A stretch of DNA of 64,000 nt, taken from contig NZ_ML214298.1 in the NCBI RefSeq assembly GCF_004698125.1, positions 558,001 to 622,000 of the forward strand. Reading direction: 5' to 3'. The stretch is from Halosimplex halophilum. GTDB lineage: Archaea > Halobacteriota > Halobacteria > Halobacteriales > Haloarculaceae. The position numbers and the translations under genes were made by a program. The notes under the pieces were generated by a model. It did no database searches, was not told where the DNA came from, and worked only from the letters and a program-made list of their open reading frames with translations. This document shows, in pieces, positions 1 through 64,000 of this stretch. Positions within the stretch are counted from its first letter, which is position 1. Each line of letters opens with the position of its first letter.

Positions 1-103
1 CGGTCGTGCCGTCGGGTCGCCGGACGACGTCGTAGCCCGCGGCGAAGTACTCGTTCTCGTACTCGACGACCGACGACTCGACGCGCCAGTCGCCGCCGGT
101 CAC
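1..103 (-). CDS. NUDIX hydrolase, third tandem copy (N-terminal fragment)
   Basis: Only the first 34 residues lie in the window; the rest runs off the left edge. The N-terminus (VEYENEYFAAGYDVVRRPDG) lines up with the same region of the two NUDIX proteins upstream (GYDVVERPDGTEGEYYW and GYDRVEQPDGTEKDYYW), so this is very probably a third paralogue. The proposed GTG start overlaps the upstream TGA stop as GTGA, exactly the junction used by the next gene, which supports both the start and translational coupling. The catalytic Nudix box is not visible here, so activity cannot be judged. Confidence 0.75.
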   Translation of the reverse strand, partial: MTGGDWRVESSVVEYENEYFAAGYDVVRRPDGTT

Positions 104-666
104 AGCAGACCCTCCTCGCGGGCGAGCAACAGGCCGGTGAGGGTGATGCCCTCCGACACTCCCTCGCGGCCTCGCAGGCGGTCGACCGCCTCGTCGGCCG
201 GGACCGTCTCCACGTCGACGTACTCGCCGTCGTCGAGGTCGCGCTCGCCGCGGTCGAGGCCGGTGGCGACGTACAGGTGGCGGACGTACCGCGTCCACGG
301 CGACAGCGTGTGGGTTTCGAGGTGCGAGAGGTCGTCGGCGACGAACCCCGTCTCCTCGCGGAGTTCCCGCGCGGCCGCAGCCTCGGGGTCCTCGCCGTCC
401 TCGACGAACCCGGCGGGGAGCCCGAGCGACCGCCGGCGGTAGCGCGGCCGGTACTGCTCGACGAGGACGAGTTCGTCGTCGTCGGTCACCGCGACCGCGG
501 CCGCGGCGTCGGCCGAGGCGAGCCAGTAGTACTCGCCCTCGGTCCCGTCGGGGCGTTCGACCACGTCGTAGCCCGCCTCGCAGAACGGCGTCTCCCAGGC
601 GACGACCTCCTCGCGGACCGGCCACTCGGCGTCGTCGTCCGTCCAGGGCGGGTCGGGCGGGGTCAC
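100..666 (-). CDS. NUDIX hydrolase (ADP-ribose pyrophosphatase-like)
   Basis: A 188-aa protein with a complete Nudix box, GX5EX7REUXEEXGU, seen as G(FVEDG)E(DPEAAAA)RELREETGF, the Mg2+-binding catalytic helix that hydrolyses nucleoside-diphosphate-linked compounds. Upstream motifs VEQYRPRYRR and LGLPAGF resemble the ADP-ribose pyrophosphatase subgroup, so ADP-ribose or a similar NDP-sugar is the likely substrate class (inference). The GTG start overlaps the stop of the upstream NUDIX gene (GTGA), which fixes the start and puts the gene second in a run of three paralogues on the same transcript. It ends by overlapping the third copy in the same way. A soluble cytoplasmic enzyme is expected. 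Confidence 0.92.
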   Translation of the reverse strand: MTPPDPPWTDDDAEWPVREEVVAWETPFCEAGYDVVERPDGTEGEYYWLASADAAAAVAVTDDDELVLVEQYRPRYRRRSLGLPAGFVEDGEDPEAAAARELREETGFVADDLSHLETHTLSPWTRYVRHLYVATGLDRGERDLDDGEYVDVETVPADEAVDRLRGREGVSEGITLTGLLLAREEGLL

Positions 667-1301
667 AGCAGCCCGTCCTCCTTCGCGAGCAGTATTCCCT
701 CGATGGTGGCGTCGTTGGCGGGCTGGCGCCGCGCCACGGTCAGCGCGTCGTCGACTGGTACCGTGGTCACCGAGAGGAACTCGTTGCCGTCCAGATCGCG
801 CTCGACCGGTTCGAGCCCCTCGGCGAAGACGATGCCCCGCCTGTGTCGCAGGACGCCGGTCGAACACCAGAACTCCTCCAGCAGGGAGACGCCGGCGGGG
901 TCGAAGCCCGTCTCCTCGCGCAGTTCGCGGGCGCCGGCGGTCGTGAACGACTCGCCGTCCTCGACGATGCCCGCTGGGAGTTCGAGGCACTGCTCGCGGA
1001 TGACAGGCCGGTACTGGTCGACGAGGACGAGTTCGTCGCCGGTCCGGGCGACGACGACCACCGCGTCGGGGAGCTCCGCCCAGTAGTAGTCCTTCTCGGT
1101 GCCGTCGGGCTGCTCGACGCGGTCGTAGCCGCCGGTGTACCAGCCGGTCTCGTACTCCGCCTCGCGCTCGGTGACCCGCCACTCGTGGCCGGGTTCTCGG
1201 GTCCGTCCGTCCGCCGCGGGGTCGGCCGCCTCGCGGTCGCCGCCGTCGGTCCGCTCGTCGTCGCGGTCGCCGCGGTCGTCCGCGTCGTCGCGGTCGCTCA
1301 T
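663..1301 (-). CDS. NUDIX hydrolase (ADP-ribose pyrophosphatase-like)
   Basis: A 212-aa protein. The first ~42 residues are a low-complexity, Asp/Arg-rich acidic stretch typical of halophiles and probably disordered. The NUDIX fold follows with QYRPVIREQ, LELPAGIVEDGE and an intact box ending RELREETGF. The second half of the box (SFTTAGA) differs from its neighbour, so the two enzymes may have diverged in substrate. The ATG overlaps the stop of the upstream membrane-protein gene as ATGA, and its own TGA overlaps the next GTG, so the four genes from position 1717 leftward look like one operon. The long acidic N-terminus leaves a later start possible, but no better candidate is visible. Confidence 0.92.
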   Translation of the reverse strand: MSDRDDADDRGDRDDERTDGGDREAADPAADGRTREPGHEWRVTEREAEYETGWYTGGYDRVEQPDGTEKDYYWAELPDAVVVVARTGDELVLVDQYRPVIREQCLELPAGIVEDGESFTTAGARELREETGFDPAGVSLLEEFWCSTGVLRHRRGIVFAEGLEPVERDLDGNEFLSVTTVPVDDALTVARRQPANDATIEGILLAKEDGLL

Positions 1302-1717
1302 GGTCGCTGTCCGACCGCGACCCGGTAAAGCGTGCCGTTGTACGAGACGAGCACGCCCGACTCGGAGACGGCCGTCGCGTTGCGCGCCGCCAGCGCCGAC
1401 CGCTCGTCGAACGGCGAGTGGGTGAACGACTCCTTCAGCCCCCACGGCCCCTTCCGGTAGGGGTCCGAGGTGCCGTTGCGGAGCGCCTGAGTAGTGTAGG
1501 GGTAGCGCCGCTCCGAGAGCGCCGAGCCGTTGACGGCGGCGCTCTCGTTGACGGCCGCCGCGCCGGAGCCGTCGGCCGACTCGTTTCCGTCGACGGGTTC
1601 GGCGGTGACGTAGTAGGGGTCGCCGCTGGCGAGCAGCGACGGGAGGGCACCGAGCGCGAGCAGCGCGACCACGACTCCGAGGATCAACAGGACGGCGTTG
1701 CGAGTGACCCGACGCAT
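1298..1717 (-). CDS. Membrane-anchored extracytoplasmic protein of unknown function
   Basis: A 139-aa protein with one hydrophobic helix at about residues 8-30 (VLLILGVVVALLALGALPSL) after a short basic N-terminus, i.e. a signal anchor or uncleaved signal peptide. The remainder is polar and carries several N-glycosylation sequons (NES, NGS, NGT, NAT), consistent with an exposed haloarchaeal surface domain. No family was recognised. It is the first gene of the NUDIX operon: its stop overlaps the start of the next gene by ATGA, so the two are probably translated together, but no functional link to the hydrolases is evident. Confidence 0.8.
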   Translation of the reverse strand: MRRVTRNAVLLILGVVVALLALGALPSLLASGDPYYVTAEPVDGNESADGSGAAAVNESAAVNGSALSERRYPYTTQALRNGTSDPYRKGPWGLKESFTHSPFDERSALAARNATAVSESGVLVSYNGTLYRVAVGQRP

Positions 1718-1772
1718 ACCCCTCGCTACGGCCGAGCGCGTGAAAACGACACGGATACGCGACGGCGACGCG

Positions 1773-2270
1773 CTACTCGCCGTTCGACTCGTCGGCTGCC
1801 GCTTCCCCTCCCTCGGCGGTCTCGCCGCTCTCGCCGGCGCGTTCGTCGCCCTCGGCCACCAGACCGCGGTATATCCGGCCGAACGCCTGGCGGCGGAGGG
1901 TCCCGACTGCGGCCTCGCGCTCCTCCTGGAACGTGGCTGCGACGACCGTCTCGGCGGCCGGCGCGGCGTGCCAGACGACGCGGTCGACGTTCTCGCTGCC
2001 GACCTCGTGGACCTCGTAGCCGTCGTGGTCGGCGACCCACTCCTCGAACTCCTCGCGCGACCCGACGCGGACCTCCAGCAGGGAGGCGAACAGCGCGTCC
2101 CGGGCGGTCTCGACCACGTCGCTCGTCACGCGGTCGCGGTACTCCTCGGCGTCCATTCCCATCGCCTTCGCGGTCTCCTTGACGACGACCTGGGCCGTCG
2201 ACCCGAGCGCCCCGTAGCGCTCGCGGGCCGCGGCGGCGGTCGCCGGCGAGAGTGTCCCCTCCGTGTCCAT
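1773..2270 (-). CDS. DUF5809 family protein
   Basis: A 165-aa soluble protein with the features I associate with the haloarchaeal DUF5809 family: an N-terminal segment MDTEGTLSPATAAAARERYG, a helical VVVKETAKAMG/EEYRDRV region, TARDALFASLLEV, and a low-complexity acidic C-terminus (about residues 140-165). No catalytic motif or membrane segment is visible and the function is unknown. It begins 23 bases after the DUF5810 gene on the same strand, so the two are probably cotranscribed; the pairing suggests a shared role. The family name is from memory of conserved sequence and should be confirmed by a profile search. Confidence 0.85.
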   Translation of the reverse strand: MDTEGTLSPATAAAARERYGALGSTAQVVVKETAKAMGMDAEEYRDRVTSDVVETARDALFASLLEVRVGSREEFEEWVADHDGYEVHEVGSENVDRVVWHAAPAAETVVAATFQEEREAAVGTLRRQAFGRIYRGLVAEGDERAGESGETAEGGEAAADESNGE

Positions 2271-2293
2271 ACCCGCCGTTCGGCCGCCGCGAC

Positions 2294-2830
2294 TTAGGCA
2301 CCGTCGGTTTCGTCGTCGGCCGCGTCCCCGTCCGCCGCCTCGTGCTCGTCGTCTTCGGCGTCCGCGGTGTCGCCGGGCCCGCCGTCGGCTCCCTTCTCGT
2401 CAGCGCCGTCGCCGGCGTTCTCCCGCCGCCGGCGAGTCAGCTCCTTCGCCTCGGCGAGCACGTCGTCGGGCTCGCCCTCGAAGTCGTCGAGGTCGGCGAC
2501 GCCGCCCGGCGCCGCGTCCTCGACGGCGTCGGCCCCACCGGGGGTCGGGCCGCCGGCGCCCTGCCGGGTACCCTCGTGCTGGTGGTCGTGGCCGTGGTCG
2601 TGGCCGCCGCCGGTCGTGTCCTCGAAGACCTGGGGGAACTCCTCCTCGTCGGCGTGGTCGACGACGCGCTCGGCGAGTTCCGGGGGGTCCAGCTCCGCCC
2701 AGTCGTCGACGCGGTCGTCGAGCCACGCCTCGTGGTCGCCCCCGCGGAGCATGGCCGTGAAGGCGAGGTGGTTGGCGAGGTGCTCGGCGTCGGCCTGGGG
2801 GTCGCCGCAGGCGGGACACGCGTAGCCCAT
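2294..2830 (-). CDS. DUF5810 family protein with N-terminal zinc-finger-like motif
   Basis: A 178-aa protein. The N-terminus has a C2H2-type arrangement, C5-P-A-C8 followed by H17-L-A-N-H21, a probable zinc site. It is followed by a helical region (LRGGDHEAWLDDRVDDW, PPELAERVVDHADEEEFPQVF), a striking His-rich stretch GGGHDHGHDHQHEG at about residues 72-85, and a long acidic, Gly/Ala-rich disordered tail with an internal KELTRRRREN basic patch. The start was chosen at MGYACPACG because the finger sits right at the N-terminus; the open frame upstream is low-complexity. It is upstream in a two-gene unit with the DUF5809 gene. Function unknown; metal binding or nucleic-acid/protein contact is an inference. 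Confidence 0.85.
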   Translation of the reverse strand: MGYACPACGDPQADAEHLANHLAFTAMLRGGDHEAWLDDRVDDWAELDPPELAERVVDHADEEEFPQVFEDTTGGGHDHGHDHQHEGTRQGAGGPTPGGADAVEDAAPGGVADLDDFEGEPDDVLAEAKELTRRRRENAGDGADEKGADGGPGDTADAEDDEHEAADGDAADDETDGA

Positions 2831-2977
2831 ACCCGGCCCGACGGCCGCGAGGCGCATATGCCTTTCAGAACCGGCCGGGCAGTCGCGCGAGCATGCGGCC
2901 GCGAGGGGCGGTGTCTCCCGGTCGCGTCGCCGGGGAGCCGACACACGTAAGGACCGGACGCCCCTCGCCTCCGGTGG

Positions 2978-3547
2978 ATGTGGCCCTGGGGACACCTCGC
3001 GCTCGCGTATCTCGCCTACAGCTGCTACTCGCGGCTCGGGCGGGGCCACCGCCCGACCGCGGCGACCGCGCTGGTCGTCGCCGTCGCCTCGCAGTTCCCG
3101 GATCTGGTGGACAAGCCGCTGGCGTGGACGCTGTCGGTCCTGCCGTCGGGCCGGTCGCTGGCCCACTCGCTGCTCGTCCTGGGCCCGCTGGTCGCGCTGC
3201 TCTATACCGCTGCTCGGGCCCGGGACGAAGGCGAGGCGCCGCTGGCGGTCGCGTTCGGTATCGGCGCCGTCGTCCACGCGTTCGGCGACGCGCTGTACTC
3301 GCTGGTCGCCCTGGAGGTCCGCGGGGCCGGCTTCCTGCTGTGGCCCGTCGTCCCGCCGCTGGAGTACGAGGTCGAACAGAGCTTCGCGGCCCACCTCGCG
3401 CTGATCGACGCCTCCCCCGAACTGTACTTCGAGCTCCTGGTCGTCGCGGCCGCCGCCGCCGTCTGGCGGGCCGACGGCTACCCCGGACTCGGAACCGTCC
3501 TCGCCTGGCCCGCCCGCGCCTGGCGCAGCGTCACCGGCGCCGAGTGA
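2978..3547 (+). CDS. Membrane-bound metal-dependent hydrolase-like protein (DUF457/YdjM type)
   Basis: A 189-aa integral membrane protein with four to five hydrophobic helices. It begins MWPWGHLALAYLAYS and carries the family signatures GHLA..Y near the N-terminus, QFPDLVDKPLAW at about residue 45, RSLAHSLL at about 65 and VVHAFGDALYS at about 103. The conserved His/Asp residues in these motifs are the presumed metal ligands of the DUF457 (YdjM, LexA-regulated inner-membrane hydrolase) family; substrate unknown. It reads in the same direction as the uracil-DNA glycosylase 24 bases downstream, so the two may share a transcript. Confidence 0.88.
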   Translation: MWPWGHLALAYLAYSCYSRLGRGHRPTAATALVVAVASQFPDLVDKPLAWTLSVLPSGRSLAHSLLVLGPLVALLYTAARARDEGEAPLAVAFGIGAVVHAFGDALYSLVALEVRGAGFLLWPVVPPLEYEVEQSFAAHLALIDASPELYFELLVVAAAAAVWRADGYPGLGTVLAWPARAWRSVTGAE

Positions 3548-3570
3548 ACTCACGACCCCAGTGATCGACC

Positions 3571-4236
3571 GTGCCGACCGTCCCCGACCCCGACGACCGG
3601 AACGCGCTGGCCGACGACTGCCGGCGCTGTCCCGCGCTGACCGAGAGCCGCGAGTGCATCGCCTGGGGGAACGGGCCGCCGGACGCGACGCTGGTGGTCG
3701 TCGGCGAGGCGCCCGCCGCGGGCGACCCGGACGCCGACCGCTGGCGGGGCGGCAACCTGACGGGCCTGGCCTACACCTCGCGACGGTCCGGCCGGAAGGT
3801 CCGCGAGCTCGTCGCCGACGCGGGCCACGCCGGCGACGCCTACTACACGAACGCCGTCAAGTGCTTCCCAGCGGACCCCGACGACCCCGGCGACAACCGC
3901 GAGCCGACCGCCGAGGAGCGGGCGAACTGCCGGCCCTACCTGGTCGAGGAGGTCCGGGGGGTCAACCCCGACGCGGTGCTCGCGACCGGGAAACACGCCA
4001 CGAAGTCCGTGCTGGCGGTCGAGGGGCGGGAACTCGACGGCTTCCTCGATTCGGTGCTCGACCCCGTCGAGTGCCGGGAGCTGGACGCGACGCTCGTCCC
4101 GCTCGTCCACCCCTCCTATCAGGAGGTGTGGATCGGCCGGCTCGGCTACACCCGCGAGGAGTACGTGTCGGCGGTCCGGGAGACGGTCGCGGCGGTCGGC
4201 CGAGCGGACGGGGACTCAGCGCGCCTCGACGGCTGA
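3571..4236 (+). CDS. Uracil-DNA glycosylase family protein (Fe-S type)
   Basis: A 221-aa enzyme that should excise uracil from DNA to start base-excision repair. Four cysteines at 17, 20, 98 and 120 (DDCRRC, VKCF, ANCRPYL) match the 4Fe-4S cluster ligands of family 4/5 glycosylases. Motif A is GEAPA (45-49), followed by the uracil-contact region, and the C-terminal motif appears as LVHPSYQEVW at about residue 184. The GEAPA rather than GEAPG form leaves family 4 versus 5 open. The GTG start follows the upstream stop by 24 bases. Its last 21 bases overlap the 3' end of the convergent histidine kinase gene, so both C-termini are encoded by the same DNA. Confidence 0.9.
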   Translation: MPTVPDPDDRNALADDCRRCPALTESRECIAWGNGPPDATLVVVGEAPAAGDPDADRWRGGNLTGLAYTSRRSGRKVRELVADAGHAGDAYYTNAVKCFPADPDDPGDNREPTAEERANCRPYLVEEVRGVNPDAVLATGKHATKSVLAVEGRELDGFLDSVLDPVECRELDATLVPLVHPSYQEVWIGRLGYTREEYVSAVRETVAAVGRADGDSARLDG

Positions 4237-5808
4237 GGGCGGCGATCCGGCCCCGGCGAACTCGAAACGGGCGCCCCCGTCGGCGCTCTCCCCGACGGAC
4301 ACGTCCCAGCCGTGGGCCCGCGCGATCCGCTCGACGATGTTGAGGCCGAACCCGGTCCCGTCCTCGTTCGTCGAGAAGCCGGCGTCGAAGACCTCGTCCC
4401 GTCTGTCCGGCGGGATCCCGGGGCCGTCGTCGGCGACGAAGAACCCGTCGGCCGTCGGTCCGACGGTGACGGTCACGTCCGGGCCGGCGTGTTCGACGGC
4501 GTTGCGGAAGAGGTTCTCCAGCAACTGTCGCAGTCGGCCGGGGTCGCAGGCGACGCGCCCGAGCTCCCCGTCGACACGGAGCGTCGCCGCCGGGGCGTCG
4601 ACGGTCGCCCACGCCTCGTCGACGACGGCCCGGAGCGACGCGTCTTCGAACTCGTCGACCGTCTCGCCCTGCCGCGCGAGCGTCAGCACGTCGGAGATGA
4701 GCGCCGCCATCCGGTCGAGGGCGTCGGCCGCGACGGCGAGGTGCTCACTGTCCCGCTCGCCGCGGGCGATCTCGACGCGTCCGGAGGCGACGTTCAGGGG
4801 ATTGCGCAGGTCGTGGGAGACGACGGCGGCGAACTCGTCGAGGCGCTCGTTCTGGTGGGCGAGCTCGCGCTCGCGCTCGGCGAGCCGCTCGCGGGCCTCG
4901 ATCGAGGCGACGGCGTGGCCGATCGTCTCGCCGAGCTCCGAGAGCACCGCCCGCTCGCGCTCGCGGAACACGTCGTCGCGGTCCGTGTAGATACTGAAGA
5001 ACCCGTAGACGGTGTCGTCGTGGTAGATGGGGACGACCGCGAGCGACGTGATCCCGTGTCGCTCCATCTGGTCCCACCACGGCTCCATCGTGGGGTCGTC
5101 GAACACGTCGGGGACGCACTGTATCTCGCGGGTCTCGACGGCGCGGCCGCCGGGGCCGTTGCCGGTCGGGCTGTCGTCGACGGTGACGACGAGCGACCGG
5201 ACGTACTCGTCGTCGAACCCCGCCCACGCGGTCGGCCGGACGCGGGCCGCCTCCGGGTCGTAGCGACCGAGCCACACGGCGTCGTAGGGGTCGGAGTCGA
5301 CCAACCGGTCGCAGACGGTCCGTTCCAGCGACTCGCGGTCGGTCTCGTGGACGACCTCCCGCGTGGCGATGCGGAGCGTGTCGTTGATCCGGTTGAGCAG
5401 TTCGAGCGACCGCCGCTGTTCCATCCGCCTGGCGTCGTAGAGACCGACGAGTGCCCCGCCGAGCGCGCCGAAGGTCCCGATCGCGAGCAGCGGCGCGACG
5501 GGATTCCGGGGCGGGAAGCCGCCGATGACGGCGCCGGCCATCCCCCAGAGGTCGAACGCGGCCAGCGCGAGCGCGCCGGCGAGGGTCCAGCCGAGCAGCC
5601 GGTCCGTGTCCCGGGCGCCGACGAGCCGGCCCCGCGCCAGCCGGACGCCGAGGACGACCAGTCCGAGCGAGAGGGCGGGCGGCACGAGGTGGTGGAGGGC
5701 CTCGACGACCGCGACCGAATCGGCGAGCTTTTCGAGGTGATAGGCGGTGAGGGCGGCGCCTGCGACCGCGATCCCCCCGCCGCCGACCTCGTTCGAGACG
5801 CGGCTCAC
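4216..5808 (-). CDS. Membrane GAF-domain sensor histidine kinase
   Basis: A 530-aa two-component sensor. Three or four N-terminal membrane helices (about residues 12-135, e.g. LVPPALSLGLVVLGVRLA and TFGALGGALVGLYDA) are followed by a GAF domain (about 150-310; ESLERTVCDRLV..., LAVVPIYHDDTVYGFFSIYT). The kinase core comes next: DHp with the phosphoacceptor His in AAVVSHDLRNPL, then a HATPase with N-box NLFRNAVEH, G1 box DDGPGIP and G2 box GTGFGLNIV. All key residues are present, so it should be active. No receiver or response-regulator gene lies beside it. Start is GTG. The 3' end overlaps the convergent glycosylase gene by 21 bases. Confidence 0.93.
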   Translation of the reverse strand: MSRVSNEVGGGGIAVAGAALTAYHLEKLADSVAVVEALHHLVPPALSLGLVVLGVRLARGRLVGARDTDRLLGWTLAGALALAAFDLWGMAGAVIGGFPPRNPVAPLLAIGTFGALGGALVGLYDARRMEQRRSLELLNRINDTLRIATREVVHETDRESLERTVCDRLVDSDPYDAVWLGRYDPEAARVRPTAWAGFDDEYVRSLVVTVDDSPTGNGPGGRAVETREIQCVPDVFDDPTMEPWWDQMERHGITSLAVVPIYHDDTVYGFFSIYTDRDDVFRERERAVLSELGETIGHAVASIEARERLAERERELAHQNERLDEFAAVVSHDLRNPLNVASGRVEIARGERDSEHLAVAADALDRMAALISDVLTLARQGETVDEFEDASLRAVVDEAWATVDAPAATLRVDGELGRVACDPGRLRQLLENLFRNAVEHAGPDVTVTVGPTADGFFVADDGPGIPPDRRDEVFDAGFSTNEDGTGFGLNIVERIARAHGWDVSVGESADGGARFEFAGAGSPPSAVEAR

Positions 5809-5923
5809 TGGCTAGGACAGGGAGTCATCCGGCTAAATATCCTCGCCCGGAGATCCACGACTGATACTCGATCGACCGGCGCGTCGTCCGAACGGTCAGC
5901 ATCGGGGACGGGCGTCGCCGCCG

Positions 5924-6514
5924 TCAGATCAGCGTGGCGTCGACGTACTCGTCGGCCACCCGTCTGGCGGTTTCGAGCGCGTCGCCGTCGTCGAGGACGA
6001 CGGCCCGCGTGCGGGCGCCGTCGACGATCGTCATCAGCCCGCGCGTCGCGTGGTCCGCATCGACGTCCTCGAAGTCGCCCTCGTCGATCCCGTGGTTGAT
6101 CACCGCCTTGATCATGTAGCGGATGTACTCGTCGTTCCCGCGGAATCGCTCGCGGAAGTCCTCCTTGTACGGGGCCTGCGAGCGCATCTCCAGCATCGCG
6201 ACCGCCAGGTCCCGGTGGTCCTCGGCGGCGAATATCAGCTCGTCGAGGAGCAGGTCGAGGCGGCGCTGGGGGTCGGTGGTCTCCACGTCGCGGATCGTGT
6301 CGACGAAGCGCTCGAGCAGGTAATCGAGGAAGGCGACCAGCAGCTCGTCTTTCGTGTCGTAGTGGTAGTGGACCGCGGCGGTCGACTTGCCGTACTCCTC
6401 TGCGATCCGCTCGACCGTCAGGTCGGCGTACCCGTGCTCCCGGAGCGCCCGATAGGTCGCCCGCATGATCTCCGCTCGCGGCTCCGGGAAACTCCCCTCC
6501 GTTGGATCGGCCAT
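5924..6514 (-). CDS. TetR/AcrR family transcriptional regulator
   Basis: A 196-aa repressor-type protein. The N-terminal helix-turn-helix (about residues 12-58) reads IMRATYRALREHGYADLTVERIAEEYGKSTAAVHYHYDTKDELL, the usual TetR pattern; the C-terminal two-thirds is all-helical and would bind a ligand and dimerise. I prefer the ATG at 6514 to the GTG at 6523 because a TATA-like element (TGTTATCC in the minus direction, about 6541-6549) lies about 30 bases ahead of it, the leaderless spacing. It is divergent from a second, related TetR gene at 6692; the 180-base gap between them holds a perfect palindrome, so cross-regulation is plausible. Confidence 0.93.
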   Translation of the reverse strand: MADPTEGSFPEPRAEIMRATYRALREHGYADLTVERIAEEYGKSTAAVHYHYDTKDELLVAFLDYLLERFVDTIRDVETTDPQRRLDLLLDELIFAAEDHRDLAVAMLEMRSQAPYKEDFRERFRGNDEYIRYMIKAVINHGIDEGDFEDVDADHATRGLMTIVDGARTRAVVLDDGDALETARRVADEYVDATLI

Positions 6515-6660
6515 CACTCCCACATTCGCGCTGGGCGGGATAACAGTTGTGACCGGATCGTCAGCCGGCCCGTCCGGATACCGGCCGATCAGTTCCGAGC
6601 GGCTGCCACAAATCGGTTCCAGCGGCTCGAAACGGCGGTTCCCGAGTCCGAAACTTTTTG

Positions 6661-6674
6661 ACTAACTAGTTAGT
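6661..6674. promoter_or_regulatory. Perfect palindrome, probable TetR operator
   Basis: ACTAACTAGTTAGT is a perfect 14-bp inverted repeat ending 17 bases before the ATG of the TetR gene at 6692. For a leaderless archaeal gene this position covers the TATA/initiation region, so bound protein would block the promoter. It is adjacent to a CTTTTTG run. The most economical reading is autoregulation of the TetR-MATE operon. Confidence 0.7.
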
Positions 6675-6691
6675 AAGCACGATATCGACCG

Positions 6692-7291
6692 ATGGACGAC
6701 GACGCAGCGACCGCGATCCTTGCGGCGACGCACCGCGCGCTCTGCGACCGGGGCCACGCCGACCTCACCCTGGCGGACATCGCCGCGGAGGCGGACACGA
6801 GCACCGGACTGATCCACTACTACTACGACGACAAGGAGACGCTGTACGCGGAGTTCCTGGACTTCCTCTACGACCGGTACACCGGGCGGATCGAGGCGGT
6901 CGAGGGCGAGACGCCGCGCGAGCGACTCGCCGAACTGTTCGAGACGGTCCTCGCCGACGGGGAGGGGGCGGCCGGCGAGCAGTTGCGCACGGCGATGCTG
7001 GCGGTGCAGACCCAGGCGCCGCACGACGAGCGGGTCCGGGAGCGACTCGAACAGTTCGACGAGTTCCTCTACGAGCGGGTCCGGTCGGTCGTCGCCGACG
7101 GCGTCGAGGCGGGCGAGTTCGACGACGCGGTCGACCCGGCGGCCGCGGCCGAGTTCCTCGTGACGGCCGTCGCCGGGGCCCACGCGCGACCGGTCGCGGT
7201 CGACCGTTCGTCCGACCGGCTCGCCGAGACGGTGACCCGGTACGCCGAGCGCCACCTGGTCGCCGACGGGCCGACGGGGGTTCCCAACTGA
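6692..7291 (+). CDS. TetR/AcrR family transcriptional regulator (MATE operon)
   Basis: A 199-aa regulator with HTH at about residues 5-50 (ILAATHRALCDRGHADLTLADIAAEADTSTGLIHYYYDDKETL) and a helical ligand/dimerisation domain (AMLAVQTQAPHDERVRERL...). It is recognisably paralogous to the divergent regulator at 5924-6514, sharing spacing and motifs such as HYYYDDK/HYHYDTK and the xxQAP turn. Its stop TGA shares one base with the ATG of the MATE exporter (TGATG), so regulator and exporter are cotranscribed and probably form a drug- or metabolite-inducible efflux unit. The palindrome just upstream is its likely operator. Confidence 0.94.
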   Translation: MDDDAATAILAATHRALCDRGHADLTLADIAAEADTSTGLIHYYYDDKETLYAEFLDFLYDRYTGRIEAVEGETPRERLAELFETVLADGEGAAGEQLRTAMLAVQTQAPHDERVRERLEQFDEFLYERVRSVVADGVEAGEFDDAVDPAAAAEFLVTAVAGAHARPVAVDRSSDRLAETVTRYAERHLVADGPTGVPN

Positions 7292-8775
7292 TGGGGCTTC
7301 GCAGCCGCCTCGACGCGCTGTTCAAGGGCCCCGAGGACTTCGACCTCACGTCGGGGGGGATCGGCAAGCCCCTCTTTTTCCTCGCGATGCCGATCGTCGT
7401 CACGAACCTCTTCCAGACGGCCTACAACCTGGCGGACACGTTCTGGCTCGGCCAGTACAGCACGGACGCGCTGGCGGCGATCAGCTTCGCGTTCCCGATG
7501 GTGTTCTTACTCATCTCCTTCGGGACCGGCATCTCCGTCGCCGGCAGCGTCCTCGTCGCGCAGTTCACCGGCGCCGGCGAGCCCCGGGAGGCCGAGTACG
7601 CCGCCTCCCAGACGGTCACGTTCGCGGCGGTCGTGTCGCTGGTCCTGGGCGTCGTCGGCTACTTCGTCGTCGGGGAGTTCCTCTCGCTGATGGGCGCCTC
7701 GGCGGACGTGTTGCCGCTGGCGTCGAGCTACATGGAGGTCATCTCGCTGGGCCTGCTCTTCATGTTCGGCTTCTTCGTGTTCATCGCGCTCATGCGGGGC
7801 TACGGCGACACGGTCACGCCCATGCTCGTGATGTTCGGGTCGGTCGTCCTCAACATCGTCCTCGACCCGTTCCTGATCTTCGGGTGGACCGTCGTCGAGA
7901 ACGCACCGCTCGTCGGGACGGTGAGCTTCCCCGAACTCGGGATCCAGGGGGCGGCCATCGCGACCGTGTTCTCCCGCGGGCTCGCGCTGGCCGTCGGCCT
8001 GGCGATCATGTTCCGCGGCGAGCGCGGCGTCCAGATCCACGTCCGCGACATGGCCCCCGACCTCTCGTATCTCCGCCGGCTGGTCCGGATCGGCCTCCCG
8101 GCGTCGGTCGAGGGGATGGGCCGGGCGCTGTCGATGAACCTGCTTCTGTTCGTCGTCGCGATGTTCCCCGACCCCGTCGTCTCCGCCTACGGCATCGGGA
8201 CGCGCGTCTTCTCGGTGATCGTCCTGCCGGCCATCGCCGTCGCCCGCGGCGTGGAGACGATGACAGGCCAGAACGTGGGCGCCGACAGGCCCGACCGCGC
8301 GGAGGCGGCGGCGAACCTCGCGGCGAAGGTGCTGTTCGGCGTCCTCACCCTCGCGGGGGTCGCCGTGTTCCTCGCCCCGGAGCCGATCGTCTCGGTGTTC
8401 GTCGGCGCCGACCAGGCCGACGCCGACCGCGTGGTCGAGGTCGGCGCCCAGTTCCTCCGCTACGTCGCGCTGACCTTCGGGTTCATCGGGATCACCCGGG
8501 CCTACACCGGGAGCTTCCGCGGCGCCGGCCGGACGCTCACCGCCGCGGCCATCTCCGTCCTGATGCTCGGCGTCGTCCGGTTCCCGATCGCCTGGTTCGC
8601 CGCCGGCCCGCTCGGCGAGGCGGGGATCTGGCTCTCGTTCGCCGTCTCGAACGTCGTCGGCGCGGCCGTCGCCGTCCTCTGGTACCGCCGCGGCACCTGG
8701 AAGGGGACCGAGCTGACCGAGGAGAACGTCGACATCGACGCGGCGGCCGCCGAGCCCTCGGCGGGTGACGACTGA
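7291..8775 (+). CDS. MATE family efflux transporter
   Basis: A 494-aa membrane protein with 12 predicted helices in two six-helix halves, the multidrug and toxin extrusion fold that exports cationic compounds using Na+ or H+ gradients. Recognisable features are the N-terminal LAMPIVVTNLFQTAYNLADT with FWLGQYSTDALAAIS, the VALMRG-like FIALMRGYGDTVTPM at about residue 165, and the equivalent RAYTGSFRGAGRT at about 400 in the second half. The acidic C-terminal tail (about 475-494) is cytoplasmic. It is translationally coupled to the preceding TetR gene and followed after 5 bases by a polyprenyl-synthase-like gene in the same operon. Confidence 0.94.
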   Translation: MGLRSRLDALFKGPEDFDLTSGGIGKPLFFLAMPIVVTNLFQTAYNLADTFWLGQYSTDALAAISFAFPMVFLLISFGTGISVAGSVLVAQFTGAGEPREAEYAASQTVTFAAVVSLVLGVVGYFVVGEFLSLMGASADVLPLASSYMEVISLGLLFMFGFFVFIALMRGYGDTVTPMLVMFGSVVLNIVLDPFLIFGWTVVENAPLVGTVSFPELGIQGAAIATVFSRGLALAVGLAIMFRGERGVQIHVRDMAPDLSYLRRLVRIGLPASVEGMGRALSMNLLLFVVAMFPDPVVSAYGIGTRVFSVIVLPAIAVARGVETMTGQNVGADRPDRAEAAANLAAKVLFGVLTLAGVAVFLAPEPIVSVFVGADQADADRVVEVGAQFLRYVALTFGFIGITRAYTGSFRGAGRTLTAAAISVLMLGVVRFPIAWFAAGPLGEAGIWLSFAVSNVVGAAVAVLWYRRGTWKGTELTEENVDIDAAAAEPSAGDD

Positions 8776-8780
8776 CGCCC

Positions 8781-9569
8781 ATGGGCGGGAGTGTCGTCTC
8801 GCGGTCGGCGGTCGAAGCGCGGCTCGAAGCGGGGCTGAGCGGGCCCGACGGGGACGCTCCCGCGCTCGCGCGGGAGGCGGTCGACGCCGCCGACGACCGC
8901 TGGTACGGCCGGCTGGTCGGCGGCGCCTACCGGTCGCTGGCGGACGGCCCGGACCCCGACCGGGTCGTCCCCGCCGCGGCGGCGGTCGAACTCCTCCGGG
9001 GGTACTGCCGGATCCGGCGGGACCTGCTCGTCCAGTTCGCCGACCGGTGCCCGCACTCGTCCACCCGTGACGAGGTCGCCGCGCTGCTCGCGGGCGACCA
9101 CCTCGCCGCCGCGGCGTACTCGACGCTGACCGCCGTCGACGACCCGGCGGTCGGCGACTGCGTCGGACCGTTCGCGGACGCGTTCGAAGCCCTCACCGGC
9201 GCGCTCGCGACTACCTTCGCGGAGCCGGTCGGCCCCGCCCTCGACCCGGTCGCGTCCATCGAACGGACCGCCGGTCGGATCGGCGAGTGCGCCGCCGTCC
9301 TCGGTGGGCGACTGGCCGGGGCGGGCGACCGCCGCCTCGACGGCCTCACGCGGGCCGGCCGCTGCTTCGCCGCGGCCCGAGCGGCCCGGGCGGCGCGCGA
9401 ACGCGACGGCCGTTCGGCGGCGGTAGCCGCCCCCGAACTCCCGGCGGAGCGACTCGACGACTACGCGGCCCGCCGACGGACGGACGGGTACCGAGCGCTC
9501 GGGGACCTCCCGCCGACCGTGGACGCATCGCCGCTCCGCCGCGTCGCCGACGACCGGCGGGAGGACTGA
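8781..9569 (+). CDS. Degenerate polyprenyl-synthase-like protein
   Basis: A 262-aa all-helical, Ala-rich protein. The central segment AALLAGDHLAAAAYSTL resembles the 'AILAGDALLA' helix of trans-polyprenyl diphosphate synthases, and VVPAAAAVELLRGYCRIRRDLLVQF fits the helix that normally ends in the first Asp-rich motif. The catalytic DDxxD motifs themselves are not present (the expected site reads CPHSSTRDEVA), so I expect a non-catalytic relative or scaffold rather than an active synthase. It lies 5 bases after the MATE gene and is surely cotranscribed with the TetR-MATE pair. The family assignment rests on one motif and the overall helical pattern and is moderate. Confidence 0.75.
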   Translation: MGGSVVSRSAVEARLEAGLSGPDGDAPALAREAVDAADDRWYGRLVGGAYRSLADGPDPDRVVPAAAAVELLRGYCRIRRDLLVQFADRCPHSSTRDEVAALLAGDHLAAAAYSTLTAVDDPAVGDCVGPFADAFEALTGALATTFAEPVGPALDPVASIERTAGRIGECAAVLGGRLAGAGDRRLDGLTRAGRCFAAARAARAARERDGRSAAVAAPELPAERLDDYAARRRTDGYRALGDLPPTVDASPLRRVADDRRED

Positions 9570-9607
9570 CCGAACGACCCCGCCACCGGACGGTCGACCG
9601 CCGCCGC

Positions 9608-9754
9608 TCAGAGTCGGTCGGCCAGCCAGAGAACGATCAGCACGGGCGCGACCGGCAGCAACAGCGCGAACAGCGGAACCGCGATCAGGTACCCGATGGT
9701 CGTCATCTCGGTGTTCGACCTGTCCGGTCGCCGCGGACTGACGGATCTCGCCAT
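9608..9754 (-). CDS. Small single-span membrane protein
   Basis: A 48-aa protein: a short basic N-terminus (MARSVSPRRPDRSNTEM) then one long hydrophobic stretch TIGYLIAVPLFALLLPVAPV continuing to LWLADRL. The pattern MxTIGYxIA..LLLP..P...LWL matches a family of tiny conserved haloarchaeal membrane proteins (possibly DUF7535, from memory). A TATA-like AGTTTTTCG lies about 29 bases upstream of the ATG and an inverted repeat lies directly behind it, which supports an expressed gene. Function unknown. Confidence 0.65.
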   Translation of the reverse strand: MARSVSPRRPDRSNTEMTTIGYLIAVPLFALLLPVAPVLIVLWLADRL

Positions 9755-9788
9755 GTCCGAACGAAAGGCCCGGCCGAACGAAAAACTA

Positions 9789-9802
9789 ACTGATCGGTCA
9801 GT
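9789..9802. promoter_or_regulatory. Imperfect palindrome behind the TATA box of the small membrane gene
   Basis: ACTGATCGGTCAGT reads the same on both strands at 12 of 14 positions and is preceded by ACTA, giving a site similar to the ACTAACTAGTTAGT palindrome at 6661. It lies 35-48 bases upstream of the start at 9754, abutting the presumed TATA element (9779-9787). A TetR-class site is the likely reading. Confidence 0.45.
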
Positions 9803-10084
9803 CCCGGGCGGGAAAAAGACGGGTCGGCCCTCGGAACTGGGAAGGGAATACACAAAACGAGTCTCAAGGGGCACAGATGGACGGTTTCGACCGGTCGGAT
9901 GTCCACAGTCCCGTTCCCGGAGGTAACCGTTCGGTAAGCTAGGTCGCTCGAAGACCGCGGCTGTCGCCGCTCGACGGTCGCGGGTGGACGGCGTCGCCGG
10001 CGCGCGGGTCGCTCGCGAGCGGGTGCGACGAACTCCCGCGAGTCGGTCGCGTTCACCGACCGGGGGCGGCCGGCGGTTTCAACA

Positions 10085-10092
10085 GCTATACA
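10085..10092 (+). promoter_or_regulatory. TATA box for the gene at 10118
   Basis: GCTATACA is an AT-rich element in a GC-rich context, centred about 29 bases before the ATG, as expected for a leaderless haloarchaeal mRNA. Confidence 0.6.
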
Positions 10093-10117
10093 AACGCCGC
10101 CGGGAAACAGGCGGCCG

Positions 10118-11413
10118 ATGCATTCCGGATCGGGCTCGCCCGCGGCTCCGCTCGGCGCCGCCGCGCGGTGGGCGTCGGAGCGCGACCAGTTGCCGCTGTC
10201 GCTCCGCGCGGTCGCCCGGTTCTACGCGCGGACGGGCGAACTCGACCTCACGGCGCTGCGGATCAAGTCGTGGGTCGACGACACGCTCGCGGAGTTCCTC
10301 GCGGACGCCTACGGCGCCATCGAGGCCGAACTGGAGCGCGAGCTCGGCTACGACGAGGTCGACTTCCGCTACGAGACGAAGCTGACGCTCCCGGTCGAGC
10401 TGACGCTGGGCTATCTCTACCGCCGGGCGCTCGACGACTGCGACGGCTACAACCCGGTCACCGGCGAGCCCGCGCGGTCGACCGGGGACGCCGTCCGGTC
10501 GCTCGTCGGCGGGGCCAACCCGGCCCGCCGCGAGCGGCTGCGACGCGAGGCGAGCGAACAGGTCGAGTTCGTCGGCCGCGTCGAGCGGGTCGCCCGCCTC
10601 TGTACGGAGGCGCTGCTCGACGGCGACATGCGCGACGCGATCAACGACGAGGAGTTCGAGGACTTCGAGACGGACCCGCCGCTGGACGACGCCGAGCGCG
10701 AGCGAGCCGCCCGGATCGCCCAGTCCCGGCTGCGCGAGCGCGTCGAGGCCCAGATGGCCGGGTTCCCCGACGCGGTCCGGGAGGCCTACGAGGCGGCCGT
10801 CGCGGAGTCGAACACCCACCAGGCCGACGACGAGCACTTCCGGGCGCTGATGGCGCGGGCGCTCGGCGAGGGCGGGAGCGACGGCGAGGCGGACGCCGAC
10901 GGCGGGACGGCCCCGGTCGCCGACGATCCCGCCGAGGCCGTCGAGCGCATCGAGGCCGAATACAAGTACGCGGAGTTCGACGGCGAGGCCGGGACGCTGA
11001 CCGCGGCGGAGCGGGAGTGGCCCTACTGCAAGACCCAGTACGAGCGGGTCGGCGTCATCTACGAGGGGATGATCGAGATGTTCCGGGCCGCGGACATCCG
11101 GATCGAGCCCGCCTTCGAGCACGCGGTCGTCCTCGCGATCATCGGCGCGCAGGTGTGGCTCGACGACGTGGACGACTTCGCGGCCGACCGCGCGGAGACG
11201 CAACTGACGCCGGTCACCGCCGAGTACGTCGTCGCAGACTCCGAGCGGGAGGCCTACGACCGCGTCGTCGACGTCTCCTCGCTGTACCTCGACCGGGCGA
11301 TCGAGTACGCCGTCGACTCCGAGTCCATCCTGACGGGGATCGCCGCCGAGTACATCTACCTCTCGGGCGACCCCGGCGCCCTCCCCGGGAGTCCGGACGG
11401 CGGCGACCGATAG
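10118..11413 (+). CDS. Unrecognised acidic helical protein
   Basis: A 431-aa protein that I cannot assign to a family. It is predicted mostly helical, acidic and soluble, without signal peptide or membrane helix. Visible landmarks: FYARTGELDLTALRIKSWVDDTL (about 30-55), a Glu/Arg-rich segment LDDAERERAARIAQSRLRERVEAQMAGF (about 190-218), a low-complexity linker near 250-270 (GEGGSDGEADADGGTAPVADD), and EWPYCKTQYERVGVIYEGMIEMF (about 300-322) that looks like a folded-domain core. Codon use and acidic composition match true neighbours, and a TATA box sits at the right distance, so the gene is real. It stands alone between divergent and convergent neighbours; context gives no function. Confidence 0.85.
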   Translation: MHSGSGSPAAPLGAAARWASERDQLPLSLRAVARFYARTGELDLTALRIKSWVDDTLAEFLADAYGAIEAELERELGYDEVDFRYETKLTLPVELTLGYLYRRALDDCDGYNPVTGEPARSTGDAVRSLVGGANPARRERLRREASEQVEFVGRVERVARLCTEALLDGDMRDAINDEEFEDFETDPPLDDAERERAARIAQSRLRERVEAQMAGFPDAVREAYEAAVAESNTHQADDEHFRALMARALGEGGSDGEADADGGTAPVADDPAEAVERIEAEYKYAEFDGEAGTLTAAEREWPYCKTQYERVGVIYEGMIEMFRAADIRIEPAFEHAVVLAIIGAQVWLDDVDDFAADRAETQLTPVTAEYVVADSEREAYDRVVDVSSLYLDRAIEYAVDSESILTGIAAEYIYLSGDPGALPGSPDGGDR

Positions 11414-11455
11414 TCCTGCCCTCCGCTCGGTCCGCTGTCGCTCGGTCCGCCGCGC

Positions 11456-12763
11456 TCACCGGGACACGGAGAGCTTCGAGAGACTCAGGTGTCGAACCCG
11501 TTGCGGTTCGGGGTCGGCGTCCGAGAGCGCGGCCGCGACGCGAGCGCAGCAGGCGTCGAGGGCGTCGTCGCCGTCATCGGCGAGAGCGGCTTCCAGGCGA
11601 CCGGTCGCGTCGGCGTCCATCCCCGAGAGCAGCGCTCGGGTCCGGTCGGCGGGGTCGCCGGTCGAACCGTCCGATCGCCCGGGCCCGGCCGGGACGACCG
11701 CGGGCAGGGCGCCGAAACAGAGCGCGAGGGCGGCCAGCAGCGCGCGCTCGGCGGCGGCCTCGGGGTCGTCGACGCCCGGCGCCGTCCGGAGGTAGCGGGC
11801 GGCGGCCGTCCCCGCGGGGTCGACCTCGGCGTCGAACCACGACCGGATGTCGGCGGCGGACGGGGCGACCCCGAGCGCCTCGACGGCGCGGGCGCAGACC
11901 TCGACCTCCTCGTCGGCAACGTCGTGGAAGCAGTCCCCGACGACGACCGTGTCGGCCCCCGCGTCGAGCATCGCCCGCGTCTTCTCGCGGTCGTCGATCC
12001 CGCCGCCGTACCAGACGCGGGCGCCGTTGACCGACTCCGAGACTGCGCGGAGCACGTCGGCGGCCTCGTCGCCGCCGTAGGTACCCGAGTACTCGACGTA
12101 GACGACCTCGCTGTCGAGGTGGCGGTCGGCGACCATCGCCCGCTCCCGCGCGGTCGCCGGCGAGAGCACGTCCGACTCGTCGACGCCGCTGCGGCGGGCC
12201 GCCGCACTCGACGGGTTCTGGACGATGTACGCCTCGAAGACGGCCGCCTCCAGCAGCCACGAGGTGGCGAGGTCGGCGAGCGGGTCGCCGACCGCCCGGT
12301 AGAGCGGGCCGGGGAGCCTCTCGCGGAGCAGGCCGGGGACCATCTCGTCGCGGAGGTAGGCCAGCCCCTCGCCGAGCGTGCCGACCAGCGCCTCGGTCTC
12401 GCCGTTGAGCACCTCCGGAAGCGCGAGGAACGCGGCCAGCTCGCGGGTCCGCTCGGTGACGTGGCGGGCCTCGCTGGGCTCGTGGAACGCAGGGACGGGC
12501 GCGCGGGCCAGCAGGCGGAACGTCTCCTCGGTGTTCTCGGCGGTGACGGCGCTCGACCCGCCGACGGAGACGGCGTCGGTGTGCCGGAGGTAGAGCGGAT
12601 AGGCGACCGGCAGCGGCTTCGCAGTCTCCGGGTCGACCTTCGTGACGTGGCGCCAGTCGGCGGGAACCGGGTTGGCGTCGACCGGGAGGAGCGTCTCCGC
12701 GCCGACGCCGGCCGCGGCGGCGACCGTTCGCAGCGAGCGGGCGAGCGACGAACCGAGCGACAT
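11456..12763 (-). CDS. Enlarged geranylgeranylglyceryl-phosphate synthase family protein
   Basis: A 435-aa protein. Residues about 38-285 follow the GGGP synthase/PcrB TIM barrel, the prenyltransferase making the first ether bond of archaeal lipids: HVTKVDPE, DAVSVGGSSAVT, AYIVQNPSSAAAR, VVYVEYSGTYGG, VWYGGGIDD and ADTVVVGDCF appear in order. Canonical enzymes are about 220-250 aa; here there is an extra helical segment before AYIVQNP and a C-terminal extension of ~145 residues (WFDAEVDPAGTAAARYL... to the end) with two cysteines (DACCARV). The usual phosphate-loop 'PG' after the GGS strand reads AFHEPSEA instead. It could be a second, divergent paralogue rather than the main lipid enzyme. 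TATA-like GTTTAACC lies ~29 bases upstream of the chosen ATG. Confidence 0.85.
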   Translation of the reverse strand: MSLGSSLARSLRTVAAAAGVGAETLLPVDANPVPADWRHVTKVDPETAKPLPVAYPLYLRHTDAVSVGGSSAVTAENTEETFRLLARAPVPAFHEPSEARHVTERTRELAAFLALPEVLNGETEALVGTLGEGLAYLRDEMVPGLLRERLPGPLYRAVGDPLADLATSWLLEAAVFEAYIVQNPSSAAARRSGVDESDVLSPATARERAMVADRHLDSEVVYVEYSGTYGGDEAADVLRAVSESVNGARVWYGGGIDDREKTRAMLDAGADTVVVGDCFHDVADEEVEVCARAVEALGVAPSAADIRSWFDAEVDPAGTAAARYLRTAPGVDDPEAAAERALLAALALCFGALPAVVPAGPGRSDGSTGDPADRTRALLSGMDADATGRLEAALADDGDDALDACCARVAAALSDADPEPQRVRHLSLSKLSVSR

Positions 12764-12837
12764 ACCGACGGGATGGCGGCTATCGCAGGTTAAACTCCCG
12801 ATCGCCGTGCCGCACCCGCGGGCGGATCCGGGCGGCC

Positions 12838-12890
12838 ACTCGCGGGGCGGCCACCCGGACGCTCGCGGGTGACCCCCGAACACTCGCGGG
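12838..12890. repeat. Three direct repeats of CTCGCGGG
   Basis: CTCGCGGG occurs at 12839, 12862 and 12883 (spacing 23 and 21 bases, about two helical turns), with similar flanks. They lie 75-130 bases upstream of the GGGP-synthase-like gene. They could be a cooperative binding site or simply a low-complexity tract. Confidence 0.35.
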
Positions 12891-13081
12891 TGGCGAACCG
12901 GGTCACCGGCGGCGATCCCGCCAGTGCGTCGTCGGGCACGGCGGCCCCCGGGCGCCGACGGGACAAGACTTATACCGGAATGCCCCTCAGTGCTACCCGT
13001 CCGCACACACGGACACTGAAGCCATCCACTCCGTTCGGGGGCCACCCCGAACCCGCCCCACCCCACCGTTCGTTGTTTCGC

Positions 13082-13111
13082 GGCGGGCCCTGCCCGGGCC
13101 CGCCTCGTTTT
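13082..13111 (+). terminator. Terminator-like hairpin followed by a T-run
   Basis: A 9-bp perfect GC stem (GGCGGGCCC, loop TGCCC, GGGCCCGCC) followed at 13105 by TCGTTTTC. It sits inside the TRAM leader, 150 bases before the start codon, so it could end a short RNA or attenuate the gene. Confidence 0.5.
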
Positions 13112-13258
13112 CACACCGACCAGCCGGCGTGCCGCCGTTCGCCGGCGGTTCGGAGTCCGGTGCACGCCCGTCCACGACCGCGGACGGGCCCGTCCTGTCG
13201 CTCGACACACGATAGAACCAAGTGCGACGGCCGCTTGCGTGGGCGGTAGACGCCACGA

Positions 13259-13705
13259 ATGGAGATCTCCGACCAGCTTCGTTGTCTGTTTTCGGCGCGG
13301 ATCGAGGAACGGGACGGGTCCTACGTCGTCGAGGTCCCGAAACGAGAGATCAGGACCGGTTCGGTCGCGGCCGGCGACACGTATCGCGTTGCGCTGGTCC
13401 CGTCGCCGTCCGACGGCGACGACGGCGAGCGAGCGGCGACCGGCGACGCGACGCGAACCGAGCGTCCCGACCGGGGGACCGAGGACCGCTCGGGACGGTC
13501 GCCGCCGGTCGAGGAGGGGGAGGAGCGGACCGTCGAGATCGAGGACATCGGCGAGCAGGGCGACGGGATCACGCGCGTCGAGCGGGGGTTCGTCGTCATC
13601 GTGCCGGACACCGACCAGGGCGAACGCGTCACCGTCGAGATCACGGACGTACGCGAGAACGTCGCCTTCGCCGAGGTCGTCGAGCGACGGAGCTACTACG
13701 AGTAG
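13259..13705 (+). CDS. TRAM domain protein (RNA-binding)
   Basis: A 148-aa protein. The C-terminal ~60 residues (about 88-146) are a TRAM beta-barrel: VEIEDIGEQGDGITRVERGF, VVIVPDTDQGERV, VEITDVRENVAFAEVV, the RNA-binding module also found in tRNA methylthiotransferases and in archaeal single-domain TRAM RNA chaperones. The N-terminal part (MEISDQLRCLFSARIEERDG, VEVPKREIRTGSVAAGDTYRVAL) is a second small beta-like element typical of the haloarchaeal members, separated from TRAM by an acidic linker. Likely acts on cellular RNA in the cytoplasm. The structured leader ahead of it makes autoregulation by its own mRNA an attractive idea, but that is inference. Confidence 0.9.
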   Translation: MEISDQLRCLFSARIEERDGSYVVEVPKREIRTGSVAAGDTYRVALVPSPSDGDDGERAATGDATRTERPDRGTEDRSGRSPPVEEGEERTVEIEDIGEQGDGITRVERGFVVIVPDTDQGERVTVEITDVRENVAFAEVVERRSYYE

Positions 13706-13805
13706 TCGCAGGCGGCGACCCGACTCCCGAGCCGATCCCTGCCGGACAGTACCACGCATCCGTCTCCGGAGCAAGTGACAAGTGGCTATCGTGTGGACGG
13801 GGTGT

Positions 13806-15065
13806 ATGTCCAGTGACATCGCGGCGGGGACCACCCACAGCGTCGAGGTCGTGTCGGTCACGGACGGCGACACGGTCGACGTGCGTTTCGACGACGGCAC
13901 GGTGGAGGAGGTCCGCGTCATCGGCATCGACACGCCCGAGACCGGGGAGAACCGGCGGTTCGAGCGCGTCCAGGAGTGGCGGGGCGTGGGGGACCCGGAG
14001 ACGCTCGTCGCGTACGGCGAGCGCGCGTCGGCGTTCGCCCGCGAGCGGCTGGCCGGCGAGACGGTGACGCTGTCGTTCGACCCGAGCGAGCCGGTCAGGG
14101 GGACCTACGGCCGGCTGCTCGGGTACCTCGAGTACGAGGCCGACGGCGAGCGGTCCTTCTACAACCGCGAGGTCGTCGCCGCGGGGTACGCGCGGGCCTA
14201 CCACTCCGGCGTGACGACCCACGACGCGCTGGCCCGGGCCGAGTCCGACGCCCGCGAGGCCGGCCGCGGGCTCTGGGCCGAGAGCGACCCCGGATCGACG
14301 GAGCCGGTCCGGGACGACCCCGTCGAGGAGCTGTTCGTCCCTCGCCCGTCGAGCGTGCGGCGGGCCGACGGGAAGCTGCCCGGCGAGCGCGCGCCGGTCC
14401 GGGCCGAGCCGACGGCCGAACAGGCCCCGACGGAGTCGAGCGCGGTGGAATACGGGGACCAGATCCCGCTGGTCGGGGTCGACCGCGACGCCCGCGTCGC
14501 GGTCGTCGGCGGCCTGCTGGTGAACGAGGCCTACGAGGAGGCCGAGGGGTTCGGGGTCGACACGAGCGGCTACGGACAGTTCCCGTTCCTGACGAACCTG
14601 CTCGACCGGCTGGCCGACCGCGAGGGCGCGGTGCTGGTCGACGGCGGCCACGGCGGGTTCGGCGTCGACTACGCGCTGTCGGCGGAGGACGCCGCCTACT
14701 ACCGGCGGTACCTGGAGGGGCAGGGACTCGCGTTCCTCCAGCGCAACCGGCTGGGAAGCGAGTTTCTCGACCGCGGACGGGCGCTGGTCGTGACGCCGCC
14801 GGTGGGGCCGTTCGGGCCCGCCGAACTCGACAGGGTCCGCGCGTTCCGCGACGACGGCGGGAGCGTCGTCCTGCTGGGGAGCGCGGCGGCGCCCGCCTAC
14901 GCGCGGGCGAACCTGAACGGGGTCGCGGCGGCGCTGGGCTCGGACCTGCGGCTCAACGCCGACGCGGTGCGGGACGCCGAACACAGCCTCGACGGCGACG
15001 AGCGGCTGGTGACGACGCGGCGGTTCGAGCGGTCGCTGCCGCTGTTCGGCGCGTACGAGGGGTGA
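13806..15065 (+). CDS. Thermonuclease (SNase) domain fused to DUF4350
   Basis: A 419-aa fusion. Residues about 8-165 are a staphylococcal-nuclease OB-fold: VTDGDTVDVRF (metal Asp), VRVIGIDTPET (Arg plus Asp-Thr-x-Glu) and VRGTYGRLLGYLEY (second catalytic Arg), with an inserted FERVQEWRGVGDPETL loop. It would cleave DNA or RNA. After a linker rich in Pro/Ala/Glu, residues about 225-419 resemble DUF4350 (VAVVGGLLVNEAYEE, AVLVDGGHGG, ALVVTPPVGPF, GGSVVLLGSAAAP), a Rossmann-like domain often in membrane-associated proteins. I chose the ATG at 13806; an in-frame GTG at 13782 adds only eight residues and no proper signal. No membrane helix is present. Confidence 0.85.
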   Translation: MSSDIAAGTTHSVEVVSVTDGDTVDVRFDDGTVEEVRVIGIDTPETGENRRFERVQEWRGVGDPETLVAYGERASAFARERLAGETVTLSFDPSEPVRGTYGRLLGYLEYEADGERSFYNREVVAAGYARAYHSGVTTHDALARAESDAREAGRGLWAESDPGSTEPVRDDPVEELFVPRPSSVRRADGKLPGERAPVRAEPTAEQAPTESSAVEYGDQIPLVGVDRDARVAVVGGLLVNEAYEEAEGFGVDTSGYGQFPFLTNLLDRLADREGAVLVDGGHGGFGVDYALSAEDAAYYRRYLEGQGLAFLQRNRLGSEFLDRGRALVVTPPVGPFGPAELDRVRAFRDDGGSVVLLGSAAAPAYARANLNGVAAALGSDLRLNADAVRDAEHSLDGDERLVTTRRFERSLPLFGAYEG

Positions 15066-15415
15066 GAAAGCGAGACGGCGAAGGGGGCGAACGGTCGCCG
15101 GCGCGAAGGGTCCGGGAAAGGGTGGGTTCCTACGCTCCCCCGAGCGCGGGAACGGGTGGGTGTGGACGGGGTGGGTCGCGGGTGAGGTGCATCCGTGGTG
15201 GGATGGGGCTCGCGGTCACACGAGCCATCCGATCGTAGGGCCTGGAGACGGAAGTCCGCAGGGCCTCAGAAATTAGGTATCGATCCCGGCGTCGCCGAGC
15301 GGTCCGGCGGTCGGGGATCGGCGGCAAGTGGCGGCGGAGACGGGAGCCCGGGGACGGGGCGAGCGCCCGGGTGACGCCCACAGTTAACCCTCGTCGGCCC
15401 GTTCGTCCGACCGAC
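15066..15415 (+). other. 350-base intergenic region with a G-tract cluster
   Basis: No gene seen. Between 15108 and 15182 there are ten runs of three or more G on the plus strand, separated mostly by one to seven bases (for example GGG at 15148, 15154, 15158, GGGG at 15168, GGG at 15173 and 15180). This fits the G-quadruplex consensus and would lie in the 3' untranslated part of the nuclease mRNA. Near the right end, AGTTAACCC (15382-15389) is a TATA-like element 30 bases before the next ATG. Confidence 0.55.
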
Positions 15416-16381
15416 ATGCGCGCAGTCCGTCTGCACGACCACGGCGGCCCCGAGGTCCTCGGGGTCGAGGAGACCGACCGTCCGACCCCCGCGTCGGACG
15501 AACTGCTCGTCGAGGTGGCGGCGGCCGGCGTCAACCCCGTCGACACCTACTTCCGCGACGGCTCCTACGAGCCCGTCGGCCTCCCGTTCACGCCGGGCGT
15601 CGACTTCGCGGGCGTCGTCGCGGCGACCGGCGACGGCGTCGACGGGTTCGCCGAGGGCGACCGGGTGTTCGGCACCGGGGTCGGCAACGCCGGCCACCAG
15701 GGCGCCTACGCCGAGTACGCGACCGTCCCGACGGATCGGGTCGTTCGCCTTCCTGACGGCGTCGACCTGGCGGAGGCCGGCGCGGCGGGCGTCGCGGCCG
15801 TCACCGCCTGGCGCGCGCTGGTCGACCACGCCGCCCTCGACCCGGCCGAGCACTGCCTCGTCCACGGCGGGTCCGGCGGCGTCGGCCACGCGGCCGTCCA
15901 GGTCGCCGACGCCGTCAGCGCCCGCGTGATCACCACCGCCAGCGAGGGGTACCACGACGCCCTCGACCGGCTGGGCGCCGACACGGTGCTGGACTACGGC
16001 CGCGACGACCTCGCCGACGCCGTCACCGAGGCGTCCGACGGCGGCGTCGACGCCGTGCTCGACCACCGGCTGGACGACTACCTCCAGTTCGACGCCGACG
16101 TGGCCGCGCAGGGCGCCCGCGTCGTCGGCATCGGCGAGAACAGCCCCGACCCCGGGTTCACGGACGACGGCGCCGCCCGCTCGAAGGACGTGTCCTACCA
16201 GTTCATGTCGATGTTCAACATGCCGGACCTGCGGGTCGGGCTGGCCGGCGTCGCCGACCTGATGGCACGGGACCGGCTGTCGATCGAACTCGCCCGCAGC
16301 TACGACCTCGAGGAGGCCGGCGAGGCGCAGCGCGCCGTCATGGAGGACAGCTTCCTCGGCAAGCTCGTGATCGAGCCCTGA
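15416..16381 (+). CDS. NADPH:quinone oxidoreductase / zinc-independent alcohol dehydrogenase family
   Basis: A 321-aa medium-chain dehydrogenase/reductase of the zeta-crystallin type. The N-terminal GroES-like domain reads MRAVRLHDHGGPEVLGVEE, VEVAAAGVNPVDTYFRDG, TPGVDFAGVV; the Rossmann nucleotide motif is VHGGSGGVGHAAVQVA at about residue 145. There is no cysteine/histidine zinc set, so it should be the quinone-reductase subgroup that uses NAD(P)H. Start chosen at MRAVRLHDHG, the conserved beginning of the family, with a leaderless TATA 30 bases upstream. Convergent with the dehydrogenase gene that follows; no operon partner. Confidence 0.92.
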   Translation: MRAVRLHDHGGPEVLGVEETDRPTPASDELLVEVAAAGVNPVDTYFRDGSYEPVGLPFTPGVDFAGVVAATGDGVDGFAEGDRVFGTGVGNAGHQGAYAEYATVPTDRVVRLPDGVDLAEAGAAGVAAVTAWRALVDHAALDPAEHCLVHGGSGGVGHAAVQVADAVSARVITTASEGYHDALDRLGADTVLDYGRDDLADAVTEASDGGVDAVLDHRLDDYLQFDADVAAQGARVVGIGENSPDPGFTDDGAARSKDVSYQFMSMFNMPDLRVGLAGVADLMARDRLSIELARSYDLEEAGEAQRAVMEDSFLGKLVIEP

Positions 16382-16469
16382 CGACGGAACCGTCCGGAGA
16401 CTGACCGTCGAGCGCGACTCCGCCGGCGGAAGTCGGTCGCACCGGGGAGCAGTCCGCGGCCGACGGGAT

Positions 16470-17411
16470 TCAGAGCACGCGGTTGACGGGCTCGTCGCCG
16501 TCGGCGACCCGGCGGGCGCTCTCCGCGACGATGGCCGCGACGTGGCGGTAGTAGTCGCGGGTGTAGGCCGCGCAGTGCGGGGAGACGATCACGTCGTCGA
16601 GGTCCCACAGCGGCGAGTCCTCGGGGAGCGGTTCGGTCTCGAACACGTCGAGGGCTGCGCCCGCGATCTCGCCGTCGCGTAGCGCTGCCACGAGCGCCGG
16701 CTGGTCGACGACGCCGCCCCGGGCGACGTTGACCAGGTAGGCGTCCTCGTCCATCGCCGCGAGCTCGTCGGCGCCGACCAGACCGCGGGTCGCGTCGGTG
16801 AGCGGCACCGCGAGGACGACGAAGCGCGCGCCGGCGACGGCCTCCCGGAGCCGGTCCGTGGTGTACACCCGGTCGACGCCCGGTTCGGGCAGCGGGTCGC
16901 GGCGCACCCCGTGCACGTCGAGCCCGAGCCCGGTCAGCCGGTCGACGATCCCCCGCCCGAGGCCGCCGAGGCCGACGACGCAGGCCCGCTCGCCGGCGAC
17001 CGTCCAGGCCTCGTCCCACGCCGGCCGGTCCCACTCGCGGTCGGCCTGGTTGGCGGCGTGGCGGTGGACCCGCCGGGCCAGGGCGAGGACGAACCCCGCG
17101 ACCGTCTCGCCGACGGCGTCGCCGTGGATTCCCGTGCTGTTCGTCAGGGCGACGCCCCGCTCGCGCAGGCGGTCATGGGGGAACCGGTCGACCCCCGCCT
17201 GGATCGAGTGGACCCACTCCAGGTCGAGGAACGCGTCGCGGTGTTCGAAGGTGACGACGGCGTCGCAGTCGGCCAGCGAGCCCGGCGAGCCGTCGACGCC
17301 CGTCACGTCGACGCTCGTCTCCGCAGTCGCGTCGGCGAGTCGCTCGACGAGCCGCTCGGGCGGGAACACCGCCGCGACCGACTCGTCGACGCCGATCCGG
17401 TCGAGTCGCAT
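16470..17411 (-). CDS. D-2-hydroxyacid dehydrogenase
   Basis: A 313-aa NAD(P)-dependent dehydrogenase interconverting 2-hydroxy acids and 2-oxo acids. The Rossmann motif is ACVVGLGGLGRGIVDRL at about residues 143-159. The catalytic triad is all visible: Arg in NVARGGVVDQ, Glu in DVFETEPLPEDSPLW and His in VIVSPHCAAYT. Length and order match haloarchaeal D2-HDH enzymes. Start is MRLDRIGVDESV; the upstream open frame is low-complexity. It stands alone, convergent to the quinone reductase. Substrate cannot be told from sequence. Confidence 0.93.
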   Translation of the reverse strand: MRLDRIGVDESVAAVFPPERLVERLADATAETSVDVTGVDGSPGSLADCDAVVTFEHRDAFLDLEWVHSIQAGVDRFPHDRLRERGVALTNSTGIHGDAVGETVAGFVLALARRVHRHAANQADREWDRPAWDEAWTVAGERACVVGLGGLGRGIVDRLTGLGLDVHGVRRDPLPEPGVDRVYTTDRLREAVAGARFVVLAVPLTDATRGLVGADELAAMDEDAYLVNVARGGVVDQPALVAALRDGEIAGAALDVFETEPLPEDSPLWDLDDVIVSPHCAAYTRDYYRHVAAIVAESARRVADGDEPVNRVL

Positions 17412-17539
17412 GGGCGGGGGTACGCGGTGCTGGTCGGTAACTGTTGCTCCGAACTCCGGGGCCCACGTACCGGAGCGGCCGGTCCGCGGCGGAGTGACCG
17501 GCGCGTGCCGGGGTGACCGGGAGACGCGGTCGGCACCCG

Positions 17540-18334
17540 CTACTCGTCGACGACGACCACGATCCGCTCGCGGTCGCTGGCGGCCGGGCACTCGTCGGCG
17601 CGCTCGACGGGGACCGTCGCCGACAGCGACTCGACGGTCGCCTGCGACGGGAGGACCGTCATGTCGGCGCGGATCCGGCCGTTCCCGCCGACGCTCGACG
17701 GGAAGTACGACCCGCCGGCCCTGTAGAGGACGGCCACGTCGGTCCGGGCCGTTCCGTTGAAGACGCAGGCCCGCGCGGCGGGGAACGAGACCTGCTCGCG
17801 GTAGACGAAGTCGTTGTCGACCGTCGCCGCGCCGACGACGACCGCCGTCGACTGCTCGGGGTCGGCGGGCATCTCCGCCGCGCCGTGGACGGTCGTCTCG
17901 TAGGTCAGCGGGCTCGTCCCGAGGTCGGCCGCGACGAGGGCCCCGCCCGCGACGGCGACCACGACGACCGCCGCGACGGCCTCCCCGCGTCGCAGCCGGT
18001 AGCGGCGCTCCTCGACGACGTAGACCGCGCCGAACAGCGCGACCAGCGCGAGTCCAACGGCCGCGAACGTCCCCGCCGTCCCGAGCGAGTGCGTCGACGC
18101 CGCGTAGCCGACGGCCCCCGCGAGCAGCGCGGCGTACAGGAAGAGCAGCCCCTGACGAAAGCGGGTCGTCGCCGCCCCGACCAGCGCGAGCGTCGCCGCC
18201 AGCGCGAACAGCGCCGACTGGACGGTCACCGACAGGTCCGGACCGACCCGTCGCGCGAACACCGCCACCGCGGCCACCCCGACCAGCGCGGCGACCAGTT
18301 CCCCGACCCGCCGGCCGAGCGTCCGGTCGCTCAT
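17540..18334 (-). CDS. Membrane protein with extracytoplasmic C-terminal domain
   Basis: A 264-aa protein of unknown function. Five hydrophobic helices occupy about residues 8-145 (e.g. SVTVQSALFALAATLALVGA, GLLFLYAALLAGAVGYAAS, FAAVGLALVALFGAVYVV, VAAVVVVAVAGGALVAADLG). The remaining ~120 residues form a soluble, beta-rich region outside the membrane with two cysteines (ARACVFNG, ADECPAAS) that could pair, one sequon (NGT), and VSFPAARACVFNGTARTDV. Start chosen at MSDRTLGRRVGELV, just before the first helix. No family recognised; neighbours give no clue. Confidence 0.82.
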   Translation of the reverse strand: MSDRTLGRRVGELVAALVGVAAVAVFARRVGPDLSVTVQSALFALAATLALVGAATTRFRQGLLFLYAALLAGAVGYAASTHSLGTAGTFAAVGLALVALFGAVYVVEERRYRLRRGEAVAAVVVVAVAGGALVAADLGTSPLTYETTVHGAAEMPADPEQSTAVVVGAATVDNDFVYREQVSFPAARACVFNGTARTDVAVLYRAGGSYFPSSVGGNGRIRADMTVLPSQATVESLSATVPVERADECPAASDRERIVVVVDE

Positions 18335-18513
18335 CGACACCCCTCCCTCGTCCGATCCCGGTCCGCTGCGGGCATATCCCCGCATTCATGTCAGTACCAC
18401 AAAACACCTGTGACAGCGCCACCGCGACGGGCCGGCCCGCATCGGACGCCTCCACGGATCGTCACCGATGGCGTTCGGAGCACGGTCGGCCGAGCCCCGT
18501 CAGCCGAGTAGAC

Positions 18514-18936
18514 TCAGCCGAACCCGGCTCGCCCCTCGCGGGCGACCGTGTACCCGACCACGACGACCACCCAGACGCCCACGCCGGCCACGAACAGTTC
18601 GAACGGCACCTCGTACCCGAGGTTCCAGGCGAACAGCAGTCCCTGGACGGCGGCCATCAGGGCCATCGTCGCGACGGTCACGACGCCCAGCACCGACGGG
18701 TCCTCGGGCGGGTCGACGCGGCCCGCCCACTCCATCACCAGCATCGTCGCGAGCATCAGCGCAGGGAGCGAGAGGACGGCCACCGGCTTCGACGCGAAGT
18801 TGTCCGGCTCGCCCGACGCCGAGAAGTGGACCGCCATCTCCGCGGGCAGCCGCCCCCACAGCGCCAGCCCCGCCACCAGCGTCGCCGCGACCAGCGCCAG
18901 CGACAGCCAGTCGTAGCGGTCGAGTCCGCCGAGCAT
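18514..18936 (-). CDS. DUF1648 domain membrane protein
   Basis: A 140-aa protein with four membrane helices. Between the first and second helix it has the DUF1648 signature LPAEMAVHFSASGEPDNFASK (LP...HF...G.PD....K), the motif also found at the start of SdpI-type immunity/membrane proteins. The other helices are LPALMLATMLVMEWAG, VLGVVTVATMALMAAVQGLL and LFVAGVGVWVVVVVGYTV. Function of the domain is unknown. It begins with MLGGLDRYDWLSLALV and is preceded by a minus-strand TATA-like AAGTATTT (about 18960-18967). Confidence 0.88.
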   Translation of the reverse strand: MLGGLDRYDWLSLALVAATLVAGLALWGRLPAEMAVHFSASGEPDNFASKPVAVLSLPALMLATMLVMEWAGRVDPPEDPSVLGVVTVATMALMAAVQGLLFAWNLGYEVPFELFVAGVGVWVVVVVGYTVAREGRAGFG

Positions 18937-18982
18937 ACGGGTCCCTCTCGCCCGCTCGGCAAATACTTACCGCGGCTGTGCC

Positions 18983-19268
18983 GGACGCTCAGTCGCCCGC
19001 CGCGGACCGGCTGCCATCGCTGCCGCCACCGCCGTCGCCGCCCGGCAGCGGCGTCGACGCCCATGTTTTTCCGGGCCGGGTTTCCTCGGTCGCTACGCTC
19101 CCTGCGGGAACCCGGCCGGCAAAAACATGGGTGAAAAAGCCGGACGCCTCGCTCACTGTGTTCGCTCGCGTCCGGAGAACCGCGCGCCGGTGGCGCGCGG
19201 ACGCTCAGTCGCCCGCCGCGGACCGGCTGCCATCGCTGCCGCCACCGCTCCCGCCCGACAGCGGCGTC
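18983..19268. repeat. Duplicated gene end flanking three consecutive hairpins
   Basis: The last ~70 bases of the radical SAM gene (19199-19268) are present a second time at 18983-19056: the first 50 bases of each copy are identical, the rest differs by a 3-base indel and a few changes. The downstream copy still reads in the right frame to the same stop (GSDGSRSAAGD). Between them lie three inverted repeats: arms 19060-19085/19106-19131 (CCCATGTTTTT...AAAAACATGGG, 23 of 26 paired), 19140-19147/19168-19175 (CCGGACGC/GCGTCCGG) and 19181-19188/19192-19199 (CGCGCGCC/GGCGCGCG). There is no transposase. Confidence 0.85.
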
Positions 19269-20248
19269 CGTTCCACGACGGTACCGTCGTAGGTCGGGTA
19301 CTGCTCGACGATCTCGCCCTCGGGCACGTCGCCCTCCTCGACCATCTCCTCCAGCAGCCACCACGCCACCTCGACGTGGTCGGACTTGACGGTGTAGTAC
19401 TCCTCGGGGACGCCGAGTTCGTCGAGTCGCGCGGCGTCGACCCACGCCTTCCCGTAGACGAGCGTGCCGTCGTCGGTGATCTCGTCGAACGGCCGGCGCA
19501 GCGTGCGGGCCATCCGCTTGAGCCGCCGGCGGTGCTGGGCGGCGTCCTTGAAGACGCTCGTGCAGAAGTACACCTTCTCGTGGTCTCCCATCTCCGCCAG
19601 GATCTGCTCGCGCGGGCTGTCGACGGCGCTCATGTGCTCGTCGCGCAGCTCGAACCCCTCCTCCTGCATCCGGCGGTAGTTGCCGTCGGACATCTCGAAC
19701 TCGTTGATGTTGCAGAAGTCGGCGGCGCCCTCGTCGAGGAACTCGATGAACTCCTGTTCGGGCCGGATGCCCGGGATCTCGAAGGCGGGCGTCAGCCCCT
19801 CCTCGCGGGCGATGTAGAGGATCTCCTCCCACTCGGTGCCGTGGAGGTCGCCCCACTGCTCGTAGGGGGGGTGGAAGCGGATCTCGTCGAGGCCCGCCTC
19901 CGAGAGCCGGCGCATGTTCTCCCGGCCGCCGGTGATGCCGGTGTAGAGGTGGGTGTGGAAGTCCTCGCCGTACTCGTCTTTGAGCAGCGAGAGGTAGCGA
20001 GTGGTGCGGCCCATCGCCTCCTGCGGTTCGCCGCCGGTGATAGACGCCCCGAGCGCGTCCATGCGCTCGGCCTCCTCCAGCACGTCCTCGTCGGACTCGA
20101 CGGGCCGCTCGTTGGCGTAGACCTGCTCGACGTTCTTGCGGTTCTCGCCGAGGGGACAGTAGAAACAGTCGCGCTGGTCGCAGTAACCGTAGACGAACAG
20201 GACCATCTTCCCGCCCTTGGCGCACTGTTCGCAGCCCTCGGATATCAT
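19205..20248 (-). CDS. Radical SAM domain protein with CX4CX2C cluster motif
   Basis: A 347-aa protein. At about residues 22-32 it has YGYCDQRDCFYCPLG, i.e. CX4CX2C instead of the canonical CX3CX2C that binds the 4Fe-4S cluster cleaving S-adenosylmethionine; I checked the codons and see no frameshift. The barrel continues with SITGGEPQ (the GGE motif contacting SAM), HTHLYTGITGG, EIRFHPPYEQW and FEIPGIRP. An N-terminal CEQCAKGGK may hold a second metal site. The C-terminus is a Gly/Ser-rich tail (SGGSGGGSDGSRSAAGD) that is duplicated downstream. It resembles archaeal pyruvate-formate-lyase-activating-like proteins; substrate unknown. Confidence 0.88.
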   Translation of the reverse strand: MISEGCEQCAKGGKMVLFVYGYCDQRDCFYCPLGENRKNVEQVYANERPVESDEDVLEEAERMDALGASITGGEPQEAMGRTTRYLSLLKDEYGEDFHTHLYTGITGGRENMRRLSEAGLDEIRFHPPYEQWGDLHGTEWEEILYIAREEGLTPAFEIPGIRPEQEFIEFLDEGAADFCNINEFEMSDGNYRRMQEEGFELRDEHMSAVDSPREQILAEMGDHEKVYFCTSVFKDAAQHRRRLKRMARTLRRPFDEITDDGTLVYGKAWVDAARLDELGVPEEYYTVKSDHVEVAWWLLEEMVEEGDVPEGEIVEQYPTYDGTVVERTPLSGGSGGGSDGSRSAAGD

Positions 20249-20498
20249 CGCTCCTACCTATCCCGTCGAGCGGGAAAAGTCGTGTGTTCCCGACCGGGGA
20301 TGTCAACCGGTGGCGCCCGCGGCCCGCGCGGACCCAAAACCGCGGCAGCCGTACGAACCGGAACCCGCGACCGCCGCACGAACCGGAAACCCCGGCCGCG
20401 AGCGCGACCCTATTGGGGATGGACCCGTTCGACTCGGCCAGTGAGCCGGACCGAGTCGCGCGACGGGGACGAGCCGCCGACCCCGACGGGAGGCTGAC

Positions 20499-21680
20499 GT
20501 GGCCGAGACCACCGACCGTCGCGAGCGCCTGCTGTGGACGGTCGCCATCTTCGCGTTCGTCACGACCGACGCCGTCGGCTTCCAGCTCCGGGGCGCGCTG
20601 CTGCCCAGCATCGAGGAGAGCTTTCAGGTGTCGCAGGGACTGCTCGGGCTCGTCGCAACCGCGGGCACGCTGGGGTTCGTCGCCTCGGTGCTGGTCGTCG
20701 GGCTGGTCGCCGGCCGCATCGACATCTACCGCGCGCTGGTGGGCAGCGCCGCCGTCGTCGCCGTCGGCGCCGTCCTGACGGGGATCGCGCCGGTCTTCCT
20801 CGTCTTCCTCGCGGCCCTCTTTCTCCGCGGGGTCGCCACGGGGCCGTTCCGCGCGCTCGACCGGGCGGTGCTGGGCCACCTCTACCCCGACGGCCGCGCC
20901 CGGATCTTCAACCGCTACGCGCTGGTGTGGGCCGCCGGCGCCGCGGCCGGACCGCTGGTCGTCACCGCCGCGCTGGCCGCCGGGAACTGGCGGTTCGCCT
21001 ACGGCGTCGTCGCCGCGGGCTTCCTCGTCTCGACGGTCCTGCTCGTCCGCCTGGACCTCCCCGACTCGGTCGCCACCGAGCGGGAACTCACCCTCGACGA
21101 CCTCCGGGAGGTCCTCCGCGAGCCCGCCGTCGCCGGGATGACCGGCGTACTCGTGTTCAACGGCGGCATCGAGGGCACCCTCTTCACCTGGCTGCCCTAC
21201 TTCGCCGCCCGGCAGCTCCCCGCGGCGGAGGCGAACCTCGTCCTCTCGACCTTCCTCGCGGCGTACGTCCCCGGCCGACTGGCCTACAGCTACCTCGCCG
21301 ACCGCACCGGCCGCACGCTTGACCTCGTGCTCGTGACGCTGACGCTCACGATGCCCGCGCTGCTCGCGACGATCTACCTCGCCGACGGCCGCTGGCTGTT
21401 CGTCGCCGTCTTCGCGCTTGGCCTGGTGATTTCGGCGACGTTCCCGACGCTGTCGGCGTTCGGGATGAACGCCGCTCCCAAGTACAGCGGCCCCGTCAAC
21501 GCCATCTCGACGAGCGCCGGCTACGTCGGCATCGCGCTCGTCCCACCGCTGGTCGGCCTGCTGGCCGAGCGGGTCGGCCTCCGCGCGGCGCTCGGGATCC
21601 TGCCCGCGTTGCTGGTCGCCATGCTCGTCGTCGCCGGGGTGACCCGGGTGTACCAGGCCCGCCGCGGCGCGCCGACGTAG
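20499..21680 (+). CDS. MFS transporter
   Basis: A 393-aa membrane protein with 12 helices of the major facilitator fold. The first helix region FAFVTTDAVGFQLRGALLPSIEESFQVS is a typical MFS start; the loop after helix 2 reads VAGRIDIYRALVG and the matching loop in the second half is YSYLADRTGRTLDL. It should exchange or export a small molecule; the substrate cannot be inferred. The GTG start gives an immediate cytoplasmic VAETTDRRERLLW before helix 1. It is divergent from the radical SAM gene across a 250-base gap that contains two near-copies of CGAACCGGAAaCCC (about 20354-20395). Confidence 0.92.
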   Translation: MAETTDRRERLLWTVAIFAFVTTDAVGFQLRGALLPSIEESFQVSQGLLGLVATAGTLGFVASVLVVGLVAGRIDIYRALVGSAAVVAVGAVLTGIAPVFLVFLAALFLRGVATGPFRALDRAVLGHLYPDGRARIFNRYALVWAAGAAAGPLVVTAALAAGNWRFAYGVVAAGFLVSTVLLVRLDLPDSVATERELTLDDLREVLREPAVAGMTGVLVFNGGIEGTLFTWLPYFAARQLPAAEANLVLSTFLAAYVPGRLAYSYLADRTGRTLDLVLVTLTLTMPALLATIYLADGRWLFVAVFALGLVISATFPTLSAFGMNAAPKYSGPVNAISTSAGYVGIALVPPLVGLLAERVGLRAALGILPALLVAMLVVAGVTRVYQARRGAPT

Positions 21681-21776
21681 CGAGGCGGGACCGACCGTTC
21701 GACGGGCGGAGCGGACTCGGAGTCCCCCCGCGTCGAGGCGAGCGGGACGGGCCGGTCGCGGGGCGCGACGAGTGCT

Positions 21777-21792
21777 TCAAACTCTCGTTTGA
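21777..21792. promoter_or_regulatory. Inverted repeat upstream of the VWA lipoprotein gene
   Basis: TCAAAC-TCTC-GTTTGA, a perfect 6-bp inverted repeat with a 4-base spacer, 42-58 bases before the ATG at 21835 and just upstream of a TATA-like CCTTTTGAA (21806-21814). Position and symmetry suggest a regulator-binding site. Confidence 0.45.
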
Positions 21793-21834
21793 GCGTTCAT
21801 CACGGCCTTTTGAACCGTCTCCGAACCCGGAGGT

Positions 21835-23658
21835 ATGCCGACCGACAGAACCAGGCGCTGGCTGCTGCGCACGGCCGCCGCCTCCGCCGCGACCGCCCTG
21901 GCGGGCTGTCGCGCCGACGAGGGGGACCCGGACCGGGAGAGCGACCGACCCGAACCGGCGGCGAGTCCGGGCGCGGACCCGACGGCGACACCCTGCCCGG
22001 ACACGCCGACGGAGACGCCGGAGACACCCCCGCCCGTCGACACCGACCGTGAGCGCATCGACGACTGGCAGTACGACCCGACGCCGACAGCGACCGCCGC
22101 CCACGGCGGCGGGACCCACACCGCCACGCCGATGGCGACCGCCACGCCAACCGGGGGGAGCGTCGGGCTCGCCGCGGGCGGCGCGAAGGACGTGGGGACC
22201 TTCCGCCGCAACGTCGAGGAGGGCTACCTCCCGCTGCCCGAGAGCCTGAGCTACGAGGGGCTGTTCTACGACTACTACTTCGAGACCGGCGACCCGGGGC
22301 CGCTCTGCGGCGCGACGTTCGGCCCGGCCTACGCCCCGGCGGTGACGGCCGACCCCCTCTCGGGGGAGACCGAGCGGTACCTCACGGTCGGGCTCAACTC
22401 CGGGCTGGCGGCCGACAAGTTCGAGCGCAAGCGGCTCAACCTCGTGGTCGTCGTCGACGTCTCCGGGTCGATGTCCGATGCGTTCGACGACTACTACTAC
22501 GACCGCCACGGTAACGAGCGGACCCCGAAGGGGGACACCGACCGCGAGAAGATCGAGGTGGCCCGCGAGGCGCTCGTTGCGCTGACCGAACAGCTCCGGC
22601 CGGGCGACCGCCTCGGGATCGTCCTCTACGACGACGAGTCGACGGTCGCGAAGCCGCTCCGACCGGTCGCCGCGACGGACATGGACGCCATCCGCGAGCA
22701 CGTCCGCGAGGACATCGAGGCGGGCGGCGGCACGCGGCTCTCGGCGGGCGTGGCCGACGCGACCGACCTGCTCCGGGAGTACGACGACGCCGACCGCTCC
22801 GTCTACGAGAACCGGACGATCGTGTTGACCGACGCGATGCCGAACCTCGGCGAGACCGACGCCGGCGACCTGCGCGGGCGCCTCGCGGACAACGCCGACC
22901 GGGGGCGCTACACCACGTTCGTCGGCGTCGGCGTCGACTTCCACGCCGAACTCGTCGACGCCATCACGTCGATCCGGGGGGCCAACTACTACAGCGTCCA
23001 CTCGGCCGACGAGTTCACCCGCCGGCTCGGCGACGAGTTCAAGTACATGGTCACCCCGCTGGTGTTCGACCTCGAACTCACGCTCGATGCCGCCGGCTAC
23101 GACATCCGCCGGGTCTACGGCACCTCGGCCGCCGAGGAGTCGACCGGCCGGATCATGCGCGTCAACACGCTGTTCGCGTCGCCCAGCGAGGGCGGCAAGT
23201 CCCGCGGCGGCGTCGTCCTCGCGCAGGTCGACCGCAAGTCCGCCGACGCCGCGCTGGACCTCACTGTCAGCTGGACCGACCGCAGGGGCCGCAGCCACGA
23301 GAACGCGACGCGGGTCCGGTTCCCCGACGCCGACCCGGACTACTACGCGAACACGGGCGTCCGGAAGGCCGTCCTGCTCTCGCGGTACGCCGACCTCCTG
23401 AAGAACTGGCTGGTCGCCGAGCGGGAGGCCGACCGCGAGACGCCGGGGCCCGACGACGGCATCGAGGTGCCGCCGCCGGAGCACGAACTCGGCGAGTGGG
23501 AACAGCAGTCGGAACCGCTGACGGTGAGCGACACCTACGAGCAGCGCATCCGGGAGTTCCGCGAGTACTTCGAGTCCGAGGCCGAGGCCATCGGCGACGA
23601 GACCCTCTCGCAGGAGGCCGAGACGATGGCGACCATCCTCGAACAGGACGACGACTGA
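21835..23658 (+). CDS. Tat-exported lipoprotein with VWA domain (YfbK-like)
   Basis: A 607-aa protein. The N-terminus has a twin-arginine signal and lipobox, TRRWLLRTAAASAATALAGC, so it should be exported folded and anchored by lipid at the cysteine. A Thr/Pro-rich linker (to about 110) follows. Then come the YfbK-type N-domain (VGTFRRNVEEGYLPLPESL), a VWA domain (about 200-390) with intact MIDAS DVSGSMS and TDAMPN, and the C-terminal domain usual for YfbK proteins (NYYSVHSADEFTRRL, FDLELTL, VRKAVLLSRYADLLKNWL). It probably makes metal-dependent protein contacts at the cell surface. It stands alone; an inverted repeat lies before its promoter. Confidence 0.92.
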   Translation: MPTDRTRRWLLRTAAASAATALAGCRADEGDPDRESDRPEPAASPGADPTATPCPDTPTETPETPPPVDTDRERIDDWQYDPTPTATAAHGGGTHTATPMATATPTGGSVGLAAGGAKDVGTFRRNVEEGYLPLPESLSYEGLFYDYYFETGDPGPLCGATFGPAYAPAVTADPLSGETERYLTVGLNSGLAADKFERKRLNLVVVVDVSGSMSDAFDDYYYDRHGNERTPKGDTDREKIEVAREALVALTEQLRPGDRLGIVLYDDESTVAKPLRPVAATDMDAIREHVREDIEAGGGTRLSAGVADATDLLREYDDADRSVYENRTIVLTDAMPNLGETDAGDLRGRLADNADRGRYTTFVGVGVDFHAELVDAITSIRGANYYSVHSADEFTRRLGDEFKYMVTPLVFDLELTLDAAGYDIRRVYGTSAAEESTGRIMRVNTLFASPSEGGKSRGGVVLAQVDRKSADAALDLTVSWTDRRGRSHENATRVRFPDADPDYYANTGVRKAVLLSRYADLLKNWLVAEREADRETPGPDDGIEVPPPEHELGEWEQQSEPLTVSDTYEQRIREFREYFESEAEAIGDETLSQEAETMATILEQDDD

Positions 23659-23669
23659 CGAGAAGCGGT

Positions 23670-23980
23670 GGCGCGCGCTGTCGCGCGCTTTCATGCGCGC
23701 GACCGGAGCCGCGCGAGGGATGAGCGAGTGAGTGAAACGAACGAGTGAATCGGCTGGGGAGGCGTGTGGCAGTCTGCGGTGCTGTGCGTGCGGTTGCGGT
23801 GCGGTGTTGTGCGGTTGCGGTCCTGGCGGACTGAAAGGGCGAGGCGCGCTCGCGCCGATAGTCGCCTGAGCGGGCACTATCCGCGCGAGTGCGGCGCGGT
23901 GCTGTTGTCCGAGCGCGGATATGTCGCTCAGCGACCGCGAGCGGGCCGAGGGCTTTCATCACCTGGTGTCTCCTGTGGCC
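23670..23980. repeat. Intergenic repeat, copy A
   Basis: About 310 bases starting 12 bases after the VWA gene stop. It shares long blocks with 63557-63868: GGCGCGCGCTGTCGCGCGCT then TTCATGCGCGCGAC; GAATCGGCTGGGGAGGC; GACTGAAAGGGCGAGGCGCG; and GCGACCGCGAGCGGGCCGAG then GGCTTTCATCAC. Both copies lie in the same orientation after a plus-strand stop. The 5' part is self-complementary (GCGCGCG...CGCGCGC). No protein or transposase is encoded. The rest of the gap to 24097 shows nothing recognisable. Confidence 0.85.
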
Positions 23981-24097
23981 GGAACGACTCAGAGCGGGCG
24001 GGTCGAGAGCGTTCGACGCCCCCCAGTCCGCACTGCAGACACTGATATCGCCCCGAGCCCCGAAGACTGATACAGGGGCGTAGCCTACCCCCGATCG

Positions 24098-25183
24098 ATG
24101 CTGCTGGTCCTGTGCGTGGACCTCGACGACGACCTCGGTCGGAAGACCGGCGTCGAGACGCCGGTGGTCGGCCGCGACGCCGTCGAGGCCGCGGCCGTCG
24201 ACCTGGCGACCACGGACCCCGAGGACAGCGACGTGAACGTCCTCTTCGAGGGGCTGCACATCGCCGACCGGGTCACCGACGAGTCCGTCGAGGTGGCGGC
24301 GGTCACCGGCGTCGACGGCAGCGACGTGGCGGCCAACCGCGCCGTCGGCGAGGAGCTCGACGAGGTGCTGGCGGGGCTGGCCACGGGCGAGGACGTGCGT
24401 GCGATGGTCGTCACCGACGGCGCCCAGGACGAGTCGGTCCTCCCCGTGATCCGCTCGCGGGTGCCCATCGACGGCGTCCAGCGCGTCGTCGTCCGGCAGG
24501 CCCAGGACCTCGAATCGATGTACTACACGATCAAGCAGGTGCTCGACGACCCCGAGACGCGGGGGACGATCCTCATCCCGATGGGGATCCTCCTACTCAT
24601 CTACCCGCTGTCGCTGCTGGCCGAGCGCCTGGACATGCCCGGCGCCGTCTTCGGCGTCACGTCGGCGCTGATCGGCTTCTACCTGCTGTCGCGGGGGCTG
24701 GCGCTGGGCGAGCGGCTCGACGCGTTCGTCGAGCGGGTCCGCGAGGGGCTCTACGCCGGGCGCGTCTCGCTGGTGACCTACCTCGTCGCCGGGCTGTTGC
24801 TGATGATCGGCGGGTTCACCGGCGCCCAGACGGTCCAGGACCTCCAGTCGGCGCCCGGCGACGCGCTGACCGCGATCGAGGTGATCGCGGCGCTCGTCTA
24901 CGGGTCGCTGCGCTGGTTCGCGGCCGCGGGCGTCACCAGCAGCCTCGGCCGCGTCGTCGACGGCTACATCGACGGCGAGTTCGAGTGGCGCCACCTCAAC
25001 GCGCCGGTCTACGTGCTCGCCATCGCCTTCATCCTCCACGGCGTCTCCAGCTTCGTCCTCGCGTACGGCGACCTGTCGTATCTCGCCTTCACGCTCACCG
25101 GCGCGACGCTGCTGGGCCTGGCCAGCACCTTCGCGTTCGCGCTCGCCGAGTCGCGGTTCGGCGGCCGCGCCAGGCCGACCTGA
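24098..25183 (+). CDS. DUF373 family membrane protein
   Basis: A 361-aa archaeal protein. The N-terminal ~145 residues are soluble and begin with the DUF373 signature LLVLCVDLDDDLGRKTGVETPVVG, followed by VNVLFEGLHIADRV, AMVVTDGAQDE and RVVVRQAQDLESMYYTIKQVL. The C-terminal part has about six membrane helices (ILIPMGILLLIYPLSLLAERL, VSLVTYLVAGLLLMIGGFTG, APVYVLAIAFILHGVSSFVL and others). The family is widespread in archaea and its function is unknown; the soluble part looks like an Asp-rich ligand-binding fold. ATG is preceded by no clear ribosome site. Confidence 0.92.
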   Translation: MLLVLCVDLDDDLGRKTGVETPVVGRDAVEAAAVDLATTDPEDSDVNVLFEGLHIADRVTDESVEVAAVTGVDGSDVAANRAVGEELDEVLAGLATGEDVRAMVVTDGAQDESVLPVIRSRVPIDGVQRVVVRQAQDLESMYYTIKQVLDDPETRGTILIPMGILLLIYPLSLLAERLDMPGAVFGVTSALIGFYLLSRGLALGERLDAFVERVREGLYAGRVSLVTYLVAGLLLMIGGFTGAQTVQDLQSAPGDALTAIEVIAALVYGSLRWFAAAGVTSSLGRVVDGYIDGEFEWRHLNAPVYVLAIAFILHGVSSFVLAYGDLSYLAFTLTGATLLGLASTFAFALAESRFGGRARPT

Positions 25184-25240
25184 CGGGCCGCGTCGGCGAC
25201 GGCCCGGGTCCAGCCGACCGGAGCCGCCCGGTCCCGCCGA

Positions 25241-26371
25241 TCAGATGCCGCTCCACCCGGCGGCGAACGACAGGTCGACCTCGTCCCCGTCGACCGTCAC
25301 CGTCCCCGCCAGCCGGGTCTGTCCCCCGCGGAGGTCAATCAGGTCCCCGCCGGTCGGCGGCTCGCGCCCGACCGCGACCGAGCGCTCGTCGCCCCCGCCC
25401 CGGAGGCCGACGTACAGCGACTCGCCGGGTTCGAGCGCCCCGTCGAGGGTCACCGGTCGGCCGGTCCGGTTGTGGCGGACCGTGAGTTCGGTCCCCGCCG
25501 GGATCGGCGCCTCGCCGGTCAGCGTGACGTTCAGCGCGGTGCCGTCCGGCGTCTTCTCGACGACGCCGCGGGGGATCCGGTCGAGCCACGGCGGCCGGGG
25601 CACCGCGTCGACCCCCCACTCGTAGTCGAAGTCGTAGGTGTCGGCGACCGACTCGTTGTCGCCGACCTCGCCGGTCAGCCGGTGGATGCGGCCCGCGTCG
25701 TCGACGAGCATCCGCCCGGTGTAGTGGCCGGTCCCGGCGGCCTCCTTCGTCCCCGTCATCCGGAGCTCGTACAGCGTCCGGCCGCCGGACTCGGTGGTCC
25801 CGACGGCCCGGTAGTTGCTCGTCGCCATCCGGACGCCCAGCGCCAGGACGATCCCGCCGGTCGGCCTGGACGGCATCGCCGTCGTGTTGGACGCCGACTC
25901 CATCTCGTAGGGCGCGCCGAGGAGCGTCCGGTTCGTGACGAGCACGCCCTCGGTGTACCAGTCGACCCCCCGGTCGTCGCGCCTGTACTGTTCGCCGTCT
26001 GCGCTGTAGATCACCTGCGTGTCGTTCCCGTTGCGGTGGGCGAGTCGCCAGCCGGAGCGGTTGGTCGCCTCGAAGTGGGCGATCAGCAGCGCCGTCTCGT
26101 TGACGCTGCCGTCCTCGCGGACGCCCGGGGGCAGCGACTCCCCCTCCTCCGGCGTCGCCCGCGCCGCCGGCGTCAGCGTCGAGAACGGCGTCGCGGTCGG
26201 GTCCGGTGTCGACGCCGCGCTCGCCGACCCGGTTCCGCCGCCGTCGCCCGTCCCGGGCGCGTCGGTCGCGGTACGCTCCCCCGGCGCCGCGGTACCCCCG
26301 CCCAGCGCCCCGCAGCCCGACAGGACCACCAGCGCCGCGGCGGCCAGTGTCATCCATCGGTCACGTCGCAT
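25241..26371 (-). CDS. Haloarchaeal surface lipoprotein (DUF7537-like)
   Basis: A 376-aa lipoprotein. The signal peptide ends with the lipobox LVVLSGC (Cys at about residue 19), followed by a Gly/Thr/Ala-rich linker. The folded part contains LIAHFEATNRSGWRLAHRNG, a beta-rich centre (DTQVIYSADGEQYRRDD, RTLYELRMTGT, HYTGRMLVDDAGRIHRLTGE) and a C-terminal Ig-like section (LNVTLTGEAPIPAGTELTVRHN). This order fits the large haloarchaeal lipoprotein family I know as DUF7537, which may bind lipids or small molecules; the name is from memory. Start chosen at MRRDRWMTLAAA. Several sequons (NGN is not one; NRT, NTT, NES are) suggest glycosylation. Confidence 0.85.
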   Translation of the reverse strand: MRRDRWMTLAAAALVVLSGCGALGGGTAAPGERTATDAPGTGDGGGTGSASAASTPDPTATPFSTLTPAARATPEEGESLPPGVREDGSVNETALLIAHFEATNRSGWRLAHRNGNDTQVIYSADGEQYRRDDRGVDWYTEGVLVTNRTLLGAPYEMESASNTTAMPSRPTGGIVLALGVRMATSNYRAVGTTESGGRTLYELRMTGTKEAAGTGHYTGRMLVDDAGRIHRLTGEVGDNESVADTYDFDYEWGVDAVPRPPWLDRIPRGVVEKTPDGTALNVTLTGEAPIPAGTELTVRHNRTGRPVTLDGALEPGESLYVGLRGGGDERSVAVGREPPTGGDLIDLRGGQTRLAGTVTVDGDEVDLSFAAGWSGI

Positions 26372-26452
26372 ACCACGAGTCGGCACCCGGGTCGGTGTAA
26401 TCCGTTTCGGTTCTCCGGCGACCGTCCCCCGTCCGCGGTCGGGGAACCGCAG

Positions 26453-26806
26453 TCACCGCTCGCGCGCCTGAGTCACCAGGAAGCCGCAGCCGGCGATCAC
26501 GAGGACGACGCCGCCGACGAGCAGGGTTCCACTCCCGGTCGCCGTCCCGAGGACGATGCCCGTCCACGCGAGGCCGAAGACGGCGTGGGCGAGCGCGAAC
26601 AGCCGTCGGCCCCGGCGATAGAAGACGGCCGCGCCGAGCAGCAGCGCGGCCGCGAGGACGACCGCCGAGAGCGCGACCGGCCGGACGCGCAGGCCACCGA
26701 CCGCGAGGGGGCCGACCAGCGGTTCCAGCAGGAAGGTCAGGCCCGCCAGGCCGACCAGCGCCCCGACGGCGACCGGTCCGACTTCGAGGTCGAGCGCCGC
26801 GCTCAC
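26453..26806 (-). CDS. Small four-helix membrane protein
   Basis: A 117-aa protein made almost only of hydrophobic helices (VAVGALVGLAGLTFLLEPL, VALSAVVLAAALLLGAAVFY, LFALAHAVFGLAWTGIVLG, LLVGGVVLVIAGCGFLV) with a basic loop RRGRRL. GTG start. No family recognised. It follows (in transcription) the divergent gap to the large kinase and precedes the lipoprotein gene by 81 bases, so the two could be cotranscribed. Confidence 0.75.
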   Translation of the reverse strand: MSAALDLEVGPVAVGALVGLAGLTFLLEPLVGPLAVGGLRVRPVALSAVVLAAALLLGAAVFYRRGRRLFALAHAVFGLAWTGIVLGTATGSGTLLVGGVVLVIAGCGFLVTQARER

Positions 26807-26978
26807 GCCGCCCGCTCACCTCGCCGGTGTCGTCCCGTGGCGGCCGGCCGCCGGGCGGATCGACGCGTCCGTGTCACGCCGTGCCGTTGGGCCCGGATCG
26901 GGGTGAACGTTCCGCCCCGCTGGCGCCGACTGCACGGCCGCGACGCCGCCCGTGACGCGCTCGCGCCCGGCGACGGTA

Positions 26979-26987
26979 CTTTTATCG
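26979..26987 (+). promoter_or_regulatory. TATA box for the double histidine kinase transcript
   Basis: ACTTTTATC stands out as AT-rich. Its centre is about 28 bases before the GTG at 27011, the leaderless spacing, and 120 bases before the kinase ATG at 27103. Confidence 0.55.
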
Positions 26988-27010
26988 CACGCGGCCCGCT
27001 ACCCGCGGTC

Positions 27011-27106
27011 GTGTCAACGAACGGACGAGGGGGCGTCCGGGCGAGCCGCGACGGGCCGCGCCAGCGGCGGCGGTCGGTCGCCCGGGGGGTTCGGAACCGT
27101 CGATGA
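27011..27106 (+). CDS. Possible 31-aa leader ORF overlapping the kinase start
   Basis: GTG at 27011 opens a 31-codon frame, very rich in arginine (about a third of residues, ending RRSVARGVRNRR), whose TGA overlaps the kinase ATG as ATGA. The TATA box at 26979 places transcription start at or next to this GTG, so it would be the first codon of a leaderless mRNA. It could couple translation to the kinase. The basic composition is unlike halophilic proteins, so a regulatory rather than protein role, or no role, is likely. Confidence 0.3.
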   Translation: MSTNGRGGVRASRDGPRQRRRSVARGVRNRR

Positions 27107-30100
27107 CGGACGGGGGCGCGGGCGGGGCGGCGGGCGGAACCGCGGACGGGAACGTCCCGGACGCGGTCCGGGCGCGCCGGTGCGTTGCGGTGGCGGTCGC
27201 GGACGGCCGCGTCGTCGACGCGACGGCGACACTCGTCGACGCCCTGGGGGTCGACCCCGCGGTCGCAGCGGGTAGAGCGGACTTCTACGACGGACTCGCG
27301 ACCGCGGCGACCGACCCCGGGGCGGCCGAGCGGGTCGCGGCGGCGGCCGCCGAGGGAGCGGCGACCGACGGGACCGCGGTGGCGGTCGGGACTGACGCGG
27401 GTCGGCGGGTGTACCGCCACGCCGCCGCGCCGTGTCCGGCCGACTCGGCGGCCGACCGGGTGGAGCTGTTCGAGGACGTGACGCGGCTCCGCGACCGCGA
27501 CGACGGGCTCGACACCGTCGAGACGCTCGCGGAACGCGTCCGCGACGGGCTCCTCGCGACCGACGGCGAGGGGCGGGTCGCCTACTGCAACGAGTCGTTC
27601 GCGTCGCTGCTCGGCGCCGAGCCGGCGGCGCTCGTCGGGCGACCGGTCGACCGGCTCGTCGCCGAGGACGAGCGGGCGGCGTGGGCGGCTACGGTCGCCG
27701 AACTCGACCCCGACACGGAGCTGACACGCGAGTTCGCGTTCCGGTGGGGCGACTCGCGGGTCCGGCTGTCGGTCGCGCTGACCGGGCGGCCGGCGGGGGG
27801 CGTCCTCGGCGCGGCGCGCCGTCCCGACCGGCCGTCCGGGCGGGCGGGTCGCGCCGATCGGTACCGGCGGCTCGTCGAGAGCGCGGCCGACCCGATGTGG
27901 GTCGTCGACGGCGACGACCGGATCGCGCTCGCCAACGAGGCGATGGGCGAGTTTCTCGGCGTCGACCCCGCGGCCCTGGAGGGCGTGCCCGCGACCGACC
28001 CCGTCCCGGACGCGGCGGCCGAGCGGATCGCCGCGGCGCTGGAGACGGTCCGCGCGGGCGACCGCCGCCGGTGGCACGACACCGAGCTGCGGCTCCCGGA
28101 CGCCGACGGGCGCGAGCGGCGGTTCGAGGCGACGTTCGGGCCGGTGCGGGCCGACGGGGCCGTCGTCGGGACGGTCGGCACCTTCCGCGACGTGACCGAG
28201 CGCGAGCGCCGCCGCCGGGAGCTCGAACAGCTCCGGCGGCTGCTCGCCGGCGTCGTCCGGACGGACGTGGGCGAGGGCGTCCGCGAGATCGGCGACCTGG
28301 CCGACCGCCTGGTCGAGCGCGTCGACGGCGAACCCGCGGCGCTGGCGGCGGCGATCGGCGAGCGCGCCGACGCGCTGGCGGACCTCGTCGCCAAGACCGC
28401 GGCCGTCGAGCGCATCGTCGACACCGACCCCGAGCCGACGGCCGTCGCGCTCGACGAGGCCGTCGACCGGGCGGTCGCCGCCGTCGACCCGCCGTCCGCG
28501 ACCACCCTCGATGTCGACGCCCCGTCGGTCGACGTGTGGGCCGTGCCGGTCGTCGACCTCGCCGTCCGGAACCTCGTCGAGAACGCCGTCGAGCACGGCT
28601 CGACGAGCCCTCCCTCGCAGGCTCAGCAGGACGCCGTGGAACACAGTTCCACGAGCCGTCGGCCGGGGGCCGACGACGCCGTCGAGCACGGCTCGACGAG
28701 CCCTCCCTCGCAGGCTCGCGAGGACGCCACCGCTCACGCGGGAGCGGCGCCGACCGTCTCGGTGACGGGGACGGTCGACGAGCGGTCGGTGACCCTCTCG
28801 GTCGTCGACGACGGCCCGGGGATCCCCGACGCGGAGCTGGCGGCGCTGGAACGCGGCGCCGAGACGGCGCTGGACCACGGCAGCGGCGTCGGCCTCTGGC
28901 TCGTCGAGTGGGTCGTCGCCAAGTCCGGCGGCGACCTCTCGTTCGAGACCGACGACGGCACCCGGGCGACGGTCCGGTTCGACCGCGCCGACGGGCTCGG
29001 GGGGCCGATGGCCGGCGGATCGGCGTCCGACACGGCCGGGCCCGAGGACGCAGACGTGCGCGTCTGTCACCTCGACCCGGACCGCTCGGCGACGGCGCGG
29101 ATCCGCGAGGCCGCCGCCGGCGTCGGCCCGACCGTCGCCGTCGAGCGCGCCGAGGGGGTCGACGCCGCGGTCACGGCGCTCGACGCCGGCCGCGTCGACT
29201 GCCTGGTCACCGACTGCATCGACGACCCCGACTGGGACCGCCTCGCCGCCGCGGCCGACGGGGCCGACGCCCCCGTCGTCTGTTACGCCGGCGCCGCCCA
29301 CGCCGGGATCGACGGCGAGCGGCTCGCCGCCGTCGACAGCCTCGTCGAGAAGGGGACGGGCACCGCACCGGCGACCTTCCTGGTCGAGAAGGTCCTCGCG
29401 CTCGTCGGGGTCGGCGGCGACGCCCGACCGACCGGCTCGGCCGACGCGCCGGCGGAACCGACCGCCGGCGCGTCAACTGACACGGACGGTACAGACAGCC
29501 CTGACGACGGGAGCGACACCGCGGTCGGATCCGCTGGATCCGCCGTCGGCTCGGCCGTCCGCGTCGTGGCGGACAGTGGGACGGCGACCAGCGTCCCGGA
29601 CGGCCACCCCGGGTTCGCCGACGCGACCGACCCGCCTGCTGGCGGCGAGGCCGCGGCGGTCCGGACCGAGGCCGACGGGACGGACCGGCGCCGCGTCGGC
29701 GAGTGGGCGCTGTCGCTGACGGCCGGCGGCGACGGCCTCCGGGTGCGCTACGCGCGGGACCTGACGCCGCTGGCCGCCCGGGAGCGGCGCCGCGCGCTGC
29801 TGGCCGCGCTGGTCGACCACGCCCGGGACCGCGTCTCGGTCGTCGACGCGAACGGCGAGGTGGTCTACCACAACGAGGCGTTCGCCGAGGCGCTGGGCTA
29901 CGCCGACATGACCGGGACCCACTCGGCGGAGTTCATGGCGCCGGGCGAGCTGGAGAAGGGACAGCTGGCCGTCCAGCGGCTGCTCGCGACGCCGGAGCTG
30001 GACAGCGAGGTCCTCGACGTGGCCTTCGAGACGGCCGACGGCGAGCGGGTCACGCTGGCGCTCCAGTTCGCCGTCCGCCGCGAGGACGGCGAGTACGCCG

Positions 30101-31284
30101 GCGTCGTCAACGTCGGCCGCGAGGCGACCGGCGGGGCCGCGGACCCGCGGCTCGAACGCGCCCGGACGCTCGTCGAGAGCGCCGGCGACCCGATGTTCGT
30201 CGTCGACGCCGACGGCCGGCTGACGCTGGTCAACGAGGCGCTCGAACGCCTGCTCGGTCGCCCCCGCTCGGCGCTGCGGGGCACCCACGTCCGGGAGGCC
30301 TTCCCGACCGTCGGTGCCGCGTGCGACGGCGGGAGAGCCGACGCCGGCGGCGGGGAGCGTCCGGGCGGTGTCGACGACGGGAACCCGGGCGACGAGTCGG
30401 ATCGCGGCGGCGACGCGGACGCCGACGAGTGGTGGCGACCGACCGGCGGCGACCGGACCTTCTGCGCGCGCGTTCGCGGCGCCGACGGCGACCGCCACCG
30501 CTACGAGCTGACCGTCGTCGATCCCGATTCCTTCGAGGGCACCGTCTGCACCTGCCGGGAGGTCACGGCCCGCGAGCGCCGCGCCGAGGAGCTCGCACGG
30601 CTCAAGCGCGTGCTCGGGCGGGTCCTCCGGCACAACCTCCGCAACGAACTGACGCTCGTGACCGGCCACGCCCAGCTCATCGCCGACGCGCTGGCCGACC
30701 GGGACGGCGACGACGCCGGCGACCCGCTCGCGCTGGCGCGGTCGATCCAGCGCGCGGCCGACGGCCTCGCGGCGACCGCGACGACGGCCCGCGCGGCCGA
30801 GCGGGCGCTCGAACGGGACGAAACGCGCCCGCAGTCGCTGTCGACGGTCGTCGACGCGGCCGCGGAGGCCGCCGCCGAGCGCCGTCGACCCGTGGCGGTG
30901 TCGGCGGCCGTCCCGTCGGAGTGTGCGGTCGTCGCCCCGCCGTCGATCGCGACGGCCTTCGAGGCGCTGTTCGGCGCGCTCGCCCGGGGCAGCGACGCCG
31001 ACGAACCGACCCTCCGGGTCCGCGCGGCCGAGGCGGACGGACGGGTCGAGATCCGCGTCTCGCTCCCGAACGCACGGGTCGACCGCGGCGCCGTCGAACC
31101 GTTCACCGCGCCGCCGGCGGTCACCCTCGACCGCCACCGCGACGCGGGCGCCTGGCTGTTCGCCTGGGCCCTCGACCGCTCGGGGGGGAGCGCCCGCGTC
31201 GACGGCTCGGGCGACGGTCCCGCCGTCGTCGTCTCGCTGCCCGCCGCGGACGGCCCGCCGGCGGCGTCGTCCACGGCCGAGTGA
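27103..31284 (+). CDS. Giant double histidine kinase with two complementary, half-degenerate kinase modules
   Basis: A 1393-aa soluble multi-domain sensor. In order: a PAS-like N-domain (1-125); PAS (about 140-240); PAS (255-375, ESAADPMWVVDGDDRI); a DHp-like helix pair where the expected histidine is Thr387 (VVRTDVGEG); a HATPase with intact N494 (ENAVEHG), DDGPGIP (569-575) and GSGVGLWLVEW; a receiver-like domain (640-770, candidate Asp704 in LVTD, Lys in VEKG); an acidic linker; two PAS domains (about 895-1015 and 1020-1160); a DHp with His1177 (RVLRHNLRNELTL); and a C-terminal HATPase that lacks the N-box Asn (EALFGALARGSD) and the G1 box. So the ATP site is in the first module and the histidine in the second. 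No membrane helix. A three-fold insert disrupts the first HATPase after N494. Confidence 0.92.
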   Translation: MTDGGAGGAAGGTADGNVPDAVRARRCVAVAVADGRVVDATATLVDALGVDPAVAAGRADFYDGLATAATDPGAAERVAAAAAEGAATDGTAVAVGTDAGRRVYRHAAAPCPADSAADRVELFEDVTRLRDRDDGLDTVETLAERVRDGLLATDGEGRVAYCNESFASLLGAEPAALVGRPVDRLVAEDERAAWAATVAELDPDTELTREFAFRWGDSRVRLSVALTGRPAGGVLGAARRPDRPSGRAGRADRYRRLVESAADPMWVVDGDDRIALANEAMGEFLGVDPAALEGVPATDPVPDAAAERIAAALETVRAGDRRRWHDTELRLPDADGRERRFEATFGPVRADGAVVGTVGTFRDVTERERRRRELEQLRRLLAGVVRTDVGEGVREIGDLADRLVERVDGEPAALAAAIGERADALADLVAKTAAVERIVDTDPEPTAVALDEAVDRAVAAVDPPSATTLDVDAPSVDVWAVPVVDLAVRNLVENAVEHGSTSPPSQAQQDAVEHSSTSRRPGADDAVEHGSTSPPSQAREDATAHAGAAPTVSVTGTVDERSVTLSVVDDGPGIPDAELAALERGAETALDHGSGVGLWLVEWVVAKSGGDLSFETDDGTRATVRFDRADGLGGPMAGGSASDTAGPEDADVRVCHLDPDRSATARIREAAAGVGPTVAVERAEGVDAAVTALDAGRVDCLVTDCIDDPDWDRLAAAADGADAPVVCYAGAAHAGIDGERLAAVDSLVEKGTGTAPATFLVEKVLALVGVGGDARPTGSADAPAEPTAGASTDTDGTDSPDDGSDTAVGSAGSAVGSAVRVVADSGTATSVPDGHPGFADATDPPAGGEAAAVRTEADGTDRRRVGEWALSLTAGGDGLRVRYARDLTPLAARERRRALLAALVDHARDRVSVVDANGEVVYHNEAFAEALGYADMTGTHSAEFMAPGELEKGQLAVQRLLATPELDSEVLDVAFETADGERVTLALQFAVRREDGEYAGVVNVGREATGGAADPRLERARTLVESAGDPMFVVDADGRLTLVNEALERLLGRPRSALRGTHVREAFPTVGAACDGGRADAGGGERPGGVDDGNPGDESDRGGDADADEWWRPTGGDRTFCARVRGADGDRHRYELTVVDPDSFEGTVCTCREVTARERRAEELARLKRVLGRVLRHNLRNELTLVTGHAQLIADALADRDGDDAGDPLALARSIQRAADGLAATATTARAAERALERDETRPQSLSTVVDAAAEAAAERRRPVAVSAAVPSECAVVAPPSIATAFEALFGALARGSDADEPTLRVRAAEADGRVEIRVSLPNARVDRGAVEPFTAPPAVTLDRHRDAGAWLFAWALDRSGGSARVDGSGDGPAVVVSLPAADGPPAASSTAE
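28582..28722 (+). repeat. In-frame triple repeat recreating the N-box sequence
   Basis: Three tandem units inside the kinase: NAVEHGSTSPPSQAQQ (28582-28629), DAVEHSSTSRRPGAD (28630-28674) and DAVEHGSTSPPSQARE (28675-28722), then a decayed DATAHAG. Units 1 and 3 are nearly identical in DNA; each includes the odd palindrome GGCTCG-A-CGAGCC. Only the first unit is the real N-box. Confidence 0.9.
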
Positions 31285-31347
31285 CCCGCCCGCGACCGCC
31301 CGTCTCCCGATAGCAACTCACATAGACCTGGCAACTGATCGATCGGT

Positions 31348-33693
31348 ATGGGCGGGTTCACCTTCCGTGGGTACTACGGCCTGCGAGCGACCGGCGGAGC
31401 GGTCGCCGGGCGGTCCGACGGCGGAGCGGCGACCGCCGAGGCGGCGACCGACCGGACGGCGAGCGGCCAGGCGGCGAGCGCCGTGACCGCGGCCGGCGTC
31501 GCCGCGACGACGGACGGCCTCCCGTCGCTCCCGGCGCGGCTGGGGGCCGTCGACCCCCGGCTGGCGTCGCCGGTCGGGACCGCACAGGACGCCGAGGACA
31601 ACGTCTGGCTCGCCGACTCGGGCCACAACCGGCTGCTCGTCGTCGGCGACGACCTGGACCGGCTGCTCGCCGTCGTCGGGGCCACGGGGCCACAGCCGGG
31701 GCGGTTCGACCTCCCGATGCGGCTGGCCCACCACCCCACCGACCGCGCGGTCTACGTCGCCGACACCGGTAACGGCCGGATCCAGCGGCTCGACTACGCG
31801 TACGACGGCGACTGCCCACAGGTCACTGCCGTCGACCAGTTCGCCGCCGACGACCCGTTCCACCCGAACGGCGTCGTCGCCCACGCGTACCCCGACGGCG
31901 TCCGGGTGGTCGCGGCCGACGAGTTCTACCGCGAGGGGTCGGACCTGCGGGGTCGGCTGGTCGTCTTCGACGAGACGGGCGAGCAGGTCCGGTCGATCCG
32001 CGCGGTCGGCGAGGACAACCCGACGCCGCTGTACTGGCCACAGGGTCTCGACGTCGACGACGAGGGCCGGATCTACGTGGCGAACACGGGCTACGGCGTC
32101 CTCCACGACGGGCCGACCGGGCCGCCGAAGCTCGCGACGGTCGTCCGCTGCGACCGGACCGGCGCGGCGGCGCCCTTCGAGGGACTGTCCGACGAGGTAC
32201 TCGCCGAGCTGCCGATGCCCCGCGACGTGGCCGTCGTCGGGTCGGGTGCCGACGCGCAGATATTCGTCCCCGACGCGGCGACCGGGCGGGTCCACGTCTA
32301 CACGAGCGTCGGCATCGCCGACGGCGTCGTCCCCGAGGACGGCGAAGACATCCGGGCGAACGCCGCCATCGAGGACGGGATCGGGGTCCCCCGCGACGGC
32401 CGCCGGCAGGAGGACGATGCCGCTTCCGGGGGCGATGCCGTCCCGGGCGACGGCGGTCAGGAGCGGTTCCGGGGACCGGTCGGGATCGCCGGGTTCGAGG
32501 GGGTCTCGGTGCCCGACTCGGACGCCGACGACCCGACGCTGCCGGTGCTGACTGCGGAGGCGCTCGCGGGGCGGGTCGGCGCCTACGCCGTCGACATCCA
32601 CACCGAGTCCGCCCGGCGGCTCGGGACCGTCGGCGCCCCGCGGGACCGCCCGGGGGAGTTCGCCGTCCCGACCGGGTCGGTCGTCGTCGCCGACCCCGAC
32701 TCGCCGCTCGACCGGTGTGCGCTCGTCGGCGACGGCGCGAACGGCCGCCTCGGGTGCGTCGCCCTCGGCGCGGCTGGCGGCGCCGACGACTCCGTCACCG
32801 ACGGCGGGCGGGCCGCCGACGCGGAGAGCACCCGCGGTCGCCGTGCGGGCCGCCGGGGCGGCCGCGTCGACGCGGTGGCACTCCCGGCGACGCGGTTCCC
32901 GTTCGGGCTGGCCTACTGGCCCGCGGGGACCGGCGGGGGCGGCCGGCTGTTCGTGACCGACTACACCGCCCACTACCGCGACGCCGACAGGAGCGGCCAG
33001 GTCCACGTCTACGCCGTCGACGAGGCGGTCGGGGAGGAAGGCGAGGGTGCCGGCGCCGGCGTCTCGCTCACTCTGGTCGACTCGTTCGGCACCTGGGGGA
33101 TGGGCGACGGCGAGGTGAAGCTCCCGCGGGGGATCGCGGTCGACCCGCGGGGCGACGGCGTCGCCCGGGTCTGGGTCGCCGACTCGGCGAACGGTCGGAT
33201 CGGCGCCTGGGACTACGACCGCGTCCTCGACAGTGCACGGGTGCGGGGCGACCGGGGCTGTTTCGGCTACATCGACGGCGGCTTCTGGAACCCCTCGGAC
33301 GTGGCCGTCGGCGACCGGGGCGTCTACGTCGCCGACGAGAACAACAACCGCCTCCAGCGCTTCGACGGCGAGGAGTGGCACCCCGTCGGGGAGCCGGGCT
33401 ACGGCGGCGGCCGCGAGTTCCTTCTGCCCATCTCCGTCGCCGCCCGCGACGGCCGGCTGTTCGTCCTCGATCTGGTCAGTCGCTCGGTCCGGGTGTTCGC
33501 GGAGGACGGGGACGCCGAGGGCGGGCTGCGGCCCGTCGACGAACACCGGGCGTTCGGCGGCGACGCCGCCGCCGGGGAGCTGTGGCTGCCCTACCTGCTG
33601 TCGGTCGGCGACGTGTCCGGAGCGGGCGTCGACGTCGTCGTCCCGGACTCGACGCTGCACGTCGCACAGCACTACACCTGGTCGCCGGAGTGA
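31348..33693 (+). CDS. NHL-repeat beta-propeller protein
   Basis: A 781-aa protein. After an Ala/Thr-rich N-terminus (about 1-65) it shows repeated NHL-type blades: DAEDNVWLADSGHNRLLVV, DRAVYVADTGNGRIQRLDY, DEGRIYVANTGYGVL, ARVWVADSANGRIGAWDY and DRGVYVADENNNRLQRFDG, each with the xVADxxNxRIxxx signature, consistent with one or two six-bladed propellers. Long low-complexity acidic inserts (about 345-375, 480-515) separate blades. There is no obvious signal peptide, so it is probably cytoplasmic or exported by an unknown route. NHL propellers bind proteins, RNA or ligands; no enzymatic motif is visible. The double-kinase gene ends 63 bases upstream in the same direction. Confidence 0.88.
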   Translation: MGGFTFRGYYGLRATGGAVAGRSDGGAATAEAATDRTASGQAASAVTAAGVAATTDGLPSLPARLGAVDPRLASPVGTAQDAEDNVWLADSGHNRLLVVGDDLDRLLAVVGATGPQPGRFDLPMRLAHHPTDRAVYVADTGNGRIQRLDYAYDGDCPQVTAVDQFAADDPFHPNGVVAHAYPDGVRVVAADEFYREGSDLRGRLVVFDETGEQVRSIRAVGEDNPTPLYWPQGLDVDDEGRIYVANTGYGVLHDGPTGPPKLATVVRCDRTGAAAPFEGLSDEVLAELPMPRDVAVVGSGADAQIFVPDAATGRVHVYTSVGIADGVVPEDGEDIRANAAIEDGIGVPRDGRRQEDDAASGGDAVPGDGGQERFRGPVGIAGFEGVSVPDSDADDPTLPVLTAEALAGRVGAYAVDIHTESARRLGTVGAPRDRPGEFAVPTGSVVVADPDSPLDRCALVGDGANGRLGCVALGAAGGADDSVTDGGRAADAESTRGRRAGRRGGRVDAVALPATRFPFGLAYWPAGTGGGGRLFVTDYTAHYRDADRSGQVHVYAVDEAVGEEGEGAGAGVSLTLVDSFGTWGMGDGEVKLPRGIAVDPRGDGVARVWVADSANGRIGAWDYDRVLDSARVRGDRGCFGYIDGGFWNPSDVAVGDRGVYVADENNNRLQRFDGEEWHPVGEPGYGGGREFLLPISVAARDGRLFVLDLVSRSVRVFAEDGDAEGGLRPVDEHRAFGGDAAAGELWLPYLLSVGDVSGAGVDVVVPDSTLHVAQHYTWSPE

Positions 33694-33712
33694 GCGGCGA
33701 GCAACGGACCGC

Positions 33713-33729
33713 AAAAAACGACGTGAAAA
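33713..33729 (-). terminator. T-rich terminator after icd
   Basis: On the minus strand the first bases after the icd stop read CGTTTTCACGTCGTTTTTTGCGG, two T-tracts (four and six) in a GC-rich background, the usual archaeal termination signal. It lies in the 48-base gap to the convergent NHL gene. Confidence 0.65.
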
Positions 33730-33741
33730 CGGTGACTGCGT

Positions 33742-35019
<1,278 letters not shown>

Positions 35020-35041
35020 ACGCCGCCATTCCACGTTCGGG

Positions 35042-35049
35042 CCTAAAGG
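35042..35049 (-). promoter_or_regulatory. TATA box of icd
   Basis: CCTTTAGG on the minus strand, centred 26-27 bases before the ATG at 35019: a leaderless haloarchaeal core promoter. Confidence 0.7.
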
Positions 35050-35288
35050 ACTGCCGTTTTCCCTGAGGGAGTTTCGCCGGAACGAACCCCGTCGAACGCC
35101 GAATCTGTTCGGGATCGTCGAACGTGATTTCGACGATGCCCGAGGGATGTGTCGACGATCCCCGCACGCCGGACGAAACGGGTCGAAGGGGCGCGGTACC
35201 GGAACCGGTCGGGGGACCGCGGCGAGCGGGCGCTCGCGGGAAACCGCGGGACACCGAACTTATGGCCACGGGGGCGACAGGACCAGGT

Positions 35289-36215
35289 ATGCAGATCATC
35301 GCCCACGGCGGGGCGGGGTCGCCGCCCGAGGAGCCCGCCGACCGCCAGGCAGTGCTGGACGAGGCCGTCGCCCGCGGGGCCGAGGAGTCGGACCCGGTCG
35401 CGGCGGTCTGTGCGGCCGTCCGCGTCCTCGAAGTCGACCCGTCGTTCAACGCCGGCGTCGGCGGCGCCGTCCAGAGCGACGGGGCGATCCGCACGGACGC
35501 GGGCCTGATGACCGCCGACGGCGACGCGGGGGCGGCGGCCGCGATGCCGGGCGTCTGCCACGCCGTCGAGGTCGCCCGGGCGGTCGCGGCCGAGACGCCC
35601 CACGTCGTGCTCGCCGGCGAGCGGGCGGTCTCGTTCGCCGGCGCCGTCGGCGTCGAGACGGGGCTCGACCTGTGGACCGACCGCACCCGCGAGCGATGGG
35701 GCGAGGCCGAACCGCCCACCGACGACGCCGAGGCCCACCTCCGGTGGGTCCGCGAGCACTTCGCGAGCGACGAGCGCGAGGGCGACGGGAGTGGCGACGA
35801 CGATCCCGAAACGGGTGACCGACCGGCGCGAGCCGACCCCCACGACCACGACACCGTCGGGGCGGTCGCCCGCGCGGGCGAGGAGATCGCCGCCGCGACC
35901 TCCACGGGCGGGCGCTGGCTCGCGCTGGCCGGCCGGGTCGGCGACGTGCCCCAGGTCGGCGCGGGCTTCTACGCCTCCGAGGCGGGCGGGGCGAGCGCGA
36001 CCGGCGCGGGCGAGGACATCGCCAAACAGGGGCTGGCCCGCCGTGCCGTCGGCCTCCTCGAACGGGGCGCCGACGCGGAGACGGCGGCACGGCTGGCGAT
36101 CGAGGAGTTCGACGACGCCGCCGAGGGCGACGCCGGGATCATCGTCCTCGGCGCCGACGGGAGCGTCGGCGAGGCGTACAACAGCCCGGCGATGCAGACG
36201 GCGCGAGAGGGGTGA
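35289..36215 (+). CDS. Isoaspartyl peptidase / type 2 asparaginase (Ntn hydrolase)
   Basis: A 308-aa precursor. It begins MQIIAHGGAGSPPEEPADRQ, the conserved HGGAG start of type 2 asparaginases, and has the autocleavage site HDTVGAVAR (Thr is the new N-terminal nucleophile) near residue 195, preceded by an acidic linker. FNAGVGGAVQSDGAIRTDAGLM and SATGAGEDI (oxyanion/substrate region GxGE) are in place. After self-cleavage it should remove isoaspartyl residues from peptides or hydrolyse asparagine. The ATG at 35289 is chosen because the conserved fold starts there. Divergent from icd. Confidence 0.94.
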   Translation: MQIIAHGGAGSPPEEPADRQAVLDEAVARGAEESDPVAAVCAAVRVLEVDPSFNAGVGGAVQSDGAIRTDAGLMTADGDAGAAAAMPGVCHAVEVARAVAAETPHVVLAGERAVSFAGAVGVETGLDLWTDRTRERWGEAEPPTDDAEAHLRWVREHFASDEREGDGSGDDDPETGDRPARADPHDHDTVGAVARAGEEIAAATSTGGRWLALAGRVGDVPQVGAGFYASEAGGASATGAGEDIAKQGLARRAVGLLERGADAETAARLAIEEFDDAAEGDAGIIVLGADGSVGEAYNSPAMQTAREG

Positions 36216-36235
36216 CGGCCGGACCGCTCGCGGGG

Positions 36236-36577
36236 CTACCCGCCCGTCTCCAGCCGGATCCCGTAGAGGATGGCGAGCGTGCCCAGTAGCTGGCTCACCT
36301 CGGAGACGGCGCCGACGCCGAGTTCGACCGGCCGCGAGGAGCCGACGACGAGCGTGGCGACGAACCCGAGCCACGGGACGACCATGATCAGCACGAAGCC
36401 GGCGGCGACGAAGGCCATCGCGCGGCTGCCGGTCCGCTGGTACCCCCGGTAGGCGATGTAGCTGATGAGGACGCCGACCAGCGCCGAGGTCAGGTCGATG
36501 CCGAGCAGGGCGAGCTCGGCCCACGCGAGGCTGGTCTGGAGCGGCGCGAGCGCGGTCGCGGGCGGTGTCGGTGTCAT
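36236..36577 (-). CDS. Small membrane protein paired with an HTH regulator (DUF7521-like)
   Basis: A 113-aa protein with three membrane helices (LALLGIDLTSALVGVLISYIAY, MAFVAAGFVLIMVVPWLGFV, AVSEVSQLLGTLAILYGI) and the positively charged loop RGYQRTGSRAM after the first. The GxLIxYIAYRGYxRTGxRxxxxxxxG pattern matches the small haloarchaeal membrane proteins I know as DUF7521. The start overlaps the stop of the upstream HTH gene (ATGA), and this HTH + membrane pair recurs in haloarchaea, suggesting a sensor/partner role. Function unknown. Confidence 0.82.
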   Translation of the reverse strand: MTPTPPATALAPLQTSLAWAELALLGIDLTSALVGVLISYIAYRGYQRTGSRAMAFVAAGFVLIMVVPWLGFVATLVVGSSRPVELGVGAVSEVSQLLGTLAILYGIRLETGG

Positions 36578-36912
36578 AGGTCTTCGATGAGTCGGGTGAA
36601 CGCGTCGGCCATGCTGTCGCGGCGCTCGACGGAGACCTCGAACCCGTCGTCGGTCACGTCGACGGTCACGCGGTCCAGCGCCGCCTCGTAGGTGCTGTGG
36701 TGGCCGCCGTCGTCGAGTTCGGTGTGCTCGACCACGAGGTCGCGGGCCGTCAGCTCCTCGATCCGGCGGTAGACCGTCGTCTCGGAGACGCCGCAGCGGT
36801 CGGCGATCTCCGCGGCCGACAGCGGCTCCCCGCGCGTCGCCAGGAGCAGACACCGGACGGTGTCGTCCGCCAGCAGGGCCGCGAGCGACTCGACCTCGTC
36901 GTCCGCGCTCAC
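36574..36912 (-). CDS. Winged-helix transcriptional regulator
   Basis: A 112-aa ArsR-like winged-helix protein: LAALLADDTVRCLLLATRGEPLSAAEIADRCGVSETTVYRRIEELTARDLVVEHTELDDGGHHSTYEA gives the helix-turn-helix and the wing. The C-terminal VTVDVTDDGFEVSVERRDSMADAFTRLIEDL is the conserved end of this haloarchaeal group. GTG start, with a TATA box 28 bases upstream. It is translationally coupled (ATGA) to the small membrane protein, so the regulator may respond to a membrane signal; target genes are unknown. It has no metal-binding cysteines. Confidence 0.92.
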   Translation of the reverse strand: MSADDEVESLAALLADDTVRCLLLATRGEPLSAAEIADRCGVSETTVYRRIEELTARDLVVEHTELDDGGHHSTYEAALDRVTVDVTDDGFEVSVERRDSMADAFTRLIEDL

Positions 36913-36936
36913 GGTCCGGGCGTGCGGGCCGGGGTC

Positions 36937-36945
36937 ACTAAATAC
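36937..36945 (-). promoter_or_regulatory. TATA box of the HTH/membrane pair
   Basis: GTATTTAGT on the minus strand, about 28 bases before the GTG at 36912; leaderless spacing. Confidence 0.65.
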
Positions 36946-37005
36946 CGGGCGCTCACCCGGAGCGGCGCCGCGATCGGGGGACAGTCGGATCCCGACACGT
37001 CCCCG

Positions 37006-37344
37006 TCATGCGCCGTTGCCCTCCGCGGACTGGCGGGGGAGGACGACGTTCACGCGGTAGAGCAGTCGCGCGACGACGAGGAGGATCGCCGCGGTGAGCG
37101 CGAGGTTCGCCTCGTCGGGCAGGTAGCCCGCGCCGGTGGCCCCGGCGACGACGGCCACGGCGAGGCCGACCCGGATGACGGCGTTGCCGACGACGTTTCC
37201 GACCGCGTCGGGGTCGGCCGAAGACGTGCGGTCGAACCCGGCGATCAGGAACGTCCAGCCGCGGACGGCGATCAGGTACCCGACGGCGACGAGCGCGCCG
37301 CCGAGCGCGACCGATACAGCGCCGCTGGGGAGGGCAGGCGTCAT
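37006..37344 (-). CDS. DUF3784-like small membrane protein
   Basis: A 112-aa protein with three membrane helices. The first loop has RGWTFLIAGFDRTSSADPDAVGNVVGNAVIRVG, close to the LIAGyxxxxxxxxxD....G pattern of DUF3784 membrane proteins. The other helices are GLAVAVVAGATGAGYL and LALTAAILLVVARLLYRV. The C-terminus is short and polar. The start MTPALPSGAVSV is preceded by minus-strand GCTTATGT about 29 bases upstream. Function unknown. Confidence 0.82.
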   Translation of the reverse strand: MTPALPSGAVSVALGGALVAVGYLIAVRGWTFLIAGFDRTSSADPDAVGNVVGNAVIRVGLAVAVVAGATGAGYLPDEANLALTAAILLVVARLLYRVNVVLPRQSAEGNGA

Positions 37345-37514
37345 ATCCGGACGTACGCCGGGAAGGGACATAAGCCGTGGCGGCCGGCCGCAGGCGGTGC
37401 GGCCGACCGCAACCTATTTCAATCGGGATCGGCGGCACGACCCCGCCCGCGTCGACCGCGGGGCCGCCCCCGCGACACAGAAACCCTTTGACCGCAGGGC
37501 GCAAACCGCGAGCC

Positions 37515-38408
37515 ATGAGCGTCGATCTGGACTCCGAGCAGTACGAGAAGTGCCGGGAGGCCGGCGAGATCCTCGCGCAGGTGCGCGACGAGGCCGCCGA
37601 GCGGTGCGAGGTCGGGACGGGCTACCTGGAGATCAGCGAGTGGGCCGAGGACCGCATCCGCGAACTCGGCGGCGAGCCCGCCTTCCCCGTCAACGTCAGC
37701 GTCGACGAGGAGGCCGCCCACGGCGCCGCCGGCCCCGACGACGACCGCGAGATCGGCGAGGACCTCGTGAAACTCGACATCGGCGTCCACATCGACGGCT
37801 GGCTCGCCGACACGGCCGTCACGGTCGACCTGGCCGGCGAGTCGGAGCTCACCGAGGCCTCGGCGGAGGCGCTCGACGCCGCGCTGGACGTGGTCGAACC
37901 CGGCGTCGAGACGGGCGAGATCGGCGCCGTCATCGAGGAGACCATCGAGGGCTACGGCTACAACCCGGTCGTCAACCTCACCGGCCACGGCCTGGGCCAC
38001 TGGGAGCAGCACACGACGCCGAACATCCCGAACCGGGCCGTCGAGCAGAGCGCCGAACTCGAGGTCGGCGACGTGGTCGCGGTCGAGCCGTTCGCCACTG
38101 ACGGCGGCGGCAAGGTCCAGGAGGGCAGCCAGGAGGAGATCTTCGCGCTGGAGCGCGAGGGGTCGGTCCGCGACCGCACCGCCCGCCAGGCGCTCGACCA
38201 GATCACCGAGGAGTTCCGGACGCTCCCCTTCGCCGCCCGCTGGCTCGACGTGCGCCGCCCGAAGATGGCGCTGCGACGGCTCCAGCGCCAGGACATCGTC
38301 CACGGCTACCCCGTCCTCAAGGAGGACGAAGGACGGATGGTCAGCCAGAAGGAACACACGGTCATCGTCACCGAGGACGGCTGCGAAGTGACGACGCGGA
38401 GTCGGTAG
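37515..38408 (+). CDS. map: Methionine aminopeptidase, type II
   Basis: A 297-aa metalloprotease removing the initiator methionine from nascent proteins. Metal and catalytic residues: His in FPVNVSVDEEAAHGA, Asp in VKLDIGVHIDGWLADTAVT, His in LTGHGLGHWEQH, Glu in VVAVEPFATDG and Glu in MVSQKEHTVIVTEDG. The ~65-residue insertion between the last His and Glu (IFALEREGSVRDRTARQALDQI...) is the mark of type II enzymes, as in archaea and eukaryotes. The conserved Tyr/Thr-rich end is present. A universal stress gene begins 10 bases after the stop, suggesting cotranscription. Confidence 0.96.
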   Translation: MSVDLDSEQYEKCREAGEILAQVRDEAAERCEVGTGYLEISEWAEDRIRELGGEPAFPVNVSVDEEAAHGAAGPDDDREIGEDLVKLDIGVHIDGWLADTAVTVDLAGESELTEASAEALDAALDVVEPGVETGEIGAVIEETIEGYGYNPVVNLTGHGLGHWEQHTTPNIPNRAVEQSAELEVGDVVAVEPFATDGGGKVQEGSQEEIFALEREGSVRDRTARQALDQITEEFRTLPFAARWLDVRRPKMALRRLQRQDIVHGYPVLKEDEGRMVSQKEHTVIVTEDGCEVTTRSR

Positions 38409-38417
38409 GGGCCGCAC

Positions 38418-38816
38418 ATGGGTACGATATTCGTCGCGTACGGCGGCGAGGGCCGCGAGTCGGTGCTGGCGTTCGCCGCCGAGCGGGCTCGCGAGACGGG
38501 CGAGGACCTCTACGTCTACCACCTGCGGGAGCTGGTCGAGGAGACGGTCGACGTGCGCGGGGAGGTCGAGGCGACCCTCGACCGGACGGCGCCCGGGGTC
38601 GACGCGGACGTCGCCGTCGAGAGCGCCGCGGACGACGAGGCGGGTCCGTCGACGCGCCAGCGCCTCGCCGAGGTGGCCGCCGACCCCGACCGCGACTGGA
38701 CCTGCGTCGTCATGGGGAACGTCGAGCGCGGCGCGGTCGAGGAGTTCGTCCTGCCGAGCATGACCGAGGCGGTGCTGGAGACGCGGGCCGTGCCGGTCGT
38801 GCTCGTCCCCGTTTGA
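38418..38816 (+). CDS. Universal stress protein (UspA) family, reduced ATP motif
   Basis: A 132-aa UspA-fold protein: IFVAYGGEGRESVLAFAAERARETGEDLYVYHL (strand 1, helix 1, strand 2), then RDWTCVVMGNVERGAVEEFVLPSMTEAVLETRAVPVVLVPV, which corresponds to the C-terminal half with the nucleotide loop. The usual GxxG...GS loop reads GNVERG...PSM, so ATP binding may be weak or lost. It starts 10 bases after map and is probably in its operon. Confidence 0.85.
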   Translation: MGTIFVAYGGEGRESVLAFAAERARETGEDLYVYHLRELVEETVDVRGEVEATLDRTAPGVDADVAVESAADDEAGPSTRQRLAEVAADPDRDWTCVVMGNVERGAVEEFVLPSMTEAVLETRAVPVVLVPV

Positions 38817-38831
38817 TCCGCTTTCTCCGGG

Positions 38832-38837
38832 TTTATC
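38832..38837 (+). promoter_or_regulatory. TATA box of the epimerase gene
   Basis: TTTATC within GGGTTTATCCC, centred about 27 bases before the ATG at 38862; leaderless spacing. Confidence 0.65.
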
Positions 38838-38861
38838 CCGGGCGAGACCGTCGGACCGCAC

Positions 38862-39731
38862 ATGTCACGGATACTCGTCACCGGCGGCCTCGGTGGCTCC
38901 GGGCGATGGATCGTCGACCGACTGGCCGAGGACGGCCACGAGGTCATGTGCGTCGACCAGCGCTTCGCCGAGAGCGAGCGCCCCAACGTCGACGTGCGGG
39001 TCGCCGACCTCGCCGACCGCGGCGACGTGTTCGACCTCGTGGGGGCGTTCGACCCCGACGCGGTCGTCCACTGGGCGGCCATCCCGGACCCGATGGACCA
39101 CCCCGGCGGCGAGGTCTTCGAGAACAATATCGTCTCGACGTACAACGTCCTCGAAGCCGCGGGGCGGGCCGACGCCCGCGTCGTCTGGGCCTCCTCCGAG
39201 AGCGCGCTCGGGTTCCCCTTCGCCGCCGAGACGCCCGCGCCCGACTACCTCCCCGTCGACGAGGACCACCCGCTCCGGCCGGAGGACCCCTACGGCGTCT
39301 CCAAGGAGGCCGGCGAGGCCCTCGCCCGGACGACCGTCCGGCGCCACGACGTGCCGGTCGTCTCGATCCGCCCCTCGTGGATCCAGTACCCCGGCGAGTA
39401 CGTCTGTCTCGGCAACGAGCCCCCCGAGGAGGGCGTCGGCAACTTCTGGAGTTACATCGACGTGCGCGACATCGCGTCCATCGTCGTCGCGGCGCTCGAC
39501 GCCGACATCGAGGGTCACGAGGCCGTCTTCGCCGTCGCCGACGAGAACTACGCCGACCGCTCCACGGCCGAGCTGTTCGAGGAGCAGTTCGGCTCGGTGC
39601 CCGAGCCCTGCGACCTCTCGGGCGACGAGTCCTCGATCTCGAACGCGAAGGCCGCAGACCTGCTGGGCTGGGAGCCCACCCACTCGTGGCGCGAGGCCGC
39701 CGACGAGGACGTGGACGGGCCGACGGTCTGA
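38862..39731 (+). CDS. NAD-dependent epimerase/dehydratase (extended SDR)
   Basis: A 289-aa short-chain dehydrogenase of the extended type acting on nucleotide-sugars or related compounds. The NAD motif is LVTGGLGGSGRWIVDRL (5-21); VHWAAIPDP marks strand 4; SSESALGFPF and the catalytic pair YGVSK (about 146-150) are present, with IRPSWIQYPGEY as the substrate region. The usual TGGxGFIG reads TGGLGGSG. It has its own promoter and is followed convergently by a small membrane gene. Substrate unknown. Confidence 0.93.
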   Translation: MSRILVTGGLGGSGRWIVDRLAEDGHEVMCVDQRFAESERPNVDVRVADLADRGDVFDLVGAFDPDAVVHWAAIPDPMDHPGGEVFENNIVSTYNVLEAAGRADARVVWASSESALGFPFAAETPAPDYLPVDEDHPLRPEDPYGVSKEAGEALARTTVRRHDVPVVSIRPSWIQYPGEYVCLGNEPPEEGVGNFWSYIDVRDIASIVVAALDADIEGHEAVFAVADENYADRSTAELFEEQFGSVPEPCDLSGDESSISNAKAADLLGWEPTHSWREAADEDVDGPTV

Positions 39732-39758
39732 GGCCGCGTTCCTGCGGCGCGAGCCGAC

Positions 39759-40007
39759 TCACCCCTCTTTCTCTTCGCCGGCCGGGTCGTGCGCGATGGC
39801 GAACAGGAACCCCGAGAGGAAGAGCAGTTCGTTGCCGAGGTACACCCCCAGGATCGGGTCGACGATCCCGACGATAGAGGCCGGGAGCGCGACGCCCAGG
39901 ACCGCGAGCACGAGCGCGAGAATCGCCGCGATCCCGGCGAAGATCCGCGTGACGGCGCCGCAGACGTAGCCGACGGCGAACACGAGGATCGCTTCGAGGA
40001 GTCCCAT
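39759..40007 (-). CDS. Small membrane protein of unknown function
   Basis: An 82-aa protein with two to three hydrophobic helices (ILVFAVGYVCGAVTRIF, AILALVLAVLGVALPASI, GNELLFLSGFLFAIAH) and a short acidic tail (DPAGEEKEG). The start MGLLEAI is preceded by a minus-strand AAGGGCTTTGG element about 30 bases upstream. No family recognised; convergent with the epimerase gene. Confidence 0.75.
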   Translation of the reverse strand: MGLLEAILVFAVGYVCGAVTRIFAGIAAILALVLAVLGVALPASIVGIVDPILGVYLGNELLFLSGFLFAIAHDPAGEEKEG

Positions 40008-40113
40008 AGCCGTCCCGACGCCCGGCCGTTCCAAAGCCCTTCCGACGGGCGACCGTGTCAGGCGGTGGCGCGCCTGGGAAACGGTTTTGCTCCGGTCCCG
40101 TCATGCGCCGTAC

Positions 40114-40572
40114 ATGCCGACGCGCGTCCGGGAGGTGACGACCGACGAGGGGTGGGACGAGGCGGTGCCGATACTCCGCCAGCTGTGGAGCCACGTCGAC
40201 GACGCGTTCGTCCGCGGCTGGCGCGAGGAGGACGACTACCGGCTGTTCGGGCTGTACGAGACCGACGGCGGGGACGCGGCCGACGGGACGGGCGCCGGGC
40301 CGGACGGGACGCTCGTCGCGGTCGCCGGCGTCTCGGTCCAGCGGGTGCTCCACCACGAACGGCACCTCTGGGTCCACGACTTCGTGGTCGACGAGCCGCG
40401 CCGGGGCGAGGGGTTCGGGAGCGAGTTGCTCGACTGGCTCGACGGGTGGGCCCGCGACCGGGGCTGCGAGAACCTCGCGCTGGCCTGCTGGGCCGAGAAC
40501 GACGAGGGCCGGGCCTTCTACGAGTCGGAGGGGCTGGACGTGTGGGGGCAGGTGCTGGAGCGCGAACTATAG
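40114..40572 (+). CDS. GNAT family N-acetyltransferase
   Basis: A 152-aa acetyltransferase. The acetyl-CoA motif A is VHDFVVDEPRRGEGFGSELLDWLDGWARDRGC (the R-x-x-G-x-G/A stretch RRGEGFG), motif B is LALACWAENDEGRAFYESEGL, and the substrate arm is VPILRQLWSHVDDAFV. Acceptor unknown. A TATA-like GGTTTTGC lies ~30 bases upstream. Its last six bases overlap the 3' end of the convergent small membrane gene. Confidence 0.92.
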   Translation: MPTRVREVTTDEGWDEAVPILRQLWSHVDDAFVRGWREEDDYRLFGLYETDGGDAADGTGAGPDGTLVAVAGVSVQRVLHHERHLWVHDFVVDEPRRGEGFGSELLDWLDGWARDRGCENLALACWAENDEGRAFYESEGLDVWGQVLEREL

Positions 40573-40764
40573 GCCGATGTCCGGTCCGGCGTAGGCGATG
40601 TAGACGCCGATGGCGGCGCCGGCGGCGTAGCCGAGGCTGCCGAGCGCCGCCCGCTCGACGGGGTCGCCGGCGACGAGGACGCCGAACAGCGTGACGGCCC
40701 CGGCGCCGGCGACGAACGCCGCCGCGGCCGCCCGGAGGGGACGCGTTCGGGAGGAGGGGGACAT
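40567..40764 (-). CDS. Small two-helix membrane protein
   Basis: A 65-aa protein: short basic N-terminus (MSPSSRTRPLRAA), helix AAFVAGAGAVTLFGVLVAG, loop DPVERAAL, helix LGYAAGAAIGVYIAYAG. A TATA-like CCTATTGACC is ~28 bases upstream on the minus strand. The stop overlaps the 3' end of the GNAT gene by six bases. Function unknown; supported by composition and promoter rather than homology. Confidence 0.65.
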   Translation of the reverse strand: MSPSSRTRPLRAAAAAFVAGAGAVTLFGVLVAGDPVERAALGSLGYAAGAAIGVYIAYAGPDIGL

Positions 40765-40838
40765 ACCTCCCGCATCGTTCCCGCCGGTCAATAGGTTTTT
40801 ACTATCGGTCGCGGACCGCGACCGCGAGCCCGTCGGGG

Positions 40839-40845
40839 TTTAGTG
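40839..40845 (+). promoter_or_regulatory. TATA box of the HIT gene
   Basis: TTTAGTG in GGGGTTTAGTGGG, about 25 bases before the ATG at 40867; leaderless spacing. A second AT-rich element, TTTTTACTAT at about 40795-40804, lies further upstream. Confidence 0.6.
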
Positions 40846-40866
40846 GGTCGGCCCCGCAGGGCCGGC

Positions 40867-41418
40867 ATGGACCAGGTCTTCGCCCCGTGGCGCATCGAGT
40901 GGGTCGAGCGCGAGGGGGGCAACGACGACGTCGACGGCTGCGTCTTCTGTGCCTTCGCCGACGGCGACCCCGCCGAGGACCGCGACCGGCGGGTCGTCGC
41001 CCGCTCGGAGGACGCCTTCGTCCTCCTGAACAACTACCCGTACAACCCCGGTCACGTGATGGTCATCCCCCACGCCCACACCGGCGACTACCGCGACCTG
41101 GACGACGAAGTCCTGCTGGACCACGCCCGGCTGAAACAGCGGACCTTCGACGCGCTGGAGGAGGGGATCGGTCCCGACGCCTACAACGCCGGGCTCAACC
41201 TCGGCGGCGGCGCCGCCGGCGGCTCCATCGACGACCACCTCCACACCCACGTCGTCCCGCGCTGGGAGGGCGACACCAACTTCATGCCCGTGATCTCCGA
41301 CACCCAGGTCATCGTCGAGGCCGTCGACGACACCTACGACCGCCTCCGCGCGGCGTTCGCCGAGCAGGACGGCGCCGAAGTCACCGGTGAGGACCGCGCC
41401 GTCGAGTTCACCGACTGA
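40867..41418 (+). CDS. HIT family protein (histidine-triad hydrolase/transferase)
   Basis: A 183-aa protein of the HIT superfamily, which hydrolyses or transfers nucleotides. The triad is DDHLHTHVVPRW (HxHxHxx) at about residues 126-133, preceded by GLNLGGGAAGGS. The N-terminus has the short zinc-like DGCVFCAFAD, and VLLNNYPYNPGHVMVIPHAHTGDY is the conserved core. The length and N-terminal APWRIEWVE fit the Ap4A-phosphorylase-like HIT branch. Substrate cannot be fixed from sequence. Confidence 0.95.
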   Translation: MDQVFAPWRIEWVEREGGNDDVDGCVFCAFADGDPAEDRDRRVVARSEDAFVLLNNYPYNPGHVMVIPHAHTGDYRDLDDEVLLDHARLKQRTFDALEEGIGPDAYNAGLNLGGGAAGGSIDDHLHTHVVPRWEGDTNFMPVISDTQVIVEAVDDTYDRLRAAFAEQDGAEVTGEDRAVEFTD

Positions 41419-41533
41419 CCCCCGAAACGTTTACCTGTCGACCGATTGACTCGCGAGTGTGAAGGTCGTCCGTCGCACGTGAGCCGACTCCCGACTTCGC
41501 CCCGCTCGCAAACCGAACAGAGAGGACTGTGCC

Positions 41534-42877
41534 ATGACGGACGACACGACAGCGACCGACGCATCGACAGGCGAACGCACGACGACCGAGACGGACGCAG
41601 ACGCGGACTGGCCGCCCACCGACGATGGGCTGGTCGCTCTCGCCGACCGCCTCCGTGAGCGGACGCACGCGCTGGAGACGACCGATCCCGCCGCAGACCT
41701 GGCGGACCTCGACCCGCTCGTCGAGCGATTGCGCGACGCCCGCGTGGTCGGCCTCGGCGAGGCGACCCACGGGACGCGGGAGTTCTTCCGGCTGAAACAC
41801 CGACTCCTCCGTTTGCTCGTCGAGAGACTCGACTACCGGCTGTTCGCGCTGGAGGCCAACTTCGCCGAGACGCTCGCCATCGACGAGTACGTCGTCCACG
41901 GCCGCGGCGACCCGAGAGACGCGCTCGACGGGATCTACTTCTGGACGTGGGACACCGAGGAAGTGCTCGCGCTCGTCGAGTGGCTCCGCGAGTTCAACGA
42001 CGGCCGCCCGGTCGAGGACCGGGTGCGGTTCTACGGCGTCGACGCGCAGTTCACGGCCGGACCGGCGGGGGCGCTCCTCGACTTCTTCGACGGCCGCGAC
42101 GCCGAGTGGCCGGACGAGCACCGGGACACCCTCTCGATGCTGGCCGACGAGGGACTGAAGGCCGACGACCCGGACGAGCCCGCCGACGAGCGAGTGGCCG
42201 ACGCCGAGGCGGCGGTCGACGCGCTCGGGACGTGGTTCGACGAACGGAGCGACGACGCCGTCGCGCTGCACCGCCGCCACCTCCGGACGCTCGACCAGGC
42301 CGTCGGCGTCAACGCGGCCGAACACGACGACGACGTGGCGACGATGGCCACGCGCCGCGACCGCGCGATGGCCGACAACGTGGCGTGGATGCTCGACCAC
42401 GAACCGCACGACCGCGTCGCCGTGTGGGCGCACGACGGTCACCTCCAGCGCGGCCCCCGCCGGATGCAGTGGGGCGAGGCGCCGTCGATGGGGAGCCACC
42501 TCGCGGACCGTCACGGCGACGACTACTACGCCGTCGGCTTCGACTTCGGCGGCGGCGAGTTCCAGGCGATGGTCGAGACCGACGACGGCCACGAGCTGGC
42601 GGTCTGCTCGCTCGACCCGCCGCCCGCGGACGCCGCGACCCGGCTGTTCGCGGCGGTCGGGGAGTCGTGCCTGTTCCTCGACTTCGACGGGGCGACCGAC
42701 GACGAGCGCCTCGCGGCGTGGTTCGACGACGAGCGGTCGGTCCGCTCGCTCGGGGCCGTCTACGACGCCGACGGCGAACCCGACAGTGCGAACGCCAGCT
42801 ATCGCCTTCCCGAATACTTCGACGGGCTGGTCTACGTCGCGGAGACGGCGCGGGCGCGACCGATCGAGCGGGACTGA
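41534..42877 (+). CDS. Erythromycin esterase family protein
   Basis: A 447-aa soluble protein. After a ~40-residue Thr/Asp-rich disordered N-terminus comes the family signature RVVGLGEATHGTREFFRLKHRLLRLLVE, then FALEANFAETLAIDEYVVHG, IYFWTWDTEEVLALVEWLREFN, FYGVDAQ and RVAVWAHDGHLQRGP. The conserved Glu/His residues in GEATHG and AHDGHL are those implicated in catalysis in the EreA/EreB family. Most chromosomal members act on unknown esters, so macrolide resistance should not be assumed. Stands alone, same strand as the transporter downstream. Confidence 0.92.
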   Translation: MTDDTTATDASTGERTTTETDADADWPPTDDGLVALADRLRERTHALETTDPAADLADLDPLVERLRDARVVGLGEATHGTREFFRLKHRLLRLLVERLDYRLFALEANFAETLAIDEYVVHGRGDPRDALDGIYFWTWDTEEVLALVEWLREFNDGRPVEDRVRFYGVDAQFTAGPAGALLDFFDGRDAEWPDEHRDTLSMLADEGLKADDPDEPADERVADAEAAVDALGTWFDERSDDAVALHRRHLRTLDQAVGVNAAEHDDDVATMATRRDRAMADNVAWMLDHEPHDRVAVWAHDGHLQRGPRRMQWGEAPSMGSHLADRHGDDYYAVGFDFGGGEFQAMVETDDGHELAVCSLDPPPADAATRLFAAVGESCLFLDFDGATDDERLAAWFDDERSVRSLGAVYDADGEPDSANASYRLPEYFDGLVYVAETARARPIERD

Positions 42878-42950
42878 GCCCCGCTCGGCGGCCGCATCGG
42901 TCGGTGCCCGTCCCGACACCGCTTTGACCCGCCGGGGGCAACCACCGACG

Positions 42951-43889
42951 ATGACAGACGACCGGCCGCGGGTGCTCCGGCGGGTGGGCCTGCTGCTGCT
43001 CGGGGCCAATGTCGCCCTCGCGCTGCTGAAGGGCGGCGCGTGGTTCGCGACGGGGAGCCTCGCCGTCCAGTCCGAGGCGGTCAACAGCGCCTCGGACGCC
43101 GTCTACTCGCTGGTCACGGTGGCGGGGCTCTATCTCACCACGCGGCCGCCGGACTTCGAACACCCCCACGGCCACGAGCGCATCGAGCCGTTCGTCGGGC
43201 TGTTCGTCGCGCTGGGCATCTTCGTCGCCGGCGGCACGGTCCTCTACCAGTCGGCGACGGCACTGCTGTCGGGCGACGTGGCCGTCTCCCGCGGCCCGAC
43301 GGCGGTCGCGGTGCTGGCCGTCGCCGCCGTCGCGAAGTTCGCCCTCTACCGGTACGTCCTCGCCGCGGCCGACCGGCACAACTCGCCGGCGCTGACCGCC
43401 ACCGCCGTCGACAACCGCAACGACATCCTGACCGCGAGCGCGGCCATCGTCGGCGTCCTCGGCGCCGGGGTCGGCTACCCGGTGCTGGACCCGCTGGCCG
43501 CCATCGTCGTCGCCGTCGGCATCGTCTACACCGGGGTCGAGGTCGTCCGCGACAACCTCGGCTACCTGCTGGGTCGCGCCCCGCCGGAGGAGCTGCGCCG
43601 GGAGATACTCCGCCGGGCGCTCGAACACCCGGACGTGGAGGGCGCCCACGACGTGATCGCCCACTACGTCGGCCCTGAGATCGACGTGTCGCTGCACATC
43701 GAGGTCGAGGGCGAGCGGACGCTCCACGAGGCCCACGACATCGAGTCGGCCGTCGTCGACTCGATCCGCGAGCTTCCGGAGGTCGACGACGTGTTCGTCC
43801 ACGTCGACCCCCGGGAACTCGACGAGTGGAAGCCCGACGAGGAGGTCGACCAGCTCGCCGACGACCGCTGGCGCTCCCAGCAGGAGTAG
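42951..43889 (+). CDS. Cation diffusion facilitator transporter
   Basis: A 312-aa divalent-metal exporter. Six membrane helices (about 10-205) then a cytoplasmic ferredoxin-like domain (EILRRALEHPDVEGAHDVIAHYVGPEIDVSLHIEVEG). In helix 2 the metal-site pattern is AVNSASDAV (Asn-x3-Asp) and in helix 5 AVDNRNDIL (Asp-x3-Asp), rather than the His-containing sites of Zn-specific members, which hints at a preference for another ion such as Mn or Fe (inference). HPHGHERIEP is the His-rich loop between helices 2 and 3. Carotenoid oxygenase follows after 52 bases. Confidence 0.93.
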   Translation: MTDDRPRVLRRVGLLLLGANVALALLKGGAWFATGSLAVQSEAVNSASDAVYSLVTVAGLYLTTRPPDFEHPHGHERIEPFVGLFVALGIFVAGGTVLYQSATALLSGDVAVSRGPTAVAVLAVAAVAKFALYRYVLAAADRHNSPALTATAVDNRNDILTASAAIVGVLGAGVGYPVLDPLAAIVVAVGIVYTGVEVVRDNLGYLLGRAPPEELRREILRRALEHPDVEGAHDVIAHYVGPEIDVSLHIEVEGERTLHEAHDIESAVVDSIRELPEVDDVFVHVDPRELDEWKPDEEVDQLADDRWRSQQE

Positions 43890-43941
43890 CCCCGGGGACC
43901 CCACCGCCAGCCACTCACCCCTGGCCGCCCAACGGGCGGGT

Positions 43942-45399
43942 ATGTCGATGGAGGCCGGCTTCGAACTGGGGTTCTCGACGCTCGACGACGAGGTGGCCGA
44001 CCGCTCGCTCGCGGTCGAAGGCTCCCTCCCAGAGTGGCTCGACGGCGCGCTGGTCCGCAACGGGCCGGCGATCTTCGAGGTCGGCGGCGACCGCGTCGCC
44101 CACTGGTTCGACGGCCTGGCGATGCTCCACCGGTTCGCCTTCGAGGGAAGTTCCGACGCGGTCCGCTACACCAACCGGGCGCTGCGCTCGGAGACCTACC
44201 GCCGCGCGATGGCGACCGGCGAGATCGCGGGCCAGTTCGCCACCGGTGGCGGCTACCTCCGTCGCGTCCGGCAACTCCTGTTCGGCGAACCGACGGACAA
44301 CTGCAACGTCCACGTCGCCCGCGTCGACGACTCGCTGGTCGCGATGACCGAGGTCCCCCGCTTTCGCTCGGTCGACCCCGAGTCGCTGGCGACCGTCGGC
44401 GAGTTCGCCTTCGCCGACGCGCTGACCGGCCACGTCAACTGCGCGCACGTCGTCCCCGACCCCCACCGCGGCGAGACGGTCGGCCTCCTCACCACCTTCG
44501 GCCGGCCCAGCGAGTACACGCTCTACCGGCTCCCCGACGGCTCGCGCTCCCGCGAGCAGATCGCGACGCTGCCGGCCGACGACCCCGCCTACGTCCACAG
44601 CTTCGCGCTGACCGAGCGGTACGTCGTCCTCACGGAACACCCGTTCGTCACGAACCCCGCTTCCTTCCTCTTGCCGGGGTCGGACAGCTTCGTCGACAAC
44701 TACGACTGGGAACCCGAGCGCGGGACCCGCTTTCGCGTCGTCGACCGCGACACCGGCGAGGTGGTCGCGACCCGCACGACCGACGCCTGGTTCGTCTTCC
44801 ACCACGTCAACGCCTTCGAGGCCGGACCGGAGGACGCGGCGAGCGACGCCGCGACCGGCGGGGCGGCCGGCGGCGCCGACGCGCTCGTCGTCGACCTCGT
44901 CGCGTACCCGGACGCCGACGTGGTCGAGGGGCTGTACCTCGCCGAGGCGGCCGACTGGTTCGAGAGCGGGCGGGACGGCCACCTCCGGCGGTTCAGGGTC
45001 CCGCTCGACGGTCGTCCGGTGACGAGCGAGTCGCTGTACGAGGGGCTGGAACTCCCGCGGGTCGCCCCGGGCGACCGGACGAAGCCGTACCGCTACGCCT
45101 ACGCGCAGGGGGCCGCCGAGCGCGACGGCAACCACGTCGCGAAGGTCGACATGCGGTCGGGCGAGTCCCGGCGGTGGGAGGAGTCGGGTGTGTTCGTGGA
45201 GGAACCGGTCTTCGTCCGCGCGCCCGACGCCGAGCGGCCGGGCGACGAAGGGGTCGTGCTGGTAACCGCGCTGAACACGACCGAGTCCCGGACCGACCTC
45301 CTGGTGCTCGACGGCGAGACGCTGGCGGAGCGGGCGCGGGCGCCGCTGCCCCACGCCGTCCCGTTCGGCTTCCACGGGCGGTACTTCCCCGAGTGGTGA
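43942..45399 (+). CDS. Carotenoid oxygenase family protein
   Basis: A 485-aa non-haem iron enzyme of the RPE65/carotenoid cleavage dioxygenase family. It starts with LPEWLDGALVRNGPAIFEVGG and HWFDGLAMLHRFAF, the conserved N-terminal pair. The four iron-binding histidines can be placed at TGHVNCAHVVPDPH, YVHSFALTERYVVLTEHP, WFVFHHVNAFE and GFHGRYFPEW. It should cleave a carotenoid double bond with O2 (for example beta-carotene to retinal, the bacteriorhodopsin chromophore), though the exact substrate is inference. A Gly/Ala-rich insert lies at about residues 294-312. It may be cotranscribed with the cation transporter. Confidence 0.93.
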   Translation: MSMEAGFELGFSTLDDEVADRSLAVEGSLPEWLDGALVRNGPAIFEVGGDRVAHWFDGLAMLHRFAFEGSSDAVRYTNRALRSETYRRAMATGEIAGQFATGGGYLRRVRQLLFGEPTDNCNVHVARVDDSLVAMTEVPRFRSVDPESLATVGEFAFADALTGHVNCAHVVPDPHRGETVGLLTTFGRPSEYTLYRLPDGSRSREQIATLPADDPAYVHSFALTERYVVLTEHPFVTNPASFLLPGSDSFVDNYDWEPERGTRFRVVDRDTGEVVATRTTDAWFVFHHVNAFEAGPEDAASDAATGGAAGGADALVVDLVAYPDADVVEGLYLAEAADWFESGRDGHLRRFRVPLDGRPVTSESLYEGLELPRVAPGDRTKPYRYAYAQGAAERDGNHVAKVDMRSGESRRWEESGVFVEEPVFVRAPDAERPGDEGVVLVTALNTTESRTDLLVLDGETLAERARAPLPHAVPFGFHGRYFPEW

Positions 45400-45466
45400 G
45401 GCGGGGCGCGACCGATGTCGACGACGCGCCCGGCGCCCGGTCCGCGGCGGACCCGCGCCCGCCTCG

Positions 45467-45697
45467 TCAGTCGTCCTCGCGCTCGGCTTCGATCACGACC
45501 GACTGTAGCGCCGACCGGATGTGGAACGTTCGCCGCGACTCCTCTTCCGCGTCCAGCGCCCGTCTGAGGTGGTTCTCCGCCAGCTCCAGGTGTGTGTCGC
45601 CGGCCGCAGTGACGACGGTCTCCCGGTCAGACGGCTGCCCTCCGGAATCGTTCACAAGTATCACAGGTGAGAGAGATAATTGAATCCCGGTGTTCAT
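45467..45697 (-). CDS. Small conserved-looking hypothetical protein
   Basis: A 76-aa soluble protein. The C-terminal half (HLELAENHLRRALDAEEESRRTFHIRSALQSVVIEAERED) is an amphipathic helical segment like those of short haloarchaeal proteins; the N-terminal ~30 residues are less convincing. The start at 45697 (MNTGIQLSL) has GAGG eight bases upstream; a GTG twelve bases earlier is an alternative. No function assigned. Confidence 0.55.
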   Translation of the reverse strand: MNTGIQLSLSPVILVNDSGGQPSDRETVVTAAGDTHLELAENHLRRALDAEEESRRTFHIRSALQSVVIEAEREDD

Positions 45698-45783
45698 CCG
45701 TATCCTCACACACGTCCGCCGCGGGCCCGAAGGCGGTCCCCCACCGGCGGCGAACCCGCGGGTCGGCGACCGGTGGGAGTCGC

Positions 45784-47040
45784 CTACGCCAGCTCGCCCA
45801 GCGCGTAGACGGTGTTGTGGCCCGTGACCTCCACGTCCACGGTGTCGCCCAGCGCCGCGCCCTGGTTCTGCGCGTCGGGGACGGCCACCTGCCGGTAGGC
45901 GCGGTCGTAGCCCACGAGCGAGTCGTCGGTGCCGTCCTCGGTCAGCAGCACCGACCGTACGTCGCCGACCATCGACTCGTAGACCCCCTCCATCACGTCC
46001 ATCTTGAGTTCCGACATCGCCTTCGAGCGCTCCTTCTTGACCGTCCCCCCGAGCCCCTTCATGTCGGCGGCGTCGGTGCCCGGCCGCTTCGAGAAGCGCG
46101 TGACGTTGATCTTCTCCGGGCGGGTCTCGCGCAACAGGGCCATCGACTGCTCGAAGTCGCGGTCGGTCTCGGTGGGGAACCCGACGATGAAGTCCGTCGA
46201 GAGGGTCCACTCGTCGAGGTGCTCGTCGAAGGTCTCGACGACCTCGACGTACTCGGAGACCTGGTGCTGGCGGCGCATGTCGCCGAGCACGTCGTCGCTG
46301 CCCGACTGGACCGGCGCGTGCAGGAAGTTGTACAGCTCGTCGTGCTCGGCGAACACTTCCGCGAGTTCCTCGCGGATGCCGTGGACGCCCTTGGGGTTGG
46401 CCATGCCCACCCGCACCCGGAACTCACCCTCTATCTCCGAGCAGATGCGGTCGAGCAGGACGTGCAGTTTCCGCTCGCCCTCGTCCCAGCCGTAGACGCC
46501 GGTGTCCTGGCCGGTGATGCGGATCTCCTTCGCGCCGGCGTGGACCAGGGCGCGGGCCTTCTCCAGGTTCTCCTCGACGGAGGGGGAGTCGATCTTTCCG
46601 GTGGCGTGCTTGGTGATGCAGTACGAGCAGTCGCTCATACAGCCCCGCGCGATGGGGAGGATGCCGACGACGCCGTCCAGTACCGGTTCGGTGTCGGGCG
46701 TCGTCGTCGGGCACTCGCCGTTGCGGACGTACTCGGGGACCTCGTCCCAGTGGAGTACCTCGGCGTCCACGTCGGCCTGTTCGAACTCCTCGCCCTGCGC
46801 GAGGGCCATACAGCCAGTCACGACGAGGTCCGCGGGGGTCTCGCGGTCCAGTTCCTCGGCCCGCCGGAGCATGTTGCGCTCCGTCTTCTCGACCACGGTG
46901 CAGGTGTTGAGGATCGCCACGTCGGCCTCCTCGGGGCCGTCGGCGGGGTGGTGGCCGCCGTCGCGGAGCGACCGCTCGATCTGGCGGCTCTCACCCCGGT
47001 TGGCCGTGCAGCCGTAGGTCTCGATGTGATAGCGGGCCAT
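45784..47040 (-). CDS. tRNA t6A37 methylthiotransferase (MtaB/CDKAL1 type)
   Basis: A 418-aa radical SAM enzyme adding a methylthio group to threonylcarbamoyladenosine-37 of tRNAs that read ANN codons. The N-terminal UPF0004 domain has the three cluster cysteines (ETYGCTANRGES, ILNTCTVVEKTE, VTGCMALAQGEE); the radical SAM motif is RGCMSDCSYCITKHATG (CX3CX2C); and a C-terminal TRAM domain begins around VRSVLLTEDGTDDSLVG and ends VEVTGHNTVYALGEL. All parts are intact. A TATA-like GCTTTTGG lies about 32 bases upstream on the minus strand. deoC is upstream in the same direction. Confidence 0.95.
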   Translation of the reverse strand: MARYHIETYGCTANRGESRQIERSLRDGGHHPADGPEEADVAILNTCTVVEKTERNMLRRAEELDRETPADLVVTGCMALAQGEEFEQADVDAEVLHWDEVPEYVRNGECPTTTPDTEPVLDGVVGILPIARGCMSDCSYCITKHATGKIDSPSVEENLEKARALVHAGAKEIRITGQDTGVYGWDEGERKLHVLLDRICSEIEGEFRVRVGMANPKGVHGIREELAEVFAEHDELYNFLHAPVQSGSDDVLGDMRRQHQVSEYVEVVETFDEHLDEWTLSTDFIVGFPTETDRDFEQSMALLRETRPEKINVTRFSKRPGTDAADMKGLGGTVKKERSKAMSELKMDVMEGVYESMVGDVRSVLLTEDGTDDSLVGYDRAYRQVAVPDAQNQGAALGDTVDVEVTGHNTVYALGELA

Positions 47041-47122
47041 CGCGTTACTCCACTCTTGGCGCTCGCGGCCAAAAGCGCGACGGATCAGGGTGACCAGGCG
47101 GCCCTCGCGTTCGTCGACCGGC

Positions 47123-47809
47123 CTAATCGTCCCAGCCGCTCACGTCCGACCGCTCGGCGGTGTCGTGCTGGTCGAGGAACTCCCGGGCGATGGCGTCCCC
47201 GCTCGACGCCCCGATCCGCTCGGCGCCGGCGTCGAGCATCGCCTCCATCTCGGCCCACGACCCCACGCCGCCGGAGGCCTTCACGGGCAGGTACTCGGCG
47301 AGCAGTTCCACGTCGGGGACGGTCGCCCCGCCCTCCGAGAAGCCGGTCGCGGTCTTGAGGTAGTCGGCGTCCGCTTCGAGGGCGCACTCCGCGGCGCGGC
47401 GCTTCTCCTCCTCGGTCAGCAGCGGCGTCTCGACGATCACCTTCACCGGGACCGGGACGGCCGCGACGACCTCCTCGATCTCGTCGGCGACGGCGTCGTC
47501 CTCGCCCGCCCGCAGGCGACCGACGTTGATCACCACGTCGAGTTCGTCGGCGCCGGCCTCCCAGGCGTCCTCGGCCTCGGCGGCCTTCGTCGCGGTCGTG
47601 TGCTGGCCGTGGGGGAAGCCCACGACGGTCGACAGCGGCACCGTCGGCGCGTAGCCGTCGGCGAGTTCGAGGTAACACGGGGGGATGCAGGCGCGCAGGC
47701 CGTACTCGATGGCGGCGTCGAGCACGGCGATCACGTCGTCCGGCGTCGTCTCCGGCCCGAGGACCGTGTGCTCGATGCGGCCCGTCACGTCCGCCGCGTC
47801 CGTGGTCAT
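47123..47809 (-). CDS. deoC: Deoxyribose-phosphate aldolase
   Basis: A 228-aa class I aldolase splitting 2-deoxyribose-5-phosphate into glyceraldehyde-3-phosphate and acetaldehyde. Its TIM barrel shows [52 protein letters not shown], the Schiff-base lysine in [13 protein letters not shown] and the second lysine in [10 protein letters not shown]. With the nucleoside phosphorylase 1.3 kb away it suggests a nucleoside breakdown route. TATA box at 47833-47840. The gene has its own promoter; the downstream methylthiotransferase gene starts 82 bases after the stop. Confidence 0.95.
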
Positions 47810-47832
47810 GGCTCACTCCTCGCACCCCCACC

Positions 47833-47840
47833 ACTAAAGC
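47833..47840 (-). promoter_or_regulatory. TATA box of deoC
   Basis: GCTTTAGT on the minus strand, centred 27-28 bases before the ATG at 47809; leaderless spacing. Confidence 0.65.
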
Positions 47841-47987
47841 CCGCCCGGATCGGCCGCGGCGAGCCGCGGGGGCGGTCGCGTCGGCGGTCGCCCTCCCGGT
47901 CTTCCGCGCATCCCGGCCGGAACCCCACGGTCGGACGACATCCATGCGACCGCAACCCTTTCGTCGGTCGACGCCGCGCCACAGGGT

Positions 47988-48830
47988 ATGCAGATCCTCC
48001 CGAGCGGGCTCGTGGTCCCGCCGCTGCCGTACGCGATCACGCTGGCGGTCCTGTCGGTGGCGGCGGTCGCCGCGCTCTACCTGCTGGACCCGCCGGTCAC
48101 CGCCCGGCAAGTCCTCGCGCTCTCGCCGTGGATGGTCGCCGGGGGCGCCTTCCACGCGCTGTACCAGGCCGGGCTGATCCTCGACCCGCTCGAACCCTTC
48201 TTCGCCGCGCCCGCGGTGTACGTGACGACGTTCGTCCTCGCCGCCGGCGTCTGGCTCCCCGCGGTCGTCCGCGCCCAGATGCTCGACGACCCCGCCCCGA
48301 TCGCCCGCTACCTCGGGATCGTCGGCGGGGCGCTCGTGCTCGCGCTGACGGTCCTGGCCTACGCCTTCGCCGCCGGGCGCGTCGACTCGACGACCGCGCT
48401 GGTGTGGCTCCCGCTCGGGTTCCTCGGCGCCGCCGTGCTCACCGCGCCCGTCTACTACCTGGTCGCGCTCAAGTGGACGGCCGCGGTCGACCGCGCGGGC
48501 GTCGCCGGCCCGCTGGTCGTGTTCGCCCACGCGCTCGACGGCTTCTCGACAGCCATCGGCGTCGACGTGGTCGGCACCGGCGAGCGCACCCCGATCCCCC
48601 GCCGGATCATGGACTTCGCCGAGACGCTCCCCACCTACCCCTACATCGGCAAGGGGTGGCTGTTCGCGGTCGTCAAACTCGTCGTCGCCGCCGGCATCGT
48701 CGTCCTGCTGGCCGACCTCGTCGAGGAGGAGCCCACGCAGGGCAACGTCCTGTTCGCCTTCGTCGCCGCCGTCGGCATGGGTCCCGCCGCCAACAACCTC
48801 TTCCTGTTCCTGATCGGCCCCGCGATCTGA
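47988..48830 (+). CDS. DUF63 family membrane protein
   Basis: A 280-aa archaeal membrane protein with about eight helices. Characteristic pieces are SPWMVAGGAFHALYQAG near residue 50, YVTTFVLAAGVWLPAVV, VVFAHALDGFSTAIGVDVVG around 180-199, and FAETLPTYPYIGKGWLFAVVKL. The HALDGxxT motif within a helix is the best-conserved part of DUF63. The role is unknown. It has a TATA-like AACCCTTTCG ~30 bases upstream and stands alone. Confidence 0.92.
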   Translation: MQILPSGLVVPPLPYAITLAVLSVAAVAALYLLDPPVTARQVLALSPWMVAGGAFHALYQAGLILDPLEPFFAAPAVYVTTFVLAAGVWLPAVVRAQMLDDPAPIARYLGIVGGALVLALTVLAYAFAAGRVDSTTALVWLPLGFLGAAVLTAPVYYLVALKWTAAVDRAGVAGPLVVFAHALDGFSTAIGVDVVGTGERTPIPRRIMDFAETLPTYPYIGKGWLFAVVKLVVAAGIVVLLADLVEEEPTQGNVLFAFVAAVGMGPAANNLFLFLIGPAI

Positions 48831-49065
48831 GCGCCCCTCGCTCGACACCCCCGCTTCGGGTCGAGCCCTCCCGCGCCAGCGAACCCCCTCGTTTCGGGTC
48901 GAATCCCGCCGCACTCCCGCGGTTTTCGGCCCTCGGATCGCTGCCGAAACGCACCCCCGTCCGGCTCCGGAGGGATACCCATCGCACGGGAGCGCTCGGG
49001 AGCCGGCGGCGGCGCGAGCGGCCGGAACGGGTACCGTTTTGCCGTCGCCGGTCCCAGGGTCGGCC

Positions 49066-49791
49066 ATGGCGAAACAGCCGCACCTGCTGGTCGAGGAGGG
49101 CGACGTACACGACATCGCGCTGATCCCGGGCGACCCCGGGCGCGTCGAGCGCATCGCCGGCCACTGCGAGAACGTCGAGCACGTGGCCGAGAACCGCGAG
49201 TACAAACTGGTCAACGCGACCTACGAGGGACGGGACCTGACGGTCTGTTCGACGGGGATCGGCTGCCCGTCGGCGACCATCGCCGTCGAGGAACTCGCCA
49301 ACGTCGGCGTCGAGACGTTCGTCCGGGTCGGGACGACGGGCGCGCTCCAGTCGGACATCGAGATCGGCGACATGGTCGTCGCGACGGGCGCCGCCAAGAA
49401 CGAGGGGACGACGAAGCGCTACGAGGACGTCGAATATCCGGCGGTCGCCGACTACGACACGCTGGACACGCTCGTCCGCAGCGCGGAGGAGCGAGGCGAG
49501 TCGGTTCACGTCGGCCCCATCGCGACGGACGACGCCTTCTACGCCGAGACCGACGAGTACGTCGACGACTGGGAGCAGGCGGGCCTGCTGGCCGTCGAGA
49601 TGGAGGCGGCCGCCGTCTTCACGCTCGCCCGGCGGAAGGGGCTGCGCGCCGGCGCCATCTGCACCGTCGACGGCAACCTCGTCGAGGGCACCCAGAAGGG
49701 CGAGACCGACGACGACGAACTGCCCGAGAAGGCGAAGGACAACGTCGAGCGCGCGATCCGCATCTCGCTGGAGGCCGCCACGCGGCTCTGA
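49066..49791 (+). CDS. Nucleoside phosphorylase (uridine/purine type)
   Basis: A 241-aa PNP/UDP-family enzyme that phosphorolyses nucleosides to base and ribose-1-phosphate. Phosphate-binding IALIPGDPGRVERIA, STGIGCPSATIAVEEL, FVRVGTTGALQSDIEIGD and the ribose-binding LLAVEMEAAAVFTLARRKG are all in place. The last motif and the overall spacing favour the uridine phosphorylase branch, but purines cannot be excluded. The start MAKQPHLLVEEGDVHD is chosen by homology; TATA-like CCGTTTTG is ~30 bases upstream. Together with deoC, part of nucleoside catabolism. Confidence 0.94.
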   Translation: MAKQPHLLVEEGDVHDIALIPGDPGRVERIAGHCENVEHVAENREYKLVNATYEGRDLTVCSTGIGCPSATIAVEELANVGVETFVRVGTTGALQSDIEIGDMVVATGAAKNEGTTKRYEDVEYPAVADYDTLDTLVRSAEERGESVHVGPIATDDAFYAETDEYVDDWEQAGLLAVEMEAAAVFTLARRKGLRAGAICTVDGNLVEGTQKGETDDDELPEKAKDNVERAIRISLEAATRL

Positions 49792-49840
49792 GTGGCCGGC
49801 TCCGCGAGGGACGAACGGTCCCGGGTCGACGACCGCCGGA

Positions 49841-49857
49841 CGACACTTTTTGTGTCG
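49841..49857. promoter_or_regulatory. Inverted repeat over the HPP-UspA promoter
   Basis: CGACAC-TTTTT-GTGTCG: 6-bp perfect arms around a T5 core, 20-36 bases before the ATG at 49877. The T-run doubles as the TATA element of a leaderless gene; the hairpin could equally end the phosphorylase transcript. Confidence 0.5.
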
Positions 49858-49876
49858 GGGCGGGATAGTGGCGGGC

Positions 49877-51484
49877 ATGCGCGGGCCGTTCGGCGACCGG
49901 ATCTACGCGGCGGTCGCGCGGCTCCGGCGGCTCGAACGGCGGGAGCTGCGGGCCTTCCGCCGCTGGGTCGAGCGGACGAGCAACCTCGTCCACCTGTCGG
50001 TGCTGGTGTTCGTCCCGCTGCTGATCGCCGTCGTGACGCTGCTGTTCAACAGCATCGACCGGCTCTCGTTCCTGCTCTTCCCGCCGCTGGCGTCGGGCAC
50101 GTACACGCTGTTCGCGAACCCGGAGGGGAAGTACGCCTCGCCGGCGCGGTTCGTCGCGGGGCTGACGGTCGGGTCGCTCTGTGGCTGGGCCGCGCTGGCG
50201 CTGGGGTCGGCGCTCGGGGTGGGGGCGGCGGGGGCCGGCGCGAGCGCCCCCGGCGGGCTGACCGTCGGCGCGTTCGAGGCCGCCGTCGCCGTCTTCCTCG
50301 CCGGAGCGAGCACCTGGGCGCTCGACGTCGAGGAGCCGTCGGCCTACTCGACGGCGCTGCTGGGGCTGCTCGTCCGGCCGGGCCACGAGCTGGTGTTCGC
50401 GCTGTCGGTGCTGCTGGCGAGCAGCGTCGTCGCGCTGGTGTTCGTCGCCTGGCGCGAACAGTTCTACGACCGGCGCGCCCAGTTCCTCTACGAGTCGACC
50501 CACGGCGACGACCACGTCCTCGTCCCGATGCGCGGGGAGAACCCCGACGCGACGGCCATGTTCGGCGCCCGCCTCGCGGCCGCCCACGACGCCGGGAAGG
50601 TCGTCCTGCTGGACGTGGTCGACGACGAGGCCGTCGCCAGCGCCGAGCGCGACCTGCTCGACGACGGCCGGCGGGCCGACCGCCGGGTCGCGACCGACGG
50701 CGGCCGCGGAGGGCACGACGACGGCGCCCCGGTCCCGGACGACGGCCGTGACCACCGCGGCGACGCCGACCCGGAGAGCGGGGACGCCGGCGGGACCGGG
50801 GACGGGCCCGACCGCGCGGTCGACGACGCCGGGCTCGACGACCACGCCGAGGAGCGGGCGGTCGCCCAGGCGGCCACCCACCTCGAGGCGCGCGCGGACG
50901 AGATCGAGACGCGGGTGGGGGTCCCCTGCCAGGTGGTCGTCGCCGTGGGCGGCCGGTCGCCGGCGGCCACCGTCCTCGGGACCGCCCGCGAGACCGGCTG
51001 CGACCTGGTCGCGACGGCCTACGAGCAGCGCCACGGCGCGCTGACCCCCTACGTCTACGACCTGTTCCGCGGCGAGATCGACGTGGTCGTCCACCGCTCG
51101 GCGGCCGGCCGGACCCGCTGGAAGCGCGCGCTGGTGCCGGTCCGCCGGGCCAGCGACGTGGCCCACAGCATGCTCGACTTCGCCCGCCGGCTGGTCGGGC
51201 GCTCCGGGCGGATCAGCGTCTGTTCGTGCGTGTCGAGCGACCGGGAGCGCCGCCGCGCCGAGGCGATGCTCGCGGACCTGGTCGAGCCGTTCGACGGCGG
51301 CTTCGAGACCCGGGTGGCCACCGAGTCCATCGAGCGCTACCTCGCCGACAACGCCGACGACTTCGACCTGGTGTTCATGGGCGCCAGCACCGACCGCTCG
51401 GCGGCCTCGCGGCTGGTCTCGCCGCCGACGTTCGAGCGCATCCAGCACCTGGATACCGACGTGGCGATCGTCGACCGGTCGTGA
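49877..51484 (+). CDS. HPP-type membrane protein fused to two UspA domains
   Basis: A 535-aa protein. The N-terminal ~185 residues hold four to five helices with the HPP-family start (NLVHLSVLVFVPLLIAVVTLLF, FLLFPPLASGTYTLFANPEGKYASPARFVAGL). Then comes a UspA-like domain (HVLVPMRGENPDATAMFGARLAAAHD..., about 212-410) interrupted by a long acidic insert, and a second UspA domain (KRALVPVRRASDVAHSMLDFARRLV to the end, with LVFMGASTDRSAASRLVSP). HPP proteins transport nitrite or are of unknown role; fused UspA domains usually sense nucleotides. It stands before a convergent K+ channel gene, hinting at ion or stress physiology. Confidence 0.88.
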   Translation: MRGPFGDRIYAAVARLRRLERRELRAFRRWVERTSNLVHLSVLVFVPLLIAVVTLLFNSIDRLSFLLFPPLASGTYTLFANPEGKYASPARFVAGLTVGSLCGWAALALGSALGVGAAGAGASAPGGLTVGAFEAAVAVFLAGASTWALDVEEPSAYSTALLGLLVRPGHELVFALSVLLASSVVALVFVAWREQFYDRRAQFLYESTHGDDHVLVPMRGENPDATAMFGARLAAAHDAGKVVLLDVVDDEAVASAERDLLDDGRRADRRVATDGGRGGHDDGAPVPDDGRDHRGDADPESGDAGGTGDGPDRAVDDAGLDDHAEERAVAQAATHLEARADEIETRVGVPCQVVVAVGGRSPAATVLGTARETGCDLVATAYEQRHGALTPYVYDLFRGEIDVVVHRSAAGRTRWKRALVPVRRASDVAHSMLDFARRLVGRSGRISVCSCVSSDRERRRAEAMLADLVEPFDGGFETRVATESIERYLADNADDFDLVFMGASTDRSAASRLVSPPTFERIQHLDTDVAIVDRS

Positions 51485-51556
51485 GCGGCCCCGCGGCGGC
51501 GGGGTCGACTGGCGGCCGCGCGACCGGCGGTACGGTGCCCGGCGCCGCTCCCGGCG

Positions 51557-52759
51557 TCAGTCGGCGCCGGACGGGTCGTCCCCGGAGTCCACGTCGAGCA
51601 ACCGCTCGGCGAGCCCCTCCATGTCGGTGTCGCCGAGCGCGGACTCGACGAGGAGGTGGCCGCCGATGACGGCGGGGCTGATGACGGCGTCGGCGCCGGC
51701 CCGTCGGAGCTTCTCGGTGTTCTCGCGGTCGGTCGCGGCGGCGACGATGCGGGCGTCGGGGTGGAACTGCCGGGCGGTGAGGATCGACAGGGCGTCCTGG
51801 GCGTCGTCGTTGGTCGCGGCGATGACCGCGCGGGCGTGTTCGATCCCGGCCTGCTTCTGGGGGTCCTCGTCGCTGGGGTCGCCGACGACGACGTGGAGGT
51901 CCCGCGTCCGCAGCGAGGCCGCCAGTTCGCTGTCGGGCGTGATGACGACGAACTCGGCGGCGGTCGAGAGCTCTTCGAGCAGCGGTTCGGTCAGGTCGCC
52001 GTAGCCCAGGACGACGACGTGGTCGTCCAGGAGTTCCAGGTCGGATTCGTTCATGGTACCGAGTGCTTGGGAGAGACGGGCTTCGATGGCGGGGCCCAGC
52101 AGCGACCCCAGCGCGACGGTGAAACTGGCGACGCCGAGCACGAGGACAGACATCCCGAACAGCTTCGCCTGCTGGCTCGCGGGCGTCACGTCGCCGTAGC
52201 CGACGGTGCTGGCGGTGACGATGGTGTAGTACAGCGCGTCGGTCAGCGTCCCCAGGTTGTTGAACTCCTCGCGGAGCTGGTAGGCGCCGGCGGTGCCGTA
52301 GACGAGCGTCCCCGACAGCGCGGCGGCCGCGGCCAGCTGCGTCGTCGAGAGGTCCGCCCGGCGGTCGAACCGCCGGTAGTTGACCAGCACCGTCGGCAGC
52401 GAGAGCAGCGACAGGGCGATCAGCGGCAGCGAGTAGCGGCTCGACTGGGCCAGCCCCTGGAGGGCAGTCACCGGCAGGAGGACGACCGTCGAGAACCACG
52501 CCGCGCGCAGCCGTCGACGCATCCCCCAGGCGCTCAGCAGCATCAGGAAGCCGGTCAGCGCGCCGGTGAAGCCCGCCGCGCGCTGCACCTCGCGGGGGAT
52601 CTGGATGTAGGTCTCGATGAGCGGGTTGACCTCGGTCGCGCTGATGTTGGCGACGCCGGTGGCAAAGGAGAGGATGGCGACGACGGTCGGCAGCCAGACG
52701 GCTGCCCGGGTCCCGACGAACACCGCCCGCGGATGGCCCACCAGCCGCCTCGCGTCCAT
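51557..52759 (-). CDS. Potassium channel protein with TrkA-N (RCK) domain
   Basis: A 400-aa K+ channel subunit. Four to six N-terminal helices lead to a pore with the K+ selectivity filter TVGYGD in ALYYTIVTASTVGYGDVTPASQQAK (filter at about residue 185). After the last helix follow a Rossmann RCK domain (HVVVLGYGDLTEPLLEEL, EFVVITPDSELAASLR, ARAVIAATNDDAQDALSILTARQ; about 248-375) that binds nucleotide or ligand and gates the pore. There is no C-terminal RCK_C domain here; two separate RCK_C proteins are encoded next to it, divergently. TATA-like GGATTTTAGC (52783-52792) lies 28 bases upstream. Confidence 0.94.
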   Translation of the reverse strand: MDARRLVGHPRAVFVGTRAAVWLPTVVAILSFATGVANISATEVNPLIETYIQIPREVQRAAGFTGALTGFLMLLSAWGMRRRLRAAWFSTVVLLPVTALQGLAQSSRYSLPLIALSLLSLPTVLVNYRRFDRRADLSTTQLAAAAALSGTLVYGTAGAYQLREEFNNLGTLTDALYYTIVTASTVGYGDVTPASQQAKLFGMSVLVLGVASFTVALGSLLGPAIEARLSQALGTMNESDLELLDDHVVVLGYGDLTEPLLEELSTAAEFVVITPDSELAASLRTRDLHVVVGDPSDEDPQKQAGIEHARAVIAATNDDAQDALSILTARQFHPDARIVAAATDRENTEKLRRAGADAVISPAVIGGHLLVESALGDTDMEGLAERLLDVDSGDDPSGAD

Positions 52760-52782
52760 ACCCACTTCGAGGCGGCCGAGCG

Positions 52783-52792
52783 GCTAAAATCC
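52783..52792 (-). promoter_or_regulatory. TATA box of the K+ channel gene
   Basis: GGATTTTAGC on the minus strand, centred 28 bases before the ATG at 52759. Confidence 0.6.
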
Positions 52793-52893
52793 CACCGACC
52801 CGCGACGGGTCGTGTCACCGCGGGCGGAAGTCCGGCCGGCGGCCGCGGCGGGCGCCGATAGGGGTTTACGAGAGGCTACCGTCACACCCGGTC

Positions 52894-54138
52894 ATGGCAT
52901 CGTTCCCGGTCGAGCTACTCTTCGGTATCTATCTCGGTATCCTGACGGGGATCATCCCGGGCCTGGTCGCGTGGTCGCTGGGGTTCGTCTTCAAGTACTT
53001 CACCGGCGTCACGATCCCCGGATTCGGTGTGGTCGTCCTCGCGGTCGCGCTGGCGGGGGTCAACGGGGGGCTGCTCGCGCTCGCCGACCCGACGATCACC
53101 CAGTCGGCCAACGCCGTGACGATCACGACCGCCATCCTCGTCGTCCTGATGATCTCGCTGTACGCCCACAGCCGCGGCGACCAGATGGGCGCGACCTTCC
53201 CCAAGCGGCTGTCGCTGAAGCAGCTGCGCGAGCGGACGCTCGCCGCGGACGTGCGCGGGGCGCTGGCCGGCCGCGACGAGGCGCGGGTCCGCGTCGTCGG
53301 CGAGGTGGCCGACATGGAGGGCTACCCCCCGCTCCCGGACGACCTCCGCGCGGAGATCCGCGACAGCGAGTGGACCTTCCCCGCGGACCTGCGCATCTCG
53401 GAGCTCGAAGCGCGGCTGGCCGAGCGCCTGAAGACCGAGTACGACCTCGGCGACGCCGCCGTCACCGTCGACGAGCGCGGGCGGGCCGCCGTCGTCGCCG
53501 CGCCCCCGTTCTCCGGGCTCTCCAAGCGGGTCCCCGACGGGAAACGGGCGGTCTCGGTGAACGCCCTCGTCCCGACGGGCGTCGCCCGCAACGACGAGGT
53601 GACGCTCATCACCCCGGACGCCCAGGTCCGCGGGACGGTCGTCAGCGCGAAGACCCAGACCGCGACGGCCGCCGCCGGGCCCGACCCGGAGGCGGCCGGC
53701 GCCGACGACGACGAGGACGGCGACGACGAGGCGGAGGGCGTCCCCCAGCCGGTACGGGCGCCGACGACGACCGGCGGCGAGGGGCGGGTCACGGTCGCGG
53801 TCACGCGGACGGACGCCGAGCCGCTGCTGAAGGCCGACCGCGCCCGCGTGGTCGTCGAGTCCCGGGGCGTCCGCCGGGAGTACGAACTGCTCAGCCTGCT
53901 CCGGCGGGCGGGCCGGCGCTTCGGCCGGGTGACCGTCGGCGCCGGCGGGCCGCTCGACGGGGCCACCGTCGGCGAGGCGAACGTCCGGAGCGCCTACGGC
54001 GTCGCCGTGATGGCGGTGCGGGGCGCGAGCGGCTGGGTCGTCGCGCCGAAGGGGTCGACGACGCTGTCGGCCGGCGACGAGGTGTTCGCCGTCGGGACCC
54101 GCGGCGAACTCGACGCCTTCCGGGAGGCGGTCGCGTGA
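52894..54138 (+). CDS. Membrane protein with C-terminal RCK_C (TrkA-C) domain, first paralogue
   Basis: A 414-aa protein. Three N-terminal helices (VELLFGIYLGILTGIIPGLVAW, VVVLAVALAGVNGGLLAL, AVTITTAILVVLMISLYAH) precede a soluble region of ~300 residues. That region has an unnamed domain (WTFPADLRISELEARLAERLKTEYDLGDAAVTVD..., about 165-260) with an acidic linker (DDDEDGDDEAEG) and a C-terminal RCK_C-like segment (FGRVTVGAGGPLDGATVGEANVRS ... LSAGDEVFAVGTRGELDAF). RCK_C domains bind regulatory ligands of K+ channels and transporters. The stop overlaps the GTG of the next, paralogous gene (GTGA). Confidence 0.88.
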   Translation: MASFPVELLFGIYLGILTGIIPGLVAWSLGFVFKYFTGVTIPGFGVVVLAVALAGVNGGLLALADPTITQSANAVTITTAILVVLMISLYAHSRGDQMGATFPKRLSLKQLRERTLAADVRGALAGRDEARVRVVGEVADMEGYPPLPDDLRAEIRDSEWTFPADLRISELEARLAERLKTEYDLGDAAVTVDERGRAAVVAAPPFSGLSKRVPDGKRAVSVNALVPTGVARNDEVTLITPDAQVRGTVVSAKTQTATAAAGPDPEAAGADDDEDGDDEAEGVPQPVRAPTTTGGEGRVTVAVTRTDAEPLLKADRARVVVESRGVRREYELLSLLRRAGRRFGRVTVGAGGPLDGATVGEANVRSAYGVAVMAVRGASGWVVAPKGSTTLSAGDEVFAVGTRGELDAFREAVA

Positions 54139-56153
54139 GCGGCGTCGCCGCGGTCGTCGGCCCCGGGTTCGCGCTCCCCGCGGCCGGGCCCGGACTCGCG
54201 ACGCTCGTCGACGCCGCGGTCGCTCTCGGCGCCGGACCCGTCGACCTCGCGACCGCGGCCGTCGCCCAGAGCGGCTCGCTCACCGAGCGGGCGCTGACGA
54301 ACGCGGTACGCGTGCTCGCGTTCGCCGTCCTCGCCGCGGGCGTGGCGGCGGCCGTCGCGCTCCTCTATCGCTGGTACGTCCGCGAGCGCGTCCCCGGCGA
54401 GCTCCCCGCGCTGTTCGGACTCAGCGCCGTCGCGGTCGTCCTCAACACCAACCAGGCGCTCGGGGAGGTCATCGCGCCGGACGGGAGCGGCGACCCCCTC
54501 GACCAGGCGGGGGTCCTGTTCCACGTCGTCACATTCCTCGTCGCCCTCGCGGCGACCCGCGCGGGCGCCGACGCGGGCGACCGCGTCGGGTCGGACGTGG
54601 CCGTCGCCACCGGGGAACGGGCCGTCGAGACGGAGGTCAGCCGCGTCGTCCAGGCCGTCGGCCGCGTCATCAGCGTCGAGCTCCCCGAAGAGGTCGACGA
54701 CATCGTCGGCTACGACCCCGTGCCCGCCGAGACGAAGGAGAAGCTCGCCGGCAAGACGTTCGTCTTCCCCCGCCGGCTGACCGTCGAGGAGCTGCGCGAC
54801 CGCCTCGTCACCCGGCTGAAGGCCGACTACGCGGTCGGCCACGTCGACGTCGAACTCGCCGACGACGGGACCGTCGAGTACCTCGCCGTCGGCTCGCGGG
54901 CGGCCGGTATCGGCCCGACGCTCCCGCCGGAGACCGCCGCCGTCGCCGTGAAGGCCGACCCCGCGTTCGCCGCCAGCGCCGGCGACCTCGTCCAGGTGTG
55001 GCGCACGGACCCCTTCGAGCGGGTCGTCACCGCGGAACTGCGCGGGACCGTCGACGACGTGGCGACGCTGGCCATCGACGCCGCCGACACCCGCAAGCTC
55101 GACGCCGAGGCGGGCTACAAGCTGGTGACCCTCCCCGTCGAGACGCGCCCGGACCGGGAGTTCGCGTCGGTGCTCCGGGCCGCCGACGAGACGATGGCCG
55201 CCGTCACCGTCGCCGCCGGGAGCGACCTGGCCGGCCAGCCCGTCGGCGCCCTCGACGTGACCGTCGTGGCCGTCCGCCCCGAGTCGGGCCCGGTCGAACC
55301 GCTGCCCGGCCGCGACCGCGCGCTCGCCGCCGGCGACGCCGTCTACGTGGTCGCCGCGCCCGAGGCCATCCGAAAGGTCGAAGCGGCCGCGAGGCCCCGC
55401 GACGGCCCCGCTCCGGCGGGGCCCGCCGCCACCGGCGCGGCGCTGTCCCCCGACGAGCAGGTCGACCCCGGGCGGACGGTCGGCGAGGCGTCGACCGGCG
55501 ACGGGCCCGACGGGGCCGGGACACCGTCGGAAGCGGCGCCGGCGGGGTCCGACGCGGGCGCGGACGGGGAGACGCCGCCCGCCGAATCGGCCGCCGACCC
55601 GCTCGCCGACGCCGACGCCCCCGGCATCGAGGCGCTCGAAGCCGACGAGCGCGACGGGCAGTCGAACGGTGACCCGAGCGGCGAGGAGACCGGGGCCGTC
55701 GACGAGACCACGGCCGTCGACGACGCCGGGTCCGAGGACGCGGGTCCCGGACCCGACGACGGACCGGACGAACCGCCCGCGGAGCCGACGCGCGAGGACC
55801 TGGCCGACCTCCCGGGGACCGACGTGGACGAGCTGACCGGGGCCGACGAGGCGGTCGGCGACGTGCCGGACTCGTCGGCTGACGACGCCGATTCGGACGA
55901 CGAACGCGACGCGCCCGGGGACGAGGACGGGACCGGCGACGCCGACGAGGCCGTCGGCGACGACTGGGAGCCCCTCGCCGAGCCGAGCCCCGACGAGCCG
56001 CCGGACGACGCGACCGGATCGGACGACGGCGAGGGGGTGACCGGCCCGGACGGCGACGGGGAGCCCGACGGCGACGACGGTGAGGACAGCGGGGGATCGG
56101 ACGACAGCGACTGGACGGTCGCGCTCGACCAGCGCCGCGAGGACGACGAGTAG
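54135..56153 (+). CDS. Membrane protein with RCK_C domain and long acidic tail, second paralogue
   Basis: A 672-aa protein with the same layout as its upstream neighbour: three helices (LAFAVLAAGVAAAVALLYRW, LPALFGLSAVAVVLNTNQAL, VLFHVVTFLVALAATRAG), the shared middle domain (FVFPRRLTVEELRDRLVTRLKADYAVGHVDVEL, about 210-260), another soluble stretch and RCK_C (REFASVLRAADETMAAVTVAAGSDLAGQPVGALDVTVV..., about 340-415). The last ~250 residues are extremely Asp/Glu/Gly/Pro-rich and surely disordered. The GTG start overlaps the upstream stop. It probably works with the first paralogue and the neighbouring channel. Confidence 0.88.
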   Translation: MSGVAAVVGPGFALPAAGPGLATLVDAAVALGAGPVDLATAAVAQSGSLTERALTNAVRVLAFAVLAAGVAAAVALLYRWYVRERVPGELPALFGLSAVAVVLNTNQALGEVIAPDGSGDPLDQAGVLFHVVTFLVALAATRAGADAGDRVGSDVAVATGERAVETEVSRVVQAVGRVISVELPEEVDDIVGYDPVPAETKEKLAGKTFVFPRRLTVEELRDRLVTRLKADYAVGHVDVELADDGTVEYLAVGSRAAGIGPTLPPETAAVAVKADPAFAASAGDLVQVWRTDPFERVVTAELRGTVDDVATLAIDAADTRKLDAEAGYKLVTLPVETRPDREFASVLRAADETMAAVTVAAGSDLAGQPVGALDVTVVAVRPESGPVEPLPGRDRALAAGDAVYVVAAPEAIRKVEAAARPRDGPAPAGPAATGAALSPDEQVDPGRTVGEASTGDGPDGAGTPSEAAPAGSDAGADGETPPAESAADPLADADAPGIEALEADERDGQSNGDPSGEETGAVDETTAVDDAGSEDAGPGPDDGPDEPPAEPTREDLADLPGTDVDELTGADEAVGDVPDSSADDADSDDERDAPGDEDGTGDADEAVGDDWEPLAEPSPDEPPDDATGSDDGEGVTGPDGDGEPDGDDGEDSGGSDDSDWTVALDQRREDDE

Positions 56154-56222
56154 CGAACCCGTTCGGGTCGCTCCTCGCCGCAGTGCGGAACGCTCTTTGG
56201 GGGTCGGCGCCCTCCCTCGTGT

Positions 56223-56498
56223 ATGCACTGGCGACTGTTCGCCACGCTCGCCGAGACGGCCGGCGACACCGAGATCGCGGTCGAGTCCGGCGCCGAGACC
56301 GTCGGCGACGCCTTCGACGCGCTCCTCGATACGCATCCCGACCTCGAATCCGAAGTGCTGGACGACGAGGGCGACCTCTACGACCACGTCCGCCTGCTCC
56401 ACGAGGGCCGGGACCCGTTCGCCGAGGCGGAGGGCTTCGAGACGCCGGTCGACGATGGCGACGAACTCGCCCTCTTTCCGCCGGTCAGCGGCGGATAG
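56223..56498 (+). CDS. samp1: Ubiquitin-like small archaeal modifier protein SAMP1
   Basis: A 91-aa MoaD/ThiS-fold protein ending in the diglycine needed for activation and conjugation (ELALFPPVSGG). It starts MHWRLFATLAETAGDTEIAVE and includes TVGDAFDALLDTHPDLESEVLDDEGDLYDHV, matching the haloarchaeal SAMP1. SAMP1 is adenylated by an E1-like enzyme, attached to lysines of target proteins, and also takes part in molybdopterin sulfur transfer. The last 14 bases overlap the 3' end of the convergent small membrane gene. Confidence 0.95.
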   Translation: MHWRLFATLAETAGDTEIAVESGAETVGDAFDALLDTHPDLESEVLDDEGDLYDHVRLLHEGRDPFAEAEGFETPVDDGDELALFPPVSGG

Positions 56499-56784
56499 AA
56501 CCCACTTCGTTGTCATCCGCGGAGTCTGATCGGTCGGCCGAATCGCTCTCCTGCCGGAGGTGGAGGAGCGCGAAGCCGACGAATACGGACGCGAGCGCGG
56601 CCTGAAATCCCCAGTTCGCGGCGAGTTCGAGAACCGGCGTTATCGCCCCCAGTCCGGTCAGTCGTCCGACGGCGTCCGGACCGCCGAGCAACACGACGAG
56701 CAACCAGCCTGCGAACGCGACCTCCGCCAGGTCCCACCAGTGTCGCCAGTTACCGACCGCCTTGCGGAGTCGCGTCGGACTCAC
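56485..56784 (-). CDS. Small membrane protein convergent with samp1
   Basis: A 99-aa protein: basic N-terminus (VSPTRLRKAVGNWRHWWD), two helices (AEVAFAGWLLVVLLGGP, AANWGFQAALASVFVGFALLHL) and a polar Ser/Asp tail. GTG start. The frame's C-terminus lies on top of the samp1 stop region. No family recognised; its reality rests on the membrane pattern and the two-helix organisation. Confidence 0.6.
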   Translation of the reverse strand: MSPTRLRKAVGNWRHWWDLAEVAFAGWLLVVLLGGPDAVGRLTGLGAITPVLELAANWGFQAALASVFVGFALLHLRQESDSADRSDSADDNEVGSIRR

Positions 56785-56980
56785 AGAGAAGTGTTATTCA
56801 TACTGTCATTTCAGTCTGCCGATGGCAGGTCGGGAGTGCGCGGATCAGGCGTCAAGCAGCTCCAGCACGCGCAGGACGAGCTGGGGGATGTGATACGGGA
56901 CACAGACTATCGGGCGATACAGCCGATTCTGGCCGGTTCGGCGGGAAAACGACTGATTCGGCAGAAAGTCGCGTCGGGAC

Positions 56981-59755
56981 TCAGACGTTCGCGACCTGCT
57001 GGAGCACGTCGGGCGCCTCGTCCAGCGCGTCGTCGAGGCCCTCGGCGTCGGGGCCGCCGCCCTGGGCGAAGTCGGGCGGGCCGCCGCCGCCGCCGCCGAC
57101 CTTCCGCGCCAGCTGGCTCACGACCTCGCCGGCGTTGACCGCCGAGCCGTCGGGGACGGCGACGACGAACGTCGCGCCGTCGCGGCCGGAGCCGAGCACT
57201 GCGATCTTCCCTTCCTCGACGAGGGCGTTCGCCGTGGCGCGCAGTTCGTCCATGTCGCCGTCGAGGCGCTGGACGACGGCCGTCTCGTCGCCGACCGCGA
57301 CCTCCTCGCCGTCGCCCGACCCCGCCGCGCGGACCTCGGCGAGTTCCTCCTTGAGCCCCTCGATGGTCTTGCCGCGCTCCTTCCACTCGGTGAAGAACCG
57401 CTCGGCCGTCTCGGGCACTTCCTCGGGGGCCACGTCGAGCACGTCGGCGGCCTCGTAGAGGGCGTCCTCGGTGTCCTGGGTGGCCTGGACGGCGGCGTCG
57501 CCGGCGGCGAACTCGATGCGGATGACGCCGTCCTGGACGCGCTCGGTGCCGAGGATCTTGATCGTCCCGATGTCGCCGGTGCGGGCGACGTGGGTGCCCC
57601 CGCAGGCCTGCACGTCCTCGGCGACGTGGATGAGCCGGATGTTCTCGCCGGCGGGGATCCCGCCCTGGTAGAGGTCGAAGCCGTGTTCGTCCTCGGCCTC
57701 GTGGCGGTCGGGCCACTCCTGTTTGACCGGCCCGTTCGAGCGGACGATGTCGTTGGCGCGGTGCTCGATCTCCTTGACCTCCTCGCGGGAGACCGACTCG
57801 TAGTGGCTCACGTCGATCCGGGAGGACTCGGTGCCCTTCTGGGCGCCGGCCTGGCGGACGTGCTCGCCGAGCACCTGCCGGGCGCTGTGGATGACGATGT
57901 GCGTCGCGGTGTGGTGGGCCATCAGCCGGCGGCGCCGCGTGCCGTCGATCTGGCCGCGGACGAACTCGCCTTTCCCGGGGTCCTCGTCCGTCGTGTGGAC
58001 GATGACCCCGTCGACGATCTGCACGTCCGAGACCTCCGCGGTCGCGTCGTCGGTCGACAGCGTCCCGTGGTCCGGCGGCTGGCCACCGCCCTCGGGGTAG
58101 AACATCGTCTGGTCCAACACCACGTCGTAGCCCTCGTCCTCGCGCTCGAAGACCTCCAGGACGACGGCCTCGAACTCCGTGCGCTGCTGGTCCTCGTAGT
58201 AGAGGCGGTCGGTGTCCGGAAGTTCCTCCAGCCGGTCCTCGTAGGGGCGACCCTCTTCCTCCTCGAAGGCCTGGCCGCCGCCGTGGCGTTCGGCCACGAG
58301 CGCGTAGAAGTCGTCCGGCGTCTCCACATCGACGCCCTTCTCGGCGGCGATCTCCTCGACCATGTCCGGCTGGATGCCGTGGGAGTCGTACAGCTCGATG
58401 AGTTCGCCGACCGGGATGGGTTCGCCCTTGCTCGCGTAGTCGTCGGCGAGCCGGCGGACGCGGCGGCCGCCCTGGTCGAGCGTCTCGCGGTACTTCTCGA
58501 CCTCGGTGCGGACGATGTCCCGTATCGTGTCGCGGTTCTCGTAGCCCAGCCGCTCGGCCTGCATGTCGACGAGCTCGTCCAGCGGCGCGTCGACGCCGAC
58601 GTTGTCGACGAGGCGCTTGGTGCGCCGGAGGACCATCCGGGCGAGATAGCCCGTGCCGACGTTCGAGGGGACGATGTTGTCCCCGAGCATGTACGCGAGC
58701 GTCCGGCAGTGGTCGGCGATGGCGTAGATGTCTTCGAGGGGTTCGAGCAGGTCGGTGAGTTCGCCCGTACTCACGTCGAGCTGGTCGGCGATGTTGTCGC
58801 GGGCCGACTCCATGTCCTCGGCCTCGTCGATGTCCATGTGGCCCGCGAGCTTCGCGGCGCGGTGGACGATCTCCGCCTCGCGCTCGGAGTAGTCCAGGCC
58901 GGCGTTGTCCTTCAGGAAGTCGATGGTCTCGGGGTAGACGGCCTCGTAGACGGTGGGGGTGCCCTGGGACATCCACGTCCAGCGCTCGATGCCGTAGCCG
59001 GTGTCGATGACCCGGCGGTCCATCTGACTGTACGTGTTGCCGTCTTTCATCTCGATGTCCCCTTCCGGATCCTGCTCGAACTGCATGAACACGAGCGTCG
59101 CGAGTTCGAGTCCGCGGTAGATGACCTCGAAGGCGGGGCCGGCGTTGCCGCCGCCGACCCAGGGGTCCTCGATGAGCGTCAGGTCCTCCACGTCGGCGCC
59201 CACGTCGTCGAGCAGGTCGACGCAGTGCTCGACGCACTGGTCCTTCCAGTAGACCTCGCCCTCGTAGGCGTAGTCGGTGCCCTCGTCGGCGTTGAACGCG
59301 TGGTGGCCGCCCATCTCGAAGGCCATCGTGTGGCGGCCGGTCTTGCCGACGTTGTCGATGTCCTGCATGCGGATACACGGTTGCGAGACGACCAGCGGGT
59401 TCGCGGGCGGCGGGGACTCGCCGCTGGTGACGTGCGGCTGGAAGTCGTAGATAGAGGCCTGGGTGAGGAGGACGTCGTCGCGCCAGCGGTTGGCCGCGAC
59501 CGGGTAGGGGTCGATGCGCTCGTGACCCCGTTCCTCGAAGAAGGAGAGGAAGGTCTCGCGGGTCTCCTCGAGGGACATCTCCTCGTCGAAGCCGGGGTCG
59601 TCGATGAAGCCGTACTCTTCGCATGGCGGCTCGCCGCAGGTCGCCCGGTCCCCGTCGAGCGTCCAGAAGTGGGCCCCACACTCGGAGCACTCCTTCCGGT
59701 GGAAGCCGTGCTCCTCGAAGTAGTCGAGTCGATACTCCTGTTCGAGGTCGCTCAT
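56981..59755 (-). CDS. alaS: Alanyl-tRNA synthetase
   Basis: A 924-aa archaeal-type AlaRS charging tRNA-Ala. N-terminal [28 protein letters not shown] is the archaeal zinc module. Class II catalytic motifs follow ([61 protein letters not shown]), then the helical tRNA-binding region ([13 protein letters not shown]). The editing domain has its zinc ligands in [13 protein letters not shown] and [13 protein letters not shown], and the C-Ala/oligomerisation part ends in Gly-rich [14 protein letters not shown]. All key residues are present. TATA box at 59780-59788 gives a leaderless start. Single gene. Confidence 0.97.
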
Positions 59756-59779
59756 TCGTTGCTAGTTGGCCCAGCGGCG

Positions 59780-59788
59780 CCTAAAACA
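59780..59788 (-). promoter_or_regulatory. TATA box of alaS
   Basis: TGTTTTAGG on the minus strand, centred about 28 bases before the ATG at 59755. Confidence 0.65.
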
Positions 59789-59958
59789 GTTCCGAAGGTG
59801 CGATCCCCGCCCGCACGGCGCTCGCGGACACTCGCGGCGGATCCCGCCGACCGGGCCGCTCCGCACCGGAGGATCGGTGCGCTCGGACGCCCCGGTCGCA
59901 GTCGCATCCCGACCCGTCGGTGACAAGACACATATCGGGTCCGCGCCACGGGCGACGT

Positions 59959-60480
59959 ATGCGCCGCTTCGCCATCGCGGGGATCGTCCTCATGTTCGCC
60001 GTCGTCGGCGGCGCGACCGTCGCGCTGTCGGCGCTCACCTCGGAGGACCGCCCCGCGAACGCGACCGTCTCGACGTTCGAACCGCGGGTGGCGGTCGGCA
60101 ACCAGTCCGAGCATCCCTACCCCGACTCCGACGGGGTCGTCACCTGCAACGACCGGGGACCGATGCCGGGCGACGCCGGGCTGAGCGGGTCGCTCGTCGT
60201 CGAACGCCCCCTCCGCGACGACGGGCCGCCCGAGCCGTCGTTCCGCGTGAACGTCTCCGTCGACGGCGGGGCGCTCGTCGAGACCCACACCGTCACGCTC
60301 TCGACGGGCGGCTCCGAGCGGCTGGTCCTCCTGCGGACCGCCGACCGGCCGCCGTCGCTGGACGGCGGCGACACCGTTCCCGTCCGCGCGACCGTCACGA
60401 CCGAGAACACCACCGTCGCCACGGCCTCGCGCACGGTGGAAGTCACCGAGCGCGACGTGCCGTGCGCGGACGAGAACTGA
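59959..60480 (+). CDS. Exported protein with Ig-like region, unknown function
   Basis: A 173-aa protein. One N-terminal signal or anchor helix (FAIAGIVLMFAVVGGATVAL) is followed by a polar, beta-rich domain (FRVNVSVDGGALVETHTVTLSTGGSERLVL, PVRATVTTENTTVATASRTVEV) resembling an Ig/fibronectin fold, with sequons (NAT, NQS, NVS, NTT) and two cysteines (TCNDRG, VPCADEN) that could bridge. It is divergent from alaS. Start MRRFAIAG chosen so that the signal is at the N-terminus. Family not recognised. Confidence 0.78.
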   Translation: MRRFAIAGIVLMFAVVGGATVALSALTSEDRPANATVSTFEPRVAVGNQSEHPYPDSDGVVTCNDRGPMPGDAGLSGSLVVERPLRDDGPPEPSFRVNVSVDGGALVETHTVTLSTGGSERLVLLRTADRPPSLDGGDTVPVRATVTTENTTVATASRTVEVTERDVPCADEN

Positions 60481-60546
60481 ACTGGCCGCCCGGGCGAGAA
60501 CTGACCGCACGGACGAAACCGGAAACTGACCGCGAGAACTGACCGC
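60471..60546. repeat. Short tandem repeats of GA(G)AACTGACCGC after a stop codon
   Basis: The gene end GAGAACTGA (60471-60479) is echoed by GAGAACTGACCGC at about 60495, GGAAACTGACCGC at about 60521 and GAGAACTGACCGC at about 60533. Each echo carries a TGA, like the duplicated gene end at 19 kb but smaller. Confidence 0.6.
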
Positions 60547-60575
60547 GGGCGCCGTTCGCTGCTGTCGTCGCGGCG

Positions 60576-61697
60576 TCAGTCGTCCCCGCCGTCCCCGGCA
60601 CCTTCACCGGGTCCGTCCCCGTCATCGTCATCGTCGTCGCCTTCCTCGAACTCGGCTTCGAGTTCGGCCTCGGCGTCGCCGTCCTCGACCTCGACTTCGA
60701 GCTCCTCGGCGTCGCTCGGGACGGACACGACGTACTCACCGTCGGCGTCGGTCGCGCCGGTCGCGCCGTCGTCGACGCTAACCGTCGCGTTCGCGAGCGC
60801 CGTCCCGTTCTCGGTCACGACCACGGTGACGTTCTCGCCGGCGGTGACGTTGCCGTCGAAGGCGGCCTGGATGGACCGCTCGTCGTCGTCATCGTCGACG
60901 CGCTCGATGTCGACCTCGGTGCCCGACTCGCTGACGACCGGCTTGAGGATGTACTTCCCGCTGTTGCCGGCCTTGTGGACGGACACGTCGTAGACGAAGT
61001 CGACCTCGGAGCCGTTCTCGACGGTGAACTCCGAGTTGAGCTGGAGTTTCTCGCTGGGGAGCTTGACTCGCTGATCCTCGCCGTTCTTCAGGGTCGCGTT
61101 GATGTCGCCGACCTCCATGTGGACCTTGTCGTACTCGCCCGCGGGGAGGTCGAACTGCTCCAGCAGCGTCGCGTTCGCGCCGCGGAGCTGCGAGAGGTCG
61201 ACGCTCGTCGCGTTCACGTCGCGGGTGACCCAGCGGCCGTCCCCGCTCTCGTCGTCATCGTCGTCCATCTCCTCCTCTTCGCGCTTGTCGTCCTCTCGCT
61301 CGTCCTCGTCGTCAGCGTCGTCCTCCTCGTCGGCCACCGTGCCGTTCGCGGGCGTCGCCGTTCCGTTGGCCGTCGCCGTCTCGTTGACGGGTGTCGCCGT
61401 CGCGTTCGCGACGGACGTGTTCCCGTCCGACGAGCCGTTGGCGGCGTCGACCAGGTGGAACCTGACCGTCGTGATCGTGACGTTCAGGTGTTCGAAGTCG
61501 TCCATGTCGTTGGGCTCGTCGCTCACGTAGAAGTTGACGGTGCCCGCGTCCGCCGACGTGTCGTCGGTGCCCCCGTCCGTGGCGCCGTCGCCGGTGCCGT
61601 CACCGTCGGCGGACGGCGTCCCCGTCCCGGGCGTGGCCGCACAGCCCGCGGTCACGACCAGTAGCGCCGTCGCGAGCGCGAGGAGCGCGCGCTTCAT
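60576..61697 (-). CDS. DUF4382 domain lipoprotein with acidic insert and carboxypeptidase-like repeat
   Basis: A 373-aa lipoprotein (lipobox LVVTAGC at about residue 18, then a Thr/Gly-rich linker). The DUF4382 core begins VNFYVSDEPNDMDDFEHLNVTITTVRFHLV, is interrupted by a ~35-residue stretch made almost entirely of Asp/Glu with Lys/Arg (about 120-150), and resumes RWVTRDVNATSVDLSQLRGANATLLEQFDLPAGEYDKVHM and YILKPVVSESGTEVDIE. A short Ig-like region (ENVTVVVTENGTALANATVSVDDG) and another acidic tail follow. DUF4382 proteins are exported and often calcium-binding; the acidic insert could bind cations. Own promoter at 61798-61810. Confidence 0.9.
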   Translation of the reverse strand: MKRALLALATALLVVTAGCAATPGTGTPSADGDGTGDGATDGGTDDTSADAGTVNFYVSDEPNDMDDFEHLNVTITTVRFHLVDAANGSSDGNTSVANATATPVNETATANGTATPANGTVADEEDDADDEDEREDDKREEEEMDDDDDESGDGRWVTRDVNATSVDLSQLRGANATLLEQFDLPAGEYDKVHMEVGDINATLKNGEDQRVKLPSEKLQLNSEFTVENGSEVDFVYDVSVHKAGNSGKYILKPVVSESGTEVDIERVDDDDDERSIQAAFDGNVTAGENVTVVVTENGTALANATVSVDDGATGATDADGEYVVSVPSDAEELEVEVEDGDAEAELEAEFEEGDDDDDDGDGPGEGAGDGGDD

Positions 61698-61797
61698 CGC
61701 GAACCCCCCGTCGGCCGCGCCGAGCGGTCGGTCGCCACGCGAACTGTCGTGTGTCGGTCTGGCTGTCTCATCGTACCCCTCTCTACCGGCCGCAACT

Positions 61798-61810
61798 CCA
61801 TATATAAACC
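61798..61810 (-). promoter_or_regulatory. TATA box of the DUF4382 gene
   Basis: GGTTTATATATGG on the minus strand is a textbook haloarchaeal TATA box, about 107 bases before the ATG at 61697, so this mRNA should have a leader of roughly 80 bases. A palindrome GATCC-C-GGATC (61818-61828) sits just upstream of it. Confidence 0.7.
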
Positions 61811-61817
61811 ACATCTC

Positions 61818-61828
61818 GATCCCGGATC
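61818..61828. promoter_or_regulatory. GATCCCGGATC palindrome between divergent promoters
   Basis: A perfect 11-base odd palindrome, followed by further GATCA/TGGATT repeats to about 61850. It lies next to the DUF4382 TATA box in the 333-base region shared with the psiE-like gene, which otherwise holds only the two promoters. Confidence 0.4.
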
Positions 61829-61915
61829 AACACCGATCAATCTGGATTAACGGCGGCGATAGAGCTCTCTTCCCGCCCGAATCCGACCTCACCCGACCGC
61901 AGCGGCATAAACGGA

Positions 61916-61940
61916 CGAAAATTTTATATAGTTATTTTCG
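61916..61940 (+). promoter_or_regulatory. TATA box inside an inverted repeat, psiE-like gene
   Basis: CGAAAAT and ATTTTCG (7-bp perfect arms) flank TTTATATAGTT, the obvious TATA box, about 105 bases before the ATG at 62031. The whole 25-base unit could be a repressor site overlapping the core promoter. Confidence 0.55.
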
Positions 61941-62030
61941 CGGACGGCGTGTCGACGTGGCGGTCGGCCACCCCAACGAACGTCGGTACGGCCGTTATGT
62001 GCGAACAGTCCGCATGGGCCGGTACGAGCG

Positions 62031-62543
62031 ATGGTGCCAGACGAGGGGGGCGGTGACGACGCCGAGGTGGGGGCGGCCGAGGAGCCGCCGCCGCTCGCGG
62101 ACCGGTACGCGGCGGTCACCGGTCGGTTCGTTCACGGGGTGGAACTGGCGGCGGCGTCGGTGTTCGCGCTCCTGTTCGCCATCGGCGTCGCCGACCTGGC
62201 GCTCCAGATCGCCGGGGCGATCCGGTCGGGCGCGATCACGGACCCGCTGGTCGTGATCGGCTTCATCGACACCGGGCTGCTCCTGTTGATCATCGTGGAG
62301 GTGTACCAGACGGTGATCGCCTACACGCGGGAGAACGACACCCGGCGGATCGTCCGGCTGGTGGTCTACACGGGCGTCATCGCGATGGTCCGGAAGGCGA
62401 TCATCTTCCGCACCGGCGAGTACGCGACGACGACCGACGCGCTGCTGGCCGCGGTCGCCTACACCGTCATCATCGGCGGCCTCGTCGCGCTCCTGTACGT
62501 GGAGGGGGCCTACAGCGGACGACTGCTCGCCGGCGGGGAGTGA
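62031..62543 (+). CDS. PsiE-like (phosphate-starvation-inducible) membrane protein
   Basis: A 170-aa protein with four helices (VELAAASVFALLFAIGVADLAL, PLVVIGFIDTGLLLLIIVEVYQT, IVRLVVYTGVIAMVRKAIIF, LLAAVAYTVIIGGLVALLYV) after a ~25-residue acidic, Pro-rich N-terminus. The pattern GFIDTGLLLLIIVEVYQTVIAY and VIAMVRKAIIF is that of PsiE, a phosphate-starvation-inducible membrane protein of unknown function. The promoter carries a TATA box inside an inverted repeat. tRNase Z follows after 57 bases and may be cotranscribed. Confidence 0.85.
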   Translation: MVPDEGGGDDAEVGAAEEPPPLADRYAAVTGRFVHGVELAAASVFALLFAIGVADLALQIAGAIRSGAITDPLVVIGFIDTGLLLLIIVEVYQTVIAYTRENDTRRIVRLVVYTGVIAMVRKAIIFRTGEYATTTDALLAAVAYTVIIGGLVALLYVEGAYSGRLLAGGE

Positions 62544-62600
62544 GCGCTCGTCGCGGGCGGATCCGACACGCGTTTACCGGGTCGCGCCGGAAGAGCGGAT

Positions 62601-63545
62601 ATGCGCGTGACGTTTCTCGGCACGAGCGGCGCGGTCCCGACCACCCAGCGCAACACGAGCGCGCTGGTGGTCAACAGGGACGGCGACCGCCTCCTCTTCG
62701 ACTGCGGCGAGGGCACCCAGCGCCAGATGATGCGCTTCGGCACCGGGTTCGCTGTCGACCACCTCTTCGTCACGCACCTCCACGGGGACCACGTCCTCGG
62801 TATCCCCGGTCTCGTCCAGACGTTCGACTTCAACGACCGCGAGGCGCCACTCGCCATCCACGCCCCCCACGGCACCCGCGGGGGGATCGAGGACCTCGTC
62901 CACGCCGCCGGCAACGACCCCGCCTTCCCCGTCCGGATCAATCAGGTCGGCCCCGGCGACACCGTCCTCGACCGCGAGGAGTACCAGATCCGGGCGGTCC
63001 GCACCGACCACCGCACCAGCTCGGTCGGCTACGCCCTCGTCGAGGACGACCGCAAGGGCCGCTTCGACCGCGAGAAGGCCGAGGAGGAACTGGGCATCCC
63101 GCCCGGCCCCAAGTACTCGAAGCTCCACCGCGGCGAGCCCGTCGAACACGACGGCCGGACCGTCAAGCCGGAGGAGGTCGTCGGCCCGCCCCGCCCCGGT
63201 CGGACCCTGGTCTACACCGGCGACACTCGACCGACCGACGCCGTCGCCGCCGCCGCCGAGGACGCCGACCTGCTCGTCCACGACGCCACGTTCGCGAGCG
63301 ACTGGGCCGACCGCGCGCGGGAGACCGCCCACTCCACCGCCCGCGAGGCCGCCGCCATCGCCGACCGCGCCGGCGCGAAACGGCTCGCGCTGACCCACAT
63401 CTCCACGCGCTACGCCGGCGACCCCTCCCCCATCGAACGCGAGGCCCGCGAGCACTTCGACGGCGACGCCTGGATCCCCGACGACGGCGAGCGGCTCGAA
63501 GTGCCCTTCCCCGATGCGGACGACGACGAAGACTCCGAAGATTGA
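62601..63545 (+). CDS. rnz: Ribonuclease Z (tRNase Z)
   Basis: A 314-aa metallo-beta-lactamase-fold endonuclease that trims the 3' end of precursor tRNAs. It starts MRVTFLGTSGAVPTTQRNTSALVV, with the metal motif VTHLHGDHVLGIPGLVQT (HxHxDH), exosite region GPPRPGRTLVYTGDTRPTDA, Asp in LLVHDATFASDW and the late His in LALTHISTRY. All zinc ligands are in place. Short acidic C-terminus. It ends 11 bases before a copy of the 0.3-kb intergenic repeat. Confidence 0.97.
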   Translation: MRVTFLGTSGAVPTTQRNTSALVVNRDGDRLLFDCGEGTQRQMMRFGTGFAVDHLFVTHLHGDHVLGIPGLVQTFDFNDREAPLAIHAPHGTRGGIEDLVHAAGNDPAFPVRINQVGPGDTVLDREEYQIRAVRTDHRTSSVGYALVEDDRKGRFDREKAEEELGIPPGPKYSKLHRGEPVEHDGRTVKPEEVVGPPRPGRTLVYTGDTRPTDAVAAAAEDADLLVHDATFASDWADRARETAHSTAREAAAIADRAGAKRLALTHISTRYAGDPSPIEREAREHFDGDAWIPDDGERLEVPFPDADDDEDSED

Positions 63546-63556
63546 CTTTCCGAACT

Positions 63557-63868
63557 GGCGCGCGCTGTCGCGCGCTTTCATGCGCGCGACGAAGCCGCGC
63601 GAGGGATGAGAGAGTGAGTGCAACGAACGAGCGAATCGGCTGGGGAGGCTCGTGGCCCTCTGCGGTGCTGTGCGGGGCGGTTGCGGTGTGGTGCTGTGCG
63701 GTCCCTGGTGGACTGAAAGGGCGAGGCGCGCTCGCGTTCACTTTAGTCGTCTGAGCGGGCCACTATCTGAGCGACCGCGAGCGGGCCGAGGGCTTTCATC
63801 ACTCACCGTTTCCTGCGGTCGAGCCTTCAGATAGCGGGCGGGCCGAGGGCTTTCATCGCTCACCGTCG
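63557..63868. repeat. Intergenic repeat, copy B with an extra partial unit
   Basis: Matches copy A at 23670-23980 over most of its length (GGCGCGCGCTGTCGCGCGCT block, GAATCGGCTGGGGAGGC, GACTGAAAGGGCGAGGCGCG, GCGACCGCGAGCGGGCCGAG followed by GGCTTTCATCAC). It then carries a second GGGCCGAGGGCTTTCATC unit (about 63839-63862). Immediately downstream of the rnz stop, as copy A is downstream of its gene. The rest of the gap, to 63930, shows nothing recognisable. Confidence 0.85.
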
Positions 63869-63930
63869 ACCCCGACGAGCGCGGTCACCGGTCCGACCAC
63901 CACGACCAACCACGACGGATCGGTGGACAC

Positions 63931-64000
63931 ATGGGCGACGGCGGAGCATCCACCCACGAGATGGACATCGACTGGCGGGCGCGGGCGGGCGAGGTGTGGA
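63931..64000 (+). CDS. Start of an unidentified gene (cut by window edge)
   Basis: ATG at 63931 opens MGDGGASTHEMDIDWRARAG and continues to the window end without a stop; a second in-frame ATG at 63961 (MDIDWRARAGEVW) is an alternative start. Only 23 codons are visible, so identity and reality are uncertain. Confidence 0.45.
   Translation, partial: MGDGGASTHEMDIDWRARAGEVW

Follow-up and report, generated by a model that had tools for sequence, protein, structure and literature searches.

Gene content and domain organization

The window, the whole 64,000-nucleotide stretch of Halosimplex halophilum DNA that was analysed, encodes a double-module sensor histidine kinase of 1393 amino acids. The open reading frame is a real gene that starts at the ATG at 27103, and an equivalent Met-Thr start is found in several syntenic copies. 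Both kinase modules are encoded on this single frame rather than on separate proteins. The gene, its parts and its downstream neighbor are:

27103-31284, plus strand: double-module sensor histidine kinase, PAS-PAS-PAS-DHp1-ATPase1-receiver-linker-PAS-PAS-DHp2-ATPase2
27181-28209, plus strand: N-terminal PAS region (weak PAS_4 match at residues 27-130, then PAS domains at about 139-245 and 253-369)
28210-28431, plus strand: DHp1, with Thr387 (ACG, 28261-28263) at the phospho-His position and Asp388 kept
28498-29004, plus strand: ATPase 1, the predicted catalytic half (N494, 28582-28584; DDGPGIP, 28807-28827; HGSGVGLW, 28876-28899)
29044-29418, plus strand: degenerate receiver domain (Asp704, 29212-29214)
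29785-30573, plus strand: module-2 PAS pair (residues about 895-1010 and 1020-1157)
30574-30837, plus strand: DHp2, the predicted phosphoacceptor half (His1177, 30631-30633)
30886-31248, plus strand: pseudo-ATPase 2, lacking the N, G1 and G2 boxes
31348-33693, plus strand: NHL-repeat protein (781 amino acids)

Pfam recognizes only several successive PAS domains and a single HATPase_c domain (residues 487-628), with no match to HisKA or Response_reg either in this kinase or in its orthologue from genome G004. The domain between the modules, also unseen by Pfam, is recognized as a receiver fold when profiles are compared (hhalign 98%, E 1.6e-12). An AlphaFold model of DHp2-ATPase2 from one sequence had a mean pLDDT of 52.9, too poor for use.

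Complementary losses of catalytic residues

The DHp-ATPase regions of both modules were aligned with 33 haloarchaeal kinase domains from related genomes; an alignment that misplaced ATPase domains owing to repeats at the N-box (see below) was set aside. The phospho-His column has Thr in module 1 and His in module 2, and the N-box has Asn and Ala, respectively. The G1 box reads DDGPG in module 1 versus LPNAR in module 2, and the G2 box GSGVGL versus RDAGAW. The alignment thus upholds the original prediction that module 1 has its ATPase motifs and Thr387 in place of His, and that module 2 has His1177 without the N-box Asn and G1 box. The residue numbers given there (T387, N494, D704 and H1177) are all exact, and the loss of the G2 box had been overlooked. 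A simple shift of the His or Asn is excluded by the alignment, and the complementary pattern does not stem from a frame shift. Further, a profile built from haloarchaeal kinases matches module 2 in full, with 66.5 bits and 224 of 225 positions covered, so this module is a true but degenerate homologue in which the missing residues are not displaced. The residue after the DHp2 His is Asn rather than an acidic residue, as is frequent in the aligned haloarchaeal relatives; this may count against phosphorylation of His1177 by ATPase 1.

Orthologues and the order of losses

We searched eight Halosimplex-group genomes and identified the double kinase in a syntenic position in six. The gene for the NHL-repeat protein lies immediately to the right in all six, followed by an isocitrate/isopropylmalate dehydrogenase gene in five (in G007 this position is outside the stretch compared), and a DUF373 gene on the left is common to five of the six. 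No double kinase was seen in G001, a genome that is 71% complete. G005 has the NHL gene and no kinase remnant between the flanks, a clean absence. The NHL-repeat protein is possibly a functional partner of the kinase, although it is kept in G005, where the kinase is lacking. A plasmid collection contained no full-length match, and a scan of genome contigs detected only kinases with N-box repeats and no orthologue.

Between the MFS and DUF373 genes there is a gene for a VWA-domain protein (21835-23658), here and in G006. In G003 and G002 the MFS and DUF373 genes are adjacent, without a VWA-domain gene in that interval.

The ATPase motifs of module 1 and the His of module 2 are intact in all six orthologues, and the N, G1 and G2 boxes of module 2 are gone from all six. 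At the phospho-His position of module 1, five orthologues encode Thr (ACG) and G004 encodes His (CAC), codons that differ at all three bases. Thus, five species rather than six show full complementarity: the ATPase and the phospho-His are on different modules, neither of which is complete, in all but G004. The ATPase 1 and DHp2 halves probably each need the other. The complementary halves of the original prediction therefore stand as losses fixed in five of six orthologues; its suggestion that one half supplies catalysis to the other does not extend as an obligatory arrangement across the family, because module 1 of G004 has both His and Asn, a case of the kind that the original prediction had named as refuting it.

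In both module clades G004 branches off deepest, with 59% identity to the others versus 76-90% among the other five, and represents an intermediate in which ATPase 2 is dead and both His are present. Each of the eight genomes also encodes one single-module relative (760-830 amino acids; receiver-PAS-PAS-PAS-DHp-ATPase) that is intact throughout. Since these relatives, all of which keep the His, group with module 1 (support 97/91), the His of module 1 is ancestral. The order of events is therefore a fusion or duplication, followed by loss of ATPase 2 and later, on the branch leading to the five species, by loss of His 1.

The receiver domain has lost one acidic residue and the Thr, with the Lys kept. 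At its phosphoacceptor position, five of six orthologues have Asp (Asp704 here); G004 and the eight single-module relatives all have Glu. The receiver-like domain noticed originally is thus a receiver by fold, but a degenerate one in which the Asp is not common to all orthologues. Gain of the Asp and loss of His 1 map to one branch, which is suggestive of rewiring, or may be coincidence.

Selection and invariant stretches

Ratios of dN/dS were pooled within the five close orthologues and bootstrapped; with intervals that are wide and overlapping, they are 0.31 for ATPase 1 versus 0.56 for ATPase 2 (P 0.016), and 0.31 for the DHp2 core versus 0.78 for the DHp1 core (P 0.045), the DHp1 interval including 1. 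The matching single-module kinases have values of 0.07 (DHp) and 0.22 (ATPase), and the double kinase overall, at about 0.5, is above them. This faster rate makes partial decay possible. His1177 lies within a 17-residue stretch, VLGRVLRHNLRNELTLV, that is invariant in all six orthologues; only two invariant runs in the six-way alignment are longer (longest run in shuffles: mean 7, 99th percentile 11). The G2 box of ATPase 1 is in the eighth-longest run, HGSGVGLWLV (10 residues). In the same alignment, long invariant runs are lacking from ATPase 2 and from DHp1 past its entry helix. The retained halves, ATPase 1 and DHp2, are more constrained than their partners, and the full protein changes more rapidly than an ordinary kinase does.

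Predicted mechanism and alternatives

We predict that the protein is a soluble multi-PAS split kinase in one chain, in which ATPase 1 phosphorylates His1177. Given the residues kept and the order of loss, this reading has slightly more in its favor than against it. ATPase 1 would bind ATP and transfer phosphate to His1177 of DHp2, either in the same chain or in the other chain of a dimer. The phosphate would then pass from His1177 to a response regulator or to Asp704 of the internal receiver. The ATPase domain of module 2 would be a non-catalytic remnant, and the PAS domains on both sides could gate one shared reaction. The phosphotransfer itself, its intramolecular or cross-dimer route and the downstream partner are predictions from sequence. 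The intermediate state of G004 is what one would expect if the dependence of module 2 on ATPase 1 came first. The more specific version, an obligate one-chain split kinase that regained the receiver Asp on the branch that lost His 1, is tentative, and we consider it somewhat more apt to be wrong than right.

The phosphate on His1177 could have another source, namely another kinase. Module 2 may be a phosphotransfer or phosphatase domain served by other proteins, with a response regulator or another kinase (e.g., the single-module paralogue) as the phosphate source, and module 1 an ATP-binding allosteric module that phosphorylates nothing. DHp2 keeps an Asn at H+4, a residue that serves phosphatase activity in HisKA kinases, and a single-module paralogue with an intact ATPase is available in every genome (8/8). 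Archaeal HisKA proteins without an ATPase, proposed to be phosphoacceptors or phosphatases, provide a precedent (PMC5847659). However, such an arrangement leaves unexplained why ATPase 1 is intact in all six orthologues while its own His was replaced by a three-base change in five, and we regard it as unlikely, if worth keeping in mind. Drift of a duplicated kinase toward loss of function, the retained halves bearing no particular relation to each other, would account for the high overall dN/dS, the DHp1 value of 0.78 with an interval that includes 1, and the clean absence of the gene from G005. It seems improbable in view of six open copies without stops, conserved synteny, and constraint that is concentrated on exactly the complementary halves.

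The original prediction also raised an intramolecular relay. The order of parts (PAS-HK1-receiver-PAS-HK2) is that of TodS (PMC4321377), and Asp704 is present in five species, so phosphate might pass from the His of module 1 to the receiver Asp and on to the His of module 2. Because module 1 lacks its His in those five species, a His-Asp-His relay through Asp704 cannot start there, and G004, which has the His, has a receiver Glu. None of the six copies has both His 1 and the receiver Asp. Thus, a TodS-type relay is rejected on the residues, and we give it hardly any credence.

Comparison with known kinase systems supports describing the double kinase as a variant of known split and double kinases, in which the division arose stepwise, is complete in five species and is intermediate in a sixth. 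Split kinases that work in trans have been established experimentally for CheA3 and CheA4 of Rhodobacter sphaeroides, where one part binds ATP and catalyzes and another carries the phospho-His (PMC3591291). The same division of parts is found here, with catalysis predicted, but in one chain of the PAS-DHp-ATPase type rather than in separate CheA-class proteins. TodS and TmoS share with this kinase the PAS-kinase-receiver-PAS-kinase order on one soluble chain (PMC4321377). TodS works by a His-Asp-His relay with two autokinase modules (PMC4321377), whereas in the double kinase one half of the catalytic machinery is missing from module 1 and the other from module 2, and module 2 is not autokinase-competent by sequence, having lost the N, G1 and G2 boxes in 6/6 copies. 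The receiver-PAS-DHp-ATPase architecture is common in haloarchaea, and many of the receivers are probably unphosphorylated (PMC5847659). Module 2 and the single-module relatives have the receiver-PAS-PAS-DHp-ATPase order of archaeal REC-(PAS)n-HisKA-HATPase proteins; the double kinase differs in its fused second module and lost ATPase motifs. With a receiver and HisKA that are unseen by Pfam, it is a tentative member of this class.

A palindromic coding insert at the N-box

Directly after Asn494 of the module-1 N-box is a tandem array of three units (28588-28728) that had been overlooked in the original prediction:

28588-28635, plus strand: palindromic unit type A, 48 nt, in frame, VEHGSTSPPSQAQQDA
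28636-28680, plus strand: palindromic unit type B, 45 nt, in frame, VEHSSTSRRPGADDA
28681-28728, plus strand: palindromic unit type A, 48 nt, in frame, VEHGSTSPPSQAREDA

The number of units at this place varies among the orthologues, with none in G003, G006 and G004, one in G007, two in G002 and three here. The single-module paralogue in the same genome also has units at its own N-box. A 23-base piece of the unit, allowing at most one mismatch, occurs in 19 of 243 haloarchaeal genomes (reversed control pattern, 0), and 25 of the 26 loci inspected are kinase N-boxes.

We searched for the peptide VEHGSTS in all synonymous codons and found that the third codon positions, although silent, covary in a way that preserves a stem of 7 bp, GTSGARC-AYG-GYTCSAC. 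In the order-wide covariation tests, which correct only partly for relatedness, 92 of 113 are paired at each of two positions, versus 54 and 52 in shuffles (maxima 70 and 71). Counts with one sequence per genome agree (48 and 47 of 59 paired versus 28), as do slid-register controls. In the second stem of type A, codon 9 pairs with codons 13-14 at positions that change the amino acid (53, 51 and 50 of 60 paired, versus 30, 21 and 21 when shuffled). By a formal covariation count for type A, 96% of cells are paired, and 89 cells are changed on both sides, where shuffles give 31 and slid registers no more than 16. The type B unit covaries likewise. Single-sided G-U states occur in just 3 of 546 cells, and we take this near absence to point to a DNA-level process rather than selection on RNA. 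The process may be hairpin-templated copying or the action of an enzyme on a DNA hairpin. Rfam provided only sub-threshold chance matches for the insert.

The element in other proteins and across haloarchaea

With a pattern that fixes the unpaired parts only (GAGCC N5 TCRCA N3 TC N5 GAC), we identified 29 copies in this genome and matches in 20 of 117 haloarchaeal genomes. The reversed control pattern had no match, and the phylum's other genomes (roughly 200) had no copy. Among the 48 distinct sequences found by this pattern, the free stem positions are complementary far beyond shuffles. Many copies in this genome are within multicopy elements outside kinases.

Mosaic repeats of about 300-400 bp are present in multiple copies outside kinases in this genome and in G007 (L145-L154). 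They have the same double-hairpin architecture with other stems, e.g., GGGAGAGC-AA-GCTCTCCC GAGC CCGCGC...GCGCGG AC, and are possibly the source or a relative of the in-gene unit.

The 16-residue element (S.SPASQARQDA) is encoded in frame in non-kinase proteins (L156, L157, L158, L164, L175, L171, L172 and L184). The first five of these are metallo-hydrolase genes with conserved THxHADH and TPGHT motifs, and in this family the unit occupies two different sites, with orthologues filled at one, the other or both. The filled and empty sites are direct evidence of in-frame insertion. A kinase-specific protein motif had been considered as an explanation and was dropped, because the DNA is palindromic, silent positions covary and unrelated proteins carry the unit.

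In-frame palindromic coding elements are known from Rickettsia (RPE), Wolbachia and Methanocaldococcus jannaschii (PMC10969869, PMC2996958). Like the Rickettsia RPE, the unit is a short palindromic DNA found in frame in unrelated proteins (PMC10969869, PMC2996958), and it has the marks of a palindromic coding element, i.e., compensatory changes, and insertion in frame into proteins that are unrelated, at orthologous sites that are filled in some copies and empty in others. Unlike the RPE, which is about 150 bp, it is 45-48 nt long, has two small hairpins and expands in tandem. It also differs from the RPE in that it strongly favors the N-box of kinases and, among the genomes searched, is confined to haloarchaea. 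We found no description of this haloarchaeal element in the open-access literature, which is only part of all literature. With good but not full confidence, we conclude that it is a haloarchaea-wide, apparently undescribed protein-coding double hairpin of 45-48 nt that is in frame in unrelated genes, prefers the N-box and expands in tandem there, and has stems kept by compensatory changes even where these alter amino acids. Of the two findings the palindromic element is the more novel, with stronger evidence for something less expected than the split kinase.

Significance

If confirmed, the double kinase would be a natural split kinase in one chain, with a surviving intermediate species that shows how a division of labor arises. 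The order, loss of an ATPase and then of the redundant His, would make the stepwise evolution of a pseudokinase testable by simple mutants. Separately, the palindromic element shows that, across haloarchaea, nucleic-acid pairing dictates protein sequence in a signalling enzyme.
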